64,000 nucleotides of DNA from Symmachiella dynata (GTDB lineage Bacteria; Planctomycetota; Planctomycetia; Planctomycetales; Planctomycetaceae). The stretch spans positions 1,293,001 through 1,357,000 of the forward strand of contig NZ_CP036276.1 of NCBI RefSeq assembly GCF_007747995.1, given 5' to 3'. How positions within the stretch are numbered: position 1 is the stretch's first letter; each line of letters opens with the position of its first letter. The notes beneath the pieces were generated by a model. That model made no database searches, was not told the origin of the DNA, and saw only the letters and a program-made list of their open reading frames with translations. The position numbers and the translations under genes were made by a program. This document shows positions 1 through 64,000 of the stretch, piece by piece.

Positions 1-2
1 GT

Positions 3-365
3 GACGACCCCAGCTGCGCCGCGGACCTGCATACGTGTTGCCAGAATGGCTCCCATGGTTCCGCCTCGTTCATCACCACGAGCGTCGATGACGAGGATTT
101 CTCCCGGGCCAACTTTTTCGATGGCCAGTCGTTGCGGATCGGTCAGGTTGTCGAAATTGAGCGACGTATCCAAATCCTCACGGGAGGGGATATAGCGCAG
201 TGTAAACGCGCGACCAGCCATGCGTTGCCCAGCGGCGAGGGGTTGGACGCCTGTTAAAAAGGTGTTCCACAGCCCTTTTTTAGCGAGCACGGTGGTCAGT
301 GTGGCGGTACTGGGAGTTTTCAACAGCTCCCAAGTCTCGTCGCTGATCGTGATTTGTTCCGGCAT
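3..365 (-). CDS. RraA-like family protein, C-terminus cut by window edge
   Basis: Reading leftward from an ATG at 365, 121 codons stay open to the window edge, so only the N-terminal part is present. The end of the visible part has the RraA/dimethylmenaquinone-methyltransferase-like pattern (GPGEILVIDARGD, then a run of Gly/Ala with TRMQVRGAAG). Members are either RNase E inhibitors (RraA proper) or divalent-metal 4-hydroxy-4-methyl-2-oxoglutarate/oxaloacetate aldolases; in planctomycetes, which lack obvious need for an RraA partner, the aldolase-like role is more likely. The start lies 7 bases after the stop of the S9 peptidase on the same strand, so the two are probably co-transcribed. The catalytic Arg/Asp region is mostly outside the window, so the activity cannot be judged. 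Confidence 0.75.
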   Translation of the reverse strand, partial: MPEQITISDETWELLKTPSTATLTTVLAKKGLWNTFLTGVQPLAAGQRMAGRAFTLRYIPSREDLDTSLNFDNLTDPQRLAIEKVGPGEILVIDARGDERGGTMGAILATRMQVRGAAGVV

Positions 366-372
366 GGAGATG

Positions 373-2592
373 TTAATCTTGCAGTTGGGAGGGAGTCTGT
401 TCGGGGAGCATGGTCTTGATGATGAAATTATACGTTGTTCGCGTATAGTGTGCACCATGAATCCCATGTTTGGCGCGGGGATAGAGCATTAGCTCGAAAT
501 CTTTGTCCGCTCGTTGCAGCGCGTTGACCAATTGCGTCGTGTTTTGCAGGTGGACATTGTCGTCGAGCATGCCGTGCAGCAGGAGCAGCCGGCCGTGTAG
601 GTTTTTCGCGGCTTTGACGACGGATGTCTCGTCGTATCCTGCGGGGTTGGCGGCGGGGGTGTTCATGTAGCGTTCTGTGTAGATCGTGTCGTAGTTTCGC
701 CAGTCAGTCACCGGCGCACCGGCGATACCAGCGGCAAAAGACTGGCTGTGGGTCAGGGCGAAGGCAGTCAAAAACCCGCCATAACTATGGCCGCCCAGTC
801 CGATTCGCTGGGGGTCGACCCAGGATTTCGATTTCAACCAATCGATGGCGTGCTCCAAGTCACGGAGTTCGTTCACGCCGAGCCGACGGTAGGCGGTCCA
901 GGCGCTTTGCGCGCTTGAGCCGGAAGCGGAGCGGGGATCGACGCGAAGAATCACAATGCCCGATGTGGCCAGGACTTCATCGAATAAGCGGTGTGTTTTT
1001 GTCCAGCGGTTGCGGATCGTGGGATAATGGGGGCCGCCATAGACTTTGATCCAGATAGGGTATTGCCGCGAGGCATCGAAATCGGCCGGCAGCATGAGAC
1101 TGCCATCGAGCGTGCCGCCATCACCGGTCTCGATGGAGACCGTTTTGTGTGTGCTCCATTGATATTCGTTGAGGTCGGATGTGTCGGTCTTGTGTAACTC
1201 GCGGATTCGCTGGCCATCACTGTTATAAATTTCTGTCGTCGGGGGACGTTCGAGAGAGCTATGCGTATCGAGATAACCGCCGCCGCTTGGAGAAAAACGA
1301 ATACGGTGGGAACCGTCGGCAGTCGTCAATTGCACCGGTTTGCCGCTGTCGAGGGAAACGCGATAGAGGTGGTCTTCGAGATGCGATTTTTTTGCCGCTG
1401 AGAAATAAACGTCGCCGGCAGGTTCATCGACGAAGTGGACTTCGCTGACCTCCCATGGTCCGGCGGAGACGGCGCGGCGGAGTTGGCCGTCGGCGGTGTA
1501 GTGATAGAGATGCCGCCATCCCGAGCGTTCGCTTTCCCAGAGGAAGGAACCGTCGGCGAGGAAATGGGGCGGGGCGAGGTTATTTACCCAAGCAGCGGTG
1601 GTTTCCCGAAACAATCGACGGGGCGTTGTGCTGCTGGGATCGACGACAAGCAGATCCAACCAGGTTTGCGCGCGGTTTTGCAGAAACAGGTAAACGGTTT
1701 GGTGGTCGGGCAGCCAACCGGCGCGGACGACCAATCGATCTTCGGGCGGGTATGCGCTGAGGTCGACCCAACGGACCGTTGCGTCAGCGAGGGAAGCGAT
1801 GCCGACTTGGACCAGGGGGTTTGCCGTGCCGGCTTTGGGATAGCGCATTTCGTGGATGCGTTGGGTATCCGGAACGTTGTTGGGAATGCTGAAGGGCGCC
1901 ACCGGTGTGTCGTTGAACTGCAGGTACACAATCTGTGCGCCATCGCCGCTATACCAAAAGGTTCGGAACTGTCGATGGAATACTTCTTCCCAATAGACCC
2001 AGTCGGCTTTCCCGTTACGGATGAGTTGGCTGCCATCGGTCGTCAATCGCTGCTCCGCTTGTGTCGCCAGATCGACGGTGTAAAGGTCGTTGTCGCGGAC
2101 AAAGGCGACGGATTCTCCGTGAGGCCCGAACTGTGCTAACTCAGCGGTTCCGGCCGCGTCTGTCAATCGGCAAGCGAAACTGCCGTCCAGTTTGGCAAAG
2201 TAGAGACGGTCCGTATGTGGGATCAATACGGCATCGTAGGCGGGGTTGAATTTTAGGTGCGATTTATTCGCCAATTTGCGGGCGGTTGATTCATCGATAT
2301 CGGAGAGTGATTCTAGTCCCTGCGCCAGTTGTGTGGGGTCGAACAACGGGGAAGAGTCGCCCGTCTTTGCGTGGACTTTGGTGTATTGTCCTCGGTGCGT
2401 TTGTAGCAAGTGCGCGCCGTCGGGCAGCCATTGAAAGCGGGGGGTGGGATGGCGGAATGGATTCAGTGTCGCGTGTGGTCCGTAAACGGTGTCGAAGGTG
2501 ATCGGTTTCTTGGCGGGGATTTCGTCCGCAACGGTCCCCTGGTGGATTGCCACGCAGGTTAAAAAGATCCAGAGGAGACGAGATCGGCGCAT
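373..2592 (-). CDS. Exported S9 family dipeptidyl peptidase IV-like serine peptidase
   Basis: A 739-residue protein: signal peptide (MRRSRLLWIFLTCVAI), N-terminal DPP IV beta-propeller, and a C-terminal alpha/beta hydrolase domain. The nucleophile sits in GGHSYGG near residue 603, the acid in LHGMLDDNVH near 680 and the histidine in AKHGIHG near 713, giving a complete Ser-Asp-His triad. A longer open frame begins at 2748, but it puts 52 unlikely residues before the signal peptide; I chose the internal ATG at 2592 for that reason, although no good ribosome binding site is seen there. The family removes X-Pro or X-Ala dipeptides from peptides outside the cytoplasm, which fits a peptide-scavenging lifestyle. 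It is followed closely by the RraA-like gene. Confidence 0.9.
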   Translation of the reverse strand: MRRSRLLWIFLTCVAIHQGTVADEIPAKKPITFDTVYGPHATLNPFRHPTPRFQWLPDGAHLLQTHRGQYTKVHAKTGDSSPLFDPTQLAQGLESLSDIDESTARKLANKSHLKFNPAYDAVLIPHTDRLYFAKLDGSFACRLTDAAGTAELAQFGPHGESVAFVRDNDLYTVDLATQAEQRLTTDGSQLIRNGKADWVYWEEVFHRQFRTFWYSGDGAQIVYLQFNDTPVAPFSIPNNVPDTQRIHEMRYPKAGTANPLVQVGIASLADATVRWVDLSAYPPEDRLVVRAGWLPDHQTVYLFLQNRAQTWLDLLVVDPSSTTPRRLFRETTAAWVNNLAPPHFLADGSFLWESERSGWRHLYHYTADGQLRRAVSAGPWEVSEVHFVDEPAGDVYFSAAKKSHLEDHLYRVSLDSGKPVQLTTADGSHRIRFSPSGGGYLDTHSSLERPPTTEIYNSDGQRIRELHKTDTSDLNEYQWSTHKTVSIETGDGGTLDGSLMLPADFDASRQYPIWIKVYGGPHYPTIRNRWTKTHRLFDEVLATSGIVILRVDPRSASGSSAQSAWTAYRRLGVNELRDLEHAIDWLKSKSWVDPQRIGLGGHSYGGFLTAFALTHSQSFAAGIAGAPVTDWRNYDTIYTERYMNTPAANPAGYDETSVVKAAKNLHGRLLLLHGMLDDNVHLQNTTQLVNALQRADKDFELMLYPRAKHGIHGAHYTRTTYNFIIKTMLPEQTPSQLQD

Positions 2593-2874
2593 GTTATTTA
2601 TTTTCAGTGAATTGTGTTTGTGTGCAGGAACGTCGCTGGAATACTTTGATTTTCGTTTCCCGACAGTCGGTGCGTCAAGTGGAGCGGAATTGCCGTTTGT
2701 GGTGCGGTTGAGTATTGTGAGCGGATCGAACTGTTTGTTTGACTTCAATTAGTTTCAAAACCCTCTGATGCGTCTCGCAGATGCTTTCAAGAAAGATTCT
2801 CTGACAAGCACAACCGTGTTTTGAAGCTGGTACTTAGCAATTTTCCACAATGACATTACTCAGGACAGATGACC

Positions 2875-3903
2875 ATGAGTAAGGCGAATCTTTTTTTCAC
2901 GGTATTCCTGGCCGGTGTGATCAGTCTTGGCGGAGGGGTGGCGTTGGCGCAGCGTTCGCCGTTGCAGCAACCTGCGGCCACTGAAAAACCGCAGCGGAGT
3001 TGGGATGGTTTTCCGGAATGGACGACGGCGGTGGCGTTTGCGCCGGATGGCAAATCGCTGGCCGTGGGGACGTATGAAAAGCTTGAAATTGTGGAACTGG
3101 CTGAGGAGGGTGAGCGAAGGTCCATCGACTTGAACACCGGTTTCGTGCATGCCTTGGCCTATGCGCCCGATGGGAAATTGATTGCGGCGGGGAGTTATCA
3201 GTCGGTTACGGTGATTGATCCGGCAACAGGCGAGTCGCGCGTTTTCAAAGGGCAGCGGGGTTATGTACGGGGCGTGGCGTTTTCGCCGGATGGCCAGTGG
3301 TTGGCGACGGCGGCGGAAGATGAATCGGTGCGGATTTGGTCCGTGTCAGACGGCGGGGAGCGACTGACGTTTGCCAATCATCGTTTACCGGCGACATCTA
3401 TTGCCGTGTCACCCGATGGCACATTGGTCGCTTCGACCGACGGCGATGCGGAACAACCACGAAAAAAAGGGACCGCCTACATTTGGGATGCGACGACCGG
3501 AGAAGTTCGCGCCACCTTAAACGGGCATACGCGCGGGATCAACGGTATTGTTTTTTCGCCGGATGGAAAGCAGGTCGTCACCGGAGGGACCGATGAAACG
3601 GTCCGTGTTTGGGAGACCGCGACCGGCAAGCCAGTCAAAATGCTGGAAGGGCATTCGCGTCCGGTCAATGCGCTGGCCTTTTCTCCGGACGGCAAGATCC
3701 TAGCGACCGCCGGCGGGGGGCGGTTCAAAGGGAAGAACAATATCCTGTTGTGGGATACGGCGACCTGGAAAGTCCTCAAGACAATCGAGGCGCACGACGC
3801 CCGTGTGACGGACGTGGCCTTTTCGCCGGATGGCACCCAGGTGGTCACGACGAGCTACGACAAGTCGGTGCGGTTGTGGAAGGTGCCGGGCGGTGGGCAG
3901 TAG
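2875..3903 (+). CDS. Exported seven-bladed WD40 beta-propeller protein
   Basis: A 342-residue protein with a signal peptide followed by seven blade motifs of the form (V/L)AFSPDGK..(A/V)TG, enough for one closed seven-bladed propeller and nothing else, so it is likely a binding scaffold in the periplasm or wall. I prefer ATG 2875 over the ATG at 2869, because the AGGA at 2862-2865 is 9 bases from 2875 and only 3 from 2869. The stop codon TAG lies inside a GTAGGCA heptamer array: the last residues and the stop are built from that repeat, so the true C-terminus may have been rewritten by the repeat. The gene is divergent from the S9 peptidase gene. Partner unknown. Confidence 0.85.
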   Translation: MSKANLFFTVFLAGVISLGGGVALAQRSPLQQPAATEKPQRSWDGFPEWTTAVAFAPDGKSLAVGTYEKLEIVELAEEGERRSIDLNTGFVHALAYAPDGKLIAAGSYQSVTVIDPATGESRVFKGQRGYVRGVAFSPDGQWLATAAEDESVRIWSVSDGGERLTFANHRLPATSIAVSPDGTLVASTDGDAEQPRKKGTAYIWDATTGEVRATLNGHTRGINGIVFSPDGKQVVTGGTDETVRVWETATGKPVKMLEGHSRPVNALAFSPDGKILATAGGGRFKGKNNILLWDTATWKVLKTIEAHDARVTDVAFSPDGTQVVTTSYDKSVRLWKVPGGGQ

Positions 3904-3958
3904 GCAGTAGGCAGTAGGCAGAAAAGTGGCCGGTGGTTAGTGGACGGTGGCCAGTGGT
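3898..3958 (+). repeat. Heptamer spacer repeat, short form
   Basis: About three GTAGGCA heptamers run into degenerate RGTGGCY heptamers (AGTGGCC, GGTGGTT, AGTGGAC, GGTGGCC). It begins inside the stop codon of the WD40 gene. It is a truncated member of the spacer family described at 31-41 kb, lacking the central hairpins but with TCACGCC-type heptamers soon after. Confidence 0.8.
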
Positions 3959-4024
3959 GGGGTGGGGGGCGTTGATTTGGCTATTCTTACGCCTGTTTCC
4001 TCACGCCTTTCTGGGAGACTGGCG

Positions 4025-4636
4025 TTATTGAGCGTTGCTGGGGTTTTCGGTGACTGTGATGCGTTCGATTTTGTCACCTTTTTTGATGGCATTGACCACG
4101 TCTTGGCCTTTGACGACGCGTCCGAAAACGGTGTGTTTTCCATTCAGGTGGGGGGTGGATGTGTGTGTGATGTAGAACTGTGATCCGTTTGTGTTGGGGC
4201 CGGAATTGGCCATGGCGAGGATGCCTGGCCCGTCATGCGTCAGGGCGGGATGGAATTCGTCGTCGAACTCGTAGCCCGGTCCGCCTGTGCCTTTGCCGTC
4301 GGGGCAGCCCCCTTGAATCATGAAGTTGGGGATCACGCGATGAAAGATCAGCCCATCATAAAAACCGTCCTGGGACAGTCGCGTGAAATTATCGACGGTG
4401 TTGGGAGTCTTGTCGGCGTGTAGCGCGAGTTTGATTTTCCCCCGGGTGGTTTCTATGACGGCTGTATGTGTTCCGATCGGAGCGGCAGTTTGTCGCATTT
4501 CACTGGCCGGTCCGAGATCGGTGGACTCGAGTGAAGCGTCTCGCGTTGCTGACGAACAGCCGGCGCTAGTGATGATTCCTGCGCAAACAAGCATTGCGCC
4601 CACTAAGCGCGTGTGTACCGTGATCGTCCGCTTCAT
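4025..4636 (-). CDS. Cyclophilin-type peptidyl-prolyl isomerase lipoprotein (copy 1)
   Basis: A 203-residue protein with a lipoprotein signal whose lipobox is SAGC, so it should be lipid-anchored outside the cytoplasm. The cyclophilin core is intact: [36 protein letters not shown] and a C-terminal HTVFGRVV. These include the catalytic Arg (in FHRV) and the QF pair. Enzymes of this type speed cis-trans isomerisation at proline during folding of exported proteins. The ATG at 4636 has AAAGGA upstream with about 8-base spacing; an upstream extension to 4720 lacks a signal and was not used. A second paralogue lies just upstream on the same strand. Confidence 0.93.
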   Translation of the reverse strand: MKRTITVHTRLVGAMLVCAGIITSAGCSSATRDASLESTDLGPASEMRQTAAPIGTHTAVIETTRGKIKLALHADKTPNTVDNFTRLSQDGFYDGLIFHRVIPNFMIQGGCPDGKGTGGPGYEFDDEFHPALTHDGPGILAMANSGPNTNGSQFYITHTSTPHLNGKHTVFGRVVKGQDVVNAIKKGDKIERITVTENPSNAQ

Positions 4637-4798
4637 AACCCGAGTCCTTTCAGGGGCTTTGCCTGTGCCGATGGCCCACCATGCGCCGTCGGTCTCTCCT
4701 GGGAGGGCGGAGTTTAGCACAAGCGGCGAAATGGGGTAAGACGTCTTGAAACGGGCTGAAAACGCCGTTTTTTACGGGAAATCTGCCGGTGAGGCGGA

Positions 4799-5404
4799 TT
4801 ATTCCTCAGCCGGTTTCTCTGTCTCAGTTTCCGAGGCCGCCGGTTCCTGTGCGGGGTTTCGATCGATGGTGATTGATTCGATGATGTCCCCTTTGCGGAT
4901 GGCGTTGACGACGTCTTGGCCTTCGATCACGTGTCCAAAAACGGAGTGTTTGCCGTCGAGGTGCGGAGTGGCATTGTGGGTGATGAAGAATTGGGAGCCG
5001 TTGGTGGTGGGGCCGGCGTTGGCCATCGAAATAATGCCGGCGCTGTCATGTTTTAAGTCGGGGTGGAATTCATCGGCGAATCTATAACCCGGCCCGCCGC
5101 TTCCGTCACCTTGGGGATCTCCCCCTTGGATCATGAAGTTGGGGATCACGCGGTGGAATTTCAGTCCGTCATAGAATTTGTCTTCGGCGAGCGTTACGAA
5201 ATTTCCGACGGTCATCGGAACTTTGTCGCCATCAAGCCACAGACGAATGGTCCCGCGATTGGTCACGATTTCGGCGATCACCGGTTTGTCGACTTTGGTG
5301 GGTTCAATAATCGGTTCTCCCTCAGTCGCAGTCTCTCCGCATCCGATGCTTGTGAGAAATAGCGTGGAAAGCAGCAGCGCGCGGCGCGTGAGGGTTGGAT
5401 TCAT
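4799..5404 (-). CDS. Cyclophilin-type peptidyl-prolyl isomerase lipoprotein (copy 2)
   Basis: A 201-residue lipoprotein: signal ending in the lipobox SIGC, then a cyclophilin domain with [40 protein letters not shown] and HSVFGHVI. It is close in sequence to the gene at 4025-4636 and on the same strand about 160 bases upstream, so the pair arose by tandem duplication. The lipid anchors and linkers differ more than the catalytic cores. An acidic C-terminal tail ([15 protein letters not shown]) is present only here. Both should act on exported proteins. AAGGT lies upstream of the ATG. Confidence 0.93.
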
Positions 5405-5631
5405 GGAATGAACCTTTGTGGAAGAGTCTCAAATGATAACCGACGCCTGTTGAGCGTCCAGGATAAAAACTGATCATCCGGATCTTAGCAGAGTGCCCCT
5501 GCGGCGTTAAGGCATTGCGCGGGGCAGTTCAAATACTTGACTGAGTTCCATTGCACTGGCGAAGCCAATGGCACCCGAATTTTCCGGTTTGACTTTGCAC
5601 AACTGGAAAACATTTAGAGCGGTCTCGGTGC

Positions 5632-6066
5632 TTATTCGTCGTCCGCTGCGGGGGTGACGTACAGCCATTCTCGGATCGCGTCGAGTTTCTTAGCGCCGAT
5701 CCCGTTGACGCGTTGGATGTCGTCGACGGTGGCGAAGGGGCCCTGTTGGTTGCGGTCGGCGACGATTCGCCGCGCTAGCACTTCGCCGATACCTTCCAAC
5801 TGTGCCCATTGCACCCAGGTGGCGCTGTTGATGTCGAGGCGGAAGTCATATTCTCGTGCCGGCAACCGCTTGATTTCGACCGGTTTTTGCCCCCAGCCGC
5901 TGAGCTTCGTCCAATAGACAAAGGACAAGATCACCAGCGCAGCGAGCATGACGGCGACGAAGACTTGATCGCTGCGATGGAGGCCGAGGATTGAGCGGCT
6001 ACCAGCGGAATCAACAGTCGAATTGTCGGTGTTGTCCATTTGTGGATCAGCGGAGGGATCTGGCAT
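5632..6066 (-). CDS. ComEA-like membrane-anchored helix-hairpin-helix protein
   Basis: A 144-residue protein with one membrane segment near residues 35-53 and a C-terminal double helix-hairpin-helix domain (INSATWVQWAQLEGIGEVLARRI ... INGIGAKKL-like repeat, here VNGIGAKKLDAIREWL). This is the layout of ComEA-type DNA receptors that bind incoming double-stranded DNA at the membrane, though short HhH proteins of this kind are common in planctomycetes without proven competence roles. It starts 4 bases after the stop of the upstream glycosyltransferase, so translation is likely coupled. The DNA-binding function is inferred from the family. Confidence 0.85.
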   Translation of the reverse strand: MPDPSADPQMDNTDNSTVDSAGSRSILGLHRSDQVFVAVMLAALVILSFVYWTKLSGWGQKPVEIKRLPAREYDFRLDINSATWVQWAQLEGIGEVLARRIVADRNQQGPFATVDDIQRVNGIGAKKLDAIREWLYVTPAADDE

Positions 6067-6070
6067 GATG

Positions 6071-7822
6071 TTAACGCAAGACCTCCGACCGACCAGTGAT
6101 TGATGGATCAGGTTGATTTCCGTTTTCGCCGTCGATATGCGGTTGTGCTTTTGATGCGGAATTCTGATGGATTCGTGAGGGGTGGACGAATGCGGTGAAC
6201 TCAGACTGGGGTAAATCGTGCAGTGGGATCTCCCTTAATCCGCTTCGGTGCGCGCGTGCGCGGTGAGCTGCGCGGACGGGGCGTACCAGGATAAGCAAAT
6301 CGGGGTGGGTGTATTTTTTCTGAATTGTATTGTAGAGGATGTTGGGCATTTTCCCGACTGTGTGAAATCCGACGCGTCCAGATTTCCGATCGGTTTCGAC
6401 CTTTTCAAATGGGCCGAAGGTCGTGCGTAGGTATTTTCCCAAATTCGCTTGTGCCACGCGACTTTCGTGGCGGCTGGTGAGTGCTTCGAACCAAAATATC
6501 AGAGAGACGCTGAGCACGAACGTAGCGGTGACGACAAGTTTTTGATGGTGACTGATCGTCTTCGGCAGGGCGACGGACTGGATGATCTGAATTAAACAAG
6601 CGGCTCCCGCTGCTTGGATGGGCAAGGTAATGATGAACACGGACAGAAAATACCGTCCATTGATATTCCGGTGTTGAACGAGCAGGACCAACACGGCGAG
6701 CAGGATGGCCGCTGCGATCATGAGCAACGGCGCATAGGTGCGTGATCGCAAGAGACGGTGACACTGCGTCAGTCCCACAATCAACAAGACTAGATTGAAA
6801 TATTCATAACTTTCACTGAACTTGTTGAGGAATTCAAACCAGATCGCCTTTTCATCGGCGCGCTTCTCAATTGATTTCAGATTGCTTGATGAGTTGTCGG
6901 TCTCAGTGGTGGAGTGGGAGAGGCGCGGGCGGGATTGCGTTGCGGCTGCCATTGTTTTGGCTTGAGGATTATTCGTGGGCGATACTTGTGATTGCATCCA
7001 TGCGACAATTTTGGGGACCCGATCAAAGCGTCCCCATTGCCAGTGGGGGTATTCTGCGAGCAGTGTGAGGTTCATGGCGAACATGCAAAGCGGGATCATG
7101 GCCAAAACGATCACGATGCGTTGGGTTTGCCGCAGTCGGGAGACAGTTGCAGGAGCTAGGCTGAACAGCCAGAAGCAGGCCAGCGGGATCAAGGTCCAAC
7201 CTTCGGTACGTGTGAGGATAGCGCAAGCCGTGGCGAGGCCAGCGGCGATGGGAGTAGCGATATTATCGCGGGATGTCGCGCAGCGCAGCAGTAAATAACT
7301 CGCCAATATAAAACAGAACCAGTAGGTCGATTCGCGAATTGGTTCGACGGAGAGTTTGACTAACTCCGGATGCATGGCGAACAGCAGGACGGCAATGGTG
7401 GCCCAACGGTCATTGAATAGACGACGGACCAACCCAAAGAGTGGCAACACGGTGAGACCGGAGATCAAAATGCCCCAGATCTTGAAGTGCCAGGGAAAAG
7501 CGAGCCCCGCACTTTCCAGTCCCCATAAAATAAACGGAAAGATATTGAGGTTCAAATAGTTCAGAGCTGCATCCGTCTGACCTTGTTTCCACATCTCGAC
7601 GACCGACAGATAAAAGTATCCGTCGTCGCAAATCACCGAGATTTGCCTGGCCAGTAGCAGACGGGGAATGACGGTCAGCAGCATCAAGAGGGCCAGGATC
7701 AGACCCAGCTGTCTTTGCGTGAAGGGCTTCCCTATGAAGAATTCGGGTATACCTTCGAGATTTCGAAGGGAGGGCTCTTTGCCTGTTTGATTCCACGAAG
7801 CGAATTGCAAAGAATTCTCCAA
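6071..7822 (-). CDS. GT39/ArnT-type polytopic membrane glycosyltransferase
   Basis: A 583-residue protein with about ten hydrophobic segments, beginning after a 40-residue cytoplasmic leader. The first extramembrane loop has the acidic pair ICDDGYFYL, matching the DD/DE catalytic site of dolichyl/undecaprenyl-phosphate-sugar:acceptor glycosyltransferases (PMT/ArnT-like, PF13231). Such enzymes move a sugar from a polyprenyl phosphate carrier to a protein or lipid at the outer face of the membrane. A paralogue with the same design lies at 47089-48810. It is the first gene of a two-gene unit with the ComEA-like protein. Acceptor unknown. Confidence 0.85.
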   Translation of the reverse strand: MENSLQFASWNQTGKEPSLRNLEGIPEFFIGKPFTQRQLGLILALLMLLTVIPRLLLARQISVICDDGYFYLSVVEMWKQGQTDAALNYLNLNIFPFILWGLESAGLAFPWHFKIWGILISGLTVLPLFGLVRRLFNDRWATIAVLLFAMHPELVKLSVEPIRESTYWFCFILASYLLLRCATSRDNIATPIAAGLATACAILTRTEGWTLIPLACFWLFSLAPATVSRLRQTQRIVIVLAMIPLCMFAMNLTLLAEYPHWQWGRFDRVPKIVAWMQSQVSPTNNPQAKTMAAATQSRPRLSHSTTETDNSSSNLKSIEKRADEKAIWFEFLNKFSESYEYFNLVLLIVGLTQCHRLLRSRTYAPLLMIAAAILLAVLVLLVQHRNINGRYFLSVFIITLPIQAAGAACLIQIIQSVALPKTISHHQKLVVTATFVLSVSLIFWFEALTSRHESRVAQANLGKYLRTTFGPFEKVETDRKSGRVGFHTVGKMPNILYNTIQKKYTHPDLLILVRPVRAAHRARAHRSGLREIPLHDLPQSEFTAFVHPSRIHQNSASKAQPHIDGENGNQPDPSITGRSEVLR

Positions 7823-8030
7823 CGGTAATCGGGCGAACTCGGATCTCGATTCCGAAGAGTTGAACCGGCGCAGTTCGGCAAATGGACGTCGCAGTTGGTT
7901 CGGCGAGTTTATAGCAAAGGCGGGGGGAGGGAGGAAGGCGAAGATTTTGGTAGAAGCAAAGGAACAGTTCCTGCAGCTGCCGTTTTTTACCGTCTACCGC
8001 CTACTGTCTACTGTTGTAAAGCGACTCACA
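7823..8030. other. Intergenic region with a degenerate heptamer array
   Basis: No gene is seen. Between about 7985 and 8015 there is a short run of YCTACNG-type heptamers (CCGTCTA, CCGCCTA, CTGTCTA), the right-hand component of the mosaic spacer repeat, standing alone between two leftward genes. Confidence 0.6.
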
Positions 8031-8822
8031 TCAGCCATCGCTTCCGGCGTGTTGGATCTGGTCGATAAAATCGTCCGTCAGGCCGGCATCCAGGCGGGGT
8101 TGGCGTTGGAAGGCTTTGCCTTTGGCTTTTTCGGGGCGGAGCGGCCAGTGAAGGTGGTCAATATAAGCGTCCCAGTCGGTTTGGTCGGTTGGTTTCAAGG
8201 CGCGTAGCCAATGGATGCCAAAGGCGACGTGTCCGATTTCGTCTTGGTGGATGGCGCGCATGATTCCGGCGCCTTTTTTATCGCCGGCAGCTTCGTAGGC
8301 TTGCTCGAACTCGATGGTGTGATCGAGATTGCCCGCCTCGAAGGTGAGCGGTAAACCGGCGAGGTAGTCGAGTGGGCTTTGGAAATCCTGAGCTTTGAGC
8401 CAGAAATATCCGTTCACCGGAAGGTCTCCGAATGTCATGCCGAATTCTTCGAGTCGCTGGGCATGCATGCGGGTGTGGCGTTGTTCATCGGCCATGATGG
8501 GCAGCATGCCGTGTCGAAATTCGGTCGGCGCATCGGGAAAGGCGCACAACGTAAATGCCATGACTTCCAGGGCCTGGAGTTCGTGGTTGGCCATGATATG
8601 GTGGGCGACGGCGCGTTTGGCGGGATCTCGAAACGCGGCCGGCGCGGGCATGGCGGGCGCTTCTTTACGGCCGGCGAATTTCAGGTGGGCCGGGCGAGCG
8701 GGGAGCGGAAAACGCTGCGGTGGGCCGGGAATCCGATCCGTCGCGGGGCCCTCCAGCGGCTGAAGTTTTTCGGCCAAACTGTCGGATTGCAGAATTCGTT
8801 GGGCGAAGTCGCGTATTTCCAT
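8031..8822 (-). CDS. DUF455 family ferritin-like protein
   Basis: A 263-residue protein of the DUF455 family, which folds like ferritin. Metal-ligand type motifs are visible: HHIMANHELQALEVMAF, DEQRHTRMHAQRLEEFG, and HQDEIGHVAFG, together giving the usual Glu/His diiron set. The function is unproven; relatives resemble tRNA-modifying MiaE and other diiron oxygenases. An in-frame TTG at 8942 is offered by the open frame but lies in the T-run of the upstream terminator, so I chose ATG 8822, where the family-like RDFAQRIL segment begins. There is no strong ribosome binding site. Confidence 0.8.
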   Translation of the reverse strand: MEIRDFAQRILQSDSLAEKLQPLEGPATDRIPGPPQRFPLPARPAHLKFAGRKEAPAMPAPAAFRDPAKRAVAHHIMANHELQALEVMAFTLCAFPDAPTEFRHGMLPIMADEQRHTRMHAQRLEEFGMTFGDLPVNGYFWLKAQDFQSPLDYLAGLPLTFEAGNLDHTIEFEQAYEAAGDKKGAGIMRAIHQDEIGHVAFGIHWLRALKPTDQTDWDAYIDHLHWPLRPEKAKGKAFQRQPRLDAGLTDDFIDQIQHAGSDG

Positions 8823-8940
8823 GAGTTCGTGGGCAGCGAGTTGAGTTTGTTTGCGGCAGTGCAATAACCAGTGTACCAACCAGGAGCGTAAGAAGCAGGG
8901 GCTGGTCGAGAGGGTTTGGTACCTGAGTATCGAGCGGCGC

Positions 8941-8970
8941 AAAAAAACACGCCCCGTGGGAGGCGTGTTT
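8941..8970 (-). terminator. Intrinsic terminator after the rimI-like gene
   Basis: On the minus strand an 8-bp perfect stem (AACACGCC with GGCGTGTT), 8-base loop, runs into T5-T7 at 8947-8941. It lies 95 bases after the stop of the acetyltransferase gene and separates it from the DUF455 gene. Confidence 0.85.
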
Positions 8971-9064
8971 TAACGTAATGTCATTGTGACACATGCCGAG
9001 GGCACGGTTGTGTGTCGGCGACGGGGGGTTTTTCAGAACCCGTGATCACAACGTAAAACCTGCG

Positions 9065-9643
9065 TTAGGATTCTTCGTGGAGTCCGTCGGCGAGTTTTTC
9101 GTATTTGGCGATGCGGTTGTGCGGCGCGAAGTTGTACATGGCGTCCTCGGGGTCGAGGCGGTACTTCATCACGTAGGCATCTTCGGCGGAGTCTTCGTAA
9201 TGGTCGCGGAGCACACCCACGGCGACGAAATCGCTGTTTTGGAAGAAGAGCTGCGCGGGCAAATTTGTCTCGCGGACTTCCAGTGTGATTTCTTTGCGTC
9301 GTTGTTGCGACAACTTGCTGACGAGCTTTTCGATCATTTGTCCGCCGATGGCTTGGCGGCGAAAATCGTCGGCGACGGCGAAGTTGAGAATATGCAGACG
9401 AGTTTTATGCAATTCGTAGATCATGAAACCGACGACTTGCCCGTCAACTTCGGCGACCATGCCAATGCAATTCCTCTGTCGTAAGCAGCAGAGGAAATCT
9501 TCTTCGGTCCAATGGTATTCGAAGCTCTCGCGTTCGATTCGCAGGACTTCGGCCATATCTCGCCGAATCATCCAACGGATTTGGACTTTGACGCTGACGC
9601 TTTTAATGCCTTGTCTGTGGTATTGTCCGGAATCGGAATTCAC
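9065..9643 (-). CDS. rimI: RimI-type ribosomal protein S18 alanine N-acetyltransferase
   Basis: A 192-residue GNAT protein. The core has IERESFEYHWTEEDF, acceptor loop residues, LHILNFAVADDFRRQAIGGQM (the acetyl-CoA binding region, with RRQAIGG as a variant of the Q/RxxGxG/A loop) and EVRETNLPAQLFFQNSDF, the typical RimI C-terminal half. RimI acetylates the N-terminal Ala of ribosomal protein S18. The start is a GTG at 9643 preceded by GGAGG with 6-base spacing, which is decisive. About 45 extra C-terminal residues beyond usual RimI are present (EDAMYNFAPHNRIAKYEKL), seen in planctomycete versions as far as I can recall. Ends before the terminator at 8941-8970. Confidence 0.85.
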   Translation of the reverse strand: MNSDSGQYHRQGIKSVSVKVQIRWMIRRDMAEVLRIERESFEYHWTEEDFLCCLRQRNCIGMVAEVDGQVVGFMIYELHKTRLHILNFAVADDFRRQAIGGQMIEKLVSKLSQQRRKEITLEVRETNLPAQLFFQNSDFVAVGVLRDHYEDSAEDAYVMKYRLDPEDAMYNFAPHNRIAKYEKLADGLHEES

Positions 9644-9654
9644 GGCGGCCTCCT

Positions 9655-10146
9655 TGCCTTTACTGAGGCTTCAAATCCGGCGTATCTGCGAACCGCTTCG
9701 TTGCGATCGTTTTCGAAACACAAACACGCGCTTGACCTCCAACCACGACGGAAACCAGCTGATCCGTTTTGCTGGCACGGAAACGATTACCCCCGGTGGG
9801 GCAACTGAACCCGCAACACGATAGTATCGTGTTCAGTCCGAGAATGGAATTCCCAGCAGGCCGTTCTTGCAATGCGCAGGAAAATGGCCAGCGTATGCTG
9901 GTTCAACTAAACTCAGATTTTAGGGGAGAACTGGTAACCGAAGTGTGAAAGCGCGATTTCTATCACAACTGCCGAAACAGGAAAAGACAAATCTGCGGAG
10001 ATTATTTGTAGCCGTGATTGATCGATTGCAAAGGGTAACAAACCGGCTGATTGGTTGTGTTATCTCAGAAGCAAATGGACTGTGCGGAGGCTGCAGACAA
10101 GTCTGCAACCGCCGTTTTCCTATTGTCGCATGGTTGCGCTGGGCGG
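9655..10146. other. Intergenic region without a supported gene
   Basis: About 490 bases lie between two leftward genes. Open frames here have no ribosome binding site or recognisable content. A short palindrome, AACACGATA-GTATCGTGTT, lies at about 9815-9833. I see nothing else that can be named. Confidence 0.5.
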
Positions 10147-11973
<1,827 letters not shown>

Positions 11974-11999
11974 GTCAGGCGGATGATTCTTCGTTCGTG

Positions 12000-12125
12000 A
12001 TGGTTATTTGAAAAAAGGTCTCGCGCAGAGGCGCCAAGACACAGAGAGAAGAAGGGGAGGGCTGTGAAATCTCTTTGCGGCTTGGCGTCTTGTAAGTTGT
12101 TGGTGTTTATGGCGTGGTGGAGGTT
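12000..12125. repeat. Dispersed inverted repeat, GCGCAGAGGCGCCAAGAC type
   Basis: A left arm (CGCGCAGAGGCGCCAAGAC, near 12020) and a right arm (CTTTGCGGCTTGGCGTCTTG, near 12072) face each other over a short loop. The same arms recur at 63393-63555, so this is a small dispersed inverted-repeat element between the UbiD and cyclo-ligase genes. Confidence 0.6.
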
Positions 12126-12129
12126 TTGG

Positions 12130-12717
12130 CTAAGCTGCCGGATAAATCCTAGACTCGGTGATGATCTTGTCCATGTCGACGTCGTGCGATTCGGTGGGGA
12201 TTTTCGGAAAAATTTGGCAGTCGAACGCCAAGGCGATGAGTGGGGTTTTATCATTGGCGGATTGGAGGAGTTTATCATAATACCCCTTGCCGTGGCCGCA
12301 GCGGGCGCCGTGAATATCGAATGCGACTCCGGGCACGAGAATGATGTCGAGTTGATCGGTCGTGGCGCTGCGGTCGGGCTGTGTGCGGAGGTCGCTGGGC
12401 GGTTCGGGGATGCCGTAGGCTCCGGGGGTGAGCTCGTCGAGATTTTGTAGGTGAAACAATTGCAGTTCCCCGTCGCGGCAATAGGGGATGACGACTTTTT
12501 TGTCGTTCTCTAAAGCAGCGGTGATGAGGTCGGCGGTGGCGACTTCTTCGCGGACACTGACGTAGAGCATCACGGTCTGTGCGGATTGGTATTCGGCGAG
12601 AGTGTGGAGGCGATTGGCGATTTGTTGGCTGCGTGTGTGGCGGTCGTTGAGTGCTTGGCGCGCGGCGCGGGCTTGCTGGCGGATCTGTGGTTTGGCGAGT
12701 GGTGTTGGTGCGGACAA
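12130..12717 (-). CDS. 5-formyltetrahydrofolate cyclo-ligase
   Basis: A 195-residue protein with the full family signature PGVAFDIHGARCGHGKGYYD, whose GHGKGYYD part binds ATP and substrate. It converts 5-formyl-THF to 5,10-methenyl-THF at the cost of ATP, returning stored folate to the one-carbon pool. The basic N-terminus (KPQIRQQARAARQAL) is normal for the family. The best start is a TTG at 12717; no ATG gives a full-length product, and the ribosome binding site is weak, so a start a few codons either way is possible. It is divergent from the Tat oxidoreductase gene, 89 bases away. Confidence 0.9.
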   Translation of the reverse strand: MSAPTPLAKPQIRQQARAARQALNDRHTRSQQIANRLHTLAEYQSAQTVMLYVSVREEVATADLITAALENDKKVVIPYCRDGELQLFHLQNLDELTPGAYGIPEPPSDLRTQPDRSATTDQLDIILVPGVAFDIHGARCGHGKGYYDKLLQSANDKTPLIALAFDCQIFPKIPTESHDVDMDKIITESRIYPAA

Positions 12718-12806
12718 GATTTGTATCCGTTGTTGTGGTCGGGTAGGATGCAGAGGCGAGCATTGTTGGTATCTGGTGTTATTCCGTCCGTCAATGGAGG
12801 TCCGTC

Positions 12807-14096
12807 ATGTCTGCGATGAATCGACGCGGTTTTTTGGGTACGACATTGGTTGCGGCGGGGACGTTGGCGTCTGCCGCGCCGGTCAAAGCAGCGGCGAATG
12901 ATACGGTAGGCGTGGCGGTGTTGGGAGCGGGGCGGGGGGCGAATCTGGCAGCGCATTTTGCCGCGTTGCCCGACAGCCAAGTGGTGGCGATTTGCGAAGT
13001 GGATGCGGCGCGGGGGCAGAAATTGGCGGAGCGGGTGCAGTCGATTTCCGGTAAGCGTCCGCCGGTCGTGACTGATTTTCGCACATTACTGGACCAGCAG
13101 GATGTGGATGCGTTGGCCGTGGCGACGCCCGATCATTGGCATGCGCCGGCAACGATCCTGGGATGTGCGGCGGGAAAAGATGTGTATGTGGAGAAACCGG
13201 CATCTCATAACGTCGCCGAAGGACGGATGGCAGTGAACGCGGCTCGCAAGTTTGATCGGATCGTGCAGCACGGTACGAATTTGCGCGCGGCTCCGCACTA
13301 TGAAGAAGCGTGGGAGCTATTAAGACAAGGGGTGATCGGCAAGGTGTTGATGGTCAAGGCGATCAATAATCAACGGCGGGGGCGATTGGCGCAGCGGCAA
13401 GACGAAGCGACGCCAGCAGGAGTGGATTACAATATGTGGTTGGGACCGGCTGAGAAGCGGGCGTTCAATCGGAATCGGTTCCACAGCAGTTGGCATTGGA
13501 ATTGGGAGTACGGCACGGGGGATATTGGGAACGATGGCGTGCACCAAATCGACTTGGGACGTTGGGCATTGGGTTTGAAGGCTCCCAAGTCGGTTTCAGC
13601 GATGGGGGCCAAGCTGGGTTCGAAAGGGGATGCACAGGAGACGCCCGACACGATGGTGGTGACGTGGGAATATGACGACTTGTTGTTTGTGTATGAGCAG
13701 CGAGACTTCACACCGTATCGCATGCAGGGGCATCGGTTGGACAACGACAACATCTTTTACGGTGATCAAGGGTACTTGATGATCGACCGCGATGGTTATC
13801 GCGTGTTTCACAAGGGCGGGGAGCGGGGGCCGGTTGGGGGCGAGAAGTGGGTTGATTCGCCGCGGCATTTTCAGAACTTTATTGATTGCGTGAAAAGCCG
13901 AGACCGGAACGAATTGATTGCGGATATTGAAGAAGGGCACTATTCGGCGTTGCTCTGCCATTTAGGCAATGCTTCATTCCGCACGGGACGTCGATTGCAA
14001 TTCGACGGCGAAGCTGAGCGATTTGTCGACGATGAGGAGGCGAATCGGTATTTGGCACGCGATTACCGGCAGGGCTTTGAGTTGCCGGTGATCTGA
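12807..14096 (+). CDS. Tat-exported Gfo/Idh/MocA family oxidoreductase
   Basis: A 429-residue protein. The N-terminus NRRGFLGTTLVAAG is a twin-arginine signal, so it is exported already folded with its NAD(P). The Rossmann fold follows (VGVAVLGAGRGANLAAHF), then CEVDA, TPDHWHA and the family motif VYVEKPASHN with the conserved EKP lysine. The C-terminal half is the dehydrogenase substrate domain. Exported members are greatly expanded in planctomycetes and are thought to act on sugars or glycan-derived compounds. GGAGG at 12796-12800 is 6 bases from ATG 12807, which fixes the start. Substrate unknown. Confidence 0.92.
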   Translation: MSAMNRRGFLGTTLVAAGTLASAAPVKAAANDTVGVAVLGAGRGANLAAHFAALPDSQVVAICEVDAARGQKLAERVQSISGKRPPVVTDFRTLLDQQDVDALAVATPDHWHAPATILGCAAGKDVYVEKPASHNVAEGRMAVNAARKFDRIVQHGTNLRAAPHYEEAWELLRQGVIGKVLMVKAINNQRRGRLAQRQDEATPAGVDYNMWLGPAEKRAFNRNRFHSSWHWNWEYGTGDIGNDGVHQIDLGRWALGLKAPKSVSAMGAKLGSKGDAQETPDTMVVTWEYDDLLFVYEQRDFTPYRMQGHRLDNDNIFYGDQGYLMIDRDGYRVFHKGGERGPVGGEKWVDSPRHFQNFIDCVKSRDRNELIADIEEGHYSALLCHLGNASFRTGRRLQFDGEAERFVDDEEANRYLARDYRQGFELPVI

Positions 14097-14904
14097 CCGG
14101 GCTCTCTAAAACTGGTTCAAACGTCTTTTTGGTGAGTTGATTCCCGTCTTGGCGCTTTGGGCGGGCGGATTTTGATTTTGCCCCTCTATTTCCGACGTGG
14201 CAGGTGTGCTGCGTGGGGCGTCGGCGTGAAGCTGCGCCGGTTGGTCCGGTTATATCGCCGAATGGGACGACACGGATTTGTTGGTTCCGGCTGTTGCGGT
14301 AGGTCTTGCGAAAAAAACTCGGCAAATATCGCAACAAAATTGTGCCGTAGAACCGGGAGTGCATACCTAGCCGGATGATGTGGCAAGTCCGGCAGGGGCG
14401 CGGGCAATTGCCCCAAGTTATCGCAAACGGGGGTCTGTGGCTGAGCTTCTCGGCGGTCAGGTCGGGGTGGGTTTCGTGTTCGGTATAACCGGAACAATCG
14501 GTGGGGCGCGCGACGGTCTGCTGTGCCGGAGAGTCACGCAAATCGCGTTGCAGCGATTATCCGCCGCGCACCGATACAGTGGGTGAAGCCGTAAAGGAAT
14601 CCGGCATGCCGTCCGCCGAATTGGGCGACAGCAATTGCGTTGATGGTCATGGGAGATCCATGAAACCAGGGCGCGGTGAAAGGATTCTGAGCGGATGGAA
14701 CAGTCTGTACTAACTGTTCTCCGAAGGGGAACTTGCGCGTCGAGATTTGACTGCGGATGGGATACCTCCATTTCGCATCTGATATCTCGCATTACTCCTT
14801 CCCGGACGTGCATCGACCCACGAAATCCAAGCGATCCGCAGACCACGCGGATATCGACAACGAGCTACGATTTTTATTGAGAGATCGAAAGGAAGCTAAA
14901 CCTC
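14097..14904. other. Long intergenic region without a supported gene
   Basis: Roughly 800 bases. Several open frames of 60-130 codons exist on both strands, but none has a ribosome binding site, signal peptide or recognisable motif, and they overlap one another. It most likely holds the promoter and leader of the Cys-rich protein gene at its right end. A ribosome binding site, AAGGAAG, lies 8-14 bases before that gene. Confidence 0.5.
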
Positions 14905-16233
14905 ATGAAATGGCTGAATCTTATAGGCGCATTGGTGTTGGCGCTGGGCATGAACGGAACGGCTCAGGCCGGTTTGTTCGGCGGACACCATGGTAGCAGC
15001 GACTGTTGCGGCGCCGCAAAGAGCTGTGATTGTGCGTTGGCCTGTCCGCGCATCTGTTGTAAACCCGTCATCTGTCGTCCGACCTGTCACAAGGTCTACA
15101 ACTACCAACGTTCGTGCTGCAAGCCGACTTGCTGCGACACATGTGCTCCCACGGATTGCTGCGCCCCCAAGGCGTGCTGTGCTCCTGCCGGTAATGGTTG
15201 TGCCCCCGCTGCTAAGGCGTGCTGCGCTCCCGCTGGCAATGGTTGTGCCCCGGCAGGCAACGCTTGCTGTGCCCCGGCTGGCAATGCTTGCTGTGCTCCG
15301 GCCGGCAACAACTGCTGTGCTCCGGCTGCGAACAGCTGCTGTGGCCCGGCGTCCTGCTGTGCCCCGATGCCGTGCTGCCAACCTCGCGTTGTTTGCGTTC
15401 CCAAGTGCTGCCCCAAGCCGTGCTGGAATCCTTGCAAATGCTGCGAGCAATTGTGCGACAACAACTGCTGTGACAAAGCTTGCTGCGACAAAGCTGGTTG
15501 TGCCCCCGCTGGCAACGCCTGCTGTGCTCCCGCTGGCAACGCTTGCTGTGCCCCGGCCGGCAACGCTTGCTGTGCTCCGGCTGGCAATAGCTGCTGTGCT
15601 CCTTCCTCCTGCTGCAACACCGGTTGCGGTGGTGGATGCTGCGACTGCGAGCAAATCTGCTGCGACGATGATCCGTGCGAAATCGCGCACTACATCTACG
15701 TTTCGCAAACGGCTTGCTACGCTCGTCAACGTGCACGTGCCATTGATAAGCTCGGCAACAAGTTCAAATGTGTCTGCAACCCGGAAATCATGTGCGCCTT
15801 GGTTGTGGGATTGAACGATTGCGACGAGCGGGTTCGCCGCCAAGCCGCCGATGAAATTGGCGATCAGCTTCGCAAGTACCCCTGCTGCTGCAACAAGCAA
15901 ATCGTCTGTGCCTTGGCCTGTGCCTTGGGTGACTGCGATCGCCGCGTCCGCCGTCAAGCGGAAGAAGCGTTGGAGATCTGCGGATACGAAGTTGACGATT
16001 GCTGCAACTGTGGAACCAGCTGTGGCCAAACTTGCTGCAACAGCTGTGCCCCGGCTGCCTGTGGTGCCGCTGGTGCTGCCCCCGCCGCTCCGGCTCCGGC
16101 CGACGCGAGTGAAGAAGCTGCTCCGGCTCCGGCTCCTCCGGCCGAACCGGAAGCGTACTTCCCCTCGCGGATTCCTCAGCGTCAATCGCAAAAATCGCAT
16201 CGCGGTTTGGGCAACCTGTTTGGCCTGAAGTAA
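14905..16233 (+). CDS. Exported cysteine-rich repeat protein, probable wall or surface protein
   Basis: A 442-residue protein. A signal peptide ends near residue 23 (AQAG). Residues about 30-250 are extraordinarily rich in Cys, built from 7-residue units of the type CCAPAGN interrupted by CCxP and CCDKA blocks. Residues about 260-370 form a predicted helical, HEAT-like part with two repeats (VGLNDCDERVRRQAADEIGD and ALGDCDRRVRRQAEEALE). The C-terminus is an Ala/Pro-rich stretch followed by a basic tail (RQSQKSHRGLGNLFGLK). Cys-rich exported proteins cross-linked by disulfides are known from planctomycete proteinaceous walls; assigning this one is inference. The gene is monocistronic, with its own leader. 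The codon repeats are nearly identical (GCTCCGGCTGGCAA-like), implying recent unit duplication. Confidence 0.85.
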   Translation: MKWLNLIGALVLALGMNGTAQAGLFGGHHGSSDCCGAAKSCDCALACPRICCKPVICRPTCHKVYNYQRSCCKPTCCDTCAPTDCCAPKACCAPAGNGCAPAAKACCAPAGNGCAPAGNACCAPAGNACCAPAGNNCCAPAANSCCGPASCCAPMPCCQPRVVCVPKCCPKPCWNPCKCCEQLCDNNCCDKACCDKAGCAPAGNACCAPAGNACCAPAGNACCAPAGNSCCAPSSCCNTGCGGGCCDCEQICCDDDPCEIAHYIYVSQTACYARQRARAIDKLGNKFKCVCNPEIMCALVVGLNDCDERVRRQAADEIGDQLRKYPCCCNKQIVCALACALGDCDRRVRRQAEEALEICGYEVDDCCNCGTSCGQTCCNSCAPAACGAAGAAPAAPAPADASEEAAPAPAPPAEPEAYFPSRIPQRQSQKSHRGLGNLFGLK

Positions 16234-16662
16234 GCGACGGATTTGGTAACGACGAAGTATTGAAGCGACTCATCTCCGTTCATAAGGAAACGGGTCGAAC
16301 GCAGGCGGCTCTGGGCATTTTGCCGAGGGCCGCCTGTTCGTATTTACAGGTCATCATTTTTTCAGCAGAACTTCTACACCATAACGGCAGGCAAATTGAA
16401 GCTTACGGCGTCTCGGTAGTCGATTGTTGTCCGATCATACGAAGCGATTCAGGAGTCGCTGTTCGTATTGCGATCGGTGAGGTTGATCCTGGCGGTGTGG
16501 TGGTGACTGTGAGAGGTGTCGATGGTAACGGGGGGGCGAAGTCGGTAAGATCGCGTCGCGTGCGTTGGTGCTTGACGAAGCTTGAGGCGACAGGCTGAAG
16601 GGTTCGTTGCGGCACCGCTTTTTTTCCTGCCGATGCCATTTTGCTTACTGAATACTGATTTC
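16234..16662. other. Intergenic region before mutL, no gene seen
   Basis: About 430 bases between two rightward genes. Short open frames here overlap on both strands and lack ribosome binding sites. No terminator hairpin with a T-run is evident. Confidence 0.45.
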
Positions 16663-18525
16663 ATGTCTCGCATTCAACAATTGACTCCGGCGGTGGTGAA
16701 CAAAATTGCCGCTGGTGAGGTGATCGAGCGGCCGGCGAGCGTGGTCAAGGAAATGCTGGAGAATTCCGTCGATGCGTTGGCGACGCGGATCGAAGTGGAA
16801 GTGGCCGCTGGCGGGAGTGAGCTGATTCGGATTACCGATGACGGCGAAGGAATTCATCCCGACGATGCGCTGCTGACGATCAGCAGCCATGCGACGAGCA
16901 AGATTCGCTCCGCTGAAGATCTCTTCAGCGTGCATACGATGGGATTTCGCGGGGAAGCGCTGGCCTCGATTGCCGAAGTGAGCCAATTTTCATTGCGAAG
17001 CCGACAGGCGGAGAATCCGCGGGGCTTTGAATTGGAAGTGAATGGAGGGCAATTGAGCGAACCGAAACCGTGCGGCTGCCCGGTGGGAACGACGATTGAA
17101 GTTCGCAATCTGTTCTGCAATACGCCGGTTCGTCGCAAGTTCTTAAAAACGCCGGCGACGGAAATGGGGCATATCACTGAGCAATTCACGCGGATTGCGC
17201 TGGCGAATTCGCGGTTGCATTTGTCGCTGCGGCACAATCGCAAAGTGATTTATGACCTGCCGGCGACGGAAAAGATGATCGACCGGTTGGAATTGTTCTA
17301 TGGAGCGGAGTTGGCCGAGAAGTTGATTTGGGTTGAATCGGAACAGGAGGGAGTGCGGCTGTGGGGTTATGTGGCGCACCCTAGCCAAAACAAATCGACC
17401 GCCAAGGGGCAGTATTTGTTTCTCAACGGACGTTGGATTCAGGACCGCTCACTGAATCATGCATTGCGGGAAGCGTATCGCGGGTTGTTGATGGTGGGGC
17501 GATATCCGATTACGTTTTTGTTCCTGGAAGTCCCGGCGGAGTCGGTGGATGTGAATGTGCATCCGACGAAATCGGAAGTTCGTTTTCGGGACAGTCAAAT
17601 TCTGTATCGGCAGTTGTTGTCGACGTTGCGGAAAAAGTTTTTGAGCGTCGATCTCGACGGTCGATTGAATGTGGCGGGTGAGGGGCCGCGCGAGGAAGCG
17701 GCGGCGCCGACACCGGAAGTTCGGGCGGAGGCGCAGCGGGACCTGGTGGCTTGGGCGGGGGAACAGGTTGCGGCGTGGAAGCCAACAGAGTCGACGGGAA
17801 GCTGGGAATTGCCGCCGCGTTCGATTCCACTCTCGGCGGCCGATATTGAGGAACGGGAGTCTGGTGCATCCGAAACGCCTGCTGCGGATTTTCCGGCCGG
17901 GGAGATGCAGACGCGGCAGGATGCGGCGCATCACGATTTCCATGCGGGTGAACGCCCGCGGGCGATGCAGGTGCACGATTGTTATTTGGTGGTCGAAACC
18001 GAAGAGGGGATTGCGGTGATCGATCAACATGCGCTGCACGAGCGGATCATGTATGAGCATTTGCGGGGGCGGGTGTTGGCCGATGATGTGGAATCGCAGC
18101 GATTGTTGCTCCCGGAAACGATCGAGTTGAGTGCGGGAGAGGCGGGGTTGTTGTTGGAGAATGCTGAATTATTGGGGCAATTCGGGCTGGGGATTGAGGG
18201 GTTCGGCGGCGGGACGGTGTTGCTAACGCGGTATCCAGTCATGTTGTCGCGGGCGAATTTGCGGCAATTGATTTTGGATGTGGTCGATCAACTGTCGGGA
18301 TCGGGTGAAAAACCGACGCGGCGGGACTTGATTGATGAGTTGTTGCATATGATGTCCTGCAAGGCAGCGATCAAAGCGGGGCATCGGTTGAGTCCCGAGG
18401 AAATCGACAGTCTGTTGGAGCAACGGCATTTGGTGGATGACGCGCATCATTGTCCGCACGGTCGGCCGACGGCCTTGGTTTTGTCGCGAGCGCAGCTGGA
18501 TCGGCAATTTGGCCGCCTGGGTTAA
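16663..18525 (+). CDS. mutL: DNA mismatch repair protein MutL
   Basis: A 620-residue MutL. The N-terminal GHKL ATPase has motif I ENSVDA, motif II DDGEGI, motif III HATSKI and GFRGEALASI. The C-terminal domain has DQHALHERIMYE, matching the DQHA-x2-E-x4-E endonuclease motif, together with SCKAAIKAGHRL and CPHGRP metal-site motifs. It is therefore a nicking-competent MutL like those of bacteria lacking MutH. A linker of about 130 residues (about 330-460) is Glu/Pro/Ala rich. I chose ATG 16663, since family alignment begins MSRIQQLTPAVVNKIAAGEV; the upstream in-frame extension is not conserved. The gene stands alone. Confidence 0.95.
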   Translation: MSRIQQLTPAVVNKIAAGEVIERPASVVKEMLENSVDALATRIEVEVAAGGSELIRITDDGEGIHPDDALLTISSHATSKIRSAEDLFSVHTMGFRGEALASIAEVSQFSLRSRQAENPRGFELEVNGGQLSEPKPCGCPVGTTIEVRNLFCNTPVRRKFLKTPATEMGHITEQFTRIALANSRLHLSLRHNRKVIYDLPATEKMIDRLELFYGAELAEKLIWVESEQEGVRLWGYVAHPSQNKSTAKGQYLFLNGRWIQDRSLNHALREAYRGLLMVGRYPITFLFLEVPAESVDVNVHPTKSEVRFRDSQILYRQLLSTLRKKFLSVDLDGRLNVAGEGPREEAAAPTPEVRAEAQRDLVAWAGEQVAAWKPTESTGSWELPPRSIPLSAADIEERESGASETPAADFPAGEMQTRQDAAHHDFHAGERPRAMQVHDCYLVVETEEGIAVIDQHALHERIMYEHLRGRVLADDVESQRLLLPETIELSAGEAGLLLENAELLGQFGLGIEGFGGGTVLLTRYPVMLSRANLRQLILDVVDQLSGSGEKPTRRDLIDELLHMMSCKAAIKAGHRLSPEEIDSLLEQRHLVDDAHHCPHGRPTALVLSRAQLDRQFGRLG

Positions 18526-18760
18526 TTGCGTGCGGGGTAAACCGCGTCAAATGTTGCTGATCAGCCCGCGGTCGTAGTGCGGCGGCTGCGAAAATGGGTT
18601 ACACTCGAAGGTTGGAGACGATGTGTCGGCGGCAGTCCGGTGATTGTGAATTGCTGCCGAATCGGAATTTGGTTTGGGCGTAATGTTTGATCGGTGCCAT
18701 GGTGTGCACGGCATGGGGATCTACGCTCGCGACGATAAACACCCTGTAAATTAACGACTT

Positions 18761-20275
18761 ATGATTTGCGTCAGTATTGGCAGAACCCGTCACAAGATGA
18801 TGCAGGCCGAGTATCGCGCCCTGGCGGAGCGTGGGGCGGAGTTGGTGGAGTTGCGGCTGGATTGGCTGGGGCGACTGCCGGATTTGAGTCGGCTGTTGAA
18901 AGATCGTCCTTGCCCGGTGGTGATCACTTGCCGCCGCAGCGAAGACCAGGGGCGCTGGCGGGGGACGGAAGAGCAGCGGCGGACGATACTGCGAAACGCG
19001 ATCGCCGACGGAGTGGATTACGTCGATCTGGAAGAGGACATTGCGGGGGGCATTCCGCGCTACGGTTCGACCAAGCGGATCGTCAGCCACCACGATTTTG
19101 AGGAAACGCCTCAGGATCTGTGGGAAATCCATCGTCGGCTTTGCAGCCATGATCCGGACGTTGTGAAGTTAGTCACGATGGCGAATTCGCAGCAGGATAA
19201 TATCCGAATGTTGCAGGTTGTGCAGGCCGCCAAGGTTCCCACGATTGGTTTTTGCATGGGGGAATTGGGGCTGACCAGCCGGATTTTGACTGGGAAATAC
19301 GGCGCGCCGTTTACGTATGCGACATTCAATAGCGGGCGTGCTATGGCGCCGGGGCAATTGTCGTTTTCGGATATGAAGAAGGTTTATCATTACGACGAGA
19401 TCGATGAGGCGACCGAGGTTTACGGTGTTTTGGGAGATCCGATTGCGCACAGTCTGAGTCCCTTAATTCACAATCGAGCATTTCGCGCAGCGGGTCTCAA
19501 CAAGGCGTATCTGCCGTTCCATGTGCTGCCCTCGGTGTTTAAGCAAACGCTAGAAGATTTCCAATGGTTGGATGTGAAAGGTTATAGCGTGACTTTGCCG
19601 CACAAGGTGGCGGCAATCGATGTGTCGGACGCTTGTGAACAATCGGTTGAGGAGATCGGGGCGGCCAATACGTTGTATCGGGATCCGGAATCGGGTTGGG
19701 TGGCGGCGAATACGGATTACGATGCGGCGTTGACGACGATTTGCTTGGGATTGGATCCTAAATTCGACCCCGCGACCGACAGTTATGAAAAACTGATTTC
19801 GGGACGCCGAGTGTTGATTTTGGGAGCTGGTGGCGTGGCGCGGGCGATTGCCGCCGGATTGAGCGAGGCGAAGGCGGACGTAACCATTACCAATCGGACG
19901 CATCAACGGGCGATTGAATTAGCTGCGGAATTTGGCTGTCGGGAGGTGCAATGGGAAAATCGCGGCAGTGGCTTTATTGATATTTTGGTGAATTGCACGT
20001 CAGTCGGAATGCATCCCAATGTCGATCAGACGCCGTTCCAACAAAGTTGGCTGCGGGATGGCATGCTGGTTTTCGATACGATTTATACGCCCGAGCGGAC
20101 GATGTTGATTAAAGAAGCTCGCGAGCATTTGTGCAAAACGGTAACGGGTGTGGAAATGTTTGTGCGGCAAGCAGCGGCGCAATATGAACGCTTCACCGAT
20201 ACGGCGGCTCCGTTGGAGTTGATGCGGGAAACGTTGCGTCACAAGATATCACCCGCTCAATACGACGGTGCGTGA
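18761..20275 (+). CDS. Bifunctional 3-dehydroquinate dehydratase (type I) / shikimate dehydrogenase
   Basis: A 504-residue fusion. Residues 1-220 are type I dehydroquinase: catalytic Lys in DVVKLVTMA, and general-base His in IVSHHDFEE. Residues 225-500 are shikimate dehydrogenase: GDPIAHSLSPLIHN, YSVTLPHK with the catalytic Lys, AANTDYDA with the catalytic Asp, and a Rossmann GAGGVARAIAAG for NADPH. It performs steps 3 and 4 of the shikimate pathway. This AroD-AroE order is also found in plants, chlamydiae and other PVC bacteria. Shikimate kinase follows 194 bases downstream on the same strand, so steps 3-5 are encoded together. Confidence 0.95.
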   Translation: MICVSIGRTRHKMMQAEYRALAERGAELVELRLDWLGRLPDLSRLLKDRPCPVVITCRRSEDQGRWRGTEEQRRTILRNAIADGVDYVDLEEDIAGGIPRYGSTKRIVSHHDFEETPQDLWEIHRRLCSHDPDVVKLVTMANSQQDNIRMLQVVQAAKVPTIGFCMGELGLTSRILTGKYGAPFTYATFNSGRAMAPGQLSFSDMKKVYHYDEIDEATEVYGVLGDPIAHSLSPLIHNRAFRAAGLNKAYLPFHVLPSVFKQTLEDFQWLDVKGYSVTLPHKVAAIDVSDACEQSVEEIGAANTLYRDPESGWVAANTDYDAALTTICLGLDPKFDPATDSYEKLISGRRVLILGAGGVARAIAAGLSEAKADVTITNRTHQRAIELAAEFGCREVQWENRGSGFIDILVNCTSVGMHPNVDQTPFQQSWLRDGMLVFDTIYTPERTMLIKEAREHLCKTVTGVEMFVRQAAAQYERFTDTAAPLELMRETLRHKISPAQYDGA

Positions 20276-20469
20276 TGGTGTGTCGTCATTGGCAAATGAT
20301 TTTGATCCGCGATGCTGGTTCGCGATCTGGCAAATCGTTTTAAAACCCACCGGCACGTTCCGCTGAAACTGATAGGTAAGTTTCCGGAACAAATGCAACC
20401 GGGTTTTGAAACTGGTTCTCGCTCCGCGGAATTCTCCGCAGCGGTGTAGTCGGGTAAGACGCTGTTTCT

Positions 20470-21003
20470 ATGGTGATCACCTTTATTGGATATCGAGGTT
20501 GCGGGAAATCGACTGTGGCGGCTTTGTTGTCGGCGCGGCTCGGTTGGGCGTGCGTTGATGCCGATGATGCGATTGAAAGCCGCGCGGGATGCTCGATCAG
20601 CGAGATATTTGCAGAGCGGGGTGAGCCGGTCTTTCGGGAGTTGGAGCGGACGGTGATTGCGGAATTGCTCGGCAGGGAGCGGTTGGTGCTGGCGGCGGGG
20701 GGCGGGGCGATTTTGGCTAAAGCAACGCGTGCGGGGATGCGCAGCGCAGGTCCTGTCGTTTGGCTACAGGCGCCGGTTGAGGATTTGAGCCGACGGATTT
20801 CCGGTGATGGCAGCACGGCATTGCGGCGCCCGCAGTTAACCGATGCGGGGGTGACGGCTGAGATTGAGAGTGTATTGACCGCTCGTGAACCGTTGTATCG
20901 CGATGCGGCGACGATTGTGATTGATACGGCGGGCCGGACTGTTGAGGACGTGGCGGCGGCTGTTTACGATGCTCTGCCCGATGAAGTAACGAAGGATCAA
21001 TAA
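20470..21003 (+). CDS. aroK: Shikimate kinase
   Basis: A 177-residue P-loop kinase: Walker A GYRGCGKST, shikimate-binding DADDAIESRAGCSISEIF, FRELE, and the GGGA glycine triplet loop, then a lid region with RRPQL. It phosphorylates shikimate at O3, using the product of the fused dehydrogenase upstream. The stop lies 4 bases before the start of the prepilin peptidase gene, so those two are probably translationally coupled, although they share no pathway. Confidence 0.93.
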   Translation: MVITFIGYRGCGKSTVAALLSARLGWACVDADDAIESRAGCSISEIFAERGEPVFRELERTVIAELLGRERLVLAAGGGAILAKATRAGMRSAGPVVWLQAPVEDLSRRISGDGSTALRRPQLTDAGVTAEIESVLTAREPLYRDAATIVIDTAGRTVEDVAAAVYDALPDEVTKDQ

Positions 21004-21007
21004 CGTG

Positions 21008-22231
21008 ATGGACCACCTCATCGATCTTGCACCGCGCCTGGTCCTCGTGTTTACAGCGGGCGTACTGATTGGGCGGTTTCTCAATCTTTGTATTGTCCGC
21101 TTTCCGCGCGATGACAGTTTTGTTGGGCAATTGAAACTACTGTTCCGGCGTCCGCGAGCCTGCGATGGCTGTGGGCTACCACGCAGTTGGTGGCAGTGCT
21201 TGCCCTTGACCGGTCTGTTCTCAAAAACAGCACGCTGTGGAGGTTGCCGGCGACGGATTCCACGGCGATTCGCGGTTGTCGAGTTATTGACCGGCGGGTT
21301 GTTGGCGGTGCTGTATGCTTTCGAGGTCCAACCCGAGGTAGGATTGTCCGATGCGCAATTGCATGTGCGGTTTCTGTATCATGCGGTGATGTTTTGTGCC
21401 TTGATCGTGGCAACGTTTATTGATTTTGATTTGAAGATCATCCCCGATGGCTCGACGTTGCCGGCGATGGCGGTGGGGGTCCTGGGGGGGTGGTTGTTGC
21501 CTTATGTGTTTCTCACGGAAGTTTGGTATCAGCAACCGCATTTGTCGTTCTTTGAACAGTTGGCGCAAGGGGAGTGGTCGTGGTTGGCCGTTTTTCAAGG
21601 GCGGCCGGAGTGGATTGAACGTTGGCCGCATTTGCATGGCTTGGCGGTCAGTTTGGCGGGGTTGGTGGTGGGCGGCGGGATTGTGTGGTCGGTGCGTATT
21701 ATGGGTGAGCGGGTGTTGGGCCGGGAGGCGATTGGGTTTGGCGATGTGATTTTGTTGGCGATGATCGGTAGCTTTGTAGGGTGGCAGGCGGCTGCGATTG
21801 TGTTTTTTTTAGCGCCGTTGTTTGCTTTGATGACAGTGGTGCCGTCGTGGATCTTTTTACGCAATCGCGAAATTCCCTTCGGACCGTATTTGAGTCTGGC
21901 CGCTGTGGTGGTCGTGCTGTTTTGGCAGGAGATCTGGGCGGAAACGGACCAGATTTTTTCTTTGGGCGTCTTTTTGCCGGTGGTTGGTTTGGTGATGCTG
22001 TGCGCGTTGGCATCGCTGTTGGGGATGTGGCTGGGGATCAAACGCTTGTTCGGCTTTGAAGCTGAGGAAGAGTTCATTGAGGAATGGACTTCGGGGGACC
22101 AGTTGTCGTTTCTGGCGAACGAAGTGATTGACCCCGATCAGGGGCAGTGGAGTCGGGCGTCCTGGTTGGGTGGAGACACAGGGCGGGGGCGGTCGCATTA
22201 TCGGCGGTGGCGGGGGGGCGGGGGGTGGTAG
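21008..22231 (+). CDS. Prepilin peptidase (A24 family), GspO/PilD-like
   Basis: A 407-residue polytopic membrane protein. Two catalytic aspartates are visible, in ATFIDFDLKIIPD and in GFGDVILL (the GxGD motif). A cytoplasmic zinc-finger-like loop has two CxxC pairs (CDGCGLP and CGGCRRR), as in bifunctional PilD enzymes that also N-methylate the pilin. An extra insert of about 60 residues sits between the membrane parts, giving a longer protein than usual PilD. A GTG at 21005 and an ATG at 21008 compete for the start. The stop TAG is formed by the start of the spacer repeat (GGTAGTAGGCAG). Substrates would be type IV or type II pseudopilins, none of which are in the window. Confidence 0.9.
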   Translation: MDHLIDLAPRLVLVFTAGVLIGRFLNLCIVRFPRDDSFVGQLKLLFRRPRACDGCGLPRSWWQCLPLTGLFSKTARCGGCRRRIPRRFAVVELLTGGLLAVLYAFEVQPEVGLSDAQLHVRFLYHAVMFCALIVATFIDFDLKIIPDGSTLPAMAVGVLGGWLLPYVFLTEVWYQQPHLSFFEQLAQGEWSWLAVFQGRPEWIERWPHLHGLAVSLAGLVVGGGIVWSVRIMGERVLGREAIGFGDVILLAMIGSFVGWQAAAIVFFLAPLFALMTVVPSWIFLRNREIPFGPYLSLAAVVVVLFWQEIWAETDQIFSLGVFLPVVGLVMLCALASLLGMWLGIKRLFGFEAEEEFIEEWTSGDQLSFLANEVIDPDQGQWSRASWLGGDTGRGRSHYRRWRGGGGW

Positions 22232-22521
22232 TAGGCAGGGAGGAGTGGCCGGTGGCTAGTGGCCAGTGGCCAGAAAAAAGGGGGGGAGTCTTGTAGGTGG
22301 GACTTGGTTTGTGCTGCCTGATTTGATTGGGGGAGTGTGATTGAAATTGCGAGGAGACCTTCGGTCGGGGGAGTGCGGGGTCGGGAGACCCGCGCACAAC
22401 GAAGGAGGGGCGGGTGCGGGGTCGGGAGACCCGCGCATGACGTTGGACGCGCGCACAACGTTCTTCTTTTCCTCGAGCCTGTTGCCTCACGCCTCTTTTC
22501 CTACAGCCTACGGTCTATGGC
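22228..22521 (+). repeat. Mosaic heptamer/hairpin spacer repeat
   Basis: Left part: GTAGGCAG and RGTGGCY heptamers (to about 22280). Middle: two copies of a hairpin module, GGAGACC-TTC-GGTC followed by GTGCGGGGTC-ggga-GACCCGCGCAC. Right part: TCACGCC/TGTTGCC/ACAGCCT/CGGTCTA heptamers. It lies between two convergent genes here and is in the plus orientation. Confidence 0.85.
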
Positions 22522-22536
22522 CGACAGTCTGGCGTC

Positions 22537-23775
22537 TCACTGGTGTCGGGGGTCGAAGGCGTCTTGTAGGGCGTCGGAGACTATGTTGAAGGCGAGGACT
22601 AGGCCGAACATGAAGGCGGTGGCGGCGCCGATTTGCCAGAAGAAGCTGTTGATGACTTCCGAGCCGGACTGGCTGATCATGATGCCCCAACTTGGTCCGC
22701 GTTTGACGCCCAGTCCTAGAAAACTGAGGATGACTTCGGACTTGATCGCGCCGATGAAGAGCAGTGAAAAGTTGATCAGTAGCAGGTGAGCGGTGTTGGG
22801 GATGATGTGCCGCAGCATGATGTAGACCCGCCCGCAACCCATAGCTGTGGCTGCCTGGACGTATTCCAGCTCTTTGATCTTGAGCGTCTCGCCCCGTAAT
22901 ACGCGGCAGGGACCGATCCAAAAGGTGAGACCGAAGGCGACATAGACGGGAATCAGCGTGCCGTCCCAGGTGGTGCCGGTGAACATATAGGCCAGCAGCA
23001 CCAAGAGGACGAGGTTGGGGATCGAGGAAAAGGTGGTGTAGAGCCAGATCACCAGATGGTCGACCCAGCCGCCGAAAAATCCGGCAGCGACTCCCAGGAA
23101 GCCGCCAAATAAGACGGCAAACAGAGCGGTGACGATGCCGATTTGCATGGCGACTTTGATGGAGTAGATCGCTCGCAACATGATGGAGCGACCTTGGCGG
23201 TCGGTTCCCAAGAGCATTTCAAAGCTGCGCCAAACCCCTTTCCAGCCGGTGGGGGGTGGGTAGAGTTGATTGACGATTTGCTCTAACTCGGCCAGTTTTG
23301 ATAACTGCTCGGGGGCTTCGTTGAGGTTGGCGCTGGTGGCCAAGCTGTCGAAGGTCTTCCAGCCTTGGTCGACCAGGGTTTTTAGTTCCGGCTGGGGCAG
23401 GTCGGCGACTTTGAGGGTGCCGAAATCGATTTCAGCGAGGGCTGTTTGCGGATCGGGTTTTTTGAGTGCGCGGTCGACGATTTCTAGTAGTTGCTCGCAA
23501 TGTTGCAAGCGTTTTTCCGGCTCTGGCTTTAGGAAGAATCCGGGCATGTTTTTGGTGCCGACCCGGCCTTCGGTTTGCTCCAGGTTGATGAAACCGTAAT
23601 TTTTTGGCGGGGTGTAGTCTTTATCCTGCCAGCTGCGGAAATCGAAATACATTTCCGGAACCAGGATCACAATCGCGATCGCCAGATAAGCGGAAATGAC
23701 GAGTAGCGCCAGGATCGATGACCGGCTGCGGAAGAATTTTCGGGCGGCCCGGGATTCTTTCCAATTCAAAATCAT
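22537..23775 (-). CDS. Oligopeptide ABC transporter permease, OppC type
   Basis: A 412-residue inner-membrane permease, with one N-terminal membrane helix, a roughly 150-residue extracytoplasmic insert (residues about 40-190), then the BPD transport domain with the EAA loop at about 290-310 (KELEYVQAATAMGCGRVYIM), which docks to the ATPase. The long insert is larger than in E. coli OppC. Its ATG overlaps the stop of the upstream oppB-like gene by 4 bases, so the two are translationally coupled. It pairs with OppB to form the channel for peptide import. Confidence 0.92.
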   Translation of the reverse strand: MILNWKESRAARKFFRSRSSILALLVISAYLAIAIVILVPEMYFDFRSWQDKDYTPPKNYGFINLEQTEGRVGTKNMPGFFLKPEPEKRLQHCEQLLEIVDRALKKPDPQTALAEIDFGTLKVADLPQPELKTLVDQGWKTFDSLATSANLNEAPEQLSKLAELEQIVNQLYPPPTGWKGVWRSFEMLLGTDRQGRSIMLRAIYSIKVAMQIGIVTALFAVLFGGFLGVAAGFFGGWVDHLVIWLYTTFSSIPNLVLLVLLAYMFTGTTWDGTLIPVYVAFGLTFWIGPCRVLRGETLKIKELEYVQAATAMGCGRVYIMLRHIIPNTAHLLLINFSLLFIGAIKSEVILSFLGLGVKRGPSWGIMISQSGSEVINSFFWQIGAATAFMFGLVLAFNIVSDALQDAFDPRHQ

Positions 23776-24725
23776 GAGAGGCGAATCCTCGGATCAACCA
23801 GGGCGTAGAGCACATCGGTGAGAATGATGGTGATGATGAATAAAGCGGCGAAGACAGCGGTGAAGGCTTGGATTACCGGGAAGTCCTTGGCATTGACCGC
23901 CATGATCAGCGCCCGACCCATGCCGGGAATCCCGAAGTACATTTCGAGCACGATCGAGCCGGTGATTAAAAAGGGGAGGGTGATCATCACTTGGGTGACG
24001 ATGGGGATCATGGCGTTTTTGAGCATGTGCACGAACATGACTTTGCGTTTGGTGACCCCTTTGGCGCGGGCGGTTTTGATGTAATCGCGGCCGGTTTCTT
24101 CGACCATGACCGCGCGGTAGAAGCGGGTGTCGTAGCCCATGGCGACGATGACTGAAATCATCACGGGAAGCAGGCAGTAATGCGCCCAGTATTGGAGTCC
24201 CGGCTCGTAGCCTTGGATGGCGAAGAGTTCGTGTCCGGTTTCTTTGTAGATCAAATAGGCCCCGAAGTATTGTCCTAAAATGATGTAGACCAACACGCTG
24301 ATGCACATGCCCAACACGGCGAAAAAGACCAACGTTTTGTCGACGGTCCGCCCGCGGTAATAGGCCGAGATCATGCCGACGCAAATGGAGAGAATCGTGG
24401 TCAGGATCAGTGCCGGCACGGTGATGGAGAGGCTGGGGACGATTGAGCGGCGGATCATGCTGCCGACGGTGACGCCGGGGAAATCCCAGCTTTGTTCAGT
24501 GAAGTCGAATGTGACAAGCTTTTTCAGGAACGTGGCGTATTGTGTGATGAACGGTTTGTCTAAACCGAAAGCTTTTTTCGTGACGGCGATTTTTTCCGGC
24601 GTGGCATTTTTGCCCAGATGGATTGCCACCGGATCCTGGATGCGGAGGATGGCCATGACCATCAGGATGACACCCAGATAGACGGGGATGTAGTAGATCA
24701 AACGGCGAATGATGTAGGACCACAT
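23772..24725 (-). CDS. Oligopeptide ABC transporter permease, OppB type
   Basis: A 317-residue permease with six membrane segments, and the EAA loop VEETGRDYIKTARAKGVTKR before the last membrane segments. The N-terminus MWSYIIRRLIYYIPV is the usual OppB/DppB start. It forms the channel with the OppC-type protein encoded next. The gene lies 60 bases after the stop of the solute-binding protein gene, in one operon. Confidence 0.93.
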   Translation of the reverse strand: MWSYIIRRLIYYIPVYLGVILMVMAILRIQDPVAIHLGKNATPEKIAVTKKAFGLDKPFITQYATFLKKLVTFDFTEQSWDFPGVTVGSMIRRSIVPSLSITVPALILTTILSICVGMISAYYRGRTVDKTLVFFAVLGMCISVLVYIILGQYFGAYLIYKETGHELFAIQGYEPGLQYWAHYCLLPVMISVIVAMGYDTRFYRAVMVEETGRDYIKTARAKGVTKRKVMFVHMLKNAMIPIVTQVMITLPFLITGSIVLEMYFGIPGMGRALIMAVNAKDFPVIQAFTAVFAALFIITIILTDVLYALVDPRIRLS

Positions 24726-24785
24726 AGCTCGGTCACTTTAGTCTGGTTGCTGGAAGCGAATCAGTGGCTTCGAAGAGAAACCGTA

Positions 24786-26621
24786 TTAGTTCTCTGAGGG
24801 ATAGACGCCGCGCTGGGTGACGTCTAGGTATTTGGGCCAGTTGTAGAAGTCTTCGGTGACTTTGAAATTTTTCAGCCAGGGATTGATCAGGTAGAACCGT
24901 GTGCGGCCCATGGAACCGGTGTAGGGGGTGTCTTCGATGACCATGTCCCGCATTTTGATATAGAGCTCCGTCCGTTCGGGAGAGGGGGGCATGCTGCGGA
25001 TCTGTTCGTAGAGGCGGTCGTATTCCGGCCGGCTGTAATTGAAGCTGTTGGAACCGGGGGCGGCGTTGGGACTGTAAAACAGGGCGAGGTTATTTTCCGC
25101 ATCGGGGTAGTCGGAACCCCAGGCGAAGCCGAAGAAGGGGGCCTTCTTGTTGTGGACTTTTTCGATCAGGGTGGAGAACTCGACGATCTGAGCGTTGATT
25201 TCCACATTGATTTTTCCGAGTTGACGTTTCAGTAATTCGGTCTGTTCGACGTTGTTTCTACCGCTACTGGTATAGAATTCGATTCTGGGTAAGCCTTTGC
25301 CTTCTGGATATCCCGCTTCGGCGAGCAGTTGCCGGGCGCGTTCTAAGTTGGGACCGCGATAGCTGACGTCGGCTTTGCCGTCGGGGGGGAAACCTTCGAG
25401 GCCGGGGGGGATGGGGCCGTCGTAGACGGTGTTGATGCCGCTGTAAAAGGCTTCGTTGAATTCGTCCAGATCGATTGCCAGCGAAATTGCCTGGCGGAGT
25501 TTTTTTTGTTTCTCGCCGTAGCCTCCCAGCAATTCGTCTTCCATGTTGAAACCGCGGAAGATGAAGTCGAGCAATTCCACGTTCTGTGTGGTGATGCCTT
25601 CGCGGACTAATTTGGGCCGCAATTGTTTCGTACGCTTGAGAAATGCTTCGTCAAAGTATTCATCGGGGACTTGTGTGTAGTCGATTTTTCCGGTGCGAAA
25701 CGATAGCCACATCGGTTGGTCTTGGACAAAAAATTGGAACTCCAGACGGTCGACGAGCGGCAAGCGTTTGCCGGCGTCTTTGGTCCAGCCAGCGGCGACG
25801 TCGCTCGGCATATGTTCGGTGGGGTAATAGCAGGGGTGGTAGCTGGGGTTTTTGTAAAAGACCATCCGCTGTCCGGGACGCCAGTCCTCTTCGGCGAGGG
25901 TAAACGGCCCCGTTCCAACGGGATGCCGACCGAAGCGATCGCCGTACTTTTCGACCGCTTCGCGGGGGACGATCGCGGTTTGGAACATGGCGAGCACCCA
26001 CATGAATCGCTGGACGGGCTGTTTGAGTATCACGCGGAATTCGTGGTCGTTGATCTTCTGCATGCCTGCGACGGGTGCGTCGTAATCGAAGGAGCCTGTT
26101 TGGGCTTCGACGGCTGCGTTTTGTTGTTCGCGGTATTCGTCGAAGCCTTTGATGGTGTCTTTGAGCAGCCACCAACTCTTGGGGTTGTTGCCATTGTCGG
26201 CCATCCGCTTCCAAGAGTAGAAGACATCGTCGGTGACCAGTTCGCGGCCTTTGCCATCGGGGAAACAGGGGTCGTCGTGGAAGAGGACGCCCGGTTTGAG
26301 TTTGAAGTGGTAGGTGAGTCGGTCCTCAGAAATTGTGGGCATCTCGCTGAGCAGCAGCGGTTCTAATTCTGGAGGACGGATGAGGTACTTGTATTGCACC
26401 AACGTTTCGTAGACTTGGCAGGTGGCTTTGTTGTCGTAGACCGTTGAGCCTTGGACCGGGTCGAGCGATTTGGGGTCGTCGGCGCGTAACGGTAAACGTA
26501 AGACCTTGCCCTCTTCATCGATACGCGAGCAAGAGGAGCAAGCGAGGAGGGCCAACACTGCGGCGATGTGCAGCGTGCGAGCTAACCACTTTACGCTGGG
26601 GGTGTGTTGGGTTTTATTCAT
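24786..26621 (-). CDS. Extracellular solute-binding protein family 5 (OppA-like) lipoprotein
   Basis: A 611-residue lipoprotein (signal ending in the lipobox SSCS near residue 32) with the SBP_bac_5 fold: LPLRADDPKSLDPVQGSTVYD at the N-terminus, then YHFKLKPGVLFHDDP, and the conserved AISLAIDLDEFNEAFYSG in the middle. It captures peptides or similar compounds outside the membrane and delivers them to the OppB/OppC pair encoded downstream. No OppD or OppF ATPase gene follows, so ATPases must be encoded elsewhere. The upstream 225 bases hold only a hairpin-rich repeat and the promoter. Confidence 0.93.
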   Translation of the reverse strand: MNKTQHTPSVKWLARTLHIAAVLALLACSSCSRIDEEGKVLRLPLRADDPKSLDPVQGSTVYDNKATCQVYETLVQYKYLIRPPELEPLLLSEMPTISEDRLTYHFKLKPGVLFHDDPCFPDGKGRELVTDDVFYSWKRMADNGNNPKSWWLLKDTIKGFDEYREQQNAAVEAQTGSFDYDAPVAGMQKINDHEFRVILKQPVQRFMWVLAMFQTAIVPREAVEKYGDRFGRHPVGTGPFTLAEEDWRPGQRMVFYKNPSYHPCYYPTEHMPSDVAAGWTKDAGKRLPLVDRLEFQFFVQDQPMWLSFRTGKIDYTQVPDEYFDEAFLKRTKQLRPKLVREGITTQNVELLDFIFRGFNMEDELLGGYGEKQKKLRQAISLAIDLDEFNEAFYSGINTVYDGPIPPGLEGFPPDGKADVSYRGPNLERARQLLAEAGYPEGKGLPRIEFYTSSGRNNVEQTELLKRQLGKINVEINAQIVEFSTLIEKVHNKKAPFFGFAWGSDYPDAENNLALFYSPNAAPGSNSFNYSRPEYDRLYEQIRSMPPSPERTELYIKMRDMVIEDTPYTGSMGRTRFYLINPWLKNFKVTEDFYNWPKYLDVTQRGVYPSEN

Positions 26622-26679
26622 ACGTTGGCGAGTGATTTGTGTGAATAGACGCGATGTTGGTTTGTGTCAGGTGGTTGTT

Positions 26680-26800
26680 TGCCGGCACTGCTGGGCGAGC
26701 CAGCAGTGGCACCCGGTGGTTTTACGGCACTGGCGGACAAGCCGCCAGTGGCACCCGGAAAAACTGACCTGTACTGGGGGGCAAGCTGCCAGTGGTACCC
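26680..26800. repeat. Palindromic GCCAGTGGCACCCG repeats
   Basis: Three hairpin-forming units in tandem, each ending in AGTGGCACCCG or AGTGGTACCCG, with inner arms CTGCTGG/CCAGCAG, CTGGCGG/CCGCCAG and ACTGGGGGG-type. The same terminal motif recurs at 5550-5575 and 45900-45982. It lies in the leader of the OppA-like gene, within the space to the TolB-like gene. Confidence 0.7.
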
Positions 26801-26847
26801 GATTGGTGAATTATTGAATGCGCATCATAGAGGATGTTGCGGAATTG

Positions 26848-27930
26848 TCACGGTGATTTGGGGGGATCGTTGTTGCGTTTCCAGTCGGCGATCCAGAGTT
26901 GGCTGGTGCCTTTGGGGCCGCGGGTGGAGGTCCACATCAGTTTGCTTCCGTCGGGACTGAAGACGGGCAGTACATCGGCGGCGGGGCTGTCGGTGATTTG
27001 CGTGACAGTGCCGGCGGTTGGTTTGCCGTCTTTGAAATCGAGGTCCATGACGTGGAGTTGGAATTTGGCGGACGTTGGTCCGCGGGAATAATCGGCGCCG
27101 GACCAGACGAAGTATTTGCCACTGGGGTGGAAATAGGGGCACCAATTGACCTCTTTGAGGTTGTGGGTCAGTTGGACTTCGTGCTTGCCATCGACGGAGA
27201 TCATGAAGATTTGCAGCATGTGTTCTTCGTCACGGTCGCTGCGGAAGATGATCCATTGATCGTCGGGCGAGAAGAAGGGGCCGCCGTCGTAGCCGTCGAC
27301 GTTGGTGATTTGGCGGACGTTGCTGCCGTCGGCGTCCATGATGAAAATATCAGGATCGCCATCGCGGGTGGAGGTGAAGACGATTTGTTTGCCGTCGGAG
27401 GAATAACTGCCTTCGGCATCGTAACCGGGGGCGTCGGTCAGTTGTTTGAGGTTGGTGCCGTCGAGGTCACAGGTATAGATGTCCATGAAATCATCGAAAT
27501 CCCACTGGTAACGGCGGCGGCCGGTGATGGCACGGGCGTCGCGTTCGATGGTGGGGAGATTGGGGTTGGTGTGAGCGGAGGCGAAGAGGAGCGATTTGCC
27601 GTCGGGGTTGAAGTAGCTACAGGTGGTCCGTCCGCGGCCGGTGCTGATACGGCGGGGGTCGTTTTTGTCGAGGTCTTGGAGATAGATTTGGTAGAAGGGA
27701 TAGCCGACGGGGTAGGCTTGGTAGATGATCTGTTTGCCGTCGGGAGAGAAGTAACCTTCGCCGGCGCGGGGCAAGCCGGAGGTGACTTGGCGGAGGTTGG
27801 CGAGGTGTTCCGATTCGAGCGGGGAGAGCGCGGGGGTTGACGGCTCGTCGGGCTTGGGGGCATCCTCGGCCAGTGCAGGGGAACTGAAGGTGAATGACAG
27901 TAGTATTGCGGATAGCGTGAGGCGTTGCAT
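26848..27930 (-). CDS. Exported TolB-like PD40 beta-propeller protein
   Basis: A 360-residue protein with a signal peptide (MQRLTLSAILLSFTFSSPALA) and six or so WD40-like PD40 units (GYFSPDGKQIIYQ, SYFNPDGKSLLFAS, GSYSSDGKQIVFTS, FFSPDDQWIIFRSD, PYFHPSGKYFVWSG, PVFSPDGSKLMWTS). Each ends a strand set as in TolB. ATG 27930 is preceded by GGAGAG at 5-base spacing, and the signal peptide begins there; an upstream extension to 28005 is not needed. It likely forms a binding propeller in the periplasm. Unlike TolB, it has no N-terminal TolA-binding domain. Confidence 0.85.
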   Translation of the reverse strand: MQRLTLSAILLSFTFSSPALAEDAPKPDEPSTPALSPLESEHLANLRQVTSGLPRAGEGYFSPDGKQIIYQAYPVGYPFYQIYLQDLDKNDPRRISTGRGRTTCSYFNPDGKSLLFASAHTNPNLPTIERDARAITGRRRYQWDFDDFMDIYTCDLDGTNLKQLTDAPGYDAEGSYSSDGKQIVFTSTRDGDPDIFIMDADGSNVRQITNVDGYDGGPFFSPDDQWIIFRSDRDEEHMLQIFMISVDGKHEVQLTHNLKEVNWCPYFHPSGKYFVWSGADYSRGPTSAKFQLHVMDLDFKDGKPTAGTVTQITDSPAADVLPVFSPDGSKLMWTSTRGPKGTSQLWIADWKRNNDPPKSP

Positions 27931-28068
27931 GGTGTCTCTCCTTGGAACGAGCAGCACGTTTTGGTTGAATTCGTTTGACGTTTTTCGACGCCCATGAGTA
28001 TACATGGGAGGCTGTCGAGTTGTCTCCCCATCGGGAGGCTGTGGCCGATTGATGGGAGGGAGGAAAAG

Positions 28069-28602
28069 ATGGCGAGCCGATATTTGTTTGCTGATTATTC
28101 GTCGGATTGGCCACGTTTGTTTGAAGAGGAGGTGGCGCGGTGGCGGGAGATGTTGGGTGAGCTATTGGTGAAGGTACATCACGTGGGAAGCACGTCGGTG
28201 CCGGGGTTGGCGGCGAAACCGGTGATTGATTTGCTACCGGAGGTGAGTGATATTGCGCAGGTTGAGGCACGCACCGAAAAAATTGTAGAAGCAGGGTACC
28301 GCGCTTGGGGGGAATATGGATTGCCGGGGCGGCAGTTTTTTACGAAGGATGCGGGGGAGTTTCGCTCGCATAATATTCACGTCTACGAGACGGGGAACGT
28401 TGAGATCGTGCGGCACGTGGCGTTTTGCGCGTATTTGCGCAGCCATGATGATGAACGGCGAGATTACGAAGCGCTGAAGCGTGCTGCGTATGCCGCGCAT
28501 CCGGCGGACATCAAGGGTTATTGCGCATTCAAAGATGCGTGGATCAAACGGGTGGAGCCGTTGGCGGTGGCGTGGTTTGAGCGGCAACCGTGGGCTGTTT
28601 GA
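28069..28602 (+). CDS. GrpB family (UPF0157) nucleotidyltransferase-fold protein
   Basis: A 177-residue GrpB-family protein. VHHVGSTSVPGLAAKPVIDLL is the diagnostic nucleotidyltransferase-like motif, and HNIHVYETGN and the C-terminal YEALKRAAYAAH are also typical. The family folds like a polymerase-beta nucleotidyltransferase; its role is unknown, though a dephospho-CoA kinase-fused form exists. ATG 28069 is preceded by GGGAGGGAGGAAAAG, a strong ribosome binding site; the earlier ATG in frame at 27994 is not. Confidence 0.9.
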   Translation: MASRYLFADYSSDWPRLFEEEVARWREMLGELLVKVHHVGSTSVPGLAAKPVIDLLPEVSDIAQVEARTEKIVEAGYRAWGEYGLPGRQFFTKDAGEFRSHNIHVYETGNVEIVRHVAFCAYLRSHDDERRDYEALKRAAYAAHPADIKGYCAFKDAWIKRVEPLAVAWFERQPWAV

Positions 28603-28650
28603 TGGGTGCGGCCTTTGCTGTCGTGTCGTTTTTCTTGCCGGGTGGTTTTG

Positions 28651-29475
28651 TTACGGGGCAGGGTTGGGTTCCTGGATCAGGAATTGGATTTCTGTGAGGT
28701 AGTTTTTGGGATTGCCGCGGAAGATCATGCCGGGGCCTTTGAGGTAGACTTCGCGGGTCGGGGTTTGTATTTCGTAGCCTTGGTCGGCGCAATGTTTGAG
28801 TACCCGTTCGTAGGAGCGGCCGAGTTGTTGGTAGGGTCCGCGATGGACGAGCGTGACGCAGCGGCCGCCGGGGAGTTCGCGAACAGAGATACCGTCGACG
28901 GGAACGTGTTTGCGGAGCGGCATACAAGGTTCGAGGTCGGCGTCCTTTTCGCGATATTCGTTGTCATAGTAGAGGCAGAGTGGTTTGCCGGAAATATGAC
29001 GTCCTAGTTTGCGGCCGATTTGGGAGAATCCGGTACCGATTTCGTCGTAGCGGCACTGCATGCGGATCCCAGCGACGAGTTGTGGCGGGAGCGTTTTCTC
29101 TTCGATTTCAAATTGCTTTTGAGACATCGTACGACGGGCCTCCTGTTCGTTGTGGACAATGCGGTCGATGGTGGCGACGATATCGCGATCGCGTTCGATA
29201 CGGTCTTGTAGCGACTGTTTACGTTGCTTAAGAAAATGCAGGATATCCGAGTCGTCGTCGTGCTGGGCGAGGATTTCAGCGATTTCGTCGAGTGAAAATT
29301 CGAGTGCGCGGAGCGCTGTGATGACGCGAGCGGTTTGGATATTGCGGTCGTCGTAATAACGATATCCCGTGCCAGCTTCGACGCGTGCCGGAATGAGCAG
29401 GTTCTTTTCGTGATAGAACCGTAAAGTTTTAACCGGTAGAGCAGTGATTTTGGAAAATTGGCCGATGGTGAACAT
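28651..29475 (-). CDS. MerR-family regulator with GyrI-like effector domain
   Basis: A 274-residue regulator. Residues 1-70 are the MerR winged helix (MFTIGQFSKITALPVKTLRFYHEKNLL, with GYRYYDDRN), followed by the coiled dimerisation helix, then a GyrI-like/BmrR-type ligand domain (residues about 120-274). This is the BmrR layout, in which a lipophilic compound binds the C-terminal domain. The ATG at 29475 is the family start; a longer frame to 29712 lies in repeat DNA. A classic MerR promoter precedes it (29513-29543), so it probably regulates its own gene. No efflux gene lies beside it. Confidence 0.9.
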   Translation of the reverse strand: MFTIGQFSKITALPVKTLRFYHEKNLLIPARVEAGTGYRYYDDRNIQTARVITALRALEFSLDEIAEILAQHDDDSDILHFLKQRKQSLQDRIERDRDIVATIDRIVHNEQEARRTMSQKQFEIEEKTLPPQLVAGIRMQCRYDEIGTGFSQIGRKLGRHISGKPLCLYYDNEYREKDADLEPCMPLRKHVPVDGISVRELPGGRCVTLVHRGPYQQLGRSYERVLKHCADQGYEIQTPTREVYLKGPGMIFRGNPKNYLTEIQFLIQEPNPAP

Positions 29476-29512
29476 GCTGGGAATCCGTGGAAATGTGACT
29501 TGTGAGGTCCAC

Positions 29513-29543
29513 AGTTTACAGCCTCCAGTAACTGGAGGGTCAA
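29513..29543 (-). promoter_or_regulatory. MerR-type promoter with 19-bp spacer and operator
   Basis: On the minus strand, -35 TTGACC (29543-29538) and -10 TAAACT (29518-29513) are 19 bases apart, and the spacer holds the perfect palindrome CCTCCAGT-T-ACTGGAGG. A 19-bp spacer with a centred dyad is the hallmark of MerR-activated promoters, where regulator-induced distortion realigns the boxes. It lies 38 bases before the regulator start. Confidence 0.88.
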
Positions 29544-29660
29544 GCGGGAAACTGAGGAATACCGGTGACTGTTTGTTATGAATTGGCAATTTCTGTATTG
29601 CTGAGGGGCGGAGGGAGGTCGCATGACCGGTGGGAACGGTTTTGGTAGGATCGGTGTGAC

Positions 29661-29888
29661 TTAGTGGCCGGTGGTCAGTGGCCGGTGGCCAGCAAAAGTA
29701 AGCGGTATGCAAGTTGGGTGGGGGGGGGAGACCTTCGGTCGGGGATGTGCGGGGTCGGGAGACCCGCGCACAGCAAACGGTGCGGGGTCGGGAGACCCGC
29801 GCACAACATTTTCCTTACGCCTGTTGCCGCAAGCCTCAAGCCTTTATTTCTACGGTCTATAGCCTAAAGCCTACAGCCTATTAACAAA
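29661..29888 (+). repeat. Mosaic heptamer/hairpin spacer repeat
   Basis: RGTGGCY heptamers from 29661, two hairpin modules (GGAGACC-TTC-GGTC and two GTGCGGGGTC..GACCCGCGCAC copies) at about 29727-29803, then TTACGCC/TGTTGCC/CAAGCCT/ACAGCCT heptamers to the ribosome binding site of the next gene. Confidence 0.85.
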
Positions 29889-29899
29889 CAGGAGTTGTT

Positions 29900-30964
29900 G
29901 TGCGAACATTTGAGATTGCGGTGATTGAAGGGGATGGGATTGGGGTCGATGTGACGCGGGAAGCGATTAAGGTGCTCGAAGCGGCGGGGGGGGTGGATGA
30001 AGCGGAGTTTTCGTGGAACTATTTTCCCTGGGGCACGGATTATTACTTTGAGCATGGGCGGATGGCGGCGGAGGATTACTTGGATCAATTGGCTCCGCAC
30101 GATGCATTGTTGTTAGGAGCAGTGGGGCATCCTGAGGTGCAGGATCATATTACGCTCAACGGGTTGCTGTTACCGATCCGACGACGGTTTGATCAGGCGA
30201 TTTGTTTGCGGCCGGCATTTTTGTACGAAGGGGTGCCCAGTCCGCTGCGGGATAAACCGGCCGAGTCGATCGACATGTTGGTCTTTCGGGAGAACACCGA
30301 AGGGGAATATGCGAATATTGGTGGGCGGTTGTATCAACATTCGGATCACGATGTGGCGGTACAGACGTCGGTGTTTACGCGGCGAGGGTGCGAGCGGATT
30401 ATTCGCGCGGCGTTTGAGAAGGCCATGACGCGTCCCCGCAAGCGGGTGGCTTCGATTACGAAGAGCAATGCGCAAGGGTACGGGATGGTGCTGTGGGACG
30501 AGACATTTGCGGCGGTAGCGGCGGAGTATCCGGCGATTGAAACCGAATCGTTGTTGATCGACCGGGCCGCCATGGAATTTGTGCGGCGGCCGGAATCGTT
30601 TGATGTGGTGGTCGCCAGTAATTTGTTCGGGGATATCTTGACCGACTTGGCGGCGATTGTGGTGGGCAGTATGGGCTTGGCGGCGAGCGCGAACATTGCG
30701 ATCGAGCGGAAAAATCTGAGCATGTTTGAACCGGTGCATGGTTCAGCGCCGGATATTGCCGGGCAGGGGATTGCGAATCCGTTGGCGGCGATTTTGTCGG
30801 CGGCGATGATGTTGGAGCATCTGGAATTGCCGCGTGCAGCGGCGTCGGTGCATGCGGCGGTGAAAATGTTGCTGGCTGAAGGGGAATTGCTGCCGCCGGA
30901 TTTGGGGGGGACGGCGCGGACGGAGGTGGTGGGGGATCGAGTGGCTGCGCTTGTTGGTGAGTAG
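29900..30964 (+). CDS. Isocitrate/isopropylmalate dehydrogenase family, tartrate/D-malate dehydrogenase-like
   Basis: A 354-residue beta-decarboxylating dehydrogenase. EGDGIG (N-terminus), the substrate arginines in LLLPIRRRFDQAICLRP, FRENTEGEYANIGG, catalytic Lys in SITKSNAQ, metal aspartates in SNLFGDILTDL, and the NAD site HGSAPDIAG are all present. The WGTDYYFEHGRMAAEDYLDQL segment, in place of the IPMDH phosphorylation-type loop, matches tartrate dehydrogenase/decarboxylase and D-malate dehydrogenases. It starts with a GTG at 29900 following AGGAG at 29890-29894. The C-terminus runs straight into a spacer repeat. Substrate choice (tartrate, D-malate or other) is inference. Confidence 0.87.
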   Translation: MRTFEIAVIEGDGIGVDVTREAIKVLEAAGGVDEAEFSWNYFPWGTDYYFEHGRMAAEDYLDQLAPHDALLLGAVGHPEVQDHITLNGLLLPIRRRFDQAICLRPAFLYEGVPSPLRDKPAESIDMLVFRENTEGEYANIGGRLYQHSDHDVAVQTSVFTRRGCERIIRAAFEKAMTRPRKRVASITKSNAQGYGMVLWDETFAAVAAEYPAIETESLLIDRAAMEFVRRPESFDVVVASNLFGDILTDLAAIVVGSMGLAASANIAIERKNLSMFEPVHGSAPDIAGQGIANPLAAILSAAMMLEHLELPRAAASVHAAVKMLLAEGELLPPDLGGTARTEVVGDRVAALVGE

Positions 30965-31312
30965 GGGGGGAGTGGCCGGTGGCGAGTGGCCGGTGGCCAG
31001 AAAAAGAGTAGGCAGTAGGCAGTGGGCAGGGTTGGGCGATTGGTTGAGTTTGATTGCGAGCCTCATGCTTGTTGCCTAGGTTGGGAGACCTGCGGTCGGG
31101 TAAGTGCGGGGTCTGGAGACCCGCGCACAACGTTTGATCCGCGTATAACGCGATTGGTCAGTGGCTGCTTGTTGAAGAGTGTGTGACTAACTTGGGGCGG
31201 CCCTCACCCCCGGCCCCTCTCCCAGAGGGAGAGGGGGGATTGATGTTGCTTGCAGTTCTTACGCCTCACTTCCTACGGGCTATCGTCTACGGTCTTTTTT
31301 CCTCGAAATGCT
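30965..31312 (+). repeat. Mosaic spacer repeat plus GGGAGAGGGG hairpin repeat
   Basis: RGTGGCY and GTAGGCA heptamers (30968-31030), one hairpin module (about 31079-31131), then at 31199-31240 a second repeat family, CCTCACCCCCGGCCCCTCT with its mirrored GAGAGGGGGG arm, which is widespread in bacterial genomes, then TTACGCC/TCCTACG-type heptamers. It lies at the left edge of the virion island. Confidence 0.8.
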
Positions 31313-31398
31313 TTTTGTGGAATTGCTGCGCAACCTTGACCGGGTAGGTTGAGAGGTGTTGGTTGCTTGTGGTTCTTAGCAGGGGGCTTGTTGAGGTG

Positions 31399-32574
31399 AT
31401 GACGACGGAGACCGCGACGAACTTGCCGGTACGGGTTGTGGAACGGATCGGGGATTGGCGTGCTGCTGAGGTTGTGATCGATTTGGAGACGGGGATCGTT
31501 CGCAATGTGGCATTGGCTGGGCCGGATTCGAAGAACGGATATCGCTATACGGATGAGTCGCTGCGGAGGGCGACGGTGTTGTATGCGGACAAGCCGGTGT
31601 TTTTGGATCATGGGCGGGACCTGTCCAAACCCCAGGAACGCAGCACGCGGGACTTGGCGGGACAGATTGTAAATCCTCGCTTTGTCGATGGGCGGATTCG
31701 AGGTGACATTCAGACGCTTGGCACGGAGGCCGGGCGTACGTTTTTGGCGTTGGCGGACAGTGGCAGCGGCTCGGTGGGGATGAGTCATGTGGTGTTGGTC
31801 ACGCAAAACCGCGAACGGACATTGGTTGAGGAAATCCACGAAGTGGTAAGCGTGGATGCAGTGATGTTTCCGGCGACGACGTCATCACTGTCCGAGCAAA
31901 CCAATGAATTGCCTGGCGCTGCGCCGCTGTTCGGATCGCTGGAATCGGTCTTGCGGCAGTTGGATGGGCAATTGCCGGGGCACGCCCGCGATTGGACCGG
32001 TGATGCGGACGTGGTCTGCGAGCGGGTGGCGTTGTTTCCGCAGAGCGTGATCGTGCGCTTGGGGGCGGCGGACGATTGTGAGCAATACCGCATTGGCTGG
32101 CGGGTACGCGACGGGCGGGTTTGGCTGTCGGGCGAGTGGGAACCGGTGGGGGATCTCGACCTGAGTGCGGAGTCGTGGCAGGATTTGAGCCGTGCCCAGG
32201 ATACGTCGGAGGCCGACGACTCGGATTCCTTGGAGACATACGCCGAGCGGTTGCGCGAGTTGGAAGCCGAAAAACAGCTGTTGTTGGTTGAAGTTTCGGA
32301 TCTGACGGCAGAGCGGGACATGGCACAGCGAGTGGAGGCGGTGGGGCGGTTGTTGGCGGAAGCGGAATTGCCGGAAGAGGCGATTACGGAGACGTTTCGC
32401 GAACAATTGTTGGATGCGAGCGACGATGAGCAACGCGGGGTGTTGTTGGATGATCGCGTGGAGTTGTTTGAGCGATTGCGGTCTTGCAGGCCGACGAGTT
32501 GTTTGCGTGCTGATGACGATAGTGGCGCAGGTACAGATGCGGCGTTGGTGCGGCTGCTTGCTTGTCGGCGGTGA
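31399..32574 (+). CDS. Phage prohead protease-like protein fused to a scaffold-like coiled coil
   Basis: A 391-residue protein. Residues about 10-165 look like a phage capsid-maturation protease: IRGDIQTLG, a candidate catalytic His in FLDHGRD, candidate Ser in GSVGMSHV, and a final VVSVDAVMFPATT similar to the VDLVxxPAtt end of these domains. The rest ends in a heptad-rich helix (residues about 280-385: YAERLRELEAEKQLL onward) like internal scaffold domains. The protease would clip scaffold and capsid N-termini during head assembly. Position first before a cement and major capsid gene supports this. ATG 31399 is the first good start; a TTG at 31363 is possible. The catalytic residues are assigned by eye. 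Confidence 0.7.
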   Translation: MTTETATNLPVRVVERIGDWRAAEVVIDLETGIVRNVALAGPDSKNGYRYTDESLRRATVLYADKPVFLDHGRDLSKPQERSTRDLAGQIVNPRFVDGRIRGDIQTLGTEAGRTFLALADSGSGSVGMSHVVLVTQNRERTLVEEIHEVVSVDAVMFPATTSSLSEQTNELPGAAPLFGSLESVLRQLDGQLPGHARDWTGDADVVCERVALFPQSVIVRLGAADDCEQYRIGWRVRDGRVWLSGEWEPVGDLDLSAESWQDLSRAQDTSEADDSDSLETYAERLRELEAEKQLLLVEVSDLTAERDMAQRVEAVGRLLAEAELPEEAITETFREQLLDASDDEQRGVLLDDRVELFERLRSCRPTSCLRADDDSGAGTDAALVRLLACRR

Positions 32575-32576
32575 TG

Positions 32577-32838
32577 AGGGTGGCCGGTGGCCTGAGAAGA
32601 GTAGGCAGTAGGCAGTAGGCAGTAGGCTGGGTGGAGGTGCGTTTGGTTTTCCCTCGCCGGCCTCACGCCTGTTACCTCGAGCCTTATGCCTCTGTTAGGA
32701 GACCTGCGGTCGGGGCTGGTGCGGGGTCTGGAGACCCGCGCACAACGGAGGTCGGGGGGCTGGTGCGGGGTCGGGAGACTCGCGCACAACGATTTGTTTT
32801 TTCTATGGCCTATGGTCTACAGCCTACGGCCTTTTTTC
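32577..32838 (+). repeat. Mosaic heptamer/hairpin spacer repeat
   Basis: GTAGGCA heptamers (32600-32627), TCACGCC/TGTTACC/TCGAGCC-type heptamers, two hairpin modules (32698-32788), and CCTACGG/TCTACAG heptamers ending at the ribosome binding site of the next gene. Confidence 0.85.
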
Positions 32839-32852
32839 CCGGAGGGAATGAT

Positions 32853-33335
32853 ATGGGGATTCAGTTGCGGTTTCGTAGTGGTGAAGTGCAGTTGCATAAA
32901 TTGCGTGTGGATAGTGGGACGGTGTTGGAGGCGGGGGATTTGGTGTATTTGGACACCGATGACGTGAAGCCGGCCAGCAGTTTTTCTTGGACGAGTGATC
33001 TGGCGACGACACAATCGGCGTTTGCCGCTTCGTTTCTTGGGGTGGTGCATCATCAGTCTGCTGACGGTGATACGGATGATGTGTCGGTCGATATGAGTCC
33101 GTCGGCGATTTATGAGTTCGACGTTGATGCGGCGACCTATGAAGTGGGCGATGAGTTGGGGCCGGACGAGTTGTCGTCGTCACTGATGGATCAACAGTTG
33201 GAAGCTGTGGGGACCGGGACGTTGGCGATTGCGCGAGCCGCGGAATATAAGGCGGCCGCGGCGACGAAGTTGCGGGTGACATTTGCTTCGGCGTTTCATG
33301 CCGGGTCGGCGAATGTGAATGCGGCTGTGGGGTAG
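32853..33335 (+). CDS. Capsid cement/decoration-like protein
   Basis: A 160-residue, beta-rich protein with Ala/Val/Asp-rich, moderately low-complexity sequence, located between the protease and the major capsid protein. The pattern (VLEAGDLVYLDTDDVKPAS ... FLGVVHHQSADGDT ... EVGDELGPD) resembles capsid cement proteins of the DUF2190 type that stabilise expanded heads. GGAGGG at 32841-32846 with 6-base spacing to ATG 32853 settles the start; the longer frame from 32631 is read from repeat DNA. Assignment relies on position and beta-rich design rather than a firm motif. Confidence 0.6.
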   Translation: MGIQLRFRSGEVQLHKLRVDSGTVLEAGDLVYLDTDDVKPASSFSWTSDLATTQSAFAASFLGVVHHQSADGDTDDVSVDMSPSAIYEFDVDAATYEVGDELGPDELSSSLMDQQLEAVGTGTLAIARAAEYKAAAATKLRVTFASAFHAGSANVNAAVG

Positions 33336-33620
33336 GGGGGGAGTGGCTGGTGGTCGGTGGTCGGTGGCCAGAAAGAGTGGGCAGTAGGCGGTAGGCAGTA
33401 GGCAGAAAAAGGGGTGGGGTGCGTTTGGTTTTCCCGCGCCGGCCTCACGCCTGTTGCCTCGAGCCTCACGCCTACGTTGGGAGACCTGCGGTCGGGGGGA
33501 GTGCGGGGTCTGGAGACCCGCGCACAACTTTGGGGGTGGGTGCGGGGTCTGGAGACCCGCGCACAACATTTGGTTTGTTTTTCTATGGCCTACGGTCTAG
33601 CGCCTACGGCCTTTTCAATA
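33334..33620 (+). repeat. Mosaic heptamer/hairpin spacer repeat
   Basis: Begins at the stop of the cement gene: RGTGGCY heptamers, GTAGGCG/GTAGGCA heptamers (33380-33402), TCACGCC/TGTTGCC/TCGAGCC block, two hairpin modules (33480-33570), then CCTACGG/TCTAGCG heptamers. The translated spurious peptides are GSGDPRTT and GLETRAQ. Confidence 0.85.
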
Positions 33621-33634
33621 AGGAACGGTGAGAT

Positions 33635-34831
33635 ATGCAGGGGCAGAGTTTGCGGGGGTTGGTGGAATCGTTGGGGGCGGAGGGGTTTTATCAGAAGGTG
33701 TGTGGTCTGCTCAATGAGCGGAAGATTTCGGTTGATGATTTTAGCTATTACGAGTTGGCGGATGCGTGCGGGGTGTTGCCCGATTTGCGGCGGCTGAATG
33801 AGATGGCTTCGCCGGTTTCGAGTCCGTTGCATGTGTTGCGGGAATCGTCTCCGGGGGTGAGTACGAATCTGTTTCAGGTGGTGACGGGTGAGCTGATCGG
33901 GCGGAAGGTGATTGAGGGGTACGAAGACGATTCGGGTTTCATTGGCGACAAATTGGTCTCGGTGATGCCGAGCCGGTTGCGGAATCAGAAGATCGCCGGC
34001 TTTAAGGCGTTAGCCGGGCCGACGGAGGTTTCCGAAGGGCATCCGTATGAGGAGTCGACGTTTGAGGAGAAGTACGTCACCTCGGAGGAATCGAAGCAGG
34101 GGCGGATTCTCACGATCAACGAAGAGTTGATTGCCTTTGACCAGACGGGCGAGATCAATCGCCGTGCGATGGCGTTGGGGTTTTATCTACGTCAGGAGCG
34201 CGAGCGGACGATCGTGCGGGGCGTGACTGACGCGGATGCGGCGAGTTCGAAGTATGTCTATCGGCCGAACGGGGCTGGTCAGGCGCTTTATAAGACCGAC
34301 GGTTCGAATCGGAACTGGGTGGGCAGCGGGAATACGACGTCGACGGCGTTTAACAGTGCGGTGCCGTTGGCGGATTGGACCGACGTCGACACAGTGTTGC
34401 AGTACCGGGCGACGCAGGTCACGGACGATCGCATCGACGGGACGGCCCGTCCGATGGTGATGCCGGTCAAGCACATGTTGGTGCCCGAAGCCTTGCGGGG
34501 GACGGCGATGAGTGTCGCCAACTCGACGCAGGTCACCGTCACGAGCGGCGATAATGAGACGACGTTTGCGAATCCGATTCATGGATTGGCCGAGGTGCTC
34601 AGTTCGCCGTTTATTGACGAGCAAGGGGGCCAGGCGGTCAATGATTGGTACCTGGGCGATTTTGCGCGGCAGTTTGTCTGGACGGAAATTTGGCCGGTGC
34701 AGACGTTCCTGCAGCGAGCGGACAGCGAATCGGCGTTTGATCGCGACGTCGTGTTGCGGGTGAAGGTGCGATACTACGGCGGCGTTTCGGCGGTGGATAC
34801 GTCGTTTGTGACGAAGGTGGATGGTGCTTGA
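33635..34831 (+). CDS. Phage major capsid protein (HK97-fold candidate)
   Basis: A 398-residue protein with the composition and design of a major capsid protein: helical N-terminal arm, then EEKYVTSEESKQGRILTINEELI, YLRQERERTIVRGVTDAD, a domain with GTARPMVMPVKHMLVPEALR (P-domain/A-domain style), and a beta-rich ending RVKVRYYGGVSAVDTSFV. Similar proteins in Mu-like and other tailed phages carry this middle-to-end pattern. It follows the protease and cement genes, as in tailed-phage head modules. Preceded by AGGAACGGTGAG before ATG 33635. The N-terminal 50 residues might be the cleaved delta domain. Confidence 0.8.
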   Translation: MQGQSLRGLVESLGAEGFYQKVCGLLNERKISVDDFSYYELADACGVLPDLRRLNEMASPVSSPLHVLRESSPGVSTNLFQVVTGELIGRKVIEGYEDDSGFIGDKLVSVMPSRLRNQKIAGFKALAGPTEVSEGHPYEESTFEEKYVTSEESKQGRILTINEELIAFDQTGEINRRAMALGFYLRQERERTIVRGVTDADAASSKYVYRPNGAGQALYKTDGSNRNWVGSGNTTSTAFNSAVPLADWTDVDTVLQYRATQVTDDRIDGTARPMVMPVKHMLVPEALRGTAMSVANSTQVTVTSGDNETTFANPIHGLAEVLSSPFIDEQGGQAVNDWYLGDFARQFVWTEIWPVQTFLQRADSESAFDRDVVLRVKVRYYGGVSAVDTSFVTKVDGA

Positions 34832-34832
34832 T

Positions 34833-35095
34833 GTGTGGGGGGAGTGGCCGGTGGTTAGTGGCCGGTGGCCAGAAATAGTAGGCAGTAGGCAGAGGGCAGT
34901 AGGCAGAGAAGAGTGGCTGGCGGTCGGTGAAGGGTAGGCGGGAGACCTTCGGTCGGGTGGGTGCGGGGTCTGGAGACCCGCGCACAACAGAGTGCGGGAG
35001 ACCCGTGCACAACTTTCCCGTATCCTCAAGCCTGTCCCCTCACGCCTCACGCCTTCTTGCCTACGGTCTACAGTCTCAAGCCTACAGCCTCTTTT
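34833..35095 (+). repeat. Mosaic heptamer/hairpin spacer repeat
   Basis: RGTGGCY heptamers from 34842, GTAGGCA heptamers (34878-34905), hairpin module (34940-34990), then CTCACGC/CTTGCCT/ACGGTCT/ACAGTCT heptamers to a strong GGGGAG ribosome binding site. Confidence 0.85.
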
Positions 35096-35109
35096 ACTGG
35101 GGAGCGGTT

Positions 35110-35631
35110 ATGAAATACGGGGGTGCGGATTGTTGCGGGGGGTATTGTCGGCGGGTGGAGTTGCCGCGGGGGGATGGGGCGGTGTGGGGGTTGACGGTTA
35201 GTCCGTTGCCTTTGGCGTTTCATCGGCGGTTGCGGGAGCGGGGGATTGTGGCTCCGCGGCGGCCGACGCGTGTGGCGCGGGATTCATCCGGGAAGCCGCT
35301 GCGGGATCATCAGGGGTTAGCGGTGTTGGTGCCTGATGCGGAGAGTGGCGAGTATTTGACGGCGCTGGATCTTTATAACCAGCGCGTGGCGGCCTTGGTG
35401 TTGGTTGAAGGATTGCGGGCGGACGAGTCCTTGCAGTTTGAAACAGCGTTGCCGCACGTGGATGGTGATTGGCTCGGTTATGCGGATGGAATTTGTGAGG
35501 AGTTGGAGCGGGCGGGTTGGTCGGCGGGGGATGTGGGGTTGGTCTGCGAACATGTGTTTCGCGTGAGCAACTTGTTGGATGATCATGTGCGGGAGTCGGC
35601 GGGAAATTTTTCGCCGGCGGCGGCGACGTAA
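35110..35631 (+). CDS. Tail assembly chaperone-like protein with probable -1 frameshift extension
   Basis: A 173-residue protein (MKYGGADCC start, GGGGAG upstream of ATG 35110) with a helical C-terminal half (YNQRVAALVLVEGLRADESL ... GICEELERAGWSAGDV). Seven codons before its stop lies the heptamer A-AAT-TTT (35604-35610), read as codons GGA AAT TTT, which fits the X XXY YYZ rule for -1 slippage. The -1 frame is then open to TAG at 35790-35792, and adds 60 residues including VDYWILRCCEQLG and VAAEYADQVRWLGYVMLRDG, for 227 residues in all. The -1 frame has no ATG or GTG of its own in the relevant part. Two-product frameshifting is typical of gpG/gpGT tail chaperones, although this gene follows the capsid gene rather than the tail tube gene. 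Confidence 0.65.
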   Translation: MKYGGADCCGGYCRRVELPRGDGAVWGLTVSPLPLAFHRRLRERGIVAPRRPTRVARDSSGKPLRDHQGLAVLVPDAESGEYLTALDLYNQRVAALVLVEGLRADESLQFETALPHVDGDWLGYADGICEELERAGWSAGDVGLVCEHVFRVSNLLDDHVRESAGNFSPAAAT

Positions 35632-35792
35632 ACGATGCCGTCGCCGGTCCGCGGTCCGTCGATTATTGGATTTTGCGTTGTTGCGAACAGTTGGGGCTGC
35701 AGGAAGCGGAGTTTGTCGCAGCGGAGTATGCGGATCAGGTGCGGTGGTTGGGGTATGTGATGCTGCGGGATGGGGAGGCTGGTCGGCGGTAG
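35604..35792 (+). other. Candidate programmed -1 frameshift site and extension frame
   Basis: Slippery heptamer A-AAT-TTT at 35604-35610 in the zero frame, followed after 5 codons by the zero-frame stop. The -1 frame runs through to TAG 35790-35792; a stop (TGA 35580-35582) lies upstream in that frame, and no ATG or GTG start lies between. The extension ends exactly in the start of the next spacer repeat. Confidence 0.6.
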
Positions 35793-36108
35793 GCGGGGAA
35801 GAGTGGCCGGTGGTTAGTGGCCGGTGGCCAGAAACAGTACGCAGTAGGCAGTAGGTAGTGGGTTGGGGCTTGTTTGAGTTTGTTTGTGGGGCTCGTTTCT
35901 GTTGCTTGGCGTCTTGCGCTGATGTTGGGAGACCTGCGGTCGGGCGAGTGCGTTGGGAGACCTGCGGTCGCGATTGGTGCGGGGTCTGGAGACCCGCGCA
36001 CAACTTTGGGGGGAGGCCCGCTCACAGCGTATTGTGTCCTCAAGCCTGTTCCCTCACGCCTCACGCCTTCCTTCCTACAGCCTACAGTCTCAAGCCTACA
36101 GCCTAGTT
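35786..36108 (+). repeat. Mosaic heptamer/hairpin spacer repeat
   Basis: Starts within the stop of the -1 extension frame (GGTAGGCGG). RGTGGCY heptamers, GTAGGCA/GTAGGTA heptamers, a partly duplicated hairpin module (35930-36005), then CTCACGC/CTTCCTA/CAGCCTA/CAGTCTC heptamers. It ends before AAAAGGG, the ribosome binding site of the next gene. Confidence 0.85.
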
Positions 36109-36127
36109 TAAAAAGGGTGTGAAACGT

Positions 36128-36391
36128 ATGGCGGATTTATCGGGGCTTTCTTCGGTGAGCGGGGCTCCGCTGACTGAGACGCAGATACGGGGCATTTTGT
36201 CGCAGATTGATTTGGATATTACGAATCTGCTGCGGGATGGGAAGTTGTCGGCGCTGAAATATGCCTTGCCGGGGGCAGCGGGGCGGACGGCGGATCGGGC
36301 GGGGAACTTGCGGGCGTTGTTGGAAGCGCGGTCGTATTACCAGGCGTTGTTGACGTCGCGGCCGGGTTGGGAAGTTTCTGTGGGTGAGTGA
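36128..36391 (+). CDS. Small helical protein, possible gpW-like head-tail connector
   Basis: An 87-residue, mainly helical protein (LTETQIRGILSQIDLDITNLL ... RSYYQALLTS), in the head-to-tail connector part of the virion island. Small helical proteins in this place include gpW-like and adaptor proteins; the sequence alone does not decide. The start may be ATG 36128 (MADLSG) or an in-frame GTG at 36119; AAAAGGG is 11 bases before the ATG. The stop TGA is followed at once by the next heptamer array. Treated as hypothetical virion protein. Confidence 0.55.
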   Translation: MADLSGLSSVSGAPLTETQIRGILSQIDLDITNLLRDGKLSALKYALPGAAGRTADRAGNLRALLEARSYYQALLTSRPGWEVSVGE

Positions 36392-36583
36392 TAGTAGGCA
36401 GTAGGCAGAGGGCAGTAGGCAGTGAAGGAGTGGCCGGTGGGGAGTGGCCGGTGGCCAGAATGTGTTGGTGGGAGACCTTCGGTCGAGGGGGTGCGGGGTC
36501 GGGAGACCCGCGCACAACTTTCCCATATCCTCACGCCTGTTCCCTCAGGCCTCACGCCTTCTTCCTACAGCCTAAACACAAAG
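36390..36583 (+). repeat. Mosaic heptamer/hairpin spacer repeat
   Basis: GTAGGCA heptamers directly at the stop (36394-36424), RGTGGCY heptamers, a hairpin module (36471-36517), then CTCACGC/CTGTTCC/CTCAGGC/CTACAGC heptamers. Shorter than most copies. Confidence 0.82.
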
Positions 36584-36593
36584 GAGCGCTAAG

Positions 36594-36956
36594 ATGGTTT
36601 CTGTGGCAGCGGGGGTGTTGGGGGCGGATTTGGATGTGGTGTTTGCGGACTGGGGAGTGGTGGTGACTTATCGTGAGGTGAGTCAGGCGTATGTGCCGGC
36701 GACTCAGCAGGTGAGTGAAGAGTACACCGACACCGAAATCACGGCGCTCGTCAGCGGCGATGCGGGCGAGCCGACGCGGGGGACGGCGGGGCAGCATACG
36801 ACTGACATGATTGAGTTCTTCGTCAAACAAGCGGACCTGCCGGCTGGAGCTCCGAAACTGACCAGCCGCATCGTGCATCAAGAACGCGAATACGAAATCG
36901 TAGGCTACGCCAACAGCGAAGACGGCACCACCTACCAACTCCTCTGCCGGCCTTAA
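36594..36956 (+). CDS. Head-tail joining protein, FII/gp-completion-like
   Basis: A 120-residue protein with beta-rich make-up and the pattern VVVTYREVSQAYVPATQQ ... FFVKQADLPAGAPKLTSRIVHQEREYEIVGY, similar to head-tail joining proteins of siphophages (lambda FII-like and relatives), which sit at the head-tail interface. It lies between the small helical protein and the gp10-like protein, the expected place. It starts at ATG 36594 after AAAGGAGCG (4-5 base spacing). The assignment rests on position and general pattern. Confidence 0.6.
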   Translation: MVSVAAGVLGADLDVVFADWGVVVTYREVSQAYVPATQQVSEEYTDTEITALVSGDAGEPTRGTAGQHTTDMIEFFVKQADLPAGAPKLTSRIVHQEREYEIVGYANSEDGTTYQLLCRP

Positions 36957-37185
36957 CCAGGCGGGTGGTTCGTGCTGCCGCACGAGGGGGTTGGGGCGCT
37001 CCCGTTGGTCGCTTGGTGGTTGGCGCGCGGATTGGTTTGTTGCGTCGTTGGGGTTGGGTGGGGCTTTCGTACTACGTAGAAAGGTGCGTCGTGACGCACC
37101 CTACGGGGCTACGGGGGATGGGGCGTTATTTGGTTGTGCCTCGCCCTTCCTTTGCATTGAGTTTGCCTGCGTGGGGGATATTTGG
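36957..37185. other. Intergenic region with REP palindrome, no mosaic spacer
   Basis: Unlike most gaps in this island, this one carries no heptamer spacer. It holds a palindromic REP-like repeat at about 37078-37104 and otherwise GT-rich DNA with no gene. The upstream extension of the next gene into it is not believed. Confidence 0.5.
37078..37104. repeat. REP-like palindrome GGTGCGTCGTGACGCACC
   Basis: An almost perfect 18-bp palindrome flanked by AGAAA and CTAC. Copies also occur at 50254-50281 and 50379-50406 as a facing pair and at 63333-63360. Confidence 0.8.
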
Positions 37186-37665
37186 ATGGGGATTTCGGTT
37201 TCGCTTGAAATTGTGAATGAGCCTACGGTGCGGCGATGGTTGGGGGAGATTCGAGGGCGTGAGGTTCCACGGGCTCGTAGGCGGTTGGTGCGGCGGGTTT
37301 CTCGGTCGGCGTTGTTGCGGACGATTGAGAATAATCCGGTCGATACGGCGCGTTCGCGGGCGTCTTGGGTGGCGGCATTGGAACAGTTGGGTGGTGCGGC
37401 GCCGGCCGGTTGGGAAGGCGCGCATCCGGAGGGTGCGGCGATATCTGAGGGGCGGAGTCGGAGCGGTCTTGTTGAGTCGAGTGAGACGGAACTGACGGAA
37501 GTCGTGGCGACGAGTGGGGTGGATTACATCAACTATTTGGAGTTTGGCACGCAGCGGATGTCGCCGTTTCAGATGGTGGTCCGCAGTTTGCAGAGTCTGC
37601 GCCCGACGGTTCCGCTGCAACCGTTTTTTACCGCCTCTGAGGATGAAATGGGGAGCATGGTGTGA
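37186..37665 (+). CDS. HK97 gp10-like tail completion protein
   Basis: A 159-residue protein with the family hallmark VDYINYLEFGTQRMSPFQMVVRSLQ near the C-terminus (the EFGT...PF pattern), after an Arg-rich helical N-terminus. Proteins of this family complete the tail end or neck (lambda Z role). It overlaps the next gene: the GTG of that gene and the TGA stop share bases 37662-37665, so the pair is translationally coupled. ATG 37186 lies after GGGGGATA; the longer frame from 36991 is not supported. Confidence 0.75.
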   Translation: MGISVSLEIVNEPTVRRWLGEIRGREVPRARRRLVRRVSRSALLRTIENNPVDTARSRASWVAALEQLGGAAPAGWEGAHPEGAAISEGRSRSGLVESSETELTEVVATSGVDYINYLEFGTQRMSPFQMVVRSLQSLRPTVPLQPFFTASEDEMGSMV

Positions 37666-38111
37666 GCGGATTTGGACAAGAAGCATTGGCGGGGAGTCTG
37701 TTCGCGCATTGGAGTGACAACTTCCCGTTGGCGGTGACGACGGTGTATCCGGGAACTCAGATCGATGCGGCCGGGCAAAGTGAGTGGTTGGAGATATGGA
37801 TCAATGCCTGGCAGCGCGATCCGCGGCGGTCGGCGGGCAAGGAACAAGTGGATGTGTCGGTGACCGTGCACTGTTTTGTGGAGCGGACTTTGGACAAAGG
37901 ACGGATTTTGGAATTGGCCGATGCGACGAAGTCGACGTTAGAGCATCAGCAAGTTTCGGTGACGGATCAATCGTTGAGCGATCCGCCGGTGGTGGGGCAT
38001 TTGCAATTGTTTGAGACGCAAACGCGGACGATGACGCGACGGGATCGCGATGCGGGGCGGCATGGATTGCAGCACGTGGTGCTGGTGACGTCGGGGGTGG
38101 CTACGGAGGTT

Positions 38112-38114
<3 letters not shown>
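37662..38114 (+). CDS. Tail terminator-like protein (gpU-like)
   Basis: A 150-residue protein with alpha/beta pattern ([23 protein letters not shown] ... [27 protein letters not shown]) resembling tail terminator proteins that cap the tail tube and define its end. It begins with GTG overlapping the stop of the gp10-like gene, the gap-free junction in this island. The position directly before the tail tube gene matches the gpZ-gpU-gpV order in lambda. Ends in a spacer repeat. Confidence 0.65.
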
Positions 38115-38445
<331 letters not shown>

Positions 38446-38466
38446 TAGCAAAGGTGGTAGACGGCG

Positions 38467-38976
38467 ATGGCGGTTACGAATGTGACGCGTAATTTGCGCG
38501 ATGGGGAATTGGTGATTCAGGATGGGACTTCGGAGACTCCGCAGTCGTTGACGGTGCTGTTGGACGAGGGGGATTTGTCCTGGACGCAGCGGTCGAACAC
38601 GATCGAGGTCAAGGATCGGGGGTCGATTGCAGCGGGGCATACGCGGCCGGGGGATGAGGAATCGATTGCGTTGTCGTTTACGGCAAAATGGACGCAGTTG
38701 ATTGGGAAATACAACGACAGCGGCGATCCGTTGCAGTTGTATGAGTTTCTCAACTTCATGTCGGGGCTGAATATTGTCAGCACCTCGGAGAGTGGTGAGC
38801 AGGAGACGCTGCAGTTGGAGTTCACGGTGACCGATCCGGCGGGTGTTGCCGGTGAGAAGATCGTGTTTGCCAAGGTGTATCGTGAATCGCTGACGATGAA
38901 CGAAGGGGACGAGGCAAACTTGATTTCGTTTTCCGGTCGCGACTTTGAGGTGGCGCCGGTGATTAGTCGGGTTTAG
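38467..38976 (+). CDS. Tail tube (major tail) protein candidate
   Basis: A 169-residue, beta-rich protein with a Thr/Ser/Glu-rich surface: SLTVLLDEGDLSWTQRSNTIEVKDRGSI, ESIALSFTAKWTQLIG and a final ISFSGRDFEVAPV. Its size, beta content and position between the tail terminator and tape measure genes support a tail tube subunit of a siphovirus-like tail. It is preceded by AAAGGTGG, close to ATG 38467. A firm family assignment would need a profile or structural search. Confidence 0.65.
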   Translation: MAVTNVTRNLRDGELVIQDGTSETPQSLTVLLDEGDLSWTQRSNTIEVKDRGSIAAGHTRPGDEESIALSFTAKWTQLIGKYNDSGDPLQLYEFLNFMSGLNIVSTSESGEQETLQLEFTVTDPAGVAGEKIVFAKVYRESLTMNEGDEANLISFSGRDFEVAPVISRV

Positions 38977-38977
38977 T

Positions 38978-39248
38978 GGCAGGAAAAAAGTGGCCGGTGG
39001 TCAGTGGCCGGTGGCCAGAAAGAGTGGGCAGTAGGCAGTAGGCAGTAGGCAGAGCGCAGGCGTGGGGGTGCGTTTGGAGTTCCTGCTTGGGCTCACGCCT
39101 CATGCTTATTTTGGGAGACCTTCGGTCGGGGGGTGTGCGGGGTCGGGAGACCCGCGCACAACTTTTACTTGTCCTCAAGCCTGTTCCCTCACGCCTCACG
39201 CCTCAAGCCAATTTTCCTACGGTCTACAGTCTAAAGCCGACAGTCTAA
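38978..39248 (+). repeat. Mosaic heptamer/hairpin spacer repeat
   Basis: RGTGGCY heptamers, GTAGGCA heptamers (39027-39055), one hairpin module (39113-39160), then CTCACGC/CTCAAGC/CTACGGT/CTACAGT heptamers, ending at TTACGGAGG, the ribosome binding site of the tape measure gene. Confidence 0.85.
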
Positions 39249-39264
39249 TTACGGAGGCATTGCG

Positions 39265-39963
39265 ATGGTGGCGTTTCGGGAGTCGTTGACGATTGCGATT
39301 CGGGGGGATAGTTCGCATTTGTCGCGGGAGTTGGATCGGGTGGGTGAGCGGATTTCTTCGCTCAGTGAGCGGTTGGGGCGGTTCAATCGGGCGGCATCGG
39401 AGATGGGGCGTTCGTTTGAGCGGATTGGTTTGGCGATTGGGCCGCTGCAAACGATCAGCACATTATTGGAGCGGATTACCAGTCAGATTCGATTGCTGTC
39501 GCGGACGCCGATTGTGTTGGACATTCGTCCGGCGGTGCAATCGCTGTTGATCTTGGGGCGGTTGATTGATGCGACCGCTGCGCGGCTGGCGCGGTTGTCA
39601 GCCGTAGGTACTGTCGGGGACGCGGGTGGAGCGACGGGACCGATTCGTGCGTATGCCAGTGGCGGAATGGTGACGGGGCCGGGCGGGGTGGATCGCGTGC
39701 CGGCGATGTTGACAGCTGGCGAGTTTGTGATTCGTCGACCGGCGGTGCAGCAATTGGGAGCGGCGTTTTTATCGGCGCTGAATCAGTCGTCGCCGACGAA
39801 TCCACGGCCCACGCTAATGCCGGGACCACCGGTGGGGCAATCGACCTCAATCACCAACAATCTGGGCGGCGTGACGGTGAATGTTTCGCAGGTGGGCGAA
39901 GTCGCTGGGGTGGTGCGCGACTTGCAGTTTCGTGATTCGGCGCTGCGGGCGCGGCGGGGGTGA
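39265..39963 (+). CDS. Unusually short tape measure protein
   Basis: A 232-residue protein. Residues about 15-75 form a heptad-like helix (SRELDRVGERISSLSERLGRF). Residues about 130-160 hold the motif ASGGMVTGPGGVDRVPAMLTAGEFVIRR, typical for the C-terminus of tail tape-measure proteins. Normal tape measures run from 600 to over 1000 residues, so this one is very short and lacks long coiled coil and lysozyme domains. By the known rough scaling of tape length to tail length, it would define a tail of only a few tens of nanometres. GGAGG lies just upstream of ATG 39265. Confidence 0.75.
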   Translation: MVAFRESLTIAIRGDSSHLSRELDRVGERISSLSERLGRFNRAASEMGRSFERIGLAIGPLQTISTLLERITSQIRLLSRTPIVLDIRPAVQSLLILGRLIDATAARLARLSAVGTVGDAGGATGPIRAYASGGMVTGPGGVDRVPAMLTAGEFVIRRPAVQQLGAAFLSALNQSSPTNPRPTLMPGPPVGQSTSITNNLGGVTVNVSQVGEVAGVVRDLQFRDSALRARRG

Positions 39964-39964
39964 A

Positions 39965-40150
39965 ACTGTTGGCAGGGGCGAAGTGGCCGGTGGCTAGTGG
40001 CCGGTGGCCAGAAAAGTAGGCAGTAGGCAGAGGGCAGTAGGCAGTGGTGGGGGGGAATTGCGTTTGGTTTTTGCTTGCGAGTCTCACGCCTGTTCCCTCA
40101 CGCCTCACGTCTTCCTACCTGCAGCCTAAGGTCTCAAGCCTACAGTCTAA
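39965..40150 (+). repeat. Mosaic heptamer spacer repeat without hairpin module
   Basis: RGTGGCY heptamers, GTAGGCA heptamers (40015-40045), then CTCACGC/CTGTTCC/CTGCAGC/CTAAGGT/CTCAAGC heptamers. The central GACC hairpin module is missing, which shows the hairpin part is separable from the heptamer arrays. Confidence 0.82.
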
Positions 40151-40169
40151 TGACACTTGGAGAATTGCG

Positions 40170-40622
40170 ATGTCGTTTGTGTTTAAGCCGGCGGTTTATA
40201 AGAGTTCCACATTGTATGAATTGCCGCGGCCGGTGCCGGTGTTGCGGGTGCGGGATGCTTGGGATGCGAGTCGGTTTAAGGTGCCGTTGGCTGATGGGGA
40301 TGCATTGGTGGGGCATTCGCGGCAGGGGGTGGATATTTCCCTGGAAGGGCAAATCGGTTCGCAGAGCGGTTCGCTGAAGACGTCCGAAGGGGCCATGCTA
40401 GAGGAATTGGAGGCGTTGCGAAGCACGTTGGATGTTTCGTCGGCGTCAGAGAAGTTTGAGTTCTTTATCTATCACGACGCAACGAGCGGGACCTATCGCA
40501 AATTCAAATTGTGTTCGACAGTGCAGTTTGAAATGGATTTGTCGAATCAGAATTTGTTCACCTATTCGTTGGTGGTGCATGCGGAGAATCCGGTGTTGTA
40601 TACGACGGCGCCTGGGGCTTGA
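40170..40622 (+). CDS. Distal tail-like protein
   Basis: A 150-residue beta-rich protein: RPVPVLRVRDAWDASRFKVPLADGDALVG, then VDISLEGQIGSQSGS, and KFEFFIYHDATSGTYRKFKLCSTVQFEMDLS. Beta-sandwich proteins of this length between tape measure and hub genes usually form the ring joining tube to tip (Dit-like). GGAG at 40159-40162 is 7 bases from ATG 40170, which fixes the start. Assignment rests on place and fold-type impression. Confidence 0.6.
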   Translation: MSFVFKPAVYKSSTLYELPRPVPVLRVRDAWDASRFKVPLADGDALVGHSRQGVDISLEGQIGSQSGSLKTSEGAMLEELEALRSTLDVSSASEKFEFFIYHDATSGTYRKFKLCSTVQFEMDLSNQNLFTYSLVVHAENPVLYTTAPGA

Positions 40623-40862
40623 GTGATAGTGGGCAGGGGGAGAAGTGGCCGGTGGCGAGTGGCCGGTGGGCAGTAGGTAGTAGGCAGTGGGCAGTGGGCA
40701 GTGGGCAGTGGGGGCGGGGGAGACCTTCGGTCGGGGGCTGTGCGGGGTCGGGAGACCCGCGCACAACGTAGACCCGTGCACAACGGCGACCGGCGTACGA
40801 CGGCGCGTTTGATTTTTGGTTGCAAATCTCAGGCCTGTCCCCTCACGCCTCACGCCTCTTAC
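40623..40862 (+). repeat. Mosaic heptamer/hairpin spacer repeat
   Basis: RGTGGCY heptamers, GTAGGTA/GTAGGCA/GTGGGCA heptamers (40669-40712), one hairpin module and a partial one (40720-40785), then CTCAGGC/CTGTCCC/CTCACGC heptamers running up to the AAAGGA ribosome binding site. Confidence 0.85.
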
Positions 40863-40875
40863 AAAGGAACGTGAC

Positions 40876-42888
40876 ATGGGTTATCAGCGGCGGATTGTGC
40901 ATTATCGTCCGGGGCCGGGTGATTTTCAGGCGGTGATTTCTGATCGTGCGATTGCTGGGTGTTGGTTTGAATTACATCGGCAAGGTGGCTGCGGGGCGGG
41001 GGAATTGCGGCTGAAGGATCGATTCGTGGATCGCGCGGGGATCGAGATCGGGGATTGGATCTCGATGGCGTATCAGACAGGTGACCGTTGGTACTTGGGG
41101 CGCGTTGAAGAACGCGTGGCGACGAGTCCGGCGGAGATCTCGTTTCGCTTGCAAGGGATGAGTGTGGAATTGGGTGAGGTGTTTCCCGGCGGATTCTCAC
41201 CGGACCGCGCTGATGGCGTGCCTCCGCATCGTTATGCCCGGACCGATCTGTTTCCCAATGACCCGGACCGTTCGCTAGAAACGGTCGATGCGGTGAGTCA
41301 GCCGGATGAATTTGTGACGTTGTTGCTGCAACAATACGTGGTTCCGCGGACGCATATTTCACTCGATGCGGCGATGATCGATGCGGTGAATTTGGCCGAC
41401 GGAGTGACGACGGCCAAGTTTCGGGGGGAGGAGAGTGTGCGTTCGATTCTCAAAGAAGAGGCGGTTCGAGCGTTTAATGCGTCGTGGGGCGTGGATGCTT
41501 GGGGGCGGTTTTTCTTTTTGCAAAAACGGACGTCGGTGATTGCCACGTTTCAAGAGGGGGTGGATGTTGTTGCGTTGGAAGAGTCCCGCGATCGGGATTT
41601 GTTGTACAACCGCGTGATGCTGACCGGCGGGTATATCTATGACGAGCAGTTGGGGTCGGACATTTTTATGCGGGGCTATTATCGCTGGCGGGGCAACTAC
41701 ATTCAGCCGGCAAGTCGGGATCAACATGGAGAGCGGCGGATACGGATTTGGATTCCTTGGATCCGGACGGAATCGGATTCGCGTCAGTTTGTGAAAGAGT
41801 TTTTCCGCGTATATGCGCAGCCGACGAGCCGGTATTTCGTTGAGGTGGCGGATCAGCACGTGCTGCCGGTGCCGTGGGGCGGTCGTATTCTGATCAAGGA
41901 CCACAGCGGGGCGGAATTGATATCGGCGATGGTGGAAACGATCCGGGTGCAATTTGATCATGCGCCCCGTTTTCGGTTGGAAATCGGACCGGAAGATCCG
42001 CACACGCATTGGCCAGAACCGCCGCACGATGAGCGGTGGGAGATTCCGGGGAACCAAAATCAAAATGGTGGGCATGGAGGGAGCGAGCTTTCGTTTGATA
42101 GCAGCGACGTCGGTCCTGATTCGACCGATGCGAGTTCGTCGTCGGTGTCGGGCAGTTCCAGTTTCGGGGTGTCGAGCAGTTTGGAGTCCAGCGAACTGTC
42201 TGGGGGCGAATCGGTCGTGGAAACCGAAGGTGGAGGCAGCAGTGGGGACGAAAGCGAATCGGGCGGCGGGGAAAGTGGTTCGTCGGATTCGGGAGTGTCC
42301 AGCGGGGAGGAATCGAGCGGAGCGTCGGAGAGCGGGGAGAGCAGTGGCGGTGGGGAAAGTGGTTCTGGCGGCGAGAACAGTTCCAGTAGCGCGAATGACA
42401 CGTGTGTCGAAAAAACAGCAACCGATTCGGACACCGTTGATGATGGTGGCGATGAGGAGTGGGAAAGGTTGGGTGGTGGCAGAGGTGAGGTGTCGCTGGG
42501 TCAAAACGACTCTGCCCAAACTCTGCGTTGTTTTGATTTCAATTTTTCGTTGCCATCGGGCAAGACTGTGGTGGGAATCACGGTGACGTACAACCTCGAG
42601 TGTTCGAACAACGCTGCCAACGATGTCGTGGGGGGCGAGGTGACTGTGACCAGCGGCAGTAAGTCGGGGACGAAGAGCTTGTTTGTGGGTGACGGTGTGT
42701 GGCCGGACAGCGAAACGGATGAGATCGTAGGCAGCGAAGGGGATACGTGGGGCGAATCCTGGACAACGGATGATTTCAATGCGTTTGGATTGCAGGTCGA
42801 TTTGTCTGCAGTCGAACATTTGGGCAATGCGAACACTCGTACGGCGGAGGTCAATTCGGTGAAGCTCAAGGTCTGTTATGAAGAGTGA
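40876..42888 (+). CDS. Tail tip/hub protein with Ser/Gly-rich linker and C-terminal beta domain
   Basis: A 670-residue protein in three parts. Residues 1-390 look like a tail-tip or baseplate hub (RIVHYRPGPGDFQAVISDRAI ... TGDRWYLGRVEER ... CYTAYNR-type, here LLYNRVMLTGGYIY), mainly beta. Residues about 395-510 are a low-complexity Ser/Gly/Glu-rich linker of repeated ESG and SSG units. Residues about 520-670 are a compact beta-rich domain (FDFNFSLPSGKTVVGITVTY ... NTRTAEVNSVKLKVCYEE), like a carbohydrate-binding or receptor-binding jelly roll. The layout suggests a hub carrying an extended binding module. AAAGGA at 40863-40868 is 7 bases from ATG 40876. Confidence 0.7.
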   Translation: MGYQRRIVHYRPGPGDFQAVISDRAIAGCWFELHRQGGCGAGELRLKDRFVDRAGIEIGDWISMAYQTGDRWYLGRVEERVATSPAEISFRLQGMSVELGEVFPGGFSPDRADGVPPHRYARTDLFPNDPDRSLETVDAVSQPDEFVTLLLQQYVVPRTHISLDAAMIDAVNLADGVTTAKFRGEESVRSILKEEAVRAFNASWGVDAWGRFFFLQKRTSVIATFQEGVDVVALEESRDRDLLYNRVMLTGGYIYDEQLGSDIFMRGYYRWRGNYIQPASRDQHGERRIRIWIPWIRTESDSRQFVKEFFRVYAQPTSRYFVEVADQHVLPVPWGGRILIKDHSGAELISAMVETIRVQFDHAPRFRLEIGPEDPHTHWPEPPHDERWEIPGNQNQNGGHGGSELSFDSSDVGPDSTDASSSSVSGSSSFGVSSSLESSELSGGESVVETEGGGSSGDESESGGGESGSSDSGVSSGEESSGASESGESSGGGESGSGGENSSSSANDTCVEKTATDSDTVDDGGDEEWERLGGGRGEVSLGQNDSAQTLRCFDFNFSLPSGKTVVGITVTYNLECSNNAANDVVGGEVTVTSGSKSGTKSLFVGDGVWPDSETDEIVGSEGDTWGESWTTDDFNAFGLQVDLSAVEHLGNANTRTAEVNSVKLKVCYEE

Positions 42889-42965
42889 CTGGGATGGCCA
42901 GTTAGCGGCGCGGAGTTGTATTCACAAACTCGCGGTGGGTTATTCAACCAGAGGATAGATAACCG

Positions 42966-44102
42966 ATGACGACGTTGTTCTATCGACTGACGACCGACGG
43001 CCGGCAACTCCCTGCGGCGTTGGATGATGCATACTCCGGACCGGTGGCGTCGGCGTGTTGGTTGATTGGGGGCGGTCCGTCGTTGGCGGAGTTGCCGCAC
43101 CGTTTGATCGATGAGTCTCCGGTGCCCAAGATGTCGGTGAATCTATCGGGGACACGCATACTGCGGCCGAATTTTTGGACCTCGTACGATCCATCGGCTC
43201 GGTTTCATCGGTCGGTGTATCTTGATCCGGGAATTTTGAAGTTCGTGCATCGGCGGCGGGCCATGGATCTGGTGCCGGAGACGACCTATAAAGTTTGCGA
43301 ATGTCCGGGGACCTATTTTTTTGAGCGGGATGGCCAACGGGGGTTTCATCAATTTTTGTCGCCGACGTTCCCCGGTATTGTCGATTGGGCTGATTCGATG
43401 GTGCAGGCGATCGATATTTTGTATCGCTTGGGATTTCGGATGATCTATCTGGCCGGTTGCGAGATGCGTGTGCGATTGTCGGATGCACAGTTGCAATGTG
43501 CGGCAGCGGCGGGAATCGAATTTGCACCGGGGGAGTTGTTGCGCGATTTTCTGGGGCGGGCGGAGCAGGCGGGGGTGGATTGCGACACGTTCGATGCCTT
43601 GCCGGCGGGGCCGCACTATCACTTTGACGAGCAGAAGCATGTGCGGGCAGCGGCGAATACTGATGCGCATTATTTTCGCATCGCGCAATATCTGCGGTTG
43701 TCGCGACGGTCGTTGGCGTTGGCGGGGTTGCAGTTGATTTCCGTGACGCCCGGCAGTCGTCTGAATGACTATTTTCCGTATCGCACAGTCGAGGAGGCCT
43801 GCGGGCAGATCGCTCAGGTGGTGGGGGATCCACGAACCGAACCGGTGCGCGGGTTGTATCGACAGATGGATGCGCGACAACCGGCTGAGGTGGGACCGAT
43901 GCGGGACTTCAAACCACACAATTGGAAGGCTCCACGCGTGGCGCAGGTTGAGAAGCCGGTTCCCGCGGATGGGGAATTGGTGGTGGAGGCGGAAGGTTAT
44001 CAACAAGCGGCAGGCAACGCTCGTCAGGCAGCCCAACAACGACTGCGCGGCGCGCTGGATGCGGTGGGGGATGCGGAACCGGCGCTGCAGGAAATGGGAT
44101 AA
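42966..44102 (+). CDS. DUF115/MptE-like Rossmann-type protein
   Basis: A 378-residue protein with an N-terminal nucleotide-sugar or pterin-type site CWLIGGGPSLAELPHRLID and a central IYLAGCEMRV strand followed by helices, as in DUF115 proteins (MptE-like and flagellin-glycosylation MAF-like transferases). The C-terminal 60 residues are an Ala/Gln-rich helix (AAGNARQAAQQRLRGALDA). In this place, directly after the hub gene and followed by two glycosyltransferases 14 and 53 bases on, it may help modify virion or tail proteins with sugars. Function inferred from family and place. Confidence 0.6.
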   Translation: MTTLFYRLTTDGRQLPAALDDAYSGPVASACWLIGGGPSLAELPHRLIDESPVPKMSVNLSGTRILRPNFWTSYDPSARFHRSVYLDPGILKFVHRRRAMDLVPETTYKVCECPGTYFFERDGQRGFHQFLSPTFPGIVDWADSMVQAIDILYRLGFRMIYLAGCEMRVRLSDAQLQCAAAAGIEFAPGELLRDFLGRAEQAGVDCDTFDALPAGPHYHFDEQKHVRAAANTDAHYFRIAQYLRLSRRSLALAGLQLISVTPGSRLNDYFPYRTVEEACGQIAQVVGDPRTEPVRGLYRQMDARQPAEVGPMRDFKPHNWKAPRVAQVEKPVPADGELVVEAEGYQQAAGNARQAAQQRLRGALDAVGDAEPALQEMG

Positions 44103-44115
44103 CACAAAATTCACG

Positions 44116-44817
44116 ATGCCCGATACGACCATCATCATCCCGCAGCGAGGACATGCGGATTTGACACGGGACTGTTTGACCAGTTTGCGCGAACAGGACC
44201 GTGCGGCTTGGTCGGTCGTTGTTGTGGATGACGGGAGTCCGCAGGCAGCGACGGGGTTAACCGTGGAGGATGTTTCTCCCGGACAATTGATTCTGCAACC
44301 GCACCGTGGGGTCTCGGCGGCTTGGAACCGTGGAGCGGCCGCGTCTGGGACGCAGTTTCTGGTGTTTTTGAATAACGACACGATTTCCACGGGTCCGTGG
44401 GTCGACGAATTGGTGCGGCCGTTGCGACAGAGGGAGTGTGTTTTGACCGGAGTCGCGATGCGCGCCGAGCGGGCGTTGCCCGAATCGCTGTTGGACCAGT
44501 TGGCGATGCGGACCTTTCTGGCAGGTTGGTGTTTTGCGATTTCCGCTTCGGTATTTCGCGAGCTGGGGGGCTTTGACGAGTCGCTGCGCGTGTATTGGTC
44601 GGATACCGATTTGCAGTTGCGGGCGGCATTGCAGATGAGGTGTGATTCCCGAGAGGTGCTGCGGGATGTAGCCGGGCTACCGTTGGTGCATTTGGGGCAT
44701 CGCACAGCGCATGACGGTCGCTGTTTGCCGCGGCAGCGCGAGCAATGGTGCACGGATCGCCAGGGGTTTATTGCGAAGTGGCAGCAGCGACTTGCGGGTG
44801 GTGTGTTGGGGCCTTGA
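44116..44817 (+). CDS. Family 2 glycosyltransferase
   Basis: A 233-residue GT-A fold enzyme: TIIIPQRGHADLTRDCLTSL, VVVDDGSPQ, RGVSAAWNRGAA, LVFLNNDT (the DxD-equivalent NND), and GGFDESLRVYWSDTDLQLRA with the catalytic-base ED-like region (SDTD). It transfers a sugar from a nucleotide donor, probably in the cytoplasm; no membrane segment is seen. ATG 44116 lies 13 bases after the DUF115-like gene. An alternative longer frame from 43765 overlaps that gene and is not used. Confidence 0.85.
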   Translation: MPDTTIIIPQRGHADLTRDCLTSLREQDRAAWSVVVVDDGSPQAATGLTVEDVSPGQLILQPHRGVSAAWNRGAAASGTQFLVFLNNDTISTGPWVDELVRPLRQRECVLTGVAMRAERALPESLLDQLAMRTFLAGWCFAISASVFRELGGFDESLRVYWSDTDLQLRAALQMRCDSREVLRDVAGLPLVHLGHRTAHDGRCLPRQREQWCTDRQGFIAKWQQRLAGGVLGP

Positions 44818-44869
44818 CTAATTTTTCGTTCGGTTTTGATATCCTCTCTTTCGGACCGGGAGCAATGCT

Positions 44870-45841
44870 GTGCGCATGTTGCAGGTGTGTAATGTGGGGC
44901 GGATTATGGGGGGGACGGCGGCGTGCGCGTGGACGGTGGTCCGCAGTTTGCCGGAGTTTCAACACACGGTTGTGTTTCTGAGCCGCGTGGCTGCGGAGAC
45001 CCGGGTGGAGTTTGGTGATTGTGAAATCGAACAATGGGACAAAGTGACAGCCGAGCGCGTGCGTCGCAGCGGCGCCGATGTGGTTTTGTTGCACAATACC
45101 TCCGCCCGTCGCGTGGAAGGTCCTTTACCTGTGGCGACGTTGCTGTATCAGCATTCGCGCATCACGCCGGCGGCGAGCGACTTACGTGTTTTTTGTTCGC
45201 GGTGGCTGGCGGAGTGTTGTGGCGCTGGGGCGGAGACCGTATTGCATCAAGCGGTGCCAACACCCGGTGGGCGGGAGCGGCAATTCGACACGCGCGCGTT
45301 GCGGGGCAGACCGGTGGTGGGACGATTGTGTACGCCGGCGCTGCGGAAGTGGCCGGAGTTGTTGGTGGGGTTTTATGTGGAACTGGCGCAGCGGCATCCG
45401 GAGGTCGCCTGGGAGTTCGTGGGCTGTCCGGACAAGCTACAAGATCCGCTGCGCACCGCTTGCGCGGGGCAGGCCCAGTTTTTTGAAGCGGCGTGGTCGG
45501 CTCGTGAACGTTTGTGGCATTGGGATGCGTTGTTGTACCACCATCCGACGCTGACCGAGTCGTTTGGGCGAACGGCGGCCGAAGCACTGCGGGCCGGTTG
45601 CATTCCGATTGTGGATCGTCGTGGGGGATTTCAGGAACAGCTTGTCGAGGGCTGCGGCCATTTGTGTACGGGGATTGAAGAATTCAGTAGCGCGATCGCA
45701 ACGTTATCCGATCCGGGCGAAAAGTTACGTCAATCACGCCGTTGCCGTGCGCATGGTGATCGGGAGTTTTCGTTGCAGCAATTTCGGGACGAGTTGTTTA
45801 CGCGGTTGAGGGCGTTGGCTGTTGGGGAAACGGTGTACTAA
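44870..45841 (+). CDS. Family 4 glycosyltransferase
   Basis: A 323-residue GT-B protein. N-terminal CNVGRIMGGTAACAW, and C-terminal donor site TLTESFGRTAAEALRAGCIPIV with the E-x7-E motif of GT4 enzymes. GGGAGC at 44858-44863 points to the GTG start at 44870; an ATG at 44876 is the alternative. It is the last of the rightward genes in the virion island, 52 bases after the family 2 glycosyltransferase; base composition does not change from the island. Donor and acceptor unknown. Confidence 0.85.
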   Translation: MRMLQVCNVGRIMGGTAACAWTVVRSLPEFQHTVVFLSRVAAETRVEFGDCEIEQWDKVTAERVRRSGADVVLLHNTSARRVEGPLPVATLLYQHSRITPAASDLRVFCSRWLAECCGAGAETVLHQAVPTPGGRERQFDTRALRGRPVVGRLCTPALRKWPELLVGFYVELAQRHPEVAWEFVGCPDKLQDPLRTACAGQAQFFEAAWSARERLWHWDALLYHHPTLTESFGRTAAEALRAGCIPIVDRRGGFQEQLVEGCGHLCTGIEEFSSAIATLSDPGEKLRQSRRCRAHGDREFSLQQFRDELFTRLRALAVGETVY

Positions 45842-45894
45842 GTTCTCAGCGGCTGAAATTTGGTGTGTGATTGATGATGCAACATCAAAATTCA

Positions 45895-45990
45895 GAACGA
45901 GGGTGCCACTGGCTTTGCCAGTATTTCGCAATTCTCGCAGACATTTGCCTTTGCACTGGCAAAGCCAGTGGCACCCGTGCACCCGTGAAA
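45895..45990. repeat. Long inverted repeat of the GCCAGTGGCACCC family
   Basis: Left arm GGGTGCCACTGGCTTTGCC (about 45901-45919) and right arm GCAAAGCCAGTGGCACCC (about 45960-45977), with a 40-base loop. The same motif occurs at 5550-5575 and 26690-26800. Confidence 0.75.
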
Positions 45991-46127
45991 ATTAAAAAAA
46001 ATGGGTTTTGCTACGAGTTGTTATTCCGTGGACAAATGCATTACCGTAGAGCCGCGCTCTCTGATTTTACAAAACTGTTTTTTTCGGCACTCTGCCCACT
46101 GACCACTCTGCGGAATCAATCACAACC

Positions 46128-46748
46128 ATGGAGCAGGATTCGGATCGCAATTCGTTTCTCGCGATGGCGGCCCTTTTTGAAGGAGGGTTGGTTGTCGTTG
46201 CGCTGGCGTTGGGATGGGTGTTTGGTGTGCCGCCGCTGGAGAGTTTGGTCTGGGATCCCTGGGCGGTCTTGTGGGGTTTGGTCGGTGTGGTCCCGCTGTA
46301 CGCCGGTTTTATTATTTTTGACCGCTATCCCGTCGGGCCGCTGCGGACGATTAAGGAGACGCTGAACGATCTGCTGGGACCGATCTTTGCCCGCTGTAGC
46401 AAAGCCGATTTGGCTGTGGTTGCGATCTTGGCCGGGGTGGGCGAAGAGGTTTTGTTTCGCGGCTTGCTGCTGCCATTGACCGGGGGCGGGTCGTTTGTGA
46501 TCGGATTGCTAATCAGCAGCCTGTTGTTTGGATTGGCGCACGCAGTCACCACGACCTATGTGATTTTAGCGGCGGTGGCCGGATTGTTTTTCGGTTTGCA
46601 ATGGCATTATACGGGGAATTTGTTGGCGCCGATCATCTCGCATGCGGTCTATGATTATTTAGCATTTGTGAAGATTGCCCGCGATTTCCGCGCGTCGCCG
46701 CTGGAATTGCCGCCTCAAATTCTCGATGGGGACTCCTACGAAGACTGA
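46128..46748 (+). CDS. CPBP family intramembrane glutamic protease
   Basis: A 206-residue polytopic protein of the CAAX-protease/bacteriocin-processing family: motif 1 GEEVLFRGLLLP (EExxxR), motif 2 LLFGLAHA (FxxxH) and motif 3 LLAPIISHAVYDY (HxxxN/D-like). Six or so membrane helices. Relatives cleave membrane proteins or peptides; here the target is unknown. Monocistronic, between an inverted repeat and the next gene. Confidence 0.9.
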   Translation: MEQDSDRNSFLAMAALFEGGLVVVALALGWVFGVPPLESLVWDPWAVLWGLVGVVPLYAGFIIFDRYPVGPLRTIKETLNDLLGPIFARCSKADLAVVAILAGVGEEVLFRGLLLPLTGGGSFVIGLLISSLLFGLAHAVTTTYVILAAVAGLFFGLQWHYTGNLLAPIISHAVYDYLAFVKIARDFRASPLELPPQILDGDSYED

Positions 46749-47088
46749 CGCTAAACCGCTCTGGCTGATTATTTTTGAGCGGACCAGTTTTGAGAGAGCG
46801 GCTTTTTCTGCAGGAATTGGCTATCTCAAAACTGCTCGGGCTGTGGGCGATCGTCCGGAGTTGGCAGGCTGGAGTGTGTTGCCGGTGATTGCCCTTGCCA
46901 GTCTGTGGAATGCCTCTTAGAATCCGCCGCGCATTGAGATCGGTAGGAAGCGAGCCCAAAGCTGCAGGGGCGCGAACACCGATTGCAACTGTCGAGTGAA
47001 TTTCCGATCACGATTTAATTTCTCCGATCGAATTCGGGTGAAACGTATAACACGGCCGCCCGCTCAAGGACGACTTCGCAACCTCCGC

Positions 47089-48810
47089 ATGAAGCAACCA
47101 CGCGACACTACGACTGATCACCCCTCAGTAACCCAAAATGAAGGTTGGCGATTACCTTGGTTGGGTGATTCGCGTTGGTTATTGCCGTTGTTGATGATCG
47201 TCACCTTGGGGCTTCGATTGGTGTTGGTCAATGCGAACGATGTCATCAGCCGCGACGGCCTGAATTACGTCGGCTGGGCGCATATGATCGAATCGGGCAA
47301 CGTCGAAAAAATTCCCGATAAATATCTGCTCAACCCCTACCCACTGTTGATCGTGCTGGTTGCCCGCACGGGAATCAATCATGTCTTGGCGGGTCAATTG
47401 ATTAGCGCCGTTGCGGCGACTTTGGCCTTACTGCCGCTCTATTGGTATTGCCGGTCAGCCTTTGGGCGGCGCGTCGCCGAAATGGCGGCGCTCATCTACA
47501 CAGTGCATCCCACCATGGCGCACGTGAGTAGCGAAGTATTGCGTGAAGGTTTGTACTGGCTGTTTGGGTTTTCAGCGATCGCTGTATTTTGGTCAGCGGT
47601 GCAACACAATAGTTGGTGGCGTTTTCTGCTGGGAGGCGTGCTGTGCATTGTCGCCACAATGACCCGTGTAGAAGGCATCCTTCTTTTTGTGTTGGCCGGG
47701 ATGTGGTGGACGGCTCATGTCTGGCCGGAGCGGCGGCGGTTGTTTTCGAAACTTTGGAAACCCGCGCTGACCGTTTCGCTATTGTTCGCTGCGGTCGTGA
47801 CCACAGCTGTGACGGTGATTCCGGCCGAAGATTGGGGGAAATGGCAGTTGGTGGCCATGGCCCGCGATTATTCTGAAAAGCATCAATCCGCGAATGCCGG
47901 ATTGACGCCGGCTGATGGTCCGGAAGCCTGGGGTATGATGAAACCGCGGCGGGGCTTAAAACATCTAGCGGAAAGTTTGCCCGCCTACCAGAATAAACAG
48001 ACGCGTCTGGTGGACTTGGCGAAGGATCATCTCTGGTGGGTCTACATCGCCGACCTGTCCTACCATGTGACCAAGGCTTTTGAATTTCCGACGTTGATCT
48101 GTTTGTTCATTGGATTGTACTGGGGAGGGTCCCGGTTTTGGCGCAACGAACGGGATTGGCCGTTGGTGCTGCAATCGCTGCTGGTGCTAGGAATTTTGTT
48201 GCACCATCTGGCCACCGAACATGTGATCTCGTCACGTTACGCCTTTGCCTTGATTCCCTTTGTGTTGCCGTGGACCTGTTTGGGATTCTTTCAATTCACC
48301 GATTGGCTAGGCGTGCAGATGGAGCAGGTCAATCGCGGAGCCTTGGTGCGCACGGCGACCTGCACCATTGTTTGCTGCCTGGCAGTGACATCGGTCGGCC
48401 GCTCGTTCCATTACCTGCGGGACGGGAAGGCATTGGAACGGGAATTGGGTGAGCTGGTTCGCAAGACGAGCGGCAAAAAAACAAACATCGCTTGCACACA
48501 GAAATGGCGCCGCGTTCCCTTTTATGCCAAGTCGGAATACACAAAGCTGGTTGTCCCTCCTCGAGCGGATCTGAATATTTGGCTCAAAGAAAACATCGGA
48601 TGGCTGCGTAGGAACAACGTGGAGTTTTTGTTGTTAGAACGCGACTACACCTTTTTTGCCGGCGTACGCAACCGGAAATTGGCGCCATCCAGCGAACTGC
48701 AACTGCTGTTTGAGAATGATCCGCGATTTCACAAAATGTGGATCTATCGCGTGGCCCAACCAACAGATCAGGTCGCCAAAGGCGCCCAGCCCGGTCGCCG
48801 AAAGCAGTAG
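47089..48810 (+). CDS. GT39/ArnT-type polytopic membrane glycosyltransferase, second copy
   Basis: A 573-residue protein with about ten membrane segments and the loop NDVISRDGLNYVGWA, matching the acidic active site of PMT/ArnT-like enzymes, and a soluble C-terminal domain of about 110 residues. It has the same plan as the protein at 6071-7822 (VISRDG here, ICDDG there). It would transfer a polyprenyl-phosphate-linked sugar outside the membrane. The start is uncertain: GTG 46996 gives 31 more basic residues; I chose ATG 47089, without a clear ribosome binding site. It ends 11 bases before a convergent gene. Confidence 0.83.
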   Translation: MKQPRDTTTDHPSVTQNEGWRLPWLGDSRWLLPLLMIVTLGLRLVLVNANDVISRDGLNYVGWAHMIESGNVEKIPDKYLLNPYPLLIVLVARTGINHVLAGQLISAVAATLALLPLYWYCRSAFGRRVAEMAALIYTVHPTMAHVSSEVLREGLYWLFGFSAIAVFWSAVQHNSWWRFLLGGVLCIVATMTRVEGILLFVLAGMWWTAHVWPERRRLFSKLWKPALTVSLLFAAVVTTAVTVIPAEDWGKWQLVAMARDYSEKHQSANAGLTPADGPEAWGMMKPRRGLKHLAESLPAYQNKQTRLVDLAKDHLWWVYIADLSYHVTKAFEFPTLICLFIGLYWGGSRFWRNERDWPLVLQSLLVLGILLHHLATEHVISSRYAFALIPFVLPWTCLGFFQFTDWLGVQMEQVNRGALVRTATCTIVCCLAVTSVGRSFHYLRDGKALERELGELVRKTSGKKTNIACTQKWRRVPFYAKSEYTKLVVPPRADLNIWLKENIGWLRRNNVEFLLLERDYTFFAGVRNRKLAPSSELQLLFENDPRFHKMWIYRVAQPTDQVAKGAQPGRRKQ

Positions 48811-48821
48811 CTGCCTGGCGG

Positions 48822-50228
48822 CTACTGAGCGATCCTCAACGGCATCGTTCCCAGCGCCCCTGTCTCCCCGTCAAGGTGATAGAAAAAGGGCTTGCCGGTC
48901 AACGGATCGTTCGGAATCGGTACCGCTTTGATCTCCGACAGCTTGTCCGGAAGCACTCCGTCGTTTTTCGCGGTATACATACGGATGGCTTCGAATGCTC
49001 GCAAATGAGCGATGCGAGCGTCCTGCCTGCCGATGGCGCGGGCCGCCCCATCCAGAGCTGGCAACAACAGCGCCGCGATCGGCACAATTTCGACCGTATC
49101 ACTGTTTTCTTCAATCGAATTTCGGGCGTTTCTAAATTCTTCACCCGCCTCTGCCAATGGAACGTAAGCCCACTTGAACAAGTCGTCCCGGAAATGATCG
49201 AAGACTAACGCGGTGTACAACAGGATCGCCTGACCAGTCGCCATGGCCTTGGCCTCTTCCGGCGGATGTCCCATTTTGATCAGGCCGGTCTTCGCTTCCA
49301 CCGCACGGGCCAAGACCGTTTCCTGGTCCGTTTTCTTTTTGATATCGGCCAGTTCGTCGGCATCCATGCCCCCCGTGTCGGCGGCGACCTTTTCGAATTT
49401 CTTCAAAAACGCCTCCAACTCCGCTTGCCATTGTTCGGGTGTCAGCGTTTTGGTTTTAGCTGCCAATAATTGCGGGAATACAAAGTACAGGCCGTTCCCT
49501 TCCAATCCCATCGACGGACGAACATCAATAATCGGTCGCGGCAGCGCTGTCAGAGGCCAGTACAGATTCGGTGCATCGGGAGCACGGACGAACGCGGCGA
49601 CCTGATCGTTGATCATCGAGACGATGGCCACGCCGATGAGATCACAAATGATGATAGGCGGTTGGGAAACATGCCGCGCCATGGCATAAGTCGTTTGAAA
49701 CGTCCGTACCGCTTGTTCGTAGTCGCTTGTGGCGATCTCCAGTCGCGATTTGAGCACCAACAGTCGTGCGATGTCGCGCATCTCCTGGATTTCAGGCAGT
49801 CTGAGGTAGTACACGTTTTCCTTATATTCCGCCTGCGGCAAATCCCAGTGACAGTCGGTCCGTCGAGCGGCAATTTCTATGCTATCCAAGACGGCCTGAA
49901 ATGTTTTTAGTGTTTCTCGCGCTTTATCGACGGGAAAAGTATCCAGTGGCTCTGAAGCCCAATTCCGAATATTGGTCCACAAGTTAGGATCTTGATTGAG
50001 CCGATTCGCCTCGCTGAGAAACAACAGCGCGCGGTAATACATCGTCGCCGCATTGCCTTCGGTTTGGTCCAAGTAGGGCGGCATCAACGCATATTGCAAC
50101 GCCGGCGTTTCCACCCGCTGCGGCGTAAAGCTCAACGGATCGCGTTTCGCAATCGCCTGCGGCGGCGCATCGTCAGCCCAGCAGGTTTGACAAATGATGA
50201 GCAACAGCCCGACAAAAACGAAACGCAT
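48822..50228 (-). CDS. Exported helical protein of unknown function
   Basis: A 468-residue protein: signal peptide (MRFVFVGLLLIICQTCWA), then an almost wholly helical, TPR-like body (YYRALLFLSEANRL ... ARLLVLKSRLEIATSDYEQAVRTFQ), and a C-terminus resembling the end of pilin-like domains (LRAFEAIRMYTAKNDGVLPDKL ... DPLTGKPFFYHLDG). No enzyme motif is visible. I do not recognise the family by name; similar exported proteins are frequent in planctomycetes. The 180 bases upstream contain a facing pair of REP palindromes. Confidence 0.75.
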   Translation of the reverse strand: MRFVFVGLLLIICQTCWADDAPPQAIAKRDPLSFTPQRVETPALQYALMPPYLDQTEGNAATMYYRALLFLSEANRLNQDPNLWTNIRNWASEPLDTFPVDKARETLKTFQAVLDSIEIAARRTDCHWDLPQAEYKENVYYLRLPEIQEMRDIARLLVLKSRLEIATSDYEQAVRTFQTTYAMARHVSQPPIIICDLIGVAIVSMINDQVAAFVRAPDAPNLYWPLTALPRPIIDVRPSMGLEGNGLYFVFPQLLAAKTKTLTPEQWQAELEAFLKKFEKVAADTGGMDADELADIKKKTDQETVLARAVEAKTGLIKMGHPPEEAKAMATGQAILLYTALVFDHFRDDLFKWAYVPLAEAGEEFRNARNSIEENSDTVEIVPIAALLLPALDGAARAIGRQDARIAHLRAFEAIRMYTAKNDGVLPDKLSEIKAVPIPNDPLTGKPFFYHLDGETGALGTMPLRIAQ

Positions 50229-50253
50229 CGTTTAGGAACTCCCGCAACATGAA

Positions 50254-50406
50254 TGTAGGGTGCGTCGCGACGCACCTTTCCCGCTTAGTCGGAACGATGT
50301 CCCTGATCAAAGAGGACAACGCATACATGAACACCCGGGGGCAAGTCACATAAATTGGTAAGCGAATTGTCCTGCCTAGAAAGGTGCGTCGTGACGCACC
50401 CTACAC
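50254..50406. repeat. Facing pair of REP-like GGTGCGTCGCGACGCACC palindromes
   Basis: Copies at 50254-50281 and 50379-50406 in opposite orientation, each flanked by GTAGG and TTTC-type ends, about 100 bases apart; the whole can fold into one long hairpin. This resembles a paired REP (BIME-like) element between two leftward genes. Confidence 0.8.
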
Positions 50407-50409
50407 CTA

Positions 50410-51822
50410 CTATTTTGTGGTGTCGCCAATAGCTTGCATCGCTTTTTGCAGGCGGTCATTGAGTTTGGCTTTGACCGACATCACTTGGGGATCCACCGAG
50501 TCGGTCAAATTGTTTAATTCTTTGGGATCATTCGCCAAATAGTACAGTTCGTCCTGCCCGGCGTTGTGGAAATCACGGACCAATTTCCAGCGGGGTGTAC
50601 GGAAAGCGCGTAAATCGGCGGCGTTTTGGTTCCAGTCCCACATGCGGTATTGCACGAACACATCGTCGTCCCAGTTGGTCTTTTTGCCTTGCAGTAGCGG
50701 CAAAAAACTACGGCCGCGGAGTGTGATGTCTTTCGGGCGGGCCATGCCGGCCATCTCGAGGATTGTGGGGAACCAATCCAGAAAAGTGACACAACGGTCG
50801 ATCACGGTGCCGGGCTGAATCTGGCCGGGCCAGCGGATGATGGTTGGCGTGCGTAATGAGTGGTCCCAGAGGTTGGGCCGGGCGCCGCGGTTATTCTTTA
50901 AGATCCAGCGGCCGTTGCCCTTGTGCCAAATACCGTGGTGACCCAGGTTGTACCCGTGGTCCGAGGTATAAATCACGATCGTGTTGTCGTCCAATTTCAA
51001 ATCCTCCAAGGCTTGGAGGACGCGGCCTACATTACGGTCCACGCTGGCGATCGAGCCCAAATACTCGCGGGTCATTCGTTTGACACGCGGAATGTCGAGA
51101 TCCGGAAAATCGGACTGGGGAACCTGGGGGTCGAGATCGCGAAATGGTCCAAAGTCGGCTGCGGACAAGGGGAGCCAAGTGCGGTCGTTGTCGATCTTGT
51201 GCGCGTTGGCGTGCGGTGCCCAGAAGTGCAGCGAAAGACAAAACGGTTTGCCCTCGCCATTTTCTTTGAGGAATTGGAGTGCATGGTCGGTTAGAATGTC
51301 AGGAGTCCACCCTGCGACGCGTCGCTCGGTTCCGTCGATCTCCACCAGCGGATTTTGCGACGTCATTCCGCCGTGCCGAAACCCGGTGAAGAGGTCATAG
51401 CCGAATTTTGTGGGATGACAGCGGTCGGTCTCCCCCAAATGCCACTTGCCAATCAGAGCGGTCCGATACCCCGCCGCCGACAATAGACGCGGCCAAACGG
51501 GCAGCGTTGGATCGAGTCCCAGGTCGGGCATTCTCTCGGGGCTGAGATAATCGGTGATGCCGGTTTCGGTCGGATAACGACTCGTCATCAGCGCCGCCCG
51601 TGAAGCGCTGCAGACCGGCGTGGCGACAAAACAATTCGTCAACCGTGCCCCTTCACGACAGAGCCGGTCCATATTCGGCGTCCGCGCATCAGGATGCCCC
51701 GCCGCTCCGAACGCCCACGGCGCGTGGTCGTCGGCAACGATCATAATGATATTCGGCCGCTCCGCTAACAACGGCGATCCCACAACGAGAATGGCCCCGA
51801 CAGCTATCAACAAACGTAACAT
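50410..51822 (-). CDS. Exported formylglycine-dependent sulfatase
   Basis: A 470-residue protein with signal peptide (MLRLLIAVGAILVVGSPLLA) and the sulfatase domain: metal-site IIMIVADDHAPW, the Cys-type modification motif PVCSASRAALMTSRYPTETG whose Cys becomes formylglycine, and the later metal/histidine motif YTSDHGYNLGHHG. It would hydrolyse sulfate esters of polysaccharides outside the cytoplasm, a common planctomycete trade. ATG 51822 follows GAGAGAGGA; the ATG at 51852 would add ten residues before the signal. No sulfatase-activating enzyme is nearby. Confidence 0.93.
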   Translation of the reverse strand: MLRLLIAVGAILVVGSPLLAERPNIIMIVADDHAPWAFGAAGHPDARTPNMDRLCREGARLTNCFVATPVCSASRAALMTSRYPTETGITDYLSPERMPDLGLDPTLPVWPRLLSAAGYRTALIGKWHLGETDRCHPTKFGYDLFTGFRHGGMTSQNPLVEIDGTERRVAGWTPDILTDHALQFLKENGEGKPFCLSLHFWAPHANAHKIDNDRTWLPLSAADFGPFRDLDPQVPQSDFPDLDIPRVKRMTREYLGSIASVDRNVGRVLQALEDLKLDDNTIVIYTSDHGYNLGHHGIWHKGNGRWILKNNRGARPNLWDHSLRTPTIIRWPGQIQPGTVIDRCVTFLDWFPTILEMAGMARPKDITLRGRSFLPLLQGKKTNWDDDVFVQYRMWDWNQNAADLRAFRTPRWKLVRDFHNAGQDELYYLANDPKELNNLTDSVDPQVMSVKAKLNDRLQKAMQAIGDTTK

Positions 51823-51935
51823 GCGAGACGTCCTCTCTCCCCTGAACAGCACTAGCGACCATCGATGAGTTGAAGGGCCATTGTACGCCAGTGAGGGCAG
51901 CTGAGCAATTTGCTTGGGACGACGAATGCATGCGC

Positions 51936-51975
51936 AAAAAAAACACCCCCGATCCTATTACTAAAACCGGGGGTG
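51936..51975 (-). terminator. Intrinsic terminator after rsr
   Basis: On the minus strand an 8-bp stem (CACCCCCG with CGGGGGTG), 16-base loop, and T8 at 51943-51936. It lies 6 bases after the rsr stop, so it ends the tRNA-Y RNA-rsr unit. Confidence 0.93.
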
Positions 51976-51980
51976 CGAAA

Positions 51981-53618
51981 TCACAACACGATCGACTCCA
52001 CCTCGGCAACGAACCGTTGGGTATCGTCGCTGATAAACGCGGCAACCACGTTAAACACGGCGTCCGAAAATCCACCGATGTTCAAAATGTCACCCCGTTC
52101 CGGAGCCTGCGTCGTTTCATACGGTTGAATGTCGACACACACCAATTTTGGTGCGGCGATGTCGTGACCGCCCAGTCGCATTTGGTTCTTGATGAACGCC
52201 TGCCACTCGGTGATCACACCCGTCGAACCATATCGGCCCGTGCCAACCCAACTCTCATTGTCGCTCACCAGAATCGCTCCAGCAAAACGCCGGTCGCGAT
52301 ACATGGTGTTCGCAAAATAGAGCGGAATCGAACAGTCCGTTCCGCCCCCACCAAACTTCGCCAGCCGCTTCGACAGACTCAAAATCGAGTCGGCCGGATC
52401 GAACTGGGCGCTGTACGCCTGCGTGTCGAATGGAATCAACACGCTGTCCGGATTGCGACGCAACATCGCTGCAGCGAACAAGGCCGCTACATCGACACAG
52501 CGCATCGTGCTCGTTGCACCCCGACCGCGACGTCCCGTGATGGCCATCGACATCGAACCGGACGTGTCCAATCCGATCACAACCGGTCCCGGCAATTCCG
52601 GTACGTTTCCGCAAGAGATCTCTGCCGCCTGGTGCAGCGCTGCTTTGATCTTGTGCGGAACCTCAGCCGAGGCGTTCAAGGAGGCCGCCAAGTATTGGTA
52701 TGGAAACTGACGCGAGCGGCGAATTTCGTCCACGTCGCTCAGGCGATTGGCTACGTAATCCACCATCTCGTTGTCCCGCCAACCCTTGCTGAATACGTGA
52801 TGACGCAACAACGTGTTGAGGTTCATCCGCAGCGCCTGCGGTCCCATCTGACGGGCAATTGCCTTCCAGACGGCTGGACCGAGAGCCGCATCGGCCAACA
52901 GATCCCACCGCACCGACAGACCATCTCCGTCGAGCAGTTGAATCTGCGCCTCCACCGAATCTGCTGCGCGATAGGCGATTAACTTCCGCACCGTTTCCGG
53001 CAGGTCGCCTGCGGAGGCCGGAGCCCACTTGTCGAGCTCTTTGTCCGTCAACCACCCAAACAGCGCACGTCGCTGATTGTCCTTCGGCGTTGGCCGCGCC
53101 ATCCGCAATACGTCGCGCAAGCTCGGATCGTGACCGATCGAAGCCGACAACAACTTACCGACCGATGCTTCGTTCAACCACCTCGCAAATGCGCGCTGCA
53201 GCGACGACGACAGGCTGTTCCGCCCGAATTGTCCCGAACGAATCATCTGAAACATCGTCCGCAGTACGCGTCCGTTATCGACCACACGATCGAAAACGCG
53301 GTGCATCAATTCCGTATCACGATTCGACAATGCGACCAGCAGCGCCGCCGGCATGTCCTTCATGTAGGCACGCTCGCGCGCATAAACAGCTAACTGCGCT
53401 AGGTACTGGTTGTCGTCGATTTTGTCGATCAACGTCCGCACCGTATCGAGTTGATTTTGAGCGCTCGCGTAGTACGCGCCGCCGAACGTCCCGGTGGCCG
53501 CCATTTGCGCCAGCGCCTGTTTCGGCGTCAACTGATAGGCGCGACCTCCTGCTTCGTTTTTTGCGAACGCGCGTGGGAATTTGCTTTTCAAGCTTGAGAA
53601 GAGTGTGTTGTTGGCCAT
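51981..53618 (-). CDS. rsr: Ro60 orthologue (Rsr): TROVE plus vWA domain RNA-binding protein
   Basis: A 545-residue Ro protein. Residues about 20-340 are the HEAT-like TROVE ring ([27 protein letters not shown] at its start), which binds misfolded RNA ends and Y RNAs. The C-terminal 200 residues are a von Willebrand A domain with an intact MIDAS: DTSGSMS, a conserved Thr in [11 protein letters not shown], and Asp in LVSDNESW. In Deinococcus and Salmonella, Rsr works with Y RNAs, PNPase and other exonucleases in structured-RNA degradation, and in 23S rRNA maturation. GGAGG is 5 bases from ATG 53618, which I prefer over ATG 53621. It sits 66 bases after the five Y-like RNAs on the same strand. 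No rtcB or rtcA is nearby. Confidence 0.95.
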
Positions 53619-53684
53619 CATGACCTCCGTGACAAAAATAGCATCCCCTGTGAAATGACGAGCGACATCGGGCGGGGTGCGGAC

Positions 53685-53800
53685 AAAAAAACATTCGACG
53701 AAGTATTGGGCAGAGTTCCGGCCCCGTGCTAAAAAACATAAAGGGGGCCGGGCAGGAATCGAACCAGCTAAACCATGGACTCCACTCAGGCAGTCGAATG
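53685..53800 (-). ncRNA. Y-RNA-like unit A: T-arm/acceptor minihelix mimic
   Basis: Ends pair as an 8-bp helix, CATTCGAC (53800-53793) with GTCGAATG (53699-53692), followed by T7. The inner conserved motifs are GACTGCC-TGAG-TGGAGTCCATGG after the 5' strand and CTGCCCAATACTTCGTCG before the 3' end. Inside lies a T-arm with GGTTCGATTCC and acceptor arm GGGCCGG/CCGGCCC closed by a T-rich loop. There is no room for a D-arm or anticodon arm. It is nearest to rsr. Family identity is inferred from neighbours and shared motifs. Confidence 0.75.
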
Positions 53801-53951
53801 AAAAACGTTCCGACGAAGTTGTTGATCAGAAGGCATCCCCGTGCGGGGACTCATGTGCGTTATCCAATTACGCCACGGCACACAGTTGTGCCGGTGAGAT
53901 TCGAACCCACATTCTCATGATCCGATGTATTCCAATCGGTCAGTCGAAACG
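53801..53951 (-). ncRNA. Y-RNA-like unit B: permuted tRNA mimic
   Basis: Ends pair by CGTTTCGAC (53951-53943) with GTCGGAACG (53814-53806), then T5. Between the shared Ro-type motifs (CTGACCGATTGGAATACAT ... CTGATCAACAACTTCGTCG) lies a tRNA in permuted order: TCATG, T-arm GTGGG-TTCGAAT-CTCAC, acceptor CGGCACA, 4-base link ACTG, acceptor TGTGCCG, D-arm GCG-TAATTGGATAA-CGC, CATGA. The acceptor stem (7 bp) and the CATGA/TCATG helix are perfect, so the folded domain is a full tRNA-like L with the acceptor closed and the Y stem where an anticodon loop would be. A second hairpin (CCCCG-CA-CGGGG) is inserted. This matches known bacterial Y RNA tRNA mimicry. Confidence 0.85.
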
Positions 53952-53961
53952 TCTATGTATG

Positions 53962-54108
53962 AAAACTTGACCGACGAAGTGTTGAGCCAGAGACTTACGC
54001 TGCTCTGCCATTGAGCTACACCTCCGTCGAAAAAAAGTGGAGGTGGTAGGACTCGAACCTACAACTCGCGGGATATGGACCATGTACTCCGATTCGGCAG
54101 TCGGTCAA
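53962..54108 (-). ncRNA. Y-RNA-like unit C: permuted tRNA mimic
   Basis: Ends pair by TTGACCGAC (54108-54100) with GTCGGTCAA (53975-53967), a perfect 9 bp, followed by G and T4. Shared motifs are CTGCCGAATCGGAGTACATGG and CTGGCTCAACACTTCGTCG. Inside, in permuted order: T-arm GTAGG-TTCGAGT-CCTAC, acceptor CACCTCC, a 13-base T-rich link, acceptor GGAGGTG, D-arm GCTC-AATGGCA-GAGC. Acceptor pairing is perfect at 7 bp. The T-arm and D-arm sequences match normal bacterial tRNA consensus closely, so this looks like a copied tRNA rather than chance. Confidence 0.87.
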
Positions 54109-54116
54109 ATTGTTTC

Positions 54117-54318
54117 AAAAAATCGCCCAACGAAGGTTTGTCGAGAAATAATCGGCCGTCCGTTGCGACAACACGAACGTCGTCGCCCGTTGACCGGCCC
54201 CTTTATCTGCGGCGAACATTATTGAAAAAGTCGCGCAGACTCCAGCGCCATTCACTAGCCGGTTACCCGGAATCGCTACCTTAGGACCGTCATGGATTCC
54301 CGAACGGCAGTTGGGCAA
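54117..54318 (-). ncRNA. Y-RNA-like unit E with 23S rRNA domain IV mimic
   Basis: Ends pair by TTGCCCAAC (54318-54310) with GTTGGGCGA (54131-54123, one G-U pair), followed by T6. The 5' motif is CAACTGCCGTTCGGGAATCCATG. The cargo begins with ACGGTCCTAAGGTAGCGA (54290-54273), which is, from memory, identical over 18 bases to the universal 23S rRNA segment that holds the I-CeuI site; then TTCC, a CCGG-GTAA-CCGG hairpin where 23S has a GGGTAA loop, and GAATGGCG, in the 23S order. The remaining 110 bases form further hairpins (GCGACGAC with GTTGTCGC; TCTGCG with CGCAGA). It is the largest unit. No tRNA-like arms are evident. Confidence 0.75.
54273..54290 (-). other. 18-nt match to universal 23S rRNA (I-CeuI site region)
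   Basis: ACGGTCCTAAGGTAGCGA on the minus strand, inside Y-like unit E. The match to E. coli 23S rRNA around position 1930 is by recall. Shorter collinear blocks TTCC, GGGTAA and GAATGGCG follow. There is no other rRNA sequence in the window. Confidence 0.85.
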
Positions 54319-54322
54319 TGTT

Positions 54323-54394
54323 CAAGACCACTCGACGAAGGATTGGTTCAGATGGTCTTACACAAAGATGTATTCCGAACGTGCAGTCGAGCGG
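54323..54394 (-). ncRNA. Y-RNA-like unit D: minimal unit without mimic domain
   Basis: Ends pair by CCGCTCGAC (54394-54386) with GTCGAGTGG (54336-54328), 9 bp with one G-U. It contains only the shared motifs CGACTGCACGTTCGGAATACAT and CTGAACCAATCCTTCGTCG around about 15 bases (TTTGTGTAAGACCAT). The tail is TCTTG, a poor U-run. It starts 4 bases after the tRNA-Cys 3' end and so is probably released by tRNA processing. Confidence 0.65.
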
Positions 54395-54398
54395 TGAG

Positions 54399-54471
54399 AG
54401 ACACCGGTGAGAATCGAACTCACTGAATAACTGTGTTGCAGACAGTCGCCCGGCCATCGAGCCTCGGTGTC
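54399..54471 (-). tRNA. tRNA-Cys(GCA)
   Basis: A 73-base cloverleaf: acceptor GACACCG/CGGTGTC, D-arm GCTC..GGGC, anticodon arm ACTGT-CTGCAAC-ACAGT with anticodon GCA, T-arm GTGAG-TTCGATT-CTCAC. CCA is not encoded. The discriminator base is T, as usual for Cys. It is normal in order, unlike the units downstream. Confidence 0.95.
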
Positions 54472-54489
54472 GTTTTGTATTAATTGTCT

Positions 54490-54615
54490 TTCAGCGTCGC
54501 GGGAGGGCGAAGCTCCTGCTGAGCCGCTTTTTCCACTCAGCGTGGAGCGACCCAATGGGTTTGGTCAGCGTTTTGGTTCAGCGCTGCTCGGCGGGAGCCT
54601 CGCCCTCCCTTTTTA
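54490..54615. repeat. Inverted GGGAGGGCGAAGCTCCTGCTGAGCC repeat pair
   Basis: Left arm GGGAGGGCGAAGCTCCTGC (about 54501-54519) and right arm GCGGGAGCCTCGCCCTCCC (54590-54609), each with its own palindromic core (CGAAGCTCC; GGAGCCTCG), separated by about 70 bases. Such palindromes occur across many planctomycete genomes. It lies between two tRNA genes. Confidence 0.7.
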
Positions 54616-54737
54616 AAAACACGCGCTAAAATATGAATTAGTAAAGACGTTTCCAAACCCGGTTGTGCTTGTCAAACACGCGTTAAAACTACGTTGGACG
54701 CCCAGCATCAGAGGGTTTGGAAACAAAAAGTAAAAAG

Positions 54738-54810
54738 TGCCCCCGCCAGGAATCGAACCTGGTCTTCGACCTTCGCAGAGTCGCGTGCGAATCCAGCACA
54801 CTCCGAAGAC
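54738..54810 (-). tRNA. tRNA with GCG anticodon (Arg-like), G-U-rich acceptor
   Basis: A 73-base cloverleaf: acceptor GTCTTCG/CGGGGGC pairing at all seven positions but with three G-U pairs, D-arm GTGT..GCAC, anticodon arm CGACT-CTGCGAA-GGTCG, T-arm CCAGG-TTCGATT-CCTGG. The anticodon reads GCG, which decodes Arg CGC/CGU but is uncommon in bacteria that use ACG. The weak acceptor and odd anticodon mean it may be a poorly used or decaying tRNA. CCA is not encoded. Confidence 0.65.
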
Positions 54811-54844
54811 TGTGGGTGTTGAGGATGCCCAATGTTAACAGCCT

Positions 54845-54872
54845 GGGGGCGGACTTCGTCCGTCCGCCAGCC
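54845..54872. repeat. GGCGGAC-TTCG-GTCCGCC-type palindrome
   Basis: GGGGGCGGACTTCGTCCGTCCGCC forms a compact hairpin; a reversed copy with GGACGGACGTAGTCCGCCCCC lies at about 60955-60980. It sits between two tRNA genes. Confidence 0.65.
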
Positions 54873-54885
54873 ACCCGGTGATGAG

Positions 54886-54976
54886 CGGAAGGTGCGAGAT
54901 TCGAACTCGCATTCCTTTGATGTTCAGGAAACCGGTTTAGCAAACCGGCCCGGCCAACCGTATCCGGCTACCTTCC
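54886..54976 (-). tRNA. tRNA-Ser(GCT)
   Basis: A 91-base class II tRNA: acceptor GGAAGGT/ACCTTCC, discriminator G as usual for Ser, anticodon arm CCGGT-TTGCTAA-ACCGG with GCT, long variable arm, T-arm GCGAG-TTCGAAT-CTCGC. CCA is not encoded. Confidence 0.95.
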
Positions 54977-54988
54977 GTATAGTTAAGG

Positions 54989-55064
54989 TGACCAAGGTGG
55001 GAGTCGAACCCACAAATTCACCAGGCTCTCGACCTGGCCGCTTTTCCCATTTGCGTACTCGGCC
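54989..55064 (-). tRNA. tRNA-like gene, anticodon arm TCGAGAG (Leu GAG?), C33
   Basis: A 76-base cloverleaf: acceptor GGCCGAG/CTTGGTC with two G-U pairs, anticodon stem CCAGG/CCTGG, T-arm GTGGG-TTCGACT-CCCAC, discriminator A. The loop TCGAGAG gives GAG as anticodon but puts C at position 33, where U is nearly universal, and the variable loop is short, unlike Leu tRNAs. The D-arm is also weak. It may be a degenerate or specialised tRNA. First gene of the array; a TACAAT box lies at 55121-55116. Confidence 0.55.
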
Positions 55065-55115
55065 CTCTACCCTGTTGAGACGCGGGCGGCGCAAAATGGT
55101 TCGCGTGGGAAATCG

Positions 55116-55121
55116 ATTGTA
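55116..55121 (-). promoter_or_regulatory. Possible -10 box for the tRNA/Y-RNA array
   Basis: TACAAT on the minus strand, 52 bases before the first tRNA gene; no convincing -35 is seen in GC-rich DNA upstream. Weak call. Confidence 0.35.
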
Positions 55122-55124
55122 GCG

Positions 55125-55206
55125 CGACCCCCCGGCGGAGCCGGGGGCTGATGGAATCATTGCGGCGGCGCTTTTATACCAGCCTCCGGCTTTGCCGGGG
55201 GGGGAA
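55125..55206. repeat. Two CCGGC-n-GCCGG hairpins flanking the gap
   Basis: CCCCCGGC-GGA-GCCGGGGG (about 55129-55149) and CCGGC-TTT-GCCGG (55185-55197). They lie after the exported protein gene 55216-56406 and before the tRNA array on the same strand, and may act as a weak terminator, but no T-run follows. Confidence 0.5.
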
Positions 55207-55215
55207 TTGGTGGCA

Positions 55216-56406
55216 CTACGGTTGGCCCCAACGCACCACCGGCGGGTTTTGCATCGATTGCGGGCTGGTCGCTGCGCCCAACTGGTGGGGGAACGTGACG
55301 AAGTGAAACCAACTTCGCATCGTTTTTTCTTGACCCACCTCAGCGGCAAATGTTCGCCAAGCGGAGAGTGTGCCGTCCGCATCGATCGTGAGTTGTTCGT
55401 CGCCCTGTTTCGAAAACTCGCTGACGGCCAATGCCAAACAACGACGGCGGTCCATGACATGCGCCCATCCTTCAGCGAGCGCAGCTGATTTCAATGGGGC
55501 GGCTTCCATCAATCGCAACTCGCCCGCCTTGCCGCGCCACACCTGCCACGGAATGTCCAGCGAGGGCCGTGCCCGCAATTCCATTTGCCACTCCGGACGC
55601 AATGAGCCATACACGGTGCGCGATGCTCCGAAATCGACCAACGTCGGCTCCTTGGCGGTAGGCGGATCGAGATTCAGATGCAACTGCCATCCCAAAGCAG
55701 CGACGTGCTGTTGCGGATCGTCGACTCGCACATCGACCTCCATCCAACTCACGCGTGCGGGGAAGACTAGATCGACCGTCCAACTCACACCCGCCAATTC
55801 CGGCGCGGTTTCAGACTTCTCAAACCGCAACCCCACCGCCATCGGCCCCTGCCGCAGAACACGCGACTTGGTTCCCGCGCCTCCCATGCGATGTTGATTC
55901 CCCTGCGCATCGCGCAGCAACAAACCTTCGGCCTGTTGCAGATGTTCCAGCGGCGGATAACTAACCGATGCCAGCAGCCCGCTCAAATCGCGAGGAACTT
56001 TCCATTCAATATACGGCGCATTAGCAATGGAATACGCATCTTCATTTTCGCTCAGCACATGCCCCCGCTCACGCTCCGGCCCCGGTTGAGTATCAGGACC
56101 GTACTGAATCGTAAACGCCGCCGTTTCGAAGGGATCCAACACCCCAGCAAAATCGAGCCACCATTTGTCGGACTCCTGCCCCGGCGTCGCATTACGAAAC
56201 TGCGCCCGCACTGGCTTGCCATCACGCACCAGTCGAAACGAAGTCCCCTCCGGCACCGCCACCGGCAACGTCACCAGTTCCCCCACCGGAATCCCATGCC
56301 GCATGATGCCGTACGGTTCACGGAGGGTGAATTGGATTTCATCGGCAGCGGTTGTGAAGGGTGCCGTGAAGAGGGCGAGGAGAATTAGGGGGAGGATTTT
56401 TTGCAT
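55216..56406 (-). CDS. Exported beta-rich protein of unknown function
   Basis: A 396-residue protein with a signal peptide (MQKILPLILLALFTAPFTTAA) and a body rich in beta structure and Trp (LVRDGKPVRAQFRNA ... VSWTVDLVFPARVSWMEVDVRVDDP ... GSLRPEWQMELRARPSL). The fold has the feel of a glycan-binding or lyase-associated beta-sandwich, but no catalytic motif can be pointed out. ATG 56406 opens the signal peptide; a longer frame to 56469 is not supported. I do not recognise the family. Confidence 0.7.
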   Translation of the reverse strand: MQKILPLILLALFTAPFTTAADEIQFTLREPYGIMRHGIPVGELVTLPVAVPEGTSFRLVRDGKPVRAQFRNATPGQESDKWWLDFAGVLDPFETAAFTIQYGPDTQPGPERERGHVLSENEDAYSIANAPYIEWKVPRDLSGLLASVSYPPLEHLQQAEGLLLRDAQGNQHRMGGAGTKSRVLRQGPMAVGLRFEKSETAPELAGVSWTVDLVFPARVSWMEVDVRVDDPQQHVAALGWQLHLNLDPPTAKEPTLVDFGASRTVYGSLRPEWQMELRARPSLDIPWQVWRGKAGELRLMEAAPLKSAALAEGWAHVMDRRRCLALAVSEFSKQGDEQLTIDADGTLSAWRTFAAEVGQEKTMRSWFHFVTFPHQLGAATSPQSMQNPPVVRWGQP

Positions 56407-56441
56407 GATGTCTGCCGGAAGAATAGAAGAGCTTTGAGGAG

Positions 56442-56848
56442 TCACTTGTTGCCGGTACCCTGCAACCATTCCAGACGCAATTCAACACGACGCGGTGCAT
56501 TCATGTTTAATAACCGGACGGTGGCACGCCCGATCCCGGTCTTTCCAGCGACAACACCTTCGCAAACCTCAAAATGCTCATCCCACGTATGTTTTCGTGG
56601 ATCAAACAACACCGAGATTTGGCCTGAATCTGGATCAATGCTCGTTAGATTCGGACCTTTATAAGCGTTGCATCGGTCACAAGATAACGCAAGGTGCTGG
56701 GGATCCTTGGTTGGTGAGGATACGTGCTGTTTGGCAATGATGTGTTCCACATGGAATGAAACAAACGGAGTGGCTTGTTGCGGGAGATGGCAGTATTCGC
56801 ACTGATCTCCGGCGGGCGGCGAACGAGTTCACGCAGCCGTATGCTCAT
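56442..56848 (-). pseudogene. HNH endonuclease gene with a frameshift near its start
   Basis: The downstream frame encodes DQCEYCHLPQQATPFVSFHVEHIIAKQH, then LALSCDRCNAYKGPNLTSIDPDSG and DEHFEV, a full HNH nuclease core with its CxxC...H...CxxC zinc frame. It has no start codon before the internal GTG at 56750, which would remove the first zinc pair. The proper start, ATG 56848 (MSIRLRELVRR), is in another frame. The two match the family only if joined near 56810-56815, so a one-base change has broken the gene, unless it is a sequencing error. It overlaps the small gene upstream by 4 bases, as is usual for this pair. Confidence 0.75.
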
Positions 56849-57111
56849 GGCGAGTCCGGGTACTGAGCGAGGAAGCGGCGTGCCTTGGCTTGAATGATGG
56901 AAACGACGTCGACCGCTTCAACGAATTCCTTGTATTCAGCATCTTCTTCAGGCGAAAGTGTTCCGTTGTTCCCCTTTTCTCGCAAGGTCTGGATCCGGGA
57001 CTCCGACTCCGCATCGGCCCGTAATTCCACGATGGTCCGCGCCATCTCCGGCGTAAACGCTTCAGTCATCGGTTCCAGAAAACGGTCAAGATAAGTGGTC
57101 GTGGTGCTCAT
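56845..57111 (-). CDS. Small conserved protein upstream of HNH gene
   Basis: An 88-residue, mainly helical protein (YLDRFLEPMTEAFTPEMARTI ... EEDAEYKEFVEAVDVVSIIQAKARRFL). Its stop overlaps the ATG of the HNH gene (bases 56845-56848), so the two are translationally coupled. Small genes with this type of sequence commonly precede HNH nuclease genes in planctomycetes and cyanobacteria, perhaps as a toxin-antitoxin-like or homing pair; that role is inference. ATG 57111 was chosen over the in-frame start at 57147. Confidence 0.7.
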   Translation of the reverse strand: MSTTTTYLDRFLEPMTEAFTPEMARTIVELRADAESESRIQTLREKGNNGTLSPEEDAEYKEFVEAVDVVSIIQAKARRFLAQYPDSP

Positions 57112-57179
57112 ACGCGGATTGTACGGTGTTTGTGGTGGCAACGACAAGGTGTTTTGACAAGGTTTGGGCGAATGTCAGT

Positions 57180-57275
57180 GTCGTAGGGTCCGCTGTGCGG
57201 ACCGGTTAATCCAAAATGCTATCGCACGATGTGCGATACGTATGTGACTGTGGTCCGCACAGCGTGCCCGACTTG
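57180..57275. repeat. GGTCCGCTGTGCGGACC palindromes, facing pair
   Basis: GGTCCGC-TGT-GCGGACC (57188-57204) and a reversed related arm TGGTCCGCACAGCGTGC (57251-57268). Another dispersed palindrome family in an otherwise empty gap. Confidence 0.65.
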
Positions 57276-57641
57276 CTAAGAATCTGGTCGGTGCACAAGT
57301 CCTGTTTGCCAATCGAACATGGTGACTCCATTTTTGAGGCCGACATCGAAGACATAGGGCACAGAAGCTTCCACCTTAGAAAACATAATTCCCAGCACTG
57401 CGGCTTGTTGGCCAAAATTATTGATTAACGGACCATCGGACCAAATTCCGTCATCGATTTGATCCTCGGGCAGGTCACAAAGACAAGGAAATTTATTCGT
57501 AAGCTCAGAATGAACTTTTATAAAAATAGGATGCGGTTCTTCCTCTATCGTGACCGATTCCGCCAGTGCATCGAATTGTTCAAATGCCTGCTGATTATCA
57601 GTGGGGGCGGAGGGAATTTGAAATCCGATCATGTAGGCCAT
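57276..57641 (-). CDS. Small protein of unknown function
   Basis: A 121-residue acidic protein (QQAFEQFDALAESVTIEEEPHPI ... DIDDGIWSDGPL-like, here DQIDDGIWSDGPL ... VYVFDVGLKNGVTMFDWQTGLVHRPDS). The ending VTMFDWQTGLVHRP resembles small immunity-type or DUF proteins that follow toxins, but no toxin lies beside it. Preceded by a weak ribosome binding site. Function not assigned. Confidence 0.6.
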   Translation of the reverse strand: MAYMIGFQIPSAPTDNQQAFEQFDALAESVTIEEEPHPIFIKVHSELTNKFPCLCDLPEDQIDDGIWSDGPLINNFGQQAAVLGIMFSKVEASVPYVFDVGLKNGVTMFDWQTGLVHRPDS

Positions 57642-57683
57642 TTTAGTCGTCCTGTGATTTTTGGATGAATGCCATTCCTTTGC

Positions 57684-57709
57684 GTTTCGTCATGCACAGC
57701 ATGACCTAC
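57684..57709. repeat. GTCATGC-ACA-GCATGAC palindrome, copy 1
   Basis: Found again at 58304-58329, with the shared outer sequence TTTCGTCATGCACAGCATGACCTAC. The two copies flank the small membrane protein gene in the same orientation. Confidence 0.75.
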
Positions 57710-57712
57710 AAA

Positions 57713-58252
57713 TTAGTTCTCCAACAGCACCCACACATCTAGAAATTTATCTCGGCTGAATAACGCAAAACCGCATTCACCACCCATCAACTCCCAACTT
57801 TCCTTACCGGAATCATAATACCAAAGTTCCGCATCGCTGGTGTAAGCGAACTCAAACCATTTGCGAAATTCCAAGTCCCGCTCTGCTGCGGTTTCCCGAA
57901 AATATGAATTGGGGTACTGCGCTAGGACGTCGTCCCCTTGTCGAAGAATTTGGAATGCATCATCCAATGAAAGACGTTGAGTTCGCCATACTACAATTTC
58001 GGTAGTCCGCGCAAGCAACAGTTCAGCTTTCTCTGCTGGTGTGGTTGCACGTGATCGACGTAAAGCTCGATCAAGGAGCTTCTCTGCAAAAAACGCCAAG
58101 GTAAAAAACAATGCCATCAGGAAATAAGCGGTGGTTGAATGTTTCCACGAACCCTGCGGCGTGAATCCACCTGCAGCCAGCGCCATCAGGACAAGGCTAG
58201 CGAATGCCATGATTGCGAAGAACCAACGATAGAGAAATTCGATGACTCGCAT
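57713..58252 (-). CDS. Small membrane protein of unknown function
   Basis: A 179-residue protein with two N-terminal membrane segments (LYRWFFAIMAFASLVLMALAA and AYFLMALFFTLAFFAEKLL) and a soluble C-terminal domain (RTQRLSLDDAFQILRQGDDVLAQYP ... AELWYYDSGKESWELMGGECGFALF). No known motif. ATG 58252 is used; a start at 58300 is read from the neighbouring palindromic repeat. It is bracketed by direct copies of the GTCATGC palindrome. I do not recognise the family. Confidence 0.6.
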   Translation of the reverse strand: MRVIEFLYRWFFAIMAFASLVLMALAAGGFTPQGSWKHSTTAYFLMALFFTLAFFAEKLLDRALRRSRATTPAEKAELLLARTTEIVVWRTQRLSLDDAFQILRQGDDVLAQYPNSYFRETAAERDLEFRKWFEFAYTSDAELWYYDSGKESWELMGGECGFALFSRDKFLDVWVLLEN

Positions 58253-58303
58253 AATCATTTCGTCACCGTAGGGCCGCAGTTTCAAGATTTGGACGACCAT
58301 TTC

Positions 58304-58329
58304 GTTTCGTCATGCACAGCATGACCTAC
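58304..58329. repeat. GTCATGC-ACA-GCATGAC palindrome, copy 2
   Basis: Direct copy of the palindrome at 57684-57709. Confidence 0.75.
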
Positions 58330-58459
58330 CACATTCAGGCCGATGCACAATACCCACGCCGTGCACGACCGCAAGCGGTCGGCTTGGGATCTGACAAACA
58401 TCCCGTACTTTTTCCTCTGTGCCTTCTGTGAACTCTGTGGCTAATCCGTTGCCGAATCC

Positions 58460-60130
<1,671 letters not shown>

Positions 60131-60252
60131 TGTGTTGTCTGTTCCGTTGATTATGTGGTGATTTCCCCCGGAGTCCCGGGGGCTGAGGGGTTTATCGAAT
60201 TAGCAAAGCCTGAGGTTTGTGTGGAACGACATTCTAGACAGCGGGGCCTGCG

Positions 60253-60780
60253 TTATGTGTCGCTGAATAATTGTCCCAGAAATGCCACCGCGGCGGCGTA
60301 GATGCCCGGTTGTTGACTTTCGCGGGGGCCGGCGATGTTCACTGTGCGAATTCTATTCGTCGCCAGCCATTCCGCAACCGAGGCGACATCTCTGTCGCTA
60401 TACGGAAAAGCGACGCGGCAGGGGCGTTGCTGTCGCTTGGCCAGTCGCTCAGTGAGCGCCGTGCCGCCGGTGAGCGGTCGTCCTGCGAGGATCAGCGTGC
60501 CATCGCTATCGCGGACATTCCATTCGGTGCGGACAACGTAATCTCCCGACTCGGTTTCGGTGAGCGGATAATGCAACGGCAGCGGCCCATCTTCAGCTTT
60601 CCGCCCCAGCGGACACCAACCGCCGCAAGCGATACCAGCCACAATGGCCATATCCAAAGCGGCTCGGTCAACGCCAGTCTGGCCGCCGGAGACAATTTTT
60701 TCCACTGTGGTCGGCAAAATGAGTTCCTGCGCCGCTTGGTGGCGCGCTGTAAGTGGAGGACGATCGAAAACGAGCATCAT
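60253..60780 (-). CDS. YpsA-related nucleotide-binding protein (putative Moco carrier type)
   Basis: A 175-residue Rossmann-like protein: SGGQTGVDRAALDMAI and GWCPLGRKAEDGPLP are the diagnostic motifs of the cpYpsA-related family, annotated as putative molybdenum-cofactor carriers and related to DprA/YpsA. TLILAGRPLTGGTALTERLAK carries a phosphate-binding type loop. Function uncertain. ATG 60780 or the next codon ATG is the start; the first 25 residues are not conserved and a start at VEKIVSGG is possible. Confidence 0.8.
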   Translation of the reverse strand: MMLVFDRPPLTARHQAAQELILPTTVEKIVSGGQTGVDRAALDMAIVAGIACGGWCPLGRKAEDGPLPLHYPLTETESGDYVVRTEWNVRDSDGTLILAGRPLTGGTALTERLAKRQQRPCRVAFPYSDRDVASVAEWLATNRIRTVNIAGPRESQQPGIYAAAVAFLGQLFSDT

Positions 60781-60827
60781 AACGGCCGTTTCGCTTGCGG
60801 GCCACTGGCTAATGGCGGTGGGTGGAA

Positions 60828-60917
<90 letters not shown>

Positions 60918-61241
60918 GGGGGAAGTCAGTTGCGTTGAGAGACGATGGGTGGCTGGGGACGGACGTAGTCCGCCCCCAGTGGGAGTGGGGTCGGGATGTC
61001 AAACGTCTGGGCGCGAGGTTTTGCTTGTTCCAGGCGCCCCACCTTCTGACTATCGAATTGAAATGGTTGACGCTCAAGATGGTCCTCTTGCGACTTTTGT
61101 CTGATGAATAACCCTCGCTCAGTGGGAATCACCGTAAAAATTCCTTGATTTTTCCCTGGTACGCAGTGGTAAACTGCTATCCGCCCAGCAGGCAATTATC
61201 GCCTAGCTTTTTGGCGGCGTTTACGTTCTCGGAGTCTAATA

Positions 61242-62663
61242 ATGACCAACAACCAGCACGCGCACTCTGTTTATGAAACCTCTAACGGTCCCGCCCCGCG
61301 GCGACGCCGACGTTGGGGGTGGGCCTTGGTGATGGGGCTGGTTTGTGCCACCGCCGCGATCGCTGTGGTCTACATCTTGAGTCCTCCCCATTACGTAACC
61401 TCCTCGGTGATCTACATCGATGCGACTCCCGATGTCGTAATGAATGCCGGAGTGCGCGAGAACGAAGATTTTGAGACCTACAAGCGAACGCAAATGTTTC
61501 GGGCGTTGACTCGGGTGGTGTTGGACACCGCTTTGAATGAACCGGTCCGCAACACCGAACTGAAACGCTATGGATTTAAGGCGATCGCCGACCTGCCGCT
61601 GCTCAAGGCGCAAGTCTACCCGATAGATTGGTTAGAAACGAAGCTCTCTACCGTGGGGAAGCAGGAGGAATTTTTTGCGATTCAGATGGGGCATAGCGAA
61701 AAACCGGAGGAGTTGGCGGAGATCGTCAACGCCATCACGCAAGTCTATTATCGCGACATCGTGAACGAATCGAAGCTCAATGACAAAAAGCGGATTACTC
61801 AGTTGATGGAGTTGTCCGACCAGTACGAGCAAGAATCCAAGTTAAAACGTGACCAGATCAAAAAACTGAAACGGCGGCTGGGGGTAAACGAGGACGAACC
61901 GCAAACTTTGTTGGCCGTGGCCGAGCAGGAATTGACTCACGAACTCCAATCCAGATGGTTTGAGCAATATCTGGAACGCAATACGCTTAAGCTTCAAGCA
62001 CAGCAGTTCCAAAAATCCTCCTTGGATGACGACGCGATCAAGACGAATCCAGAGACCAAAGAACTGATTCGCACAATGATCAAAGAGGAATTGAAGATTG
62101 CCGCGCAGGAGGTTGCCGCCGACCGTATGCGTGCGGATATTAAACTTTTGGAGGAAACGCTCGACGACAACGAGCACTCCAAACTCGTGCAGCTCCGCGC
62201 GGACTTGGCAAAACAAGAAACCAAAATTGCGGAATTGAATGCGCAGTTAAAGCCGACACTGGAAGCAACTCTCCGCGACTATCAGGTTGCGGTTCGCGAG
62301 CAACACCAAGCAACGCAAGCGGCGCGTGTTGAGGTGTTGGACGAATCGCTTGCCGCATTGGAGGAAGAACTCGATCGCCGCAAGATTCGCTCAAAGTCCT
62401 CAAGTGTCGATTCCTTTGAACTTGAGAAACTTCAAGCTGAGGCTGAGCGGCTTGAGAAACGTTTGATGGAGATTGACGACCGCATTGAGACGTTGAGAAT
62501 CGAACTCAACGCTCCGGACCGGATTAGTATTGTGCAATTGGCCGAAAAGCCCGAATCCAAAGACTACACAGCGGTCTGTACGAAGAGTGCGATTGTCGGC
62601 GGCGGAGCATTTGTGCTCGCCTTCGCCCTCACGCTGTTGATCGCCCCACGCAAATTGGTGTGA
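61242..62663 (+). CDS. Wzz-like polysaccharide co-polymerase, coiled-coil membrane protein
   Basis: A 473-residue protein with a membrane segment at each end (residues about 25-45 and 450-470) and a long coiled coil between (residues about 170-430), the plan of Wzz/ExoP chain-length regulators. There is no tyrosine-kinase domain. Wzz-like proteins set chain length of exopolysaccharide or O-antigen. GGAG at 61231-61234 is 7 bases from ATG 61242. It stands alone rather than inside a polysaccharide operon. Confidence 0.8.
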   Translation: MTNNQHAHSVYETSNGPAPRRRRRWGWALVMGLVCATAAIAVVYILSPPHYVTSSVIYIDATPDVVMNAGVRENEDFETYKRTQMFRALTRVVLDTALNEPVRNTELKRYGFKAIADLPLLKAQVYPIDWLETKLSTVGKQEEFFAIQMGHSEKPEELAEIVNAITQVYYRDIVNESKLNDKKRITQLMELSDQYEQESKLKRDQIKKLKRRLGVNEDEPQTLLAVAEQELTHELQSRWFEQYLERNTLKLQAQQFQKSSLDDDAIKTNPETKELIRTMIKEELKIAAQEVAADRMRADIKLLEETLDDNEHSKLVQLRADLAKQETKIAELNAQLKPTLEATLRDYQVAVREQHQATQAARVEVLDESLAALEEELDRRKIRSKSSSVDSFELEKLQAEAERLEKRLMEIDDRIETLRIELNAPDRISIVQLAEKPESKDYTAVCTKSAIVGGGAFVLAFALTLLIAPRKLV

Positions 62664-62874
62664 TTCAGCAAACATCCACAGTTGCTGTCGATTCATAAGC
62701 GCTTAAACGCGTCTCAAATAGGGGAAAGTCCCAACCCCCATAGGGTCCCCGGTCGATCATAATAGAGTTGGTCGTCAGTGCTTCGGCGGCCAAGTCATCT
62801 CAAATTGCCGATGTCCGCAGCTGCCGTGGTTCGATTTCCTCAGCCCGCACTGCCAAGCTCTTCCGGGGACAAAC

Positions 62875-63324
62875 ATGCAGATTCGACAGATGGTCGCCCC
62901 CGACCTCAAACGCGGTTTTATTAAAGCGCTCTGTGCTTTATCGGATGTCAATTTGACCTTCGAACAAGCGGTGCCGGTCTTTCAGCGACGGCTGAATTCC
63001 GGACTGCATACCTACGTCGCCGAAAAAGATGGCGAAATCGTGGGGACCGCCTCGGTGTTCATCGAGCCGAAATTCATCCATAGCGGTGGACTGGTCGGGC
63101 ACATCGAAGATGTCGCCGTCGACCCGGAGCGACATGGCGAGGGGATCGGCAACGCGCTGGTGCAACATCTGATTCAGCATTGTCAGGATCTGGGCTGTTA
63201 TAAAATCTTGCTGCAATGCACGCCCGAACTGTTGCCTTACTACGAACGCGAAGGCTTCCGGCAATGGGTCTGCAATATGCGAATGGACCTACAACCCACC
63301 TCCGCCCGCGCCGCCGCCAGTTAA
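62875..63324 (+). CDS. GNAT acetyltransferase, glucosamine-phosphate N-acetyltransferase-like
   Basis: A 149-residue GNAT enzyme: FIEPKFIHSGGLVGHIEDVAVDPERHGEGIGNALVQHLI (Acetyl-CoA loop RHGEGIG) and LLQCTPELLPYYEREGF. This strand order is as in eukaryotic GNA1 and bacterial relatives, with the GGLVGHIEDVAV part shared. It probably acetylates an amine, possibly glucosamine-6-phosphate. ATG 62875 lies directly after GGGGACAAAC, a weak ribosome binding site. Confidence 0.85.
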   Translation: MQIRQMVAPDLKRGFIKALCALSDVNLTFEQAVPVFQRRLNSGLHTYVAEKDGEIVGTASVFIEPKFIHSGGLVGHIEDVAVDPERHGEGIGNALVQHLIQHCQDLGCYKILLQCTPELLPYYEREGFRQWVCNMRMDLQPTSARAAAS

Positions 63325-63332
63325 ACCGCAAA

Positions 63333-63360
63333 TGTAGGGTGCGTCGCGACGCACCTTTCT
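63333..63360. repeat. REP-like GGTGCGTCGCGACGCACC palindrome
   Basis: 18-bp perfect palindrome flanked by GTAGG and TTTCTCGC, directly after the acetyltransferase stop. Confidence 0.8.
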
Positions 63361-63392
63361 CGCGTAGGACGAGCGACGTGCCTCTGAAAAGA

Positions 63393-63556
63393 GGTCGCGC
63401 GCAGAGACGCAGAGCCGCAAAGAAGAAAAAGAGAAAATATTGGAAACCCACGTTGTAAATCAGTATTGCCCGTTCCCAACCAAGCTGCGCGTCACGTAAC
63501 AGATTGTATATTGCAAAAAAACTCTCTGCGTCTTGGCGTCTTTGCGCGCGGCATTT
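63393..63556. repeat. Small inverted-repeat element with GCGCAGAGACGC ends
   Basis: Left arm CGCGCAGAGACGCAGAGCC and right arm CTCTGCGTCTTGGCGTCTTTGCGCGCG, about 160 bases overall, no open frame inside. Related arms occur at 12000-12125. MITE-like size, no obvious target duplication. Confidence 0.65.
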
Positions 63557-63605
63557 TTTGAAGGGTGTTTTGTTGATGAGAGTATCGCTCATGTTACGAA
63601 ACCCC

Positions 63606-64000
63606 TCACCCCGTTCCGTTTTCAGAGGGTGCGGGAGGACGGTTGCGGTGTTTGGCTTTTCGGTAGGCGAATAGCGCGATGGCAAGCAGCAGTATGCCGC
63701 CGCCGATGAGCCATTTGAGTTGCTGATTATTCTGCCGAGCGGCTTGTGCGCGGGCGGCTTCTGTTCGGGCTTCGTCGATAATGTCTTGCGGCATGCCGAG
63801 ACGTTCCGCTTCGGCCAGTTGGGCATCGTGTGTTGCCCAATCGCTCTCGCTGCCGGCGACCAAAGCTGCCAGGAAATGGCCCTGTTCTTCATTGGGGAAT
63901 TTCTCGAGCAACACTTCCGTTGCGCGTCGCATTTCCGGGATGTCGTTTTCTCGCGCTGCGATGGTGGCAATGTAGAGGTAGGGGGTGGGATCATCCACCT
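63606..64000 (-). CDS. TPR-like protein with C-terminal membrane anchor, cut by window edge
   Basis: The frame is open through the right edge (131 codons seen); the N-terminus lies outside. Visible parts: a helical TPR-type region (YLYIATIAARENDIPEMRRATEVLLEKFPN), an Ala/Gln-rich helix, one membrane segment near the end (WLIGGGILLLAIALFAYRKAK), and a short basic tail. Planctomycete proteins with this end often carry an N-terminal rhomboid or other domain, which cannot be seen here. Confidence 0.65.
   Translation of the reverse strand, partial: VDDPTPYLYIATIAARENDIPEMRRATEVLLEKFPNEEQGHFLAALVAGSESDWATHDAQLAEAERLGMPQDIIDEARTEAARAQAARQNNQQLKWLIGGGILLLAIALFAYRKAKHRNRPPAPSENGTG

Follow-up and report, generated by a model that had tools for sequence, protein, structure and literature searches.

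The window, i.e., the whole 64,000-nucleotide stretch of Symmachiella dynata DNA analysed here, derives from a genome represented by a single contig of 7.77 Mb. Its minus strand harbors, in order, tRNA genes (Leu, Ser, Arg, Cys), five Y-RNA-like units and rsr, which encodes an orthologue of Ro60 (Table 1). Close relatives of this Ro60 protein were found at 13 loci of one collection, all in planctomycete assemblies. In all five units, the two ends form a stem, the 5' strand of which is followed by a CRACTG...GGANTMCAT-like box; the cargo is variable, CTTCGTYG stands on the 3' side, and a T run stands behind four of the five. Three of the four sister units of the unit considered below (unit E), together with units of relatives, match the YrlA family (RF02553) below threshold, the best sister or relative unit scoring 44.1 bits against a gathering score of 69 bits, and their sequences thus mark these three sisters as weakly YrlA-like, i.e., as putative tRNA mimics. 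The cargo of two of them is permuted, with the T arm and acceptor 3' strand preceding the acceptor 5' strand and D arm, while no D arm was seen in the unit closest to rsr. Relatives also have another Y unit type with a small hairpin cargo, the stem of which is GTGCCG(C/A)AAGGCAC or similar. Between tRNA-Arg and tRNA-Cys, two long inverted repeats are present (GTTTCCAAACCC...GGGTTTGGAAAC and GGGAGGGCGAGGCTCCCGCC..., window 54480-54720), and sequence like them also occurs in the sister species G151 (L125 2820-3120).

Table 1. Features of the rsr locus and parts of unit E (window coordinates unless a relative's locus is named).
Feature	Position	Strand	Evidence or remark
rsr (Ro60 orthologue, 546 aa)	51981..53621	-	Pfam vWA_Ro60 2.2e-12, TROVE 7.6e-8
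Sister Y unit, tRNA-like T arm and acceptor stem	53692..53800	-	YrlA 22.2 bits, E 0.047, below gathering
Sister Y unit, permuted tRNA-like cargo	53807..53950	-	YrlA 27.5 bits, below gathering; limits read from sequence
Sister Y unit, permuted tRNA-like cargo	53964..54108	-	R1 30.3 bits; YrlA 42.2 bits, E 7.8e-8 (gathering score 69)
Sister Y unit, small hairpin cargo	54328..54394	-	CCGCTCGAC/GTCGAGTGG stem, read from sequence
Hairpin-cargo Y unit type in relatives	L002 2907-2996, L012 5287-5376, L013 5244-5329
Unit E, Y-RNA-like, cargo a putative permuted 23S domain IV mimic	54120..54319	-	upstream of rsr
Y stem 5' strand ATTGCCCAAC	54310..54319	-	helix 1, two-sided changes in 8/10 pairs
Second stem P2, 5' strand	54297..54303	-	partner 54141-54147; two-sided changes in 4/7 pairs
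H69-equivalent 3' strand ACGGTC (23S 1919-1924)	54285..54290	-	pairs with 54152-54157
Unpaired strand CTAAGGTAGCGA (23S 1925-1936)	54273..54284	-	identical; conservation 0.94, n=27
H71-equivalent hairpin, GNRA-like loop	54258..54271	-	two-sided changes in 4/5 pairs, 97% of cells paired
GTGAATGGCG (like 23S 1966-1975), continuing into H67-equivalent strand	54244..54255	-	partner 54196-54201
Apical hairpin closing the H67 end	54205..54240	-	helix 6; without 23S counterpart
Shortened H68 equivalent	54158..54194	-	GTC/GAC base and variable hairpin 54165-54186; helices 7 and 8
Permuted 3' cargo end AACGGACGGCCGA (~23S 1899-1911, H69 5' strand)	54152..54164	-	positional test
Y stem 3' strand GTTGGGCGAT, then T run	54122..54131	-	helix 1; T run read from sequence

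The sequence-only reading had likened the cargo of unit E to domain IV of 23S rRNA, starting from an 18-mer taken to be universal 23S sequence. This 18-mer, ACGGTCCTAAGGTAGCGA (54273-54290, minus strand), is indeed 23S sequence, lies in the I-CeuI region, and has no second site in the 7.77 Mb genome, even with up to two mismatches allowed. The match lengthens to 21 bases, ATGACGGTCCTAAGGTAGCGA (54273-54293), which is identical to the 23S of a genome of the same family (G007) and differs from E. coli 1916-1936 at the single position 1918. A chance match had been called very improbable, and this stands, as we estimate that 64 kb of sequence should contain ~0.005 18-mers that match some 23S position exactly. 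The further claim that rRNA-like segments follow in 23S order was borne out for GAATGGCG, which is present in the cargo in the order given, but not for TTCC, which belongs to the side of the H71-like hairpin and is not conserved (relatives mostly have TGCC or TGTC). For TGAATGGCG, the best place in the whole 23S is 1967-1975, with 16 of 100 shuffles of this short piece scoring equally, and the whole part of the window unit downstream of GCGA ranks first among 513 windows along the 23S at its expected place. No 23S was found in the window's own genome with RF02541, and a sarcin-ricin pattern gave only two matches there, each with two mismatches; the 23S of G007 and E. coli rrlB were used in place of the host 23S. 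Unit E itself was not matched by the LSU model RF02541 up to E 10.

The earlier reading had missed both the permuted 3' end of the cargo (54152-54164) and its broad conservation. In the Rfam LSU alignment, with the helix numbers H67-H71 assigned to it, the order along 23S rRNA is H67 5' strand, H68, H69, CUAAG, GUAGC, the AAAUUCCUU segment, H71, UGCACGAAU and H67 3' strand. The cargo of unit E starts with the H69 3' strand, followed by CUAAGGUAGCGA, H71, GUGAAUGGCG with the H67 3' strand and a closing hairpin, and then continues with the H67 5' strand, a short H68 and AACGGACGGCCG(UAA), corresponding to the H69 5' strand. Because the 3' end maps to 23S 1899-1914, the cargo is interpreted as a circularly permuted H67-H71 junction. 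This mapping comes from scores summed over 10 of the 14 rows of an alignment termed A2, which are related and hence not independent: the best fit of the 3' ends is at 1899-1914, which all five best-scoring of 521 windows overlap, and what follows GCGA fits best at its expected place (1937 onwards), with six of 513 windows scoring equally, all of them overlapping it. For a shorter downstream piece, nine of 517 windows equal or exceed the true place, and of those listed two lie elsewhere, at 1395-1400 of the reference 23S. Judged by the same scores, individual 3' ends are too short for significance alone, as three of them rank first among the 521 windows (L013, L025, L051), that of the window unit ranks 6, and those of L054 and L041 rank 143 and 158, so that the positional result needs the sum over units. 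In this sum, both regions lie at the expected 23S positions, and the similarity therefore extends beyond the 18-mer; had it stopped there, this would have told against the original claim.

The point at which the junction is opened varies between units. In eight of 27 units, a start of CGUAAC or CGAAAC goes with an end at GGC, as if cut between 1908 and 1909, and there is no 3' H69 loop strand, whereas the other 19 are without that start and carry the H69 5' strand at their 3' end. It reads GGCCG or is a compensated version of this in 18 of them; in the isolated unit of G015, the 3' strand is GCUCG, with one broken pair. This exchange of start and end (8/27 versus 19/27) implies that each unit retains a single H69 5' strand irrespective of where it is opened. 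On sequence grounds, the cargo thus reads as a junction whose opening lies in H69, at the entry of the Y stem, and in which the segment containing U1939 has dwindled to a few bases (1-3 in the 27 units), and since this segment is nearly gone, enzymes acting at U1939 are unlikely partners.

A secondary structure was drawn by eye on A2 (14 units) and mapped from the window row onto a larger alignment, A5, of 27 units from three families. The units of G152 and G066 are absent from both alignments because of inserts, L013 and G065 are the identical contig and form one row in each, and the rows of both alignments are related and non-independent; a further alignment, A3, of the cargo without the Y stem misplaced P2 and was left unused. 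In G066 (unit at L123 271-564), ~100 nt are inserted in the H71-H67 link, and in G152 (L121 6489-6756) the closing hairpin is longer by several dozen nt, so that neither insert touches the 23S-like core. On A2, 91.9% of 651 cells are paired, two-sided changes occur in 30 of 50 pairs and none of 500 shuffles reaches any of five measures, while versions of the structure slid along the alignment are only 28-46% paired; on A5, 87.4% of 1281 cells are paired, 33 of 50 pairs change on both sides and the result is again 0 of 500 shuffles. The proportion of paired cells is flattered, since the structure was derived from those very sequences. It amounts to 95.2% (A2) and 88.8% (A5) for the Y stem and to 91.5% and 68.6% for the H67-equivalent helix, four of the six pairs of which show two-sided changes. 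When left to choose freely on A2, RNAalifold recovered the Y stem, P2 and the hairpins H71, H67, P6 and H68, but it did not predict the H69 pairing, in place of which GUC-GGC were paired. When the window unit, L007 and L013 are folded singly, their minimum free energy structures deviate from the model, with z-scores of -1.4 to -2.7.

H69 is hence the least certain helix of the model, with one covarying pair on A2 and two on A5, and its outermost pair, 43-189, is A-A in 9 of 20 units including that of the window. On A5, the H69 pair 47-185 forms in 26 of 27 units as U-G, C-G, U-A or G-U, while the alternative 146-185 forms in 24. The H68 base pair 146-182 is C-G in four of the 27 units and U-A in the other 23. 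Because of the pairing at these two places, the predicted 23S-like junction is preferred over the alternative, with moderate confidence for H69. With this reservation, the conserved secondary structure fits H67, H68, H69 and H71, so that the structural equivalence on which the original claim depended appears to be present. The highest mean column conservation of 18 segments (0.94 over 27 units) was found in the unpaired CUAAGGUAGCGA and the H69 3' strand. The Y boxes are about as well conserved (0.92 and 0.88); the value for the H71 loop is 0.87, and other unpaired parts lie at 0.63-0.76.

The distribution of the unit was assessed in 170 genomes of the family. A 22-base pattern with two mismatches matched 46 of them, and the loci that were read turned out to be true 23S mixed with mimics. 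The covariance model R1, built from 14 mimics (including unit E, which it matches at 54120-54318 with 152.7 bits), gave matches at E 0.01 in 28 of the 170 genomes; in 24 these are full-length units (68-183 bits), half of which, by genome, had contributed to R1 and half had not, and the remaining four have only matches of ≤45 bits, i.e., sister units sharing the Y stem. True 23S reaches at most 13.7 bits against R1, and that best match lies at E. coli 1889-2011, in domain IV. Because of their inserts, the units of G152 and G066 were matched only partially in the family search, but at full length in further searches with R1. Outside the family, the unit is carried by G285, G482 and G514, which belong to two other families of the class and come from a 392-genome sample of the phylum. 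Both scans may have missed units, as the filters score few candidates per genome. The occurrence in 24 family genomes and three from other families refutes a one-off insertion, which had been named as an outcome that would speak against the claim. One full-length unit is present in 23 of the 24 family genomes and two in G072. A 24-base pattern had no match in viral contigs, and no match was obtained in plasmids either. When 26 arrays were compared with the E. coli 16S, 23S and 5S rRNAs and one planctomycete 23S for a second rRNA mimic, a single match of >13 nt outside domain IV was obtained, namely 16 nt identical to E. coli 16S 294-309 between Y units of G024 (L126 3129-3144). As mononucleotide shuffles yield 0.55 matches of ≥14 nt per full array set, it may be due to chance or be a relic of another mimic. 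In G379, a genome from another family of the phylum, two Y-like units (L122 6162-6317 and 6811-6885; R1 34.7 and 31.6 bits) are found near a gene for a 43%-identical Ro60, without a 23S mimic.

The sequence-only reading had proposed looking for the module beside rsr in related genomes, and in 20 of the 24 family genomes it is located there, on the same strand and ~190-1310 nt upstream of rsr; the relatives' loci L007 and L013 likewise have unit E beside rsr. The four exceptions are G015, in which no rsr was found, G066, in which the contig ends, and G075 and G077, in which rsr lies on another contig. Outside the family, the unit is upstream of rsr in G285 and G514, while rsr of G482 is on another contig. 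Rsr was matched in 50 of the 170 family genomes, 36 times closely (best piece ≥65% identity) and 14 times only remotely (40-46%), and unit E accompanies a close Rsr in 22 of these 36 genomes and a remote one in none of the 14, and is present in two of the 120 genomes without an Rsr match. In a 19-base core, the 22 rsr-adjacent units are identical to 23S at 16-19 positions (mean 18.1), as compared with 14 in G015, 16 in G077 and G482, and 18 in G075 and in the contig-end copy of G072. These figures, though small in number, point to a constraint on the core sequence that depends on rsr.

The unit can also be lost. No unit was detected in 14 of the 36 family genomes with a close Rsr, and in the sister species G151, whose Rsr is 97% identical, the array is cleanly without unit E (L125 3200-3310). 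What appears to be a short 5' stub of unit E remains in G024 (L126 2926-2960) and G031 (L127 2828-2862). Among 20 rsr-upstream stretches without a detected unit, none contains a full unit E and 10 have sister units; one of these stretches comprises only 410 bases, and two are from G075 and G077, in which the unit is on a different contig from rsr. Unit E is accordingly regarded as a losable module on account of the absence in G151, the stubs and the unit-free stretches and, as inferred from these sequences, is dispensable.

Unit E meets two criteria for a bacterial Y RNA, namely an rsr-adjacent gene and a stem formed by the 5' and 3' ends, but not that of a tRNA-like effector, since neither RF02553 nor a tRNA was matched in it up to E 10. 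It does meet the criterion for a domain IV mimic, i.e., 23S-like sequence together with H67, H68, H69 and H71, which follow in 23S order once un-permuted. The comparison with domain IV itself (RF02541 ~1856-2001) yields an identical strand 1916-1936 (planctomycete 23S) and corresponding helices and un-permuted order, but also differences, as unit E is permuted, its H68 is shortened, AAAUUCCUU with U1939 is nearly gone and an extra hairpin caps H67, which in 23S rRNA runs on into the rRNA. YrlA combines an Rsr-binding stem with a tRNA-like domain that is modified by DusA and TruB (PMC8394870, available in part); like unit E, it has an rsr-adjacent gene, a stem made from both ends and an effector domain mimicking a structured RNA, yet its effector copies tRNA, whereas that of unit E copies 23S domain IV. 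In Deinococcus radiodurans, the DrY RNA tethers Rsr to PNPase in the complex of Rsr, Y RNA and PNPase known as RYPER, and Rsr takes part in the decay of rRNA as well as, under heat, in its maturation (PMC4726728, available in part). That system is alike in that a Y RNA acts as tether and gate of Rsr and that Rsr serves in rRNA maturation or decay; it differs in that the accessible part of the source does not describe DrY RNA as an rRNA mimic and that its tethered partner is PNPase, while none is identified for unit E. No description of an rRNA-mimicking Y RNA was found in the literature searched, planctomycetes included, although a mention in key papers on Rsr or Y RNAs is not excluded.

Comparison supports the permuted order, the conserved strand 1917-1936, the covariation in the helices, the occurrence in several genera and the link to rsr. 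The reading that we favor, with somewhat better than even confidence for the whole, is that unit E is a Y RNA whose effector domain mimics the 23S domain IV junction and, by inference, that its Y stem binds Rsr and its rRNA-like domain a junction-reading factor. The mimicry of rRNA within a Y RNA is supported by comparative evidence, without data on expression or Rsr binding, while the partner and function of unit E are inferred, as there are no partner data. Topologically, H67 would be closed by the extra hairpin and the RNA opened inside H69, with the Y stem leaving there. Like that of other Y RNAs, the Y stem would bind Rsr, and the rRNA-like domain would be bound by the normal reader of the 23S junction H67-H68-H69-H70-H71, which could be a modification enzyme or a factor acting in assembly, maturation or rRNA decay. 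By this analysis, unit E probably presents a 23S substrate and so links Rsr to the factor recognising it, and Y RNA and Rsr may then escort that factor to misfolded or immature 23S, or control its access there, in parallel to the tRNA-like sister units. The role proposed originally, to recruit or block an rRNA-processing or modification enzyme, remains plausible, although its partner is not demonstrated here. TlyA, an enzyme reading both H69 and the junction at the foot of this helix (PMC9403184, available in part), was considered as a partner and is unlikely, as none of the 170 family genomes reaches the TIGR00478 cut-off, compared with 7 of 14 controls. Weak matches occur in 55 of the 170 genomes and are mostly short pieces of the profile (often the first 50-66 positions), with one stronger, partial match in G070. 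RluD and assembly factors would be other conceivable partners.

The anatomy of unit E would suit a titrating mimic as well as a tether, hence it could be a decoy that draws an rRNA modification enzyme, assembly factor or ribosomal protein off 23S, with Rsr merely stabilising the RNA. Such a sponge would resemble the rRNA-mimicking leaders found on ribosomal protein mRNAs, which likewise imitate an rRNA protein-binding site but are cis-regulatory, whereas unit E is a Y RNA in an rsr array. It would fit that the best conserved segments are the single strand 1925-1936 and the H69 3' strand; however, the single full-length copy in 23 of 24 genomes would be a poor titrant of a factor used by many ribosomes, and the unit sits with rsr and has the Y stem common to its sisters, so that we consider a decoy unlikely, if worth keeping in mind. 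At the decoding centre, the anticodon hairpin of tRNA meets H69 of 23S. A more doubtful idea is that the whole rsr array is a panel of nicked RNA copies, tRNAs opened at the anticodon loop and 23S in H69, in which the Y stem holds both ends and Rsr hands repair, modification or decay enzymes a standard for tRNA and 23S that are damaged. Our reading of the sequence, with the mimic opened in H69 and two sister units near the anticodon, would also allow a lure for a nuclease or toxin that attacks ribosomes near H69-H71, which would shield ribosomes under stress, but the segment around U1939, in which a known MazF cuts, has only 1-3 bases left in A5 (27 units), and we give this little credence.

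Two explanations without any function as RNA mimic carry still less weight. The clean absence from G151 and the loss of part of the core in three isolated units are what a functionless chance insertion of an rRNA fragment might leave behind, but homologues with compensatory changes exist in three families, mostly at the same place beside rsr, which makes such an insertion very improbable. That no 23S was seen in the window's own genome sequence could suggest that unit E is a piece of a fragmented host 23S gene, and the position of the 18-mer within the I-CeuI region could suggest a landing site for a homing endonuclease of the I-CeuI type, kept at the DNA level. Yet G033 has the mimic (C1:289458) in addition to a 23S that aligns to E. 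coli 1-2888 with H69-H71 intact, and conservation extends to RNA base pairs beyond the DNA site alone, so that this last explanation is scarcely tenable.

Bacterial Y RNAs have so far been described as tRNA mimics or PNPase tethers. The conservation of unit E, with its predicted fold, in many related bacteria suggests that Y RNAs can mimic ribosomal as well as transfer RNA. Circular permutation is also suggested as a shared way to build Y RNA effector domains. If the favored reading is true, the Y RNA effector principle would extend from tRNA to rRNA and would offer a concrete handle on the role of Rsr in 23S maturation and rRNA decay. The mimic is small and free-standing, which makes direct capture of its protein partner feasible.
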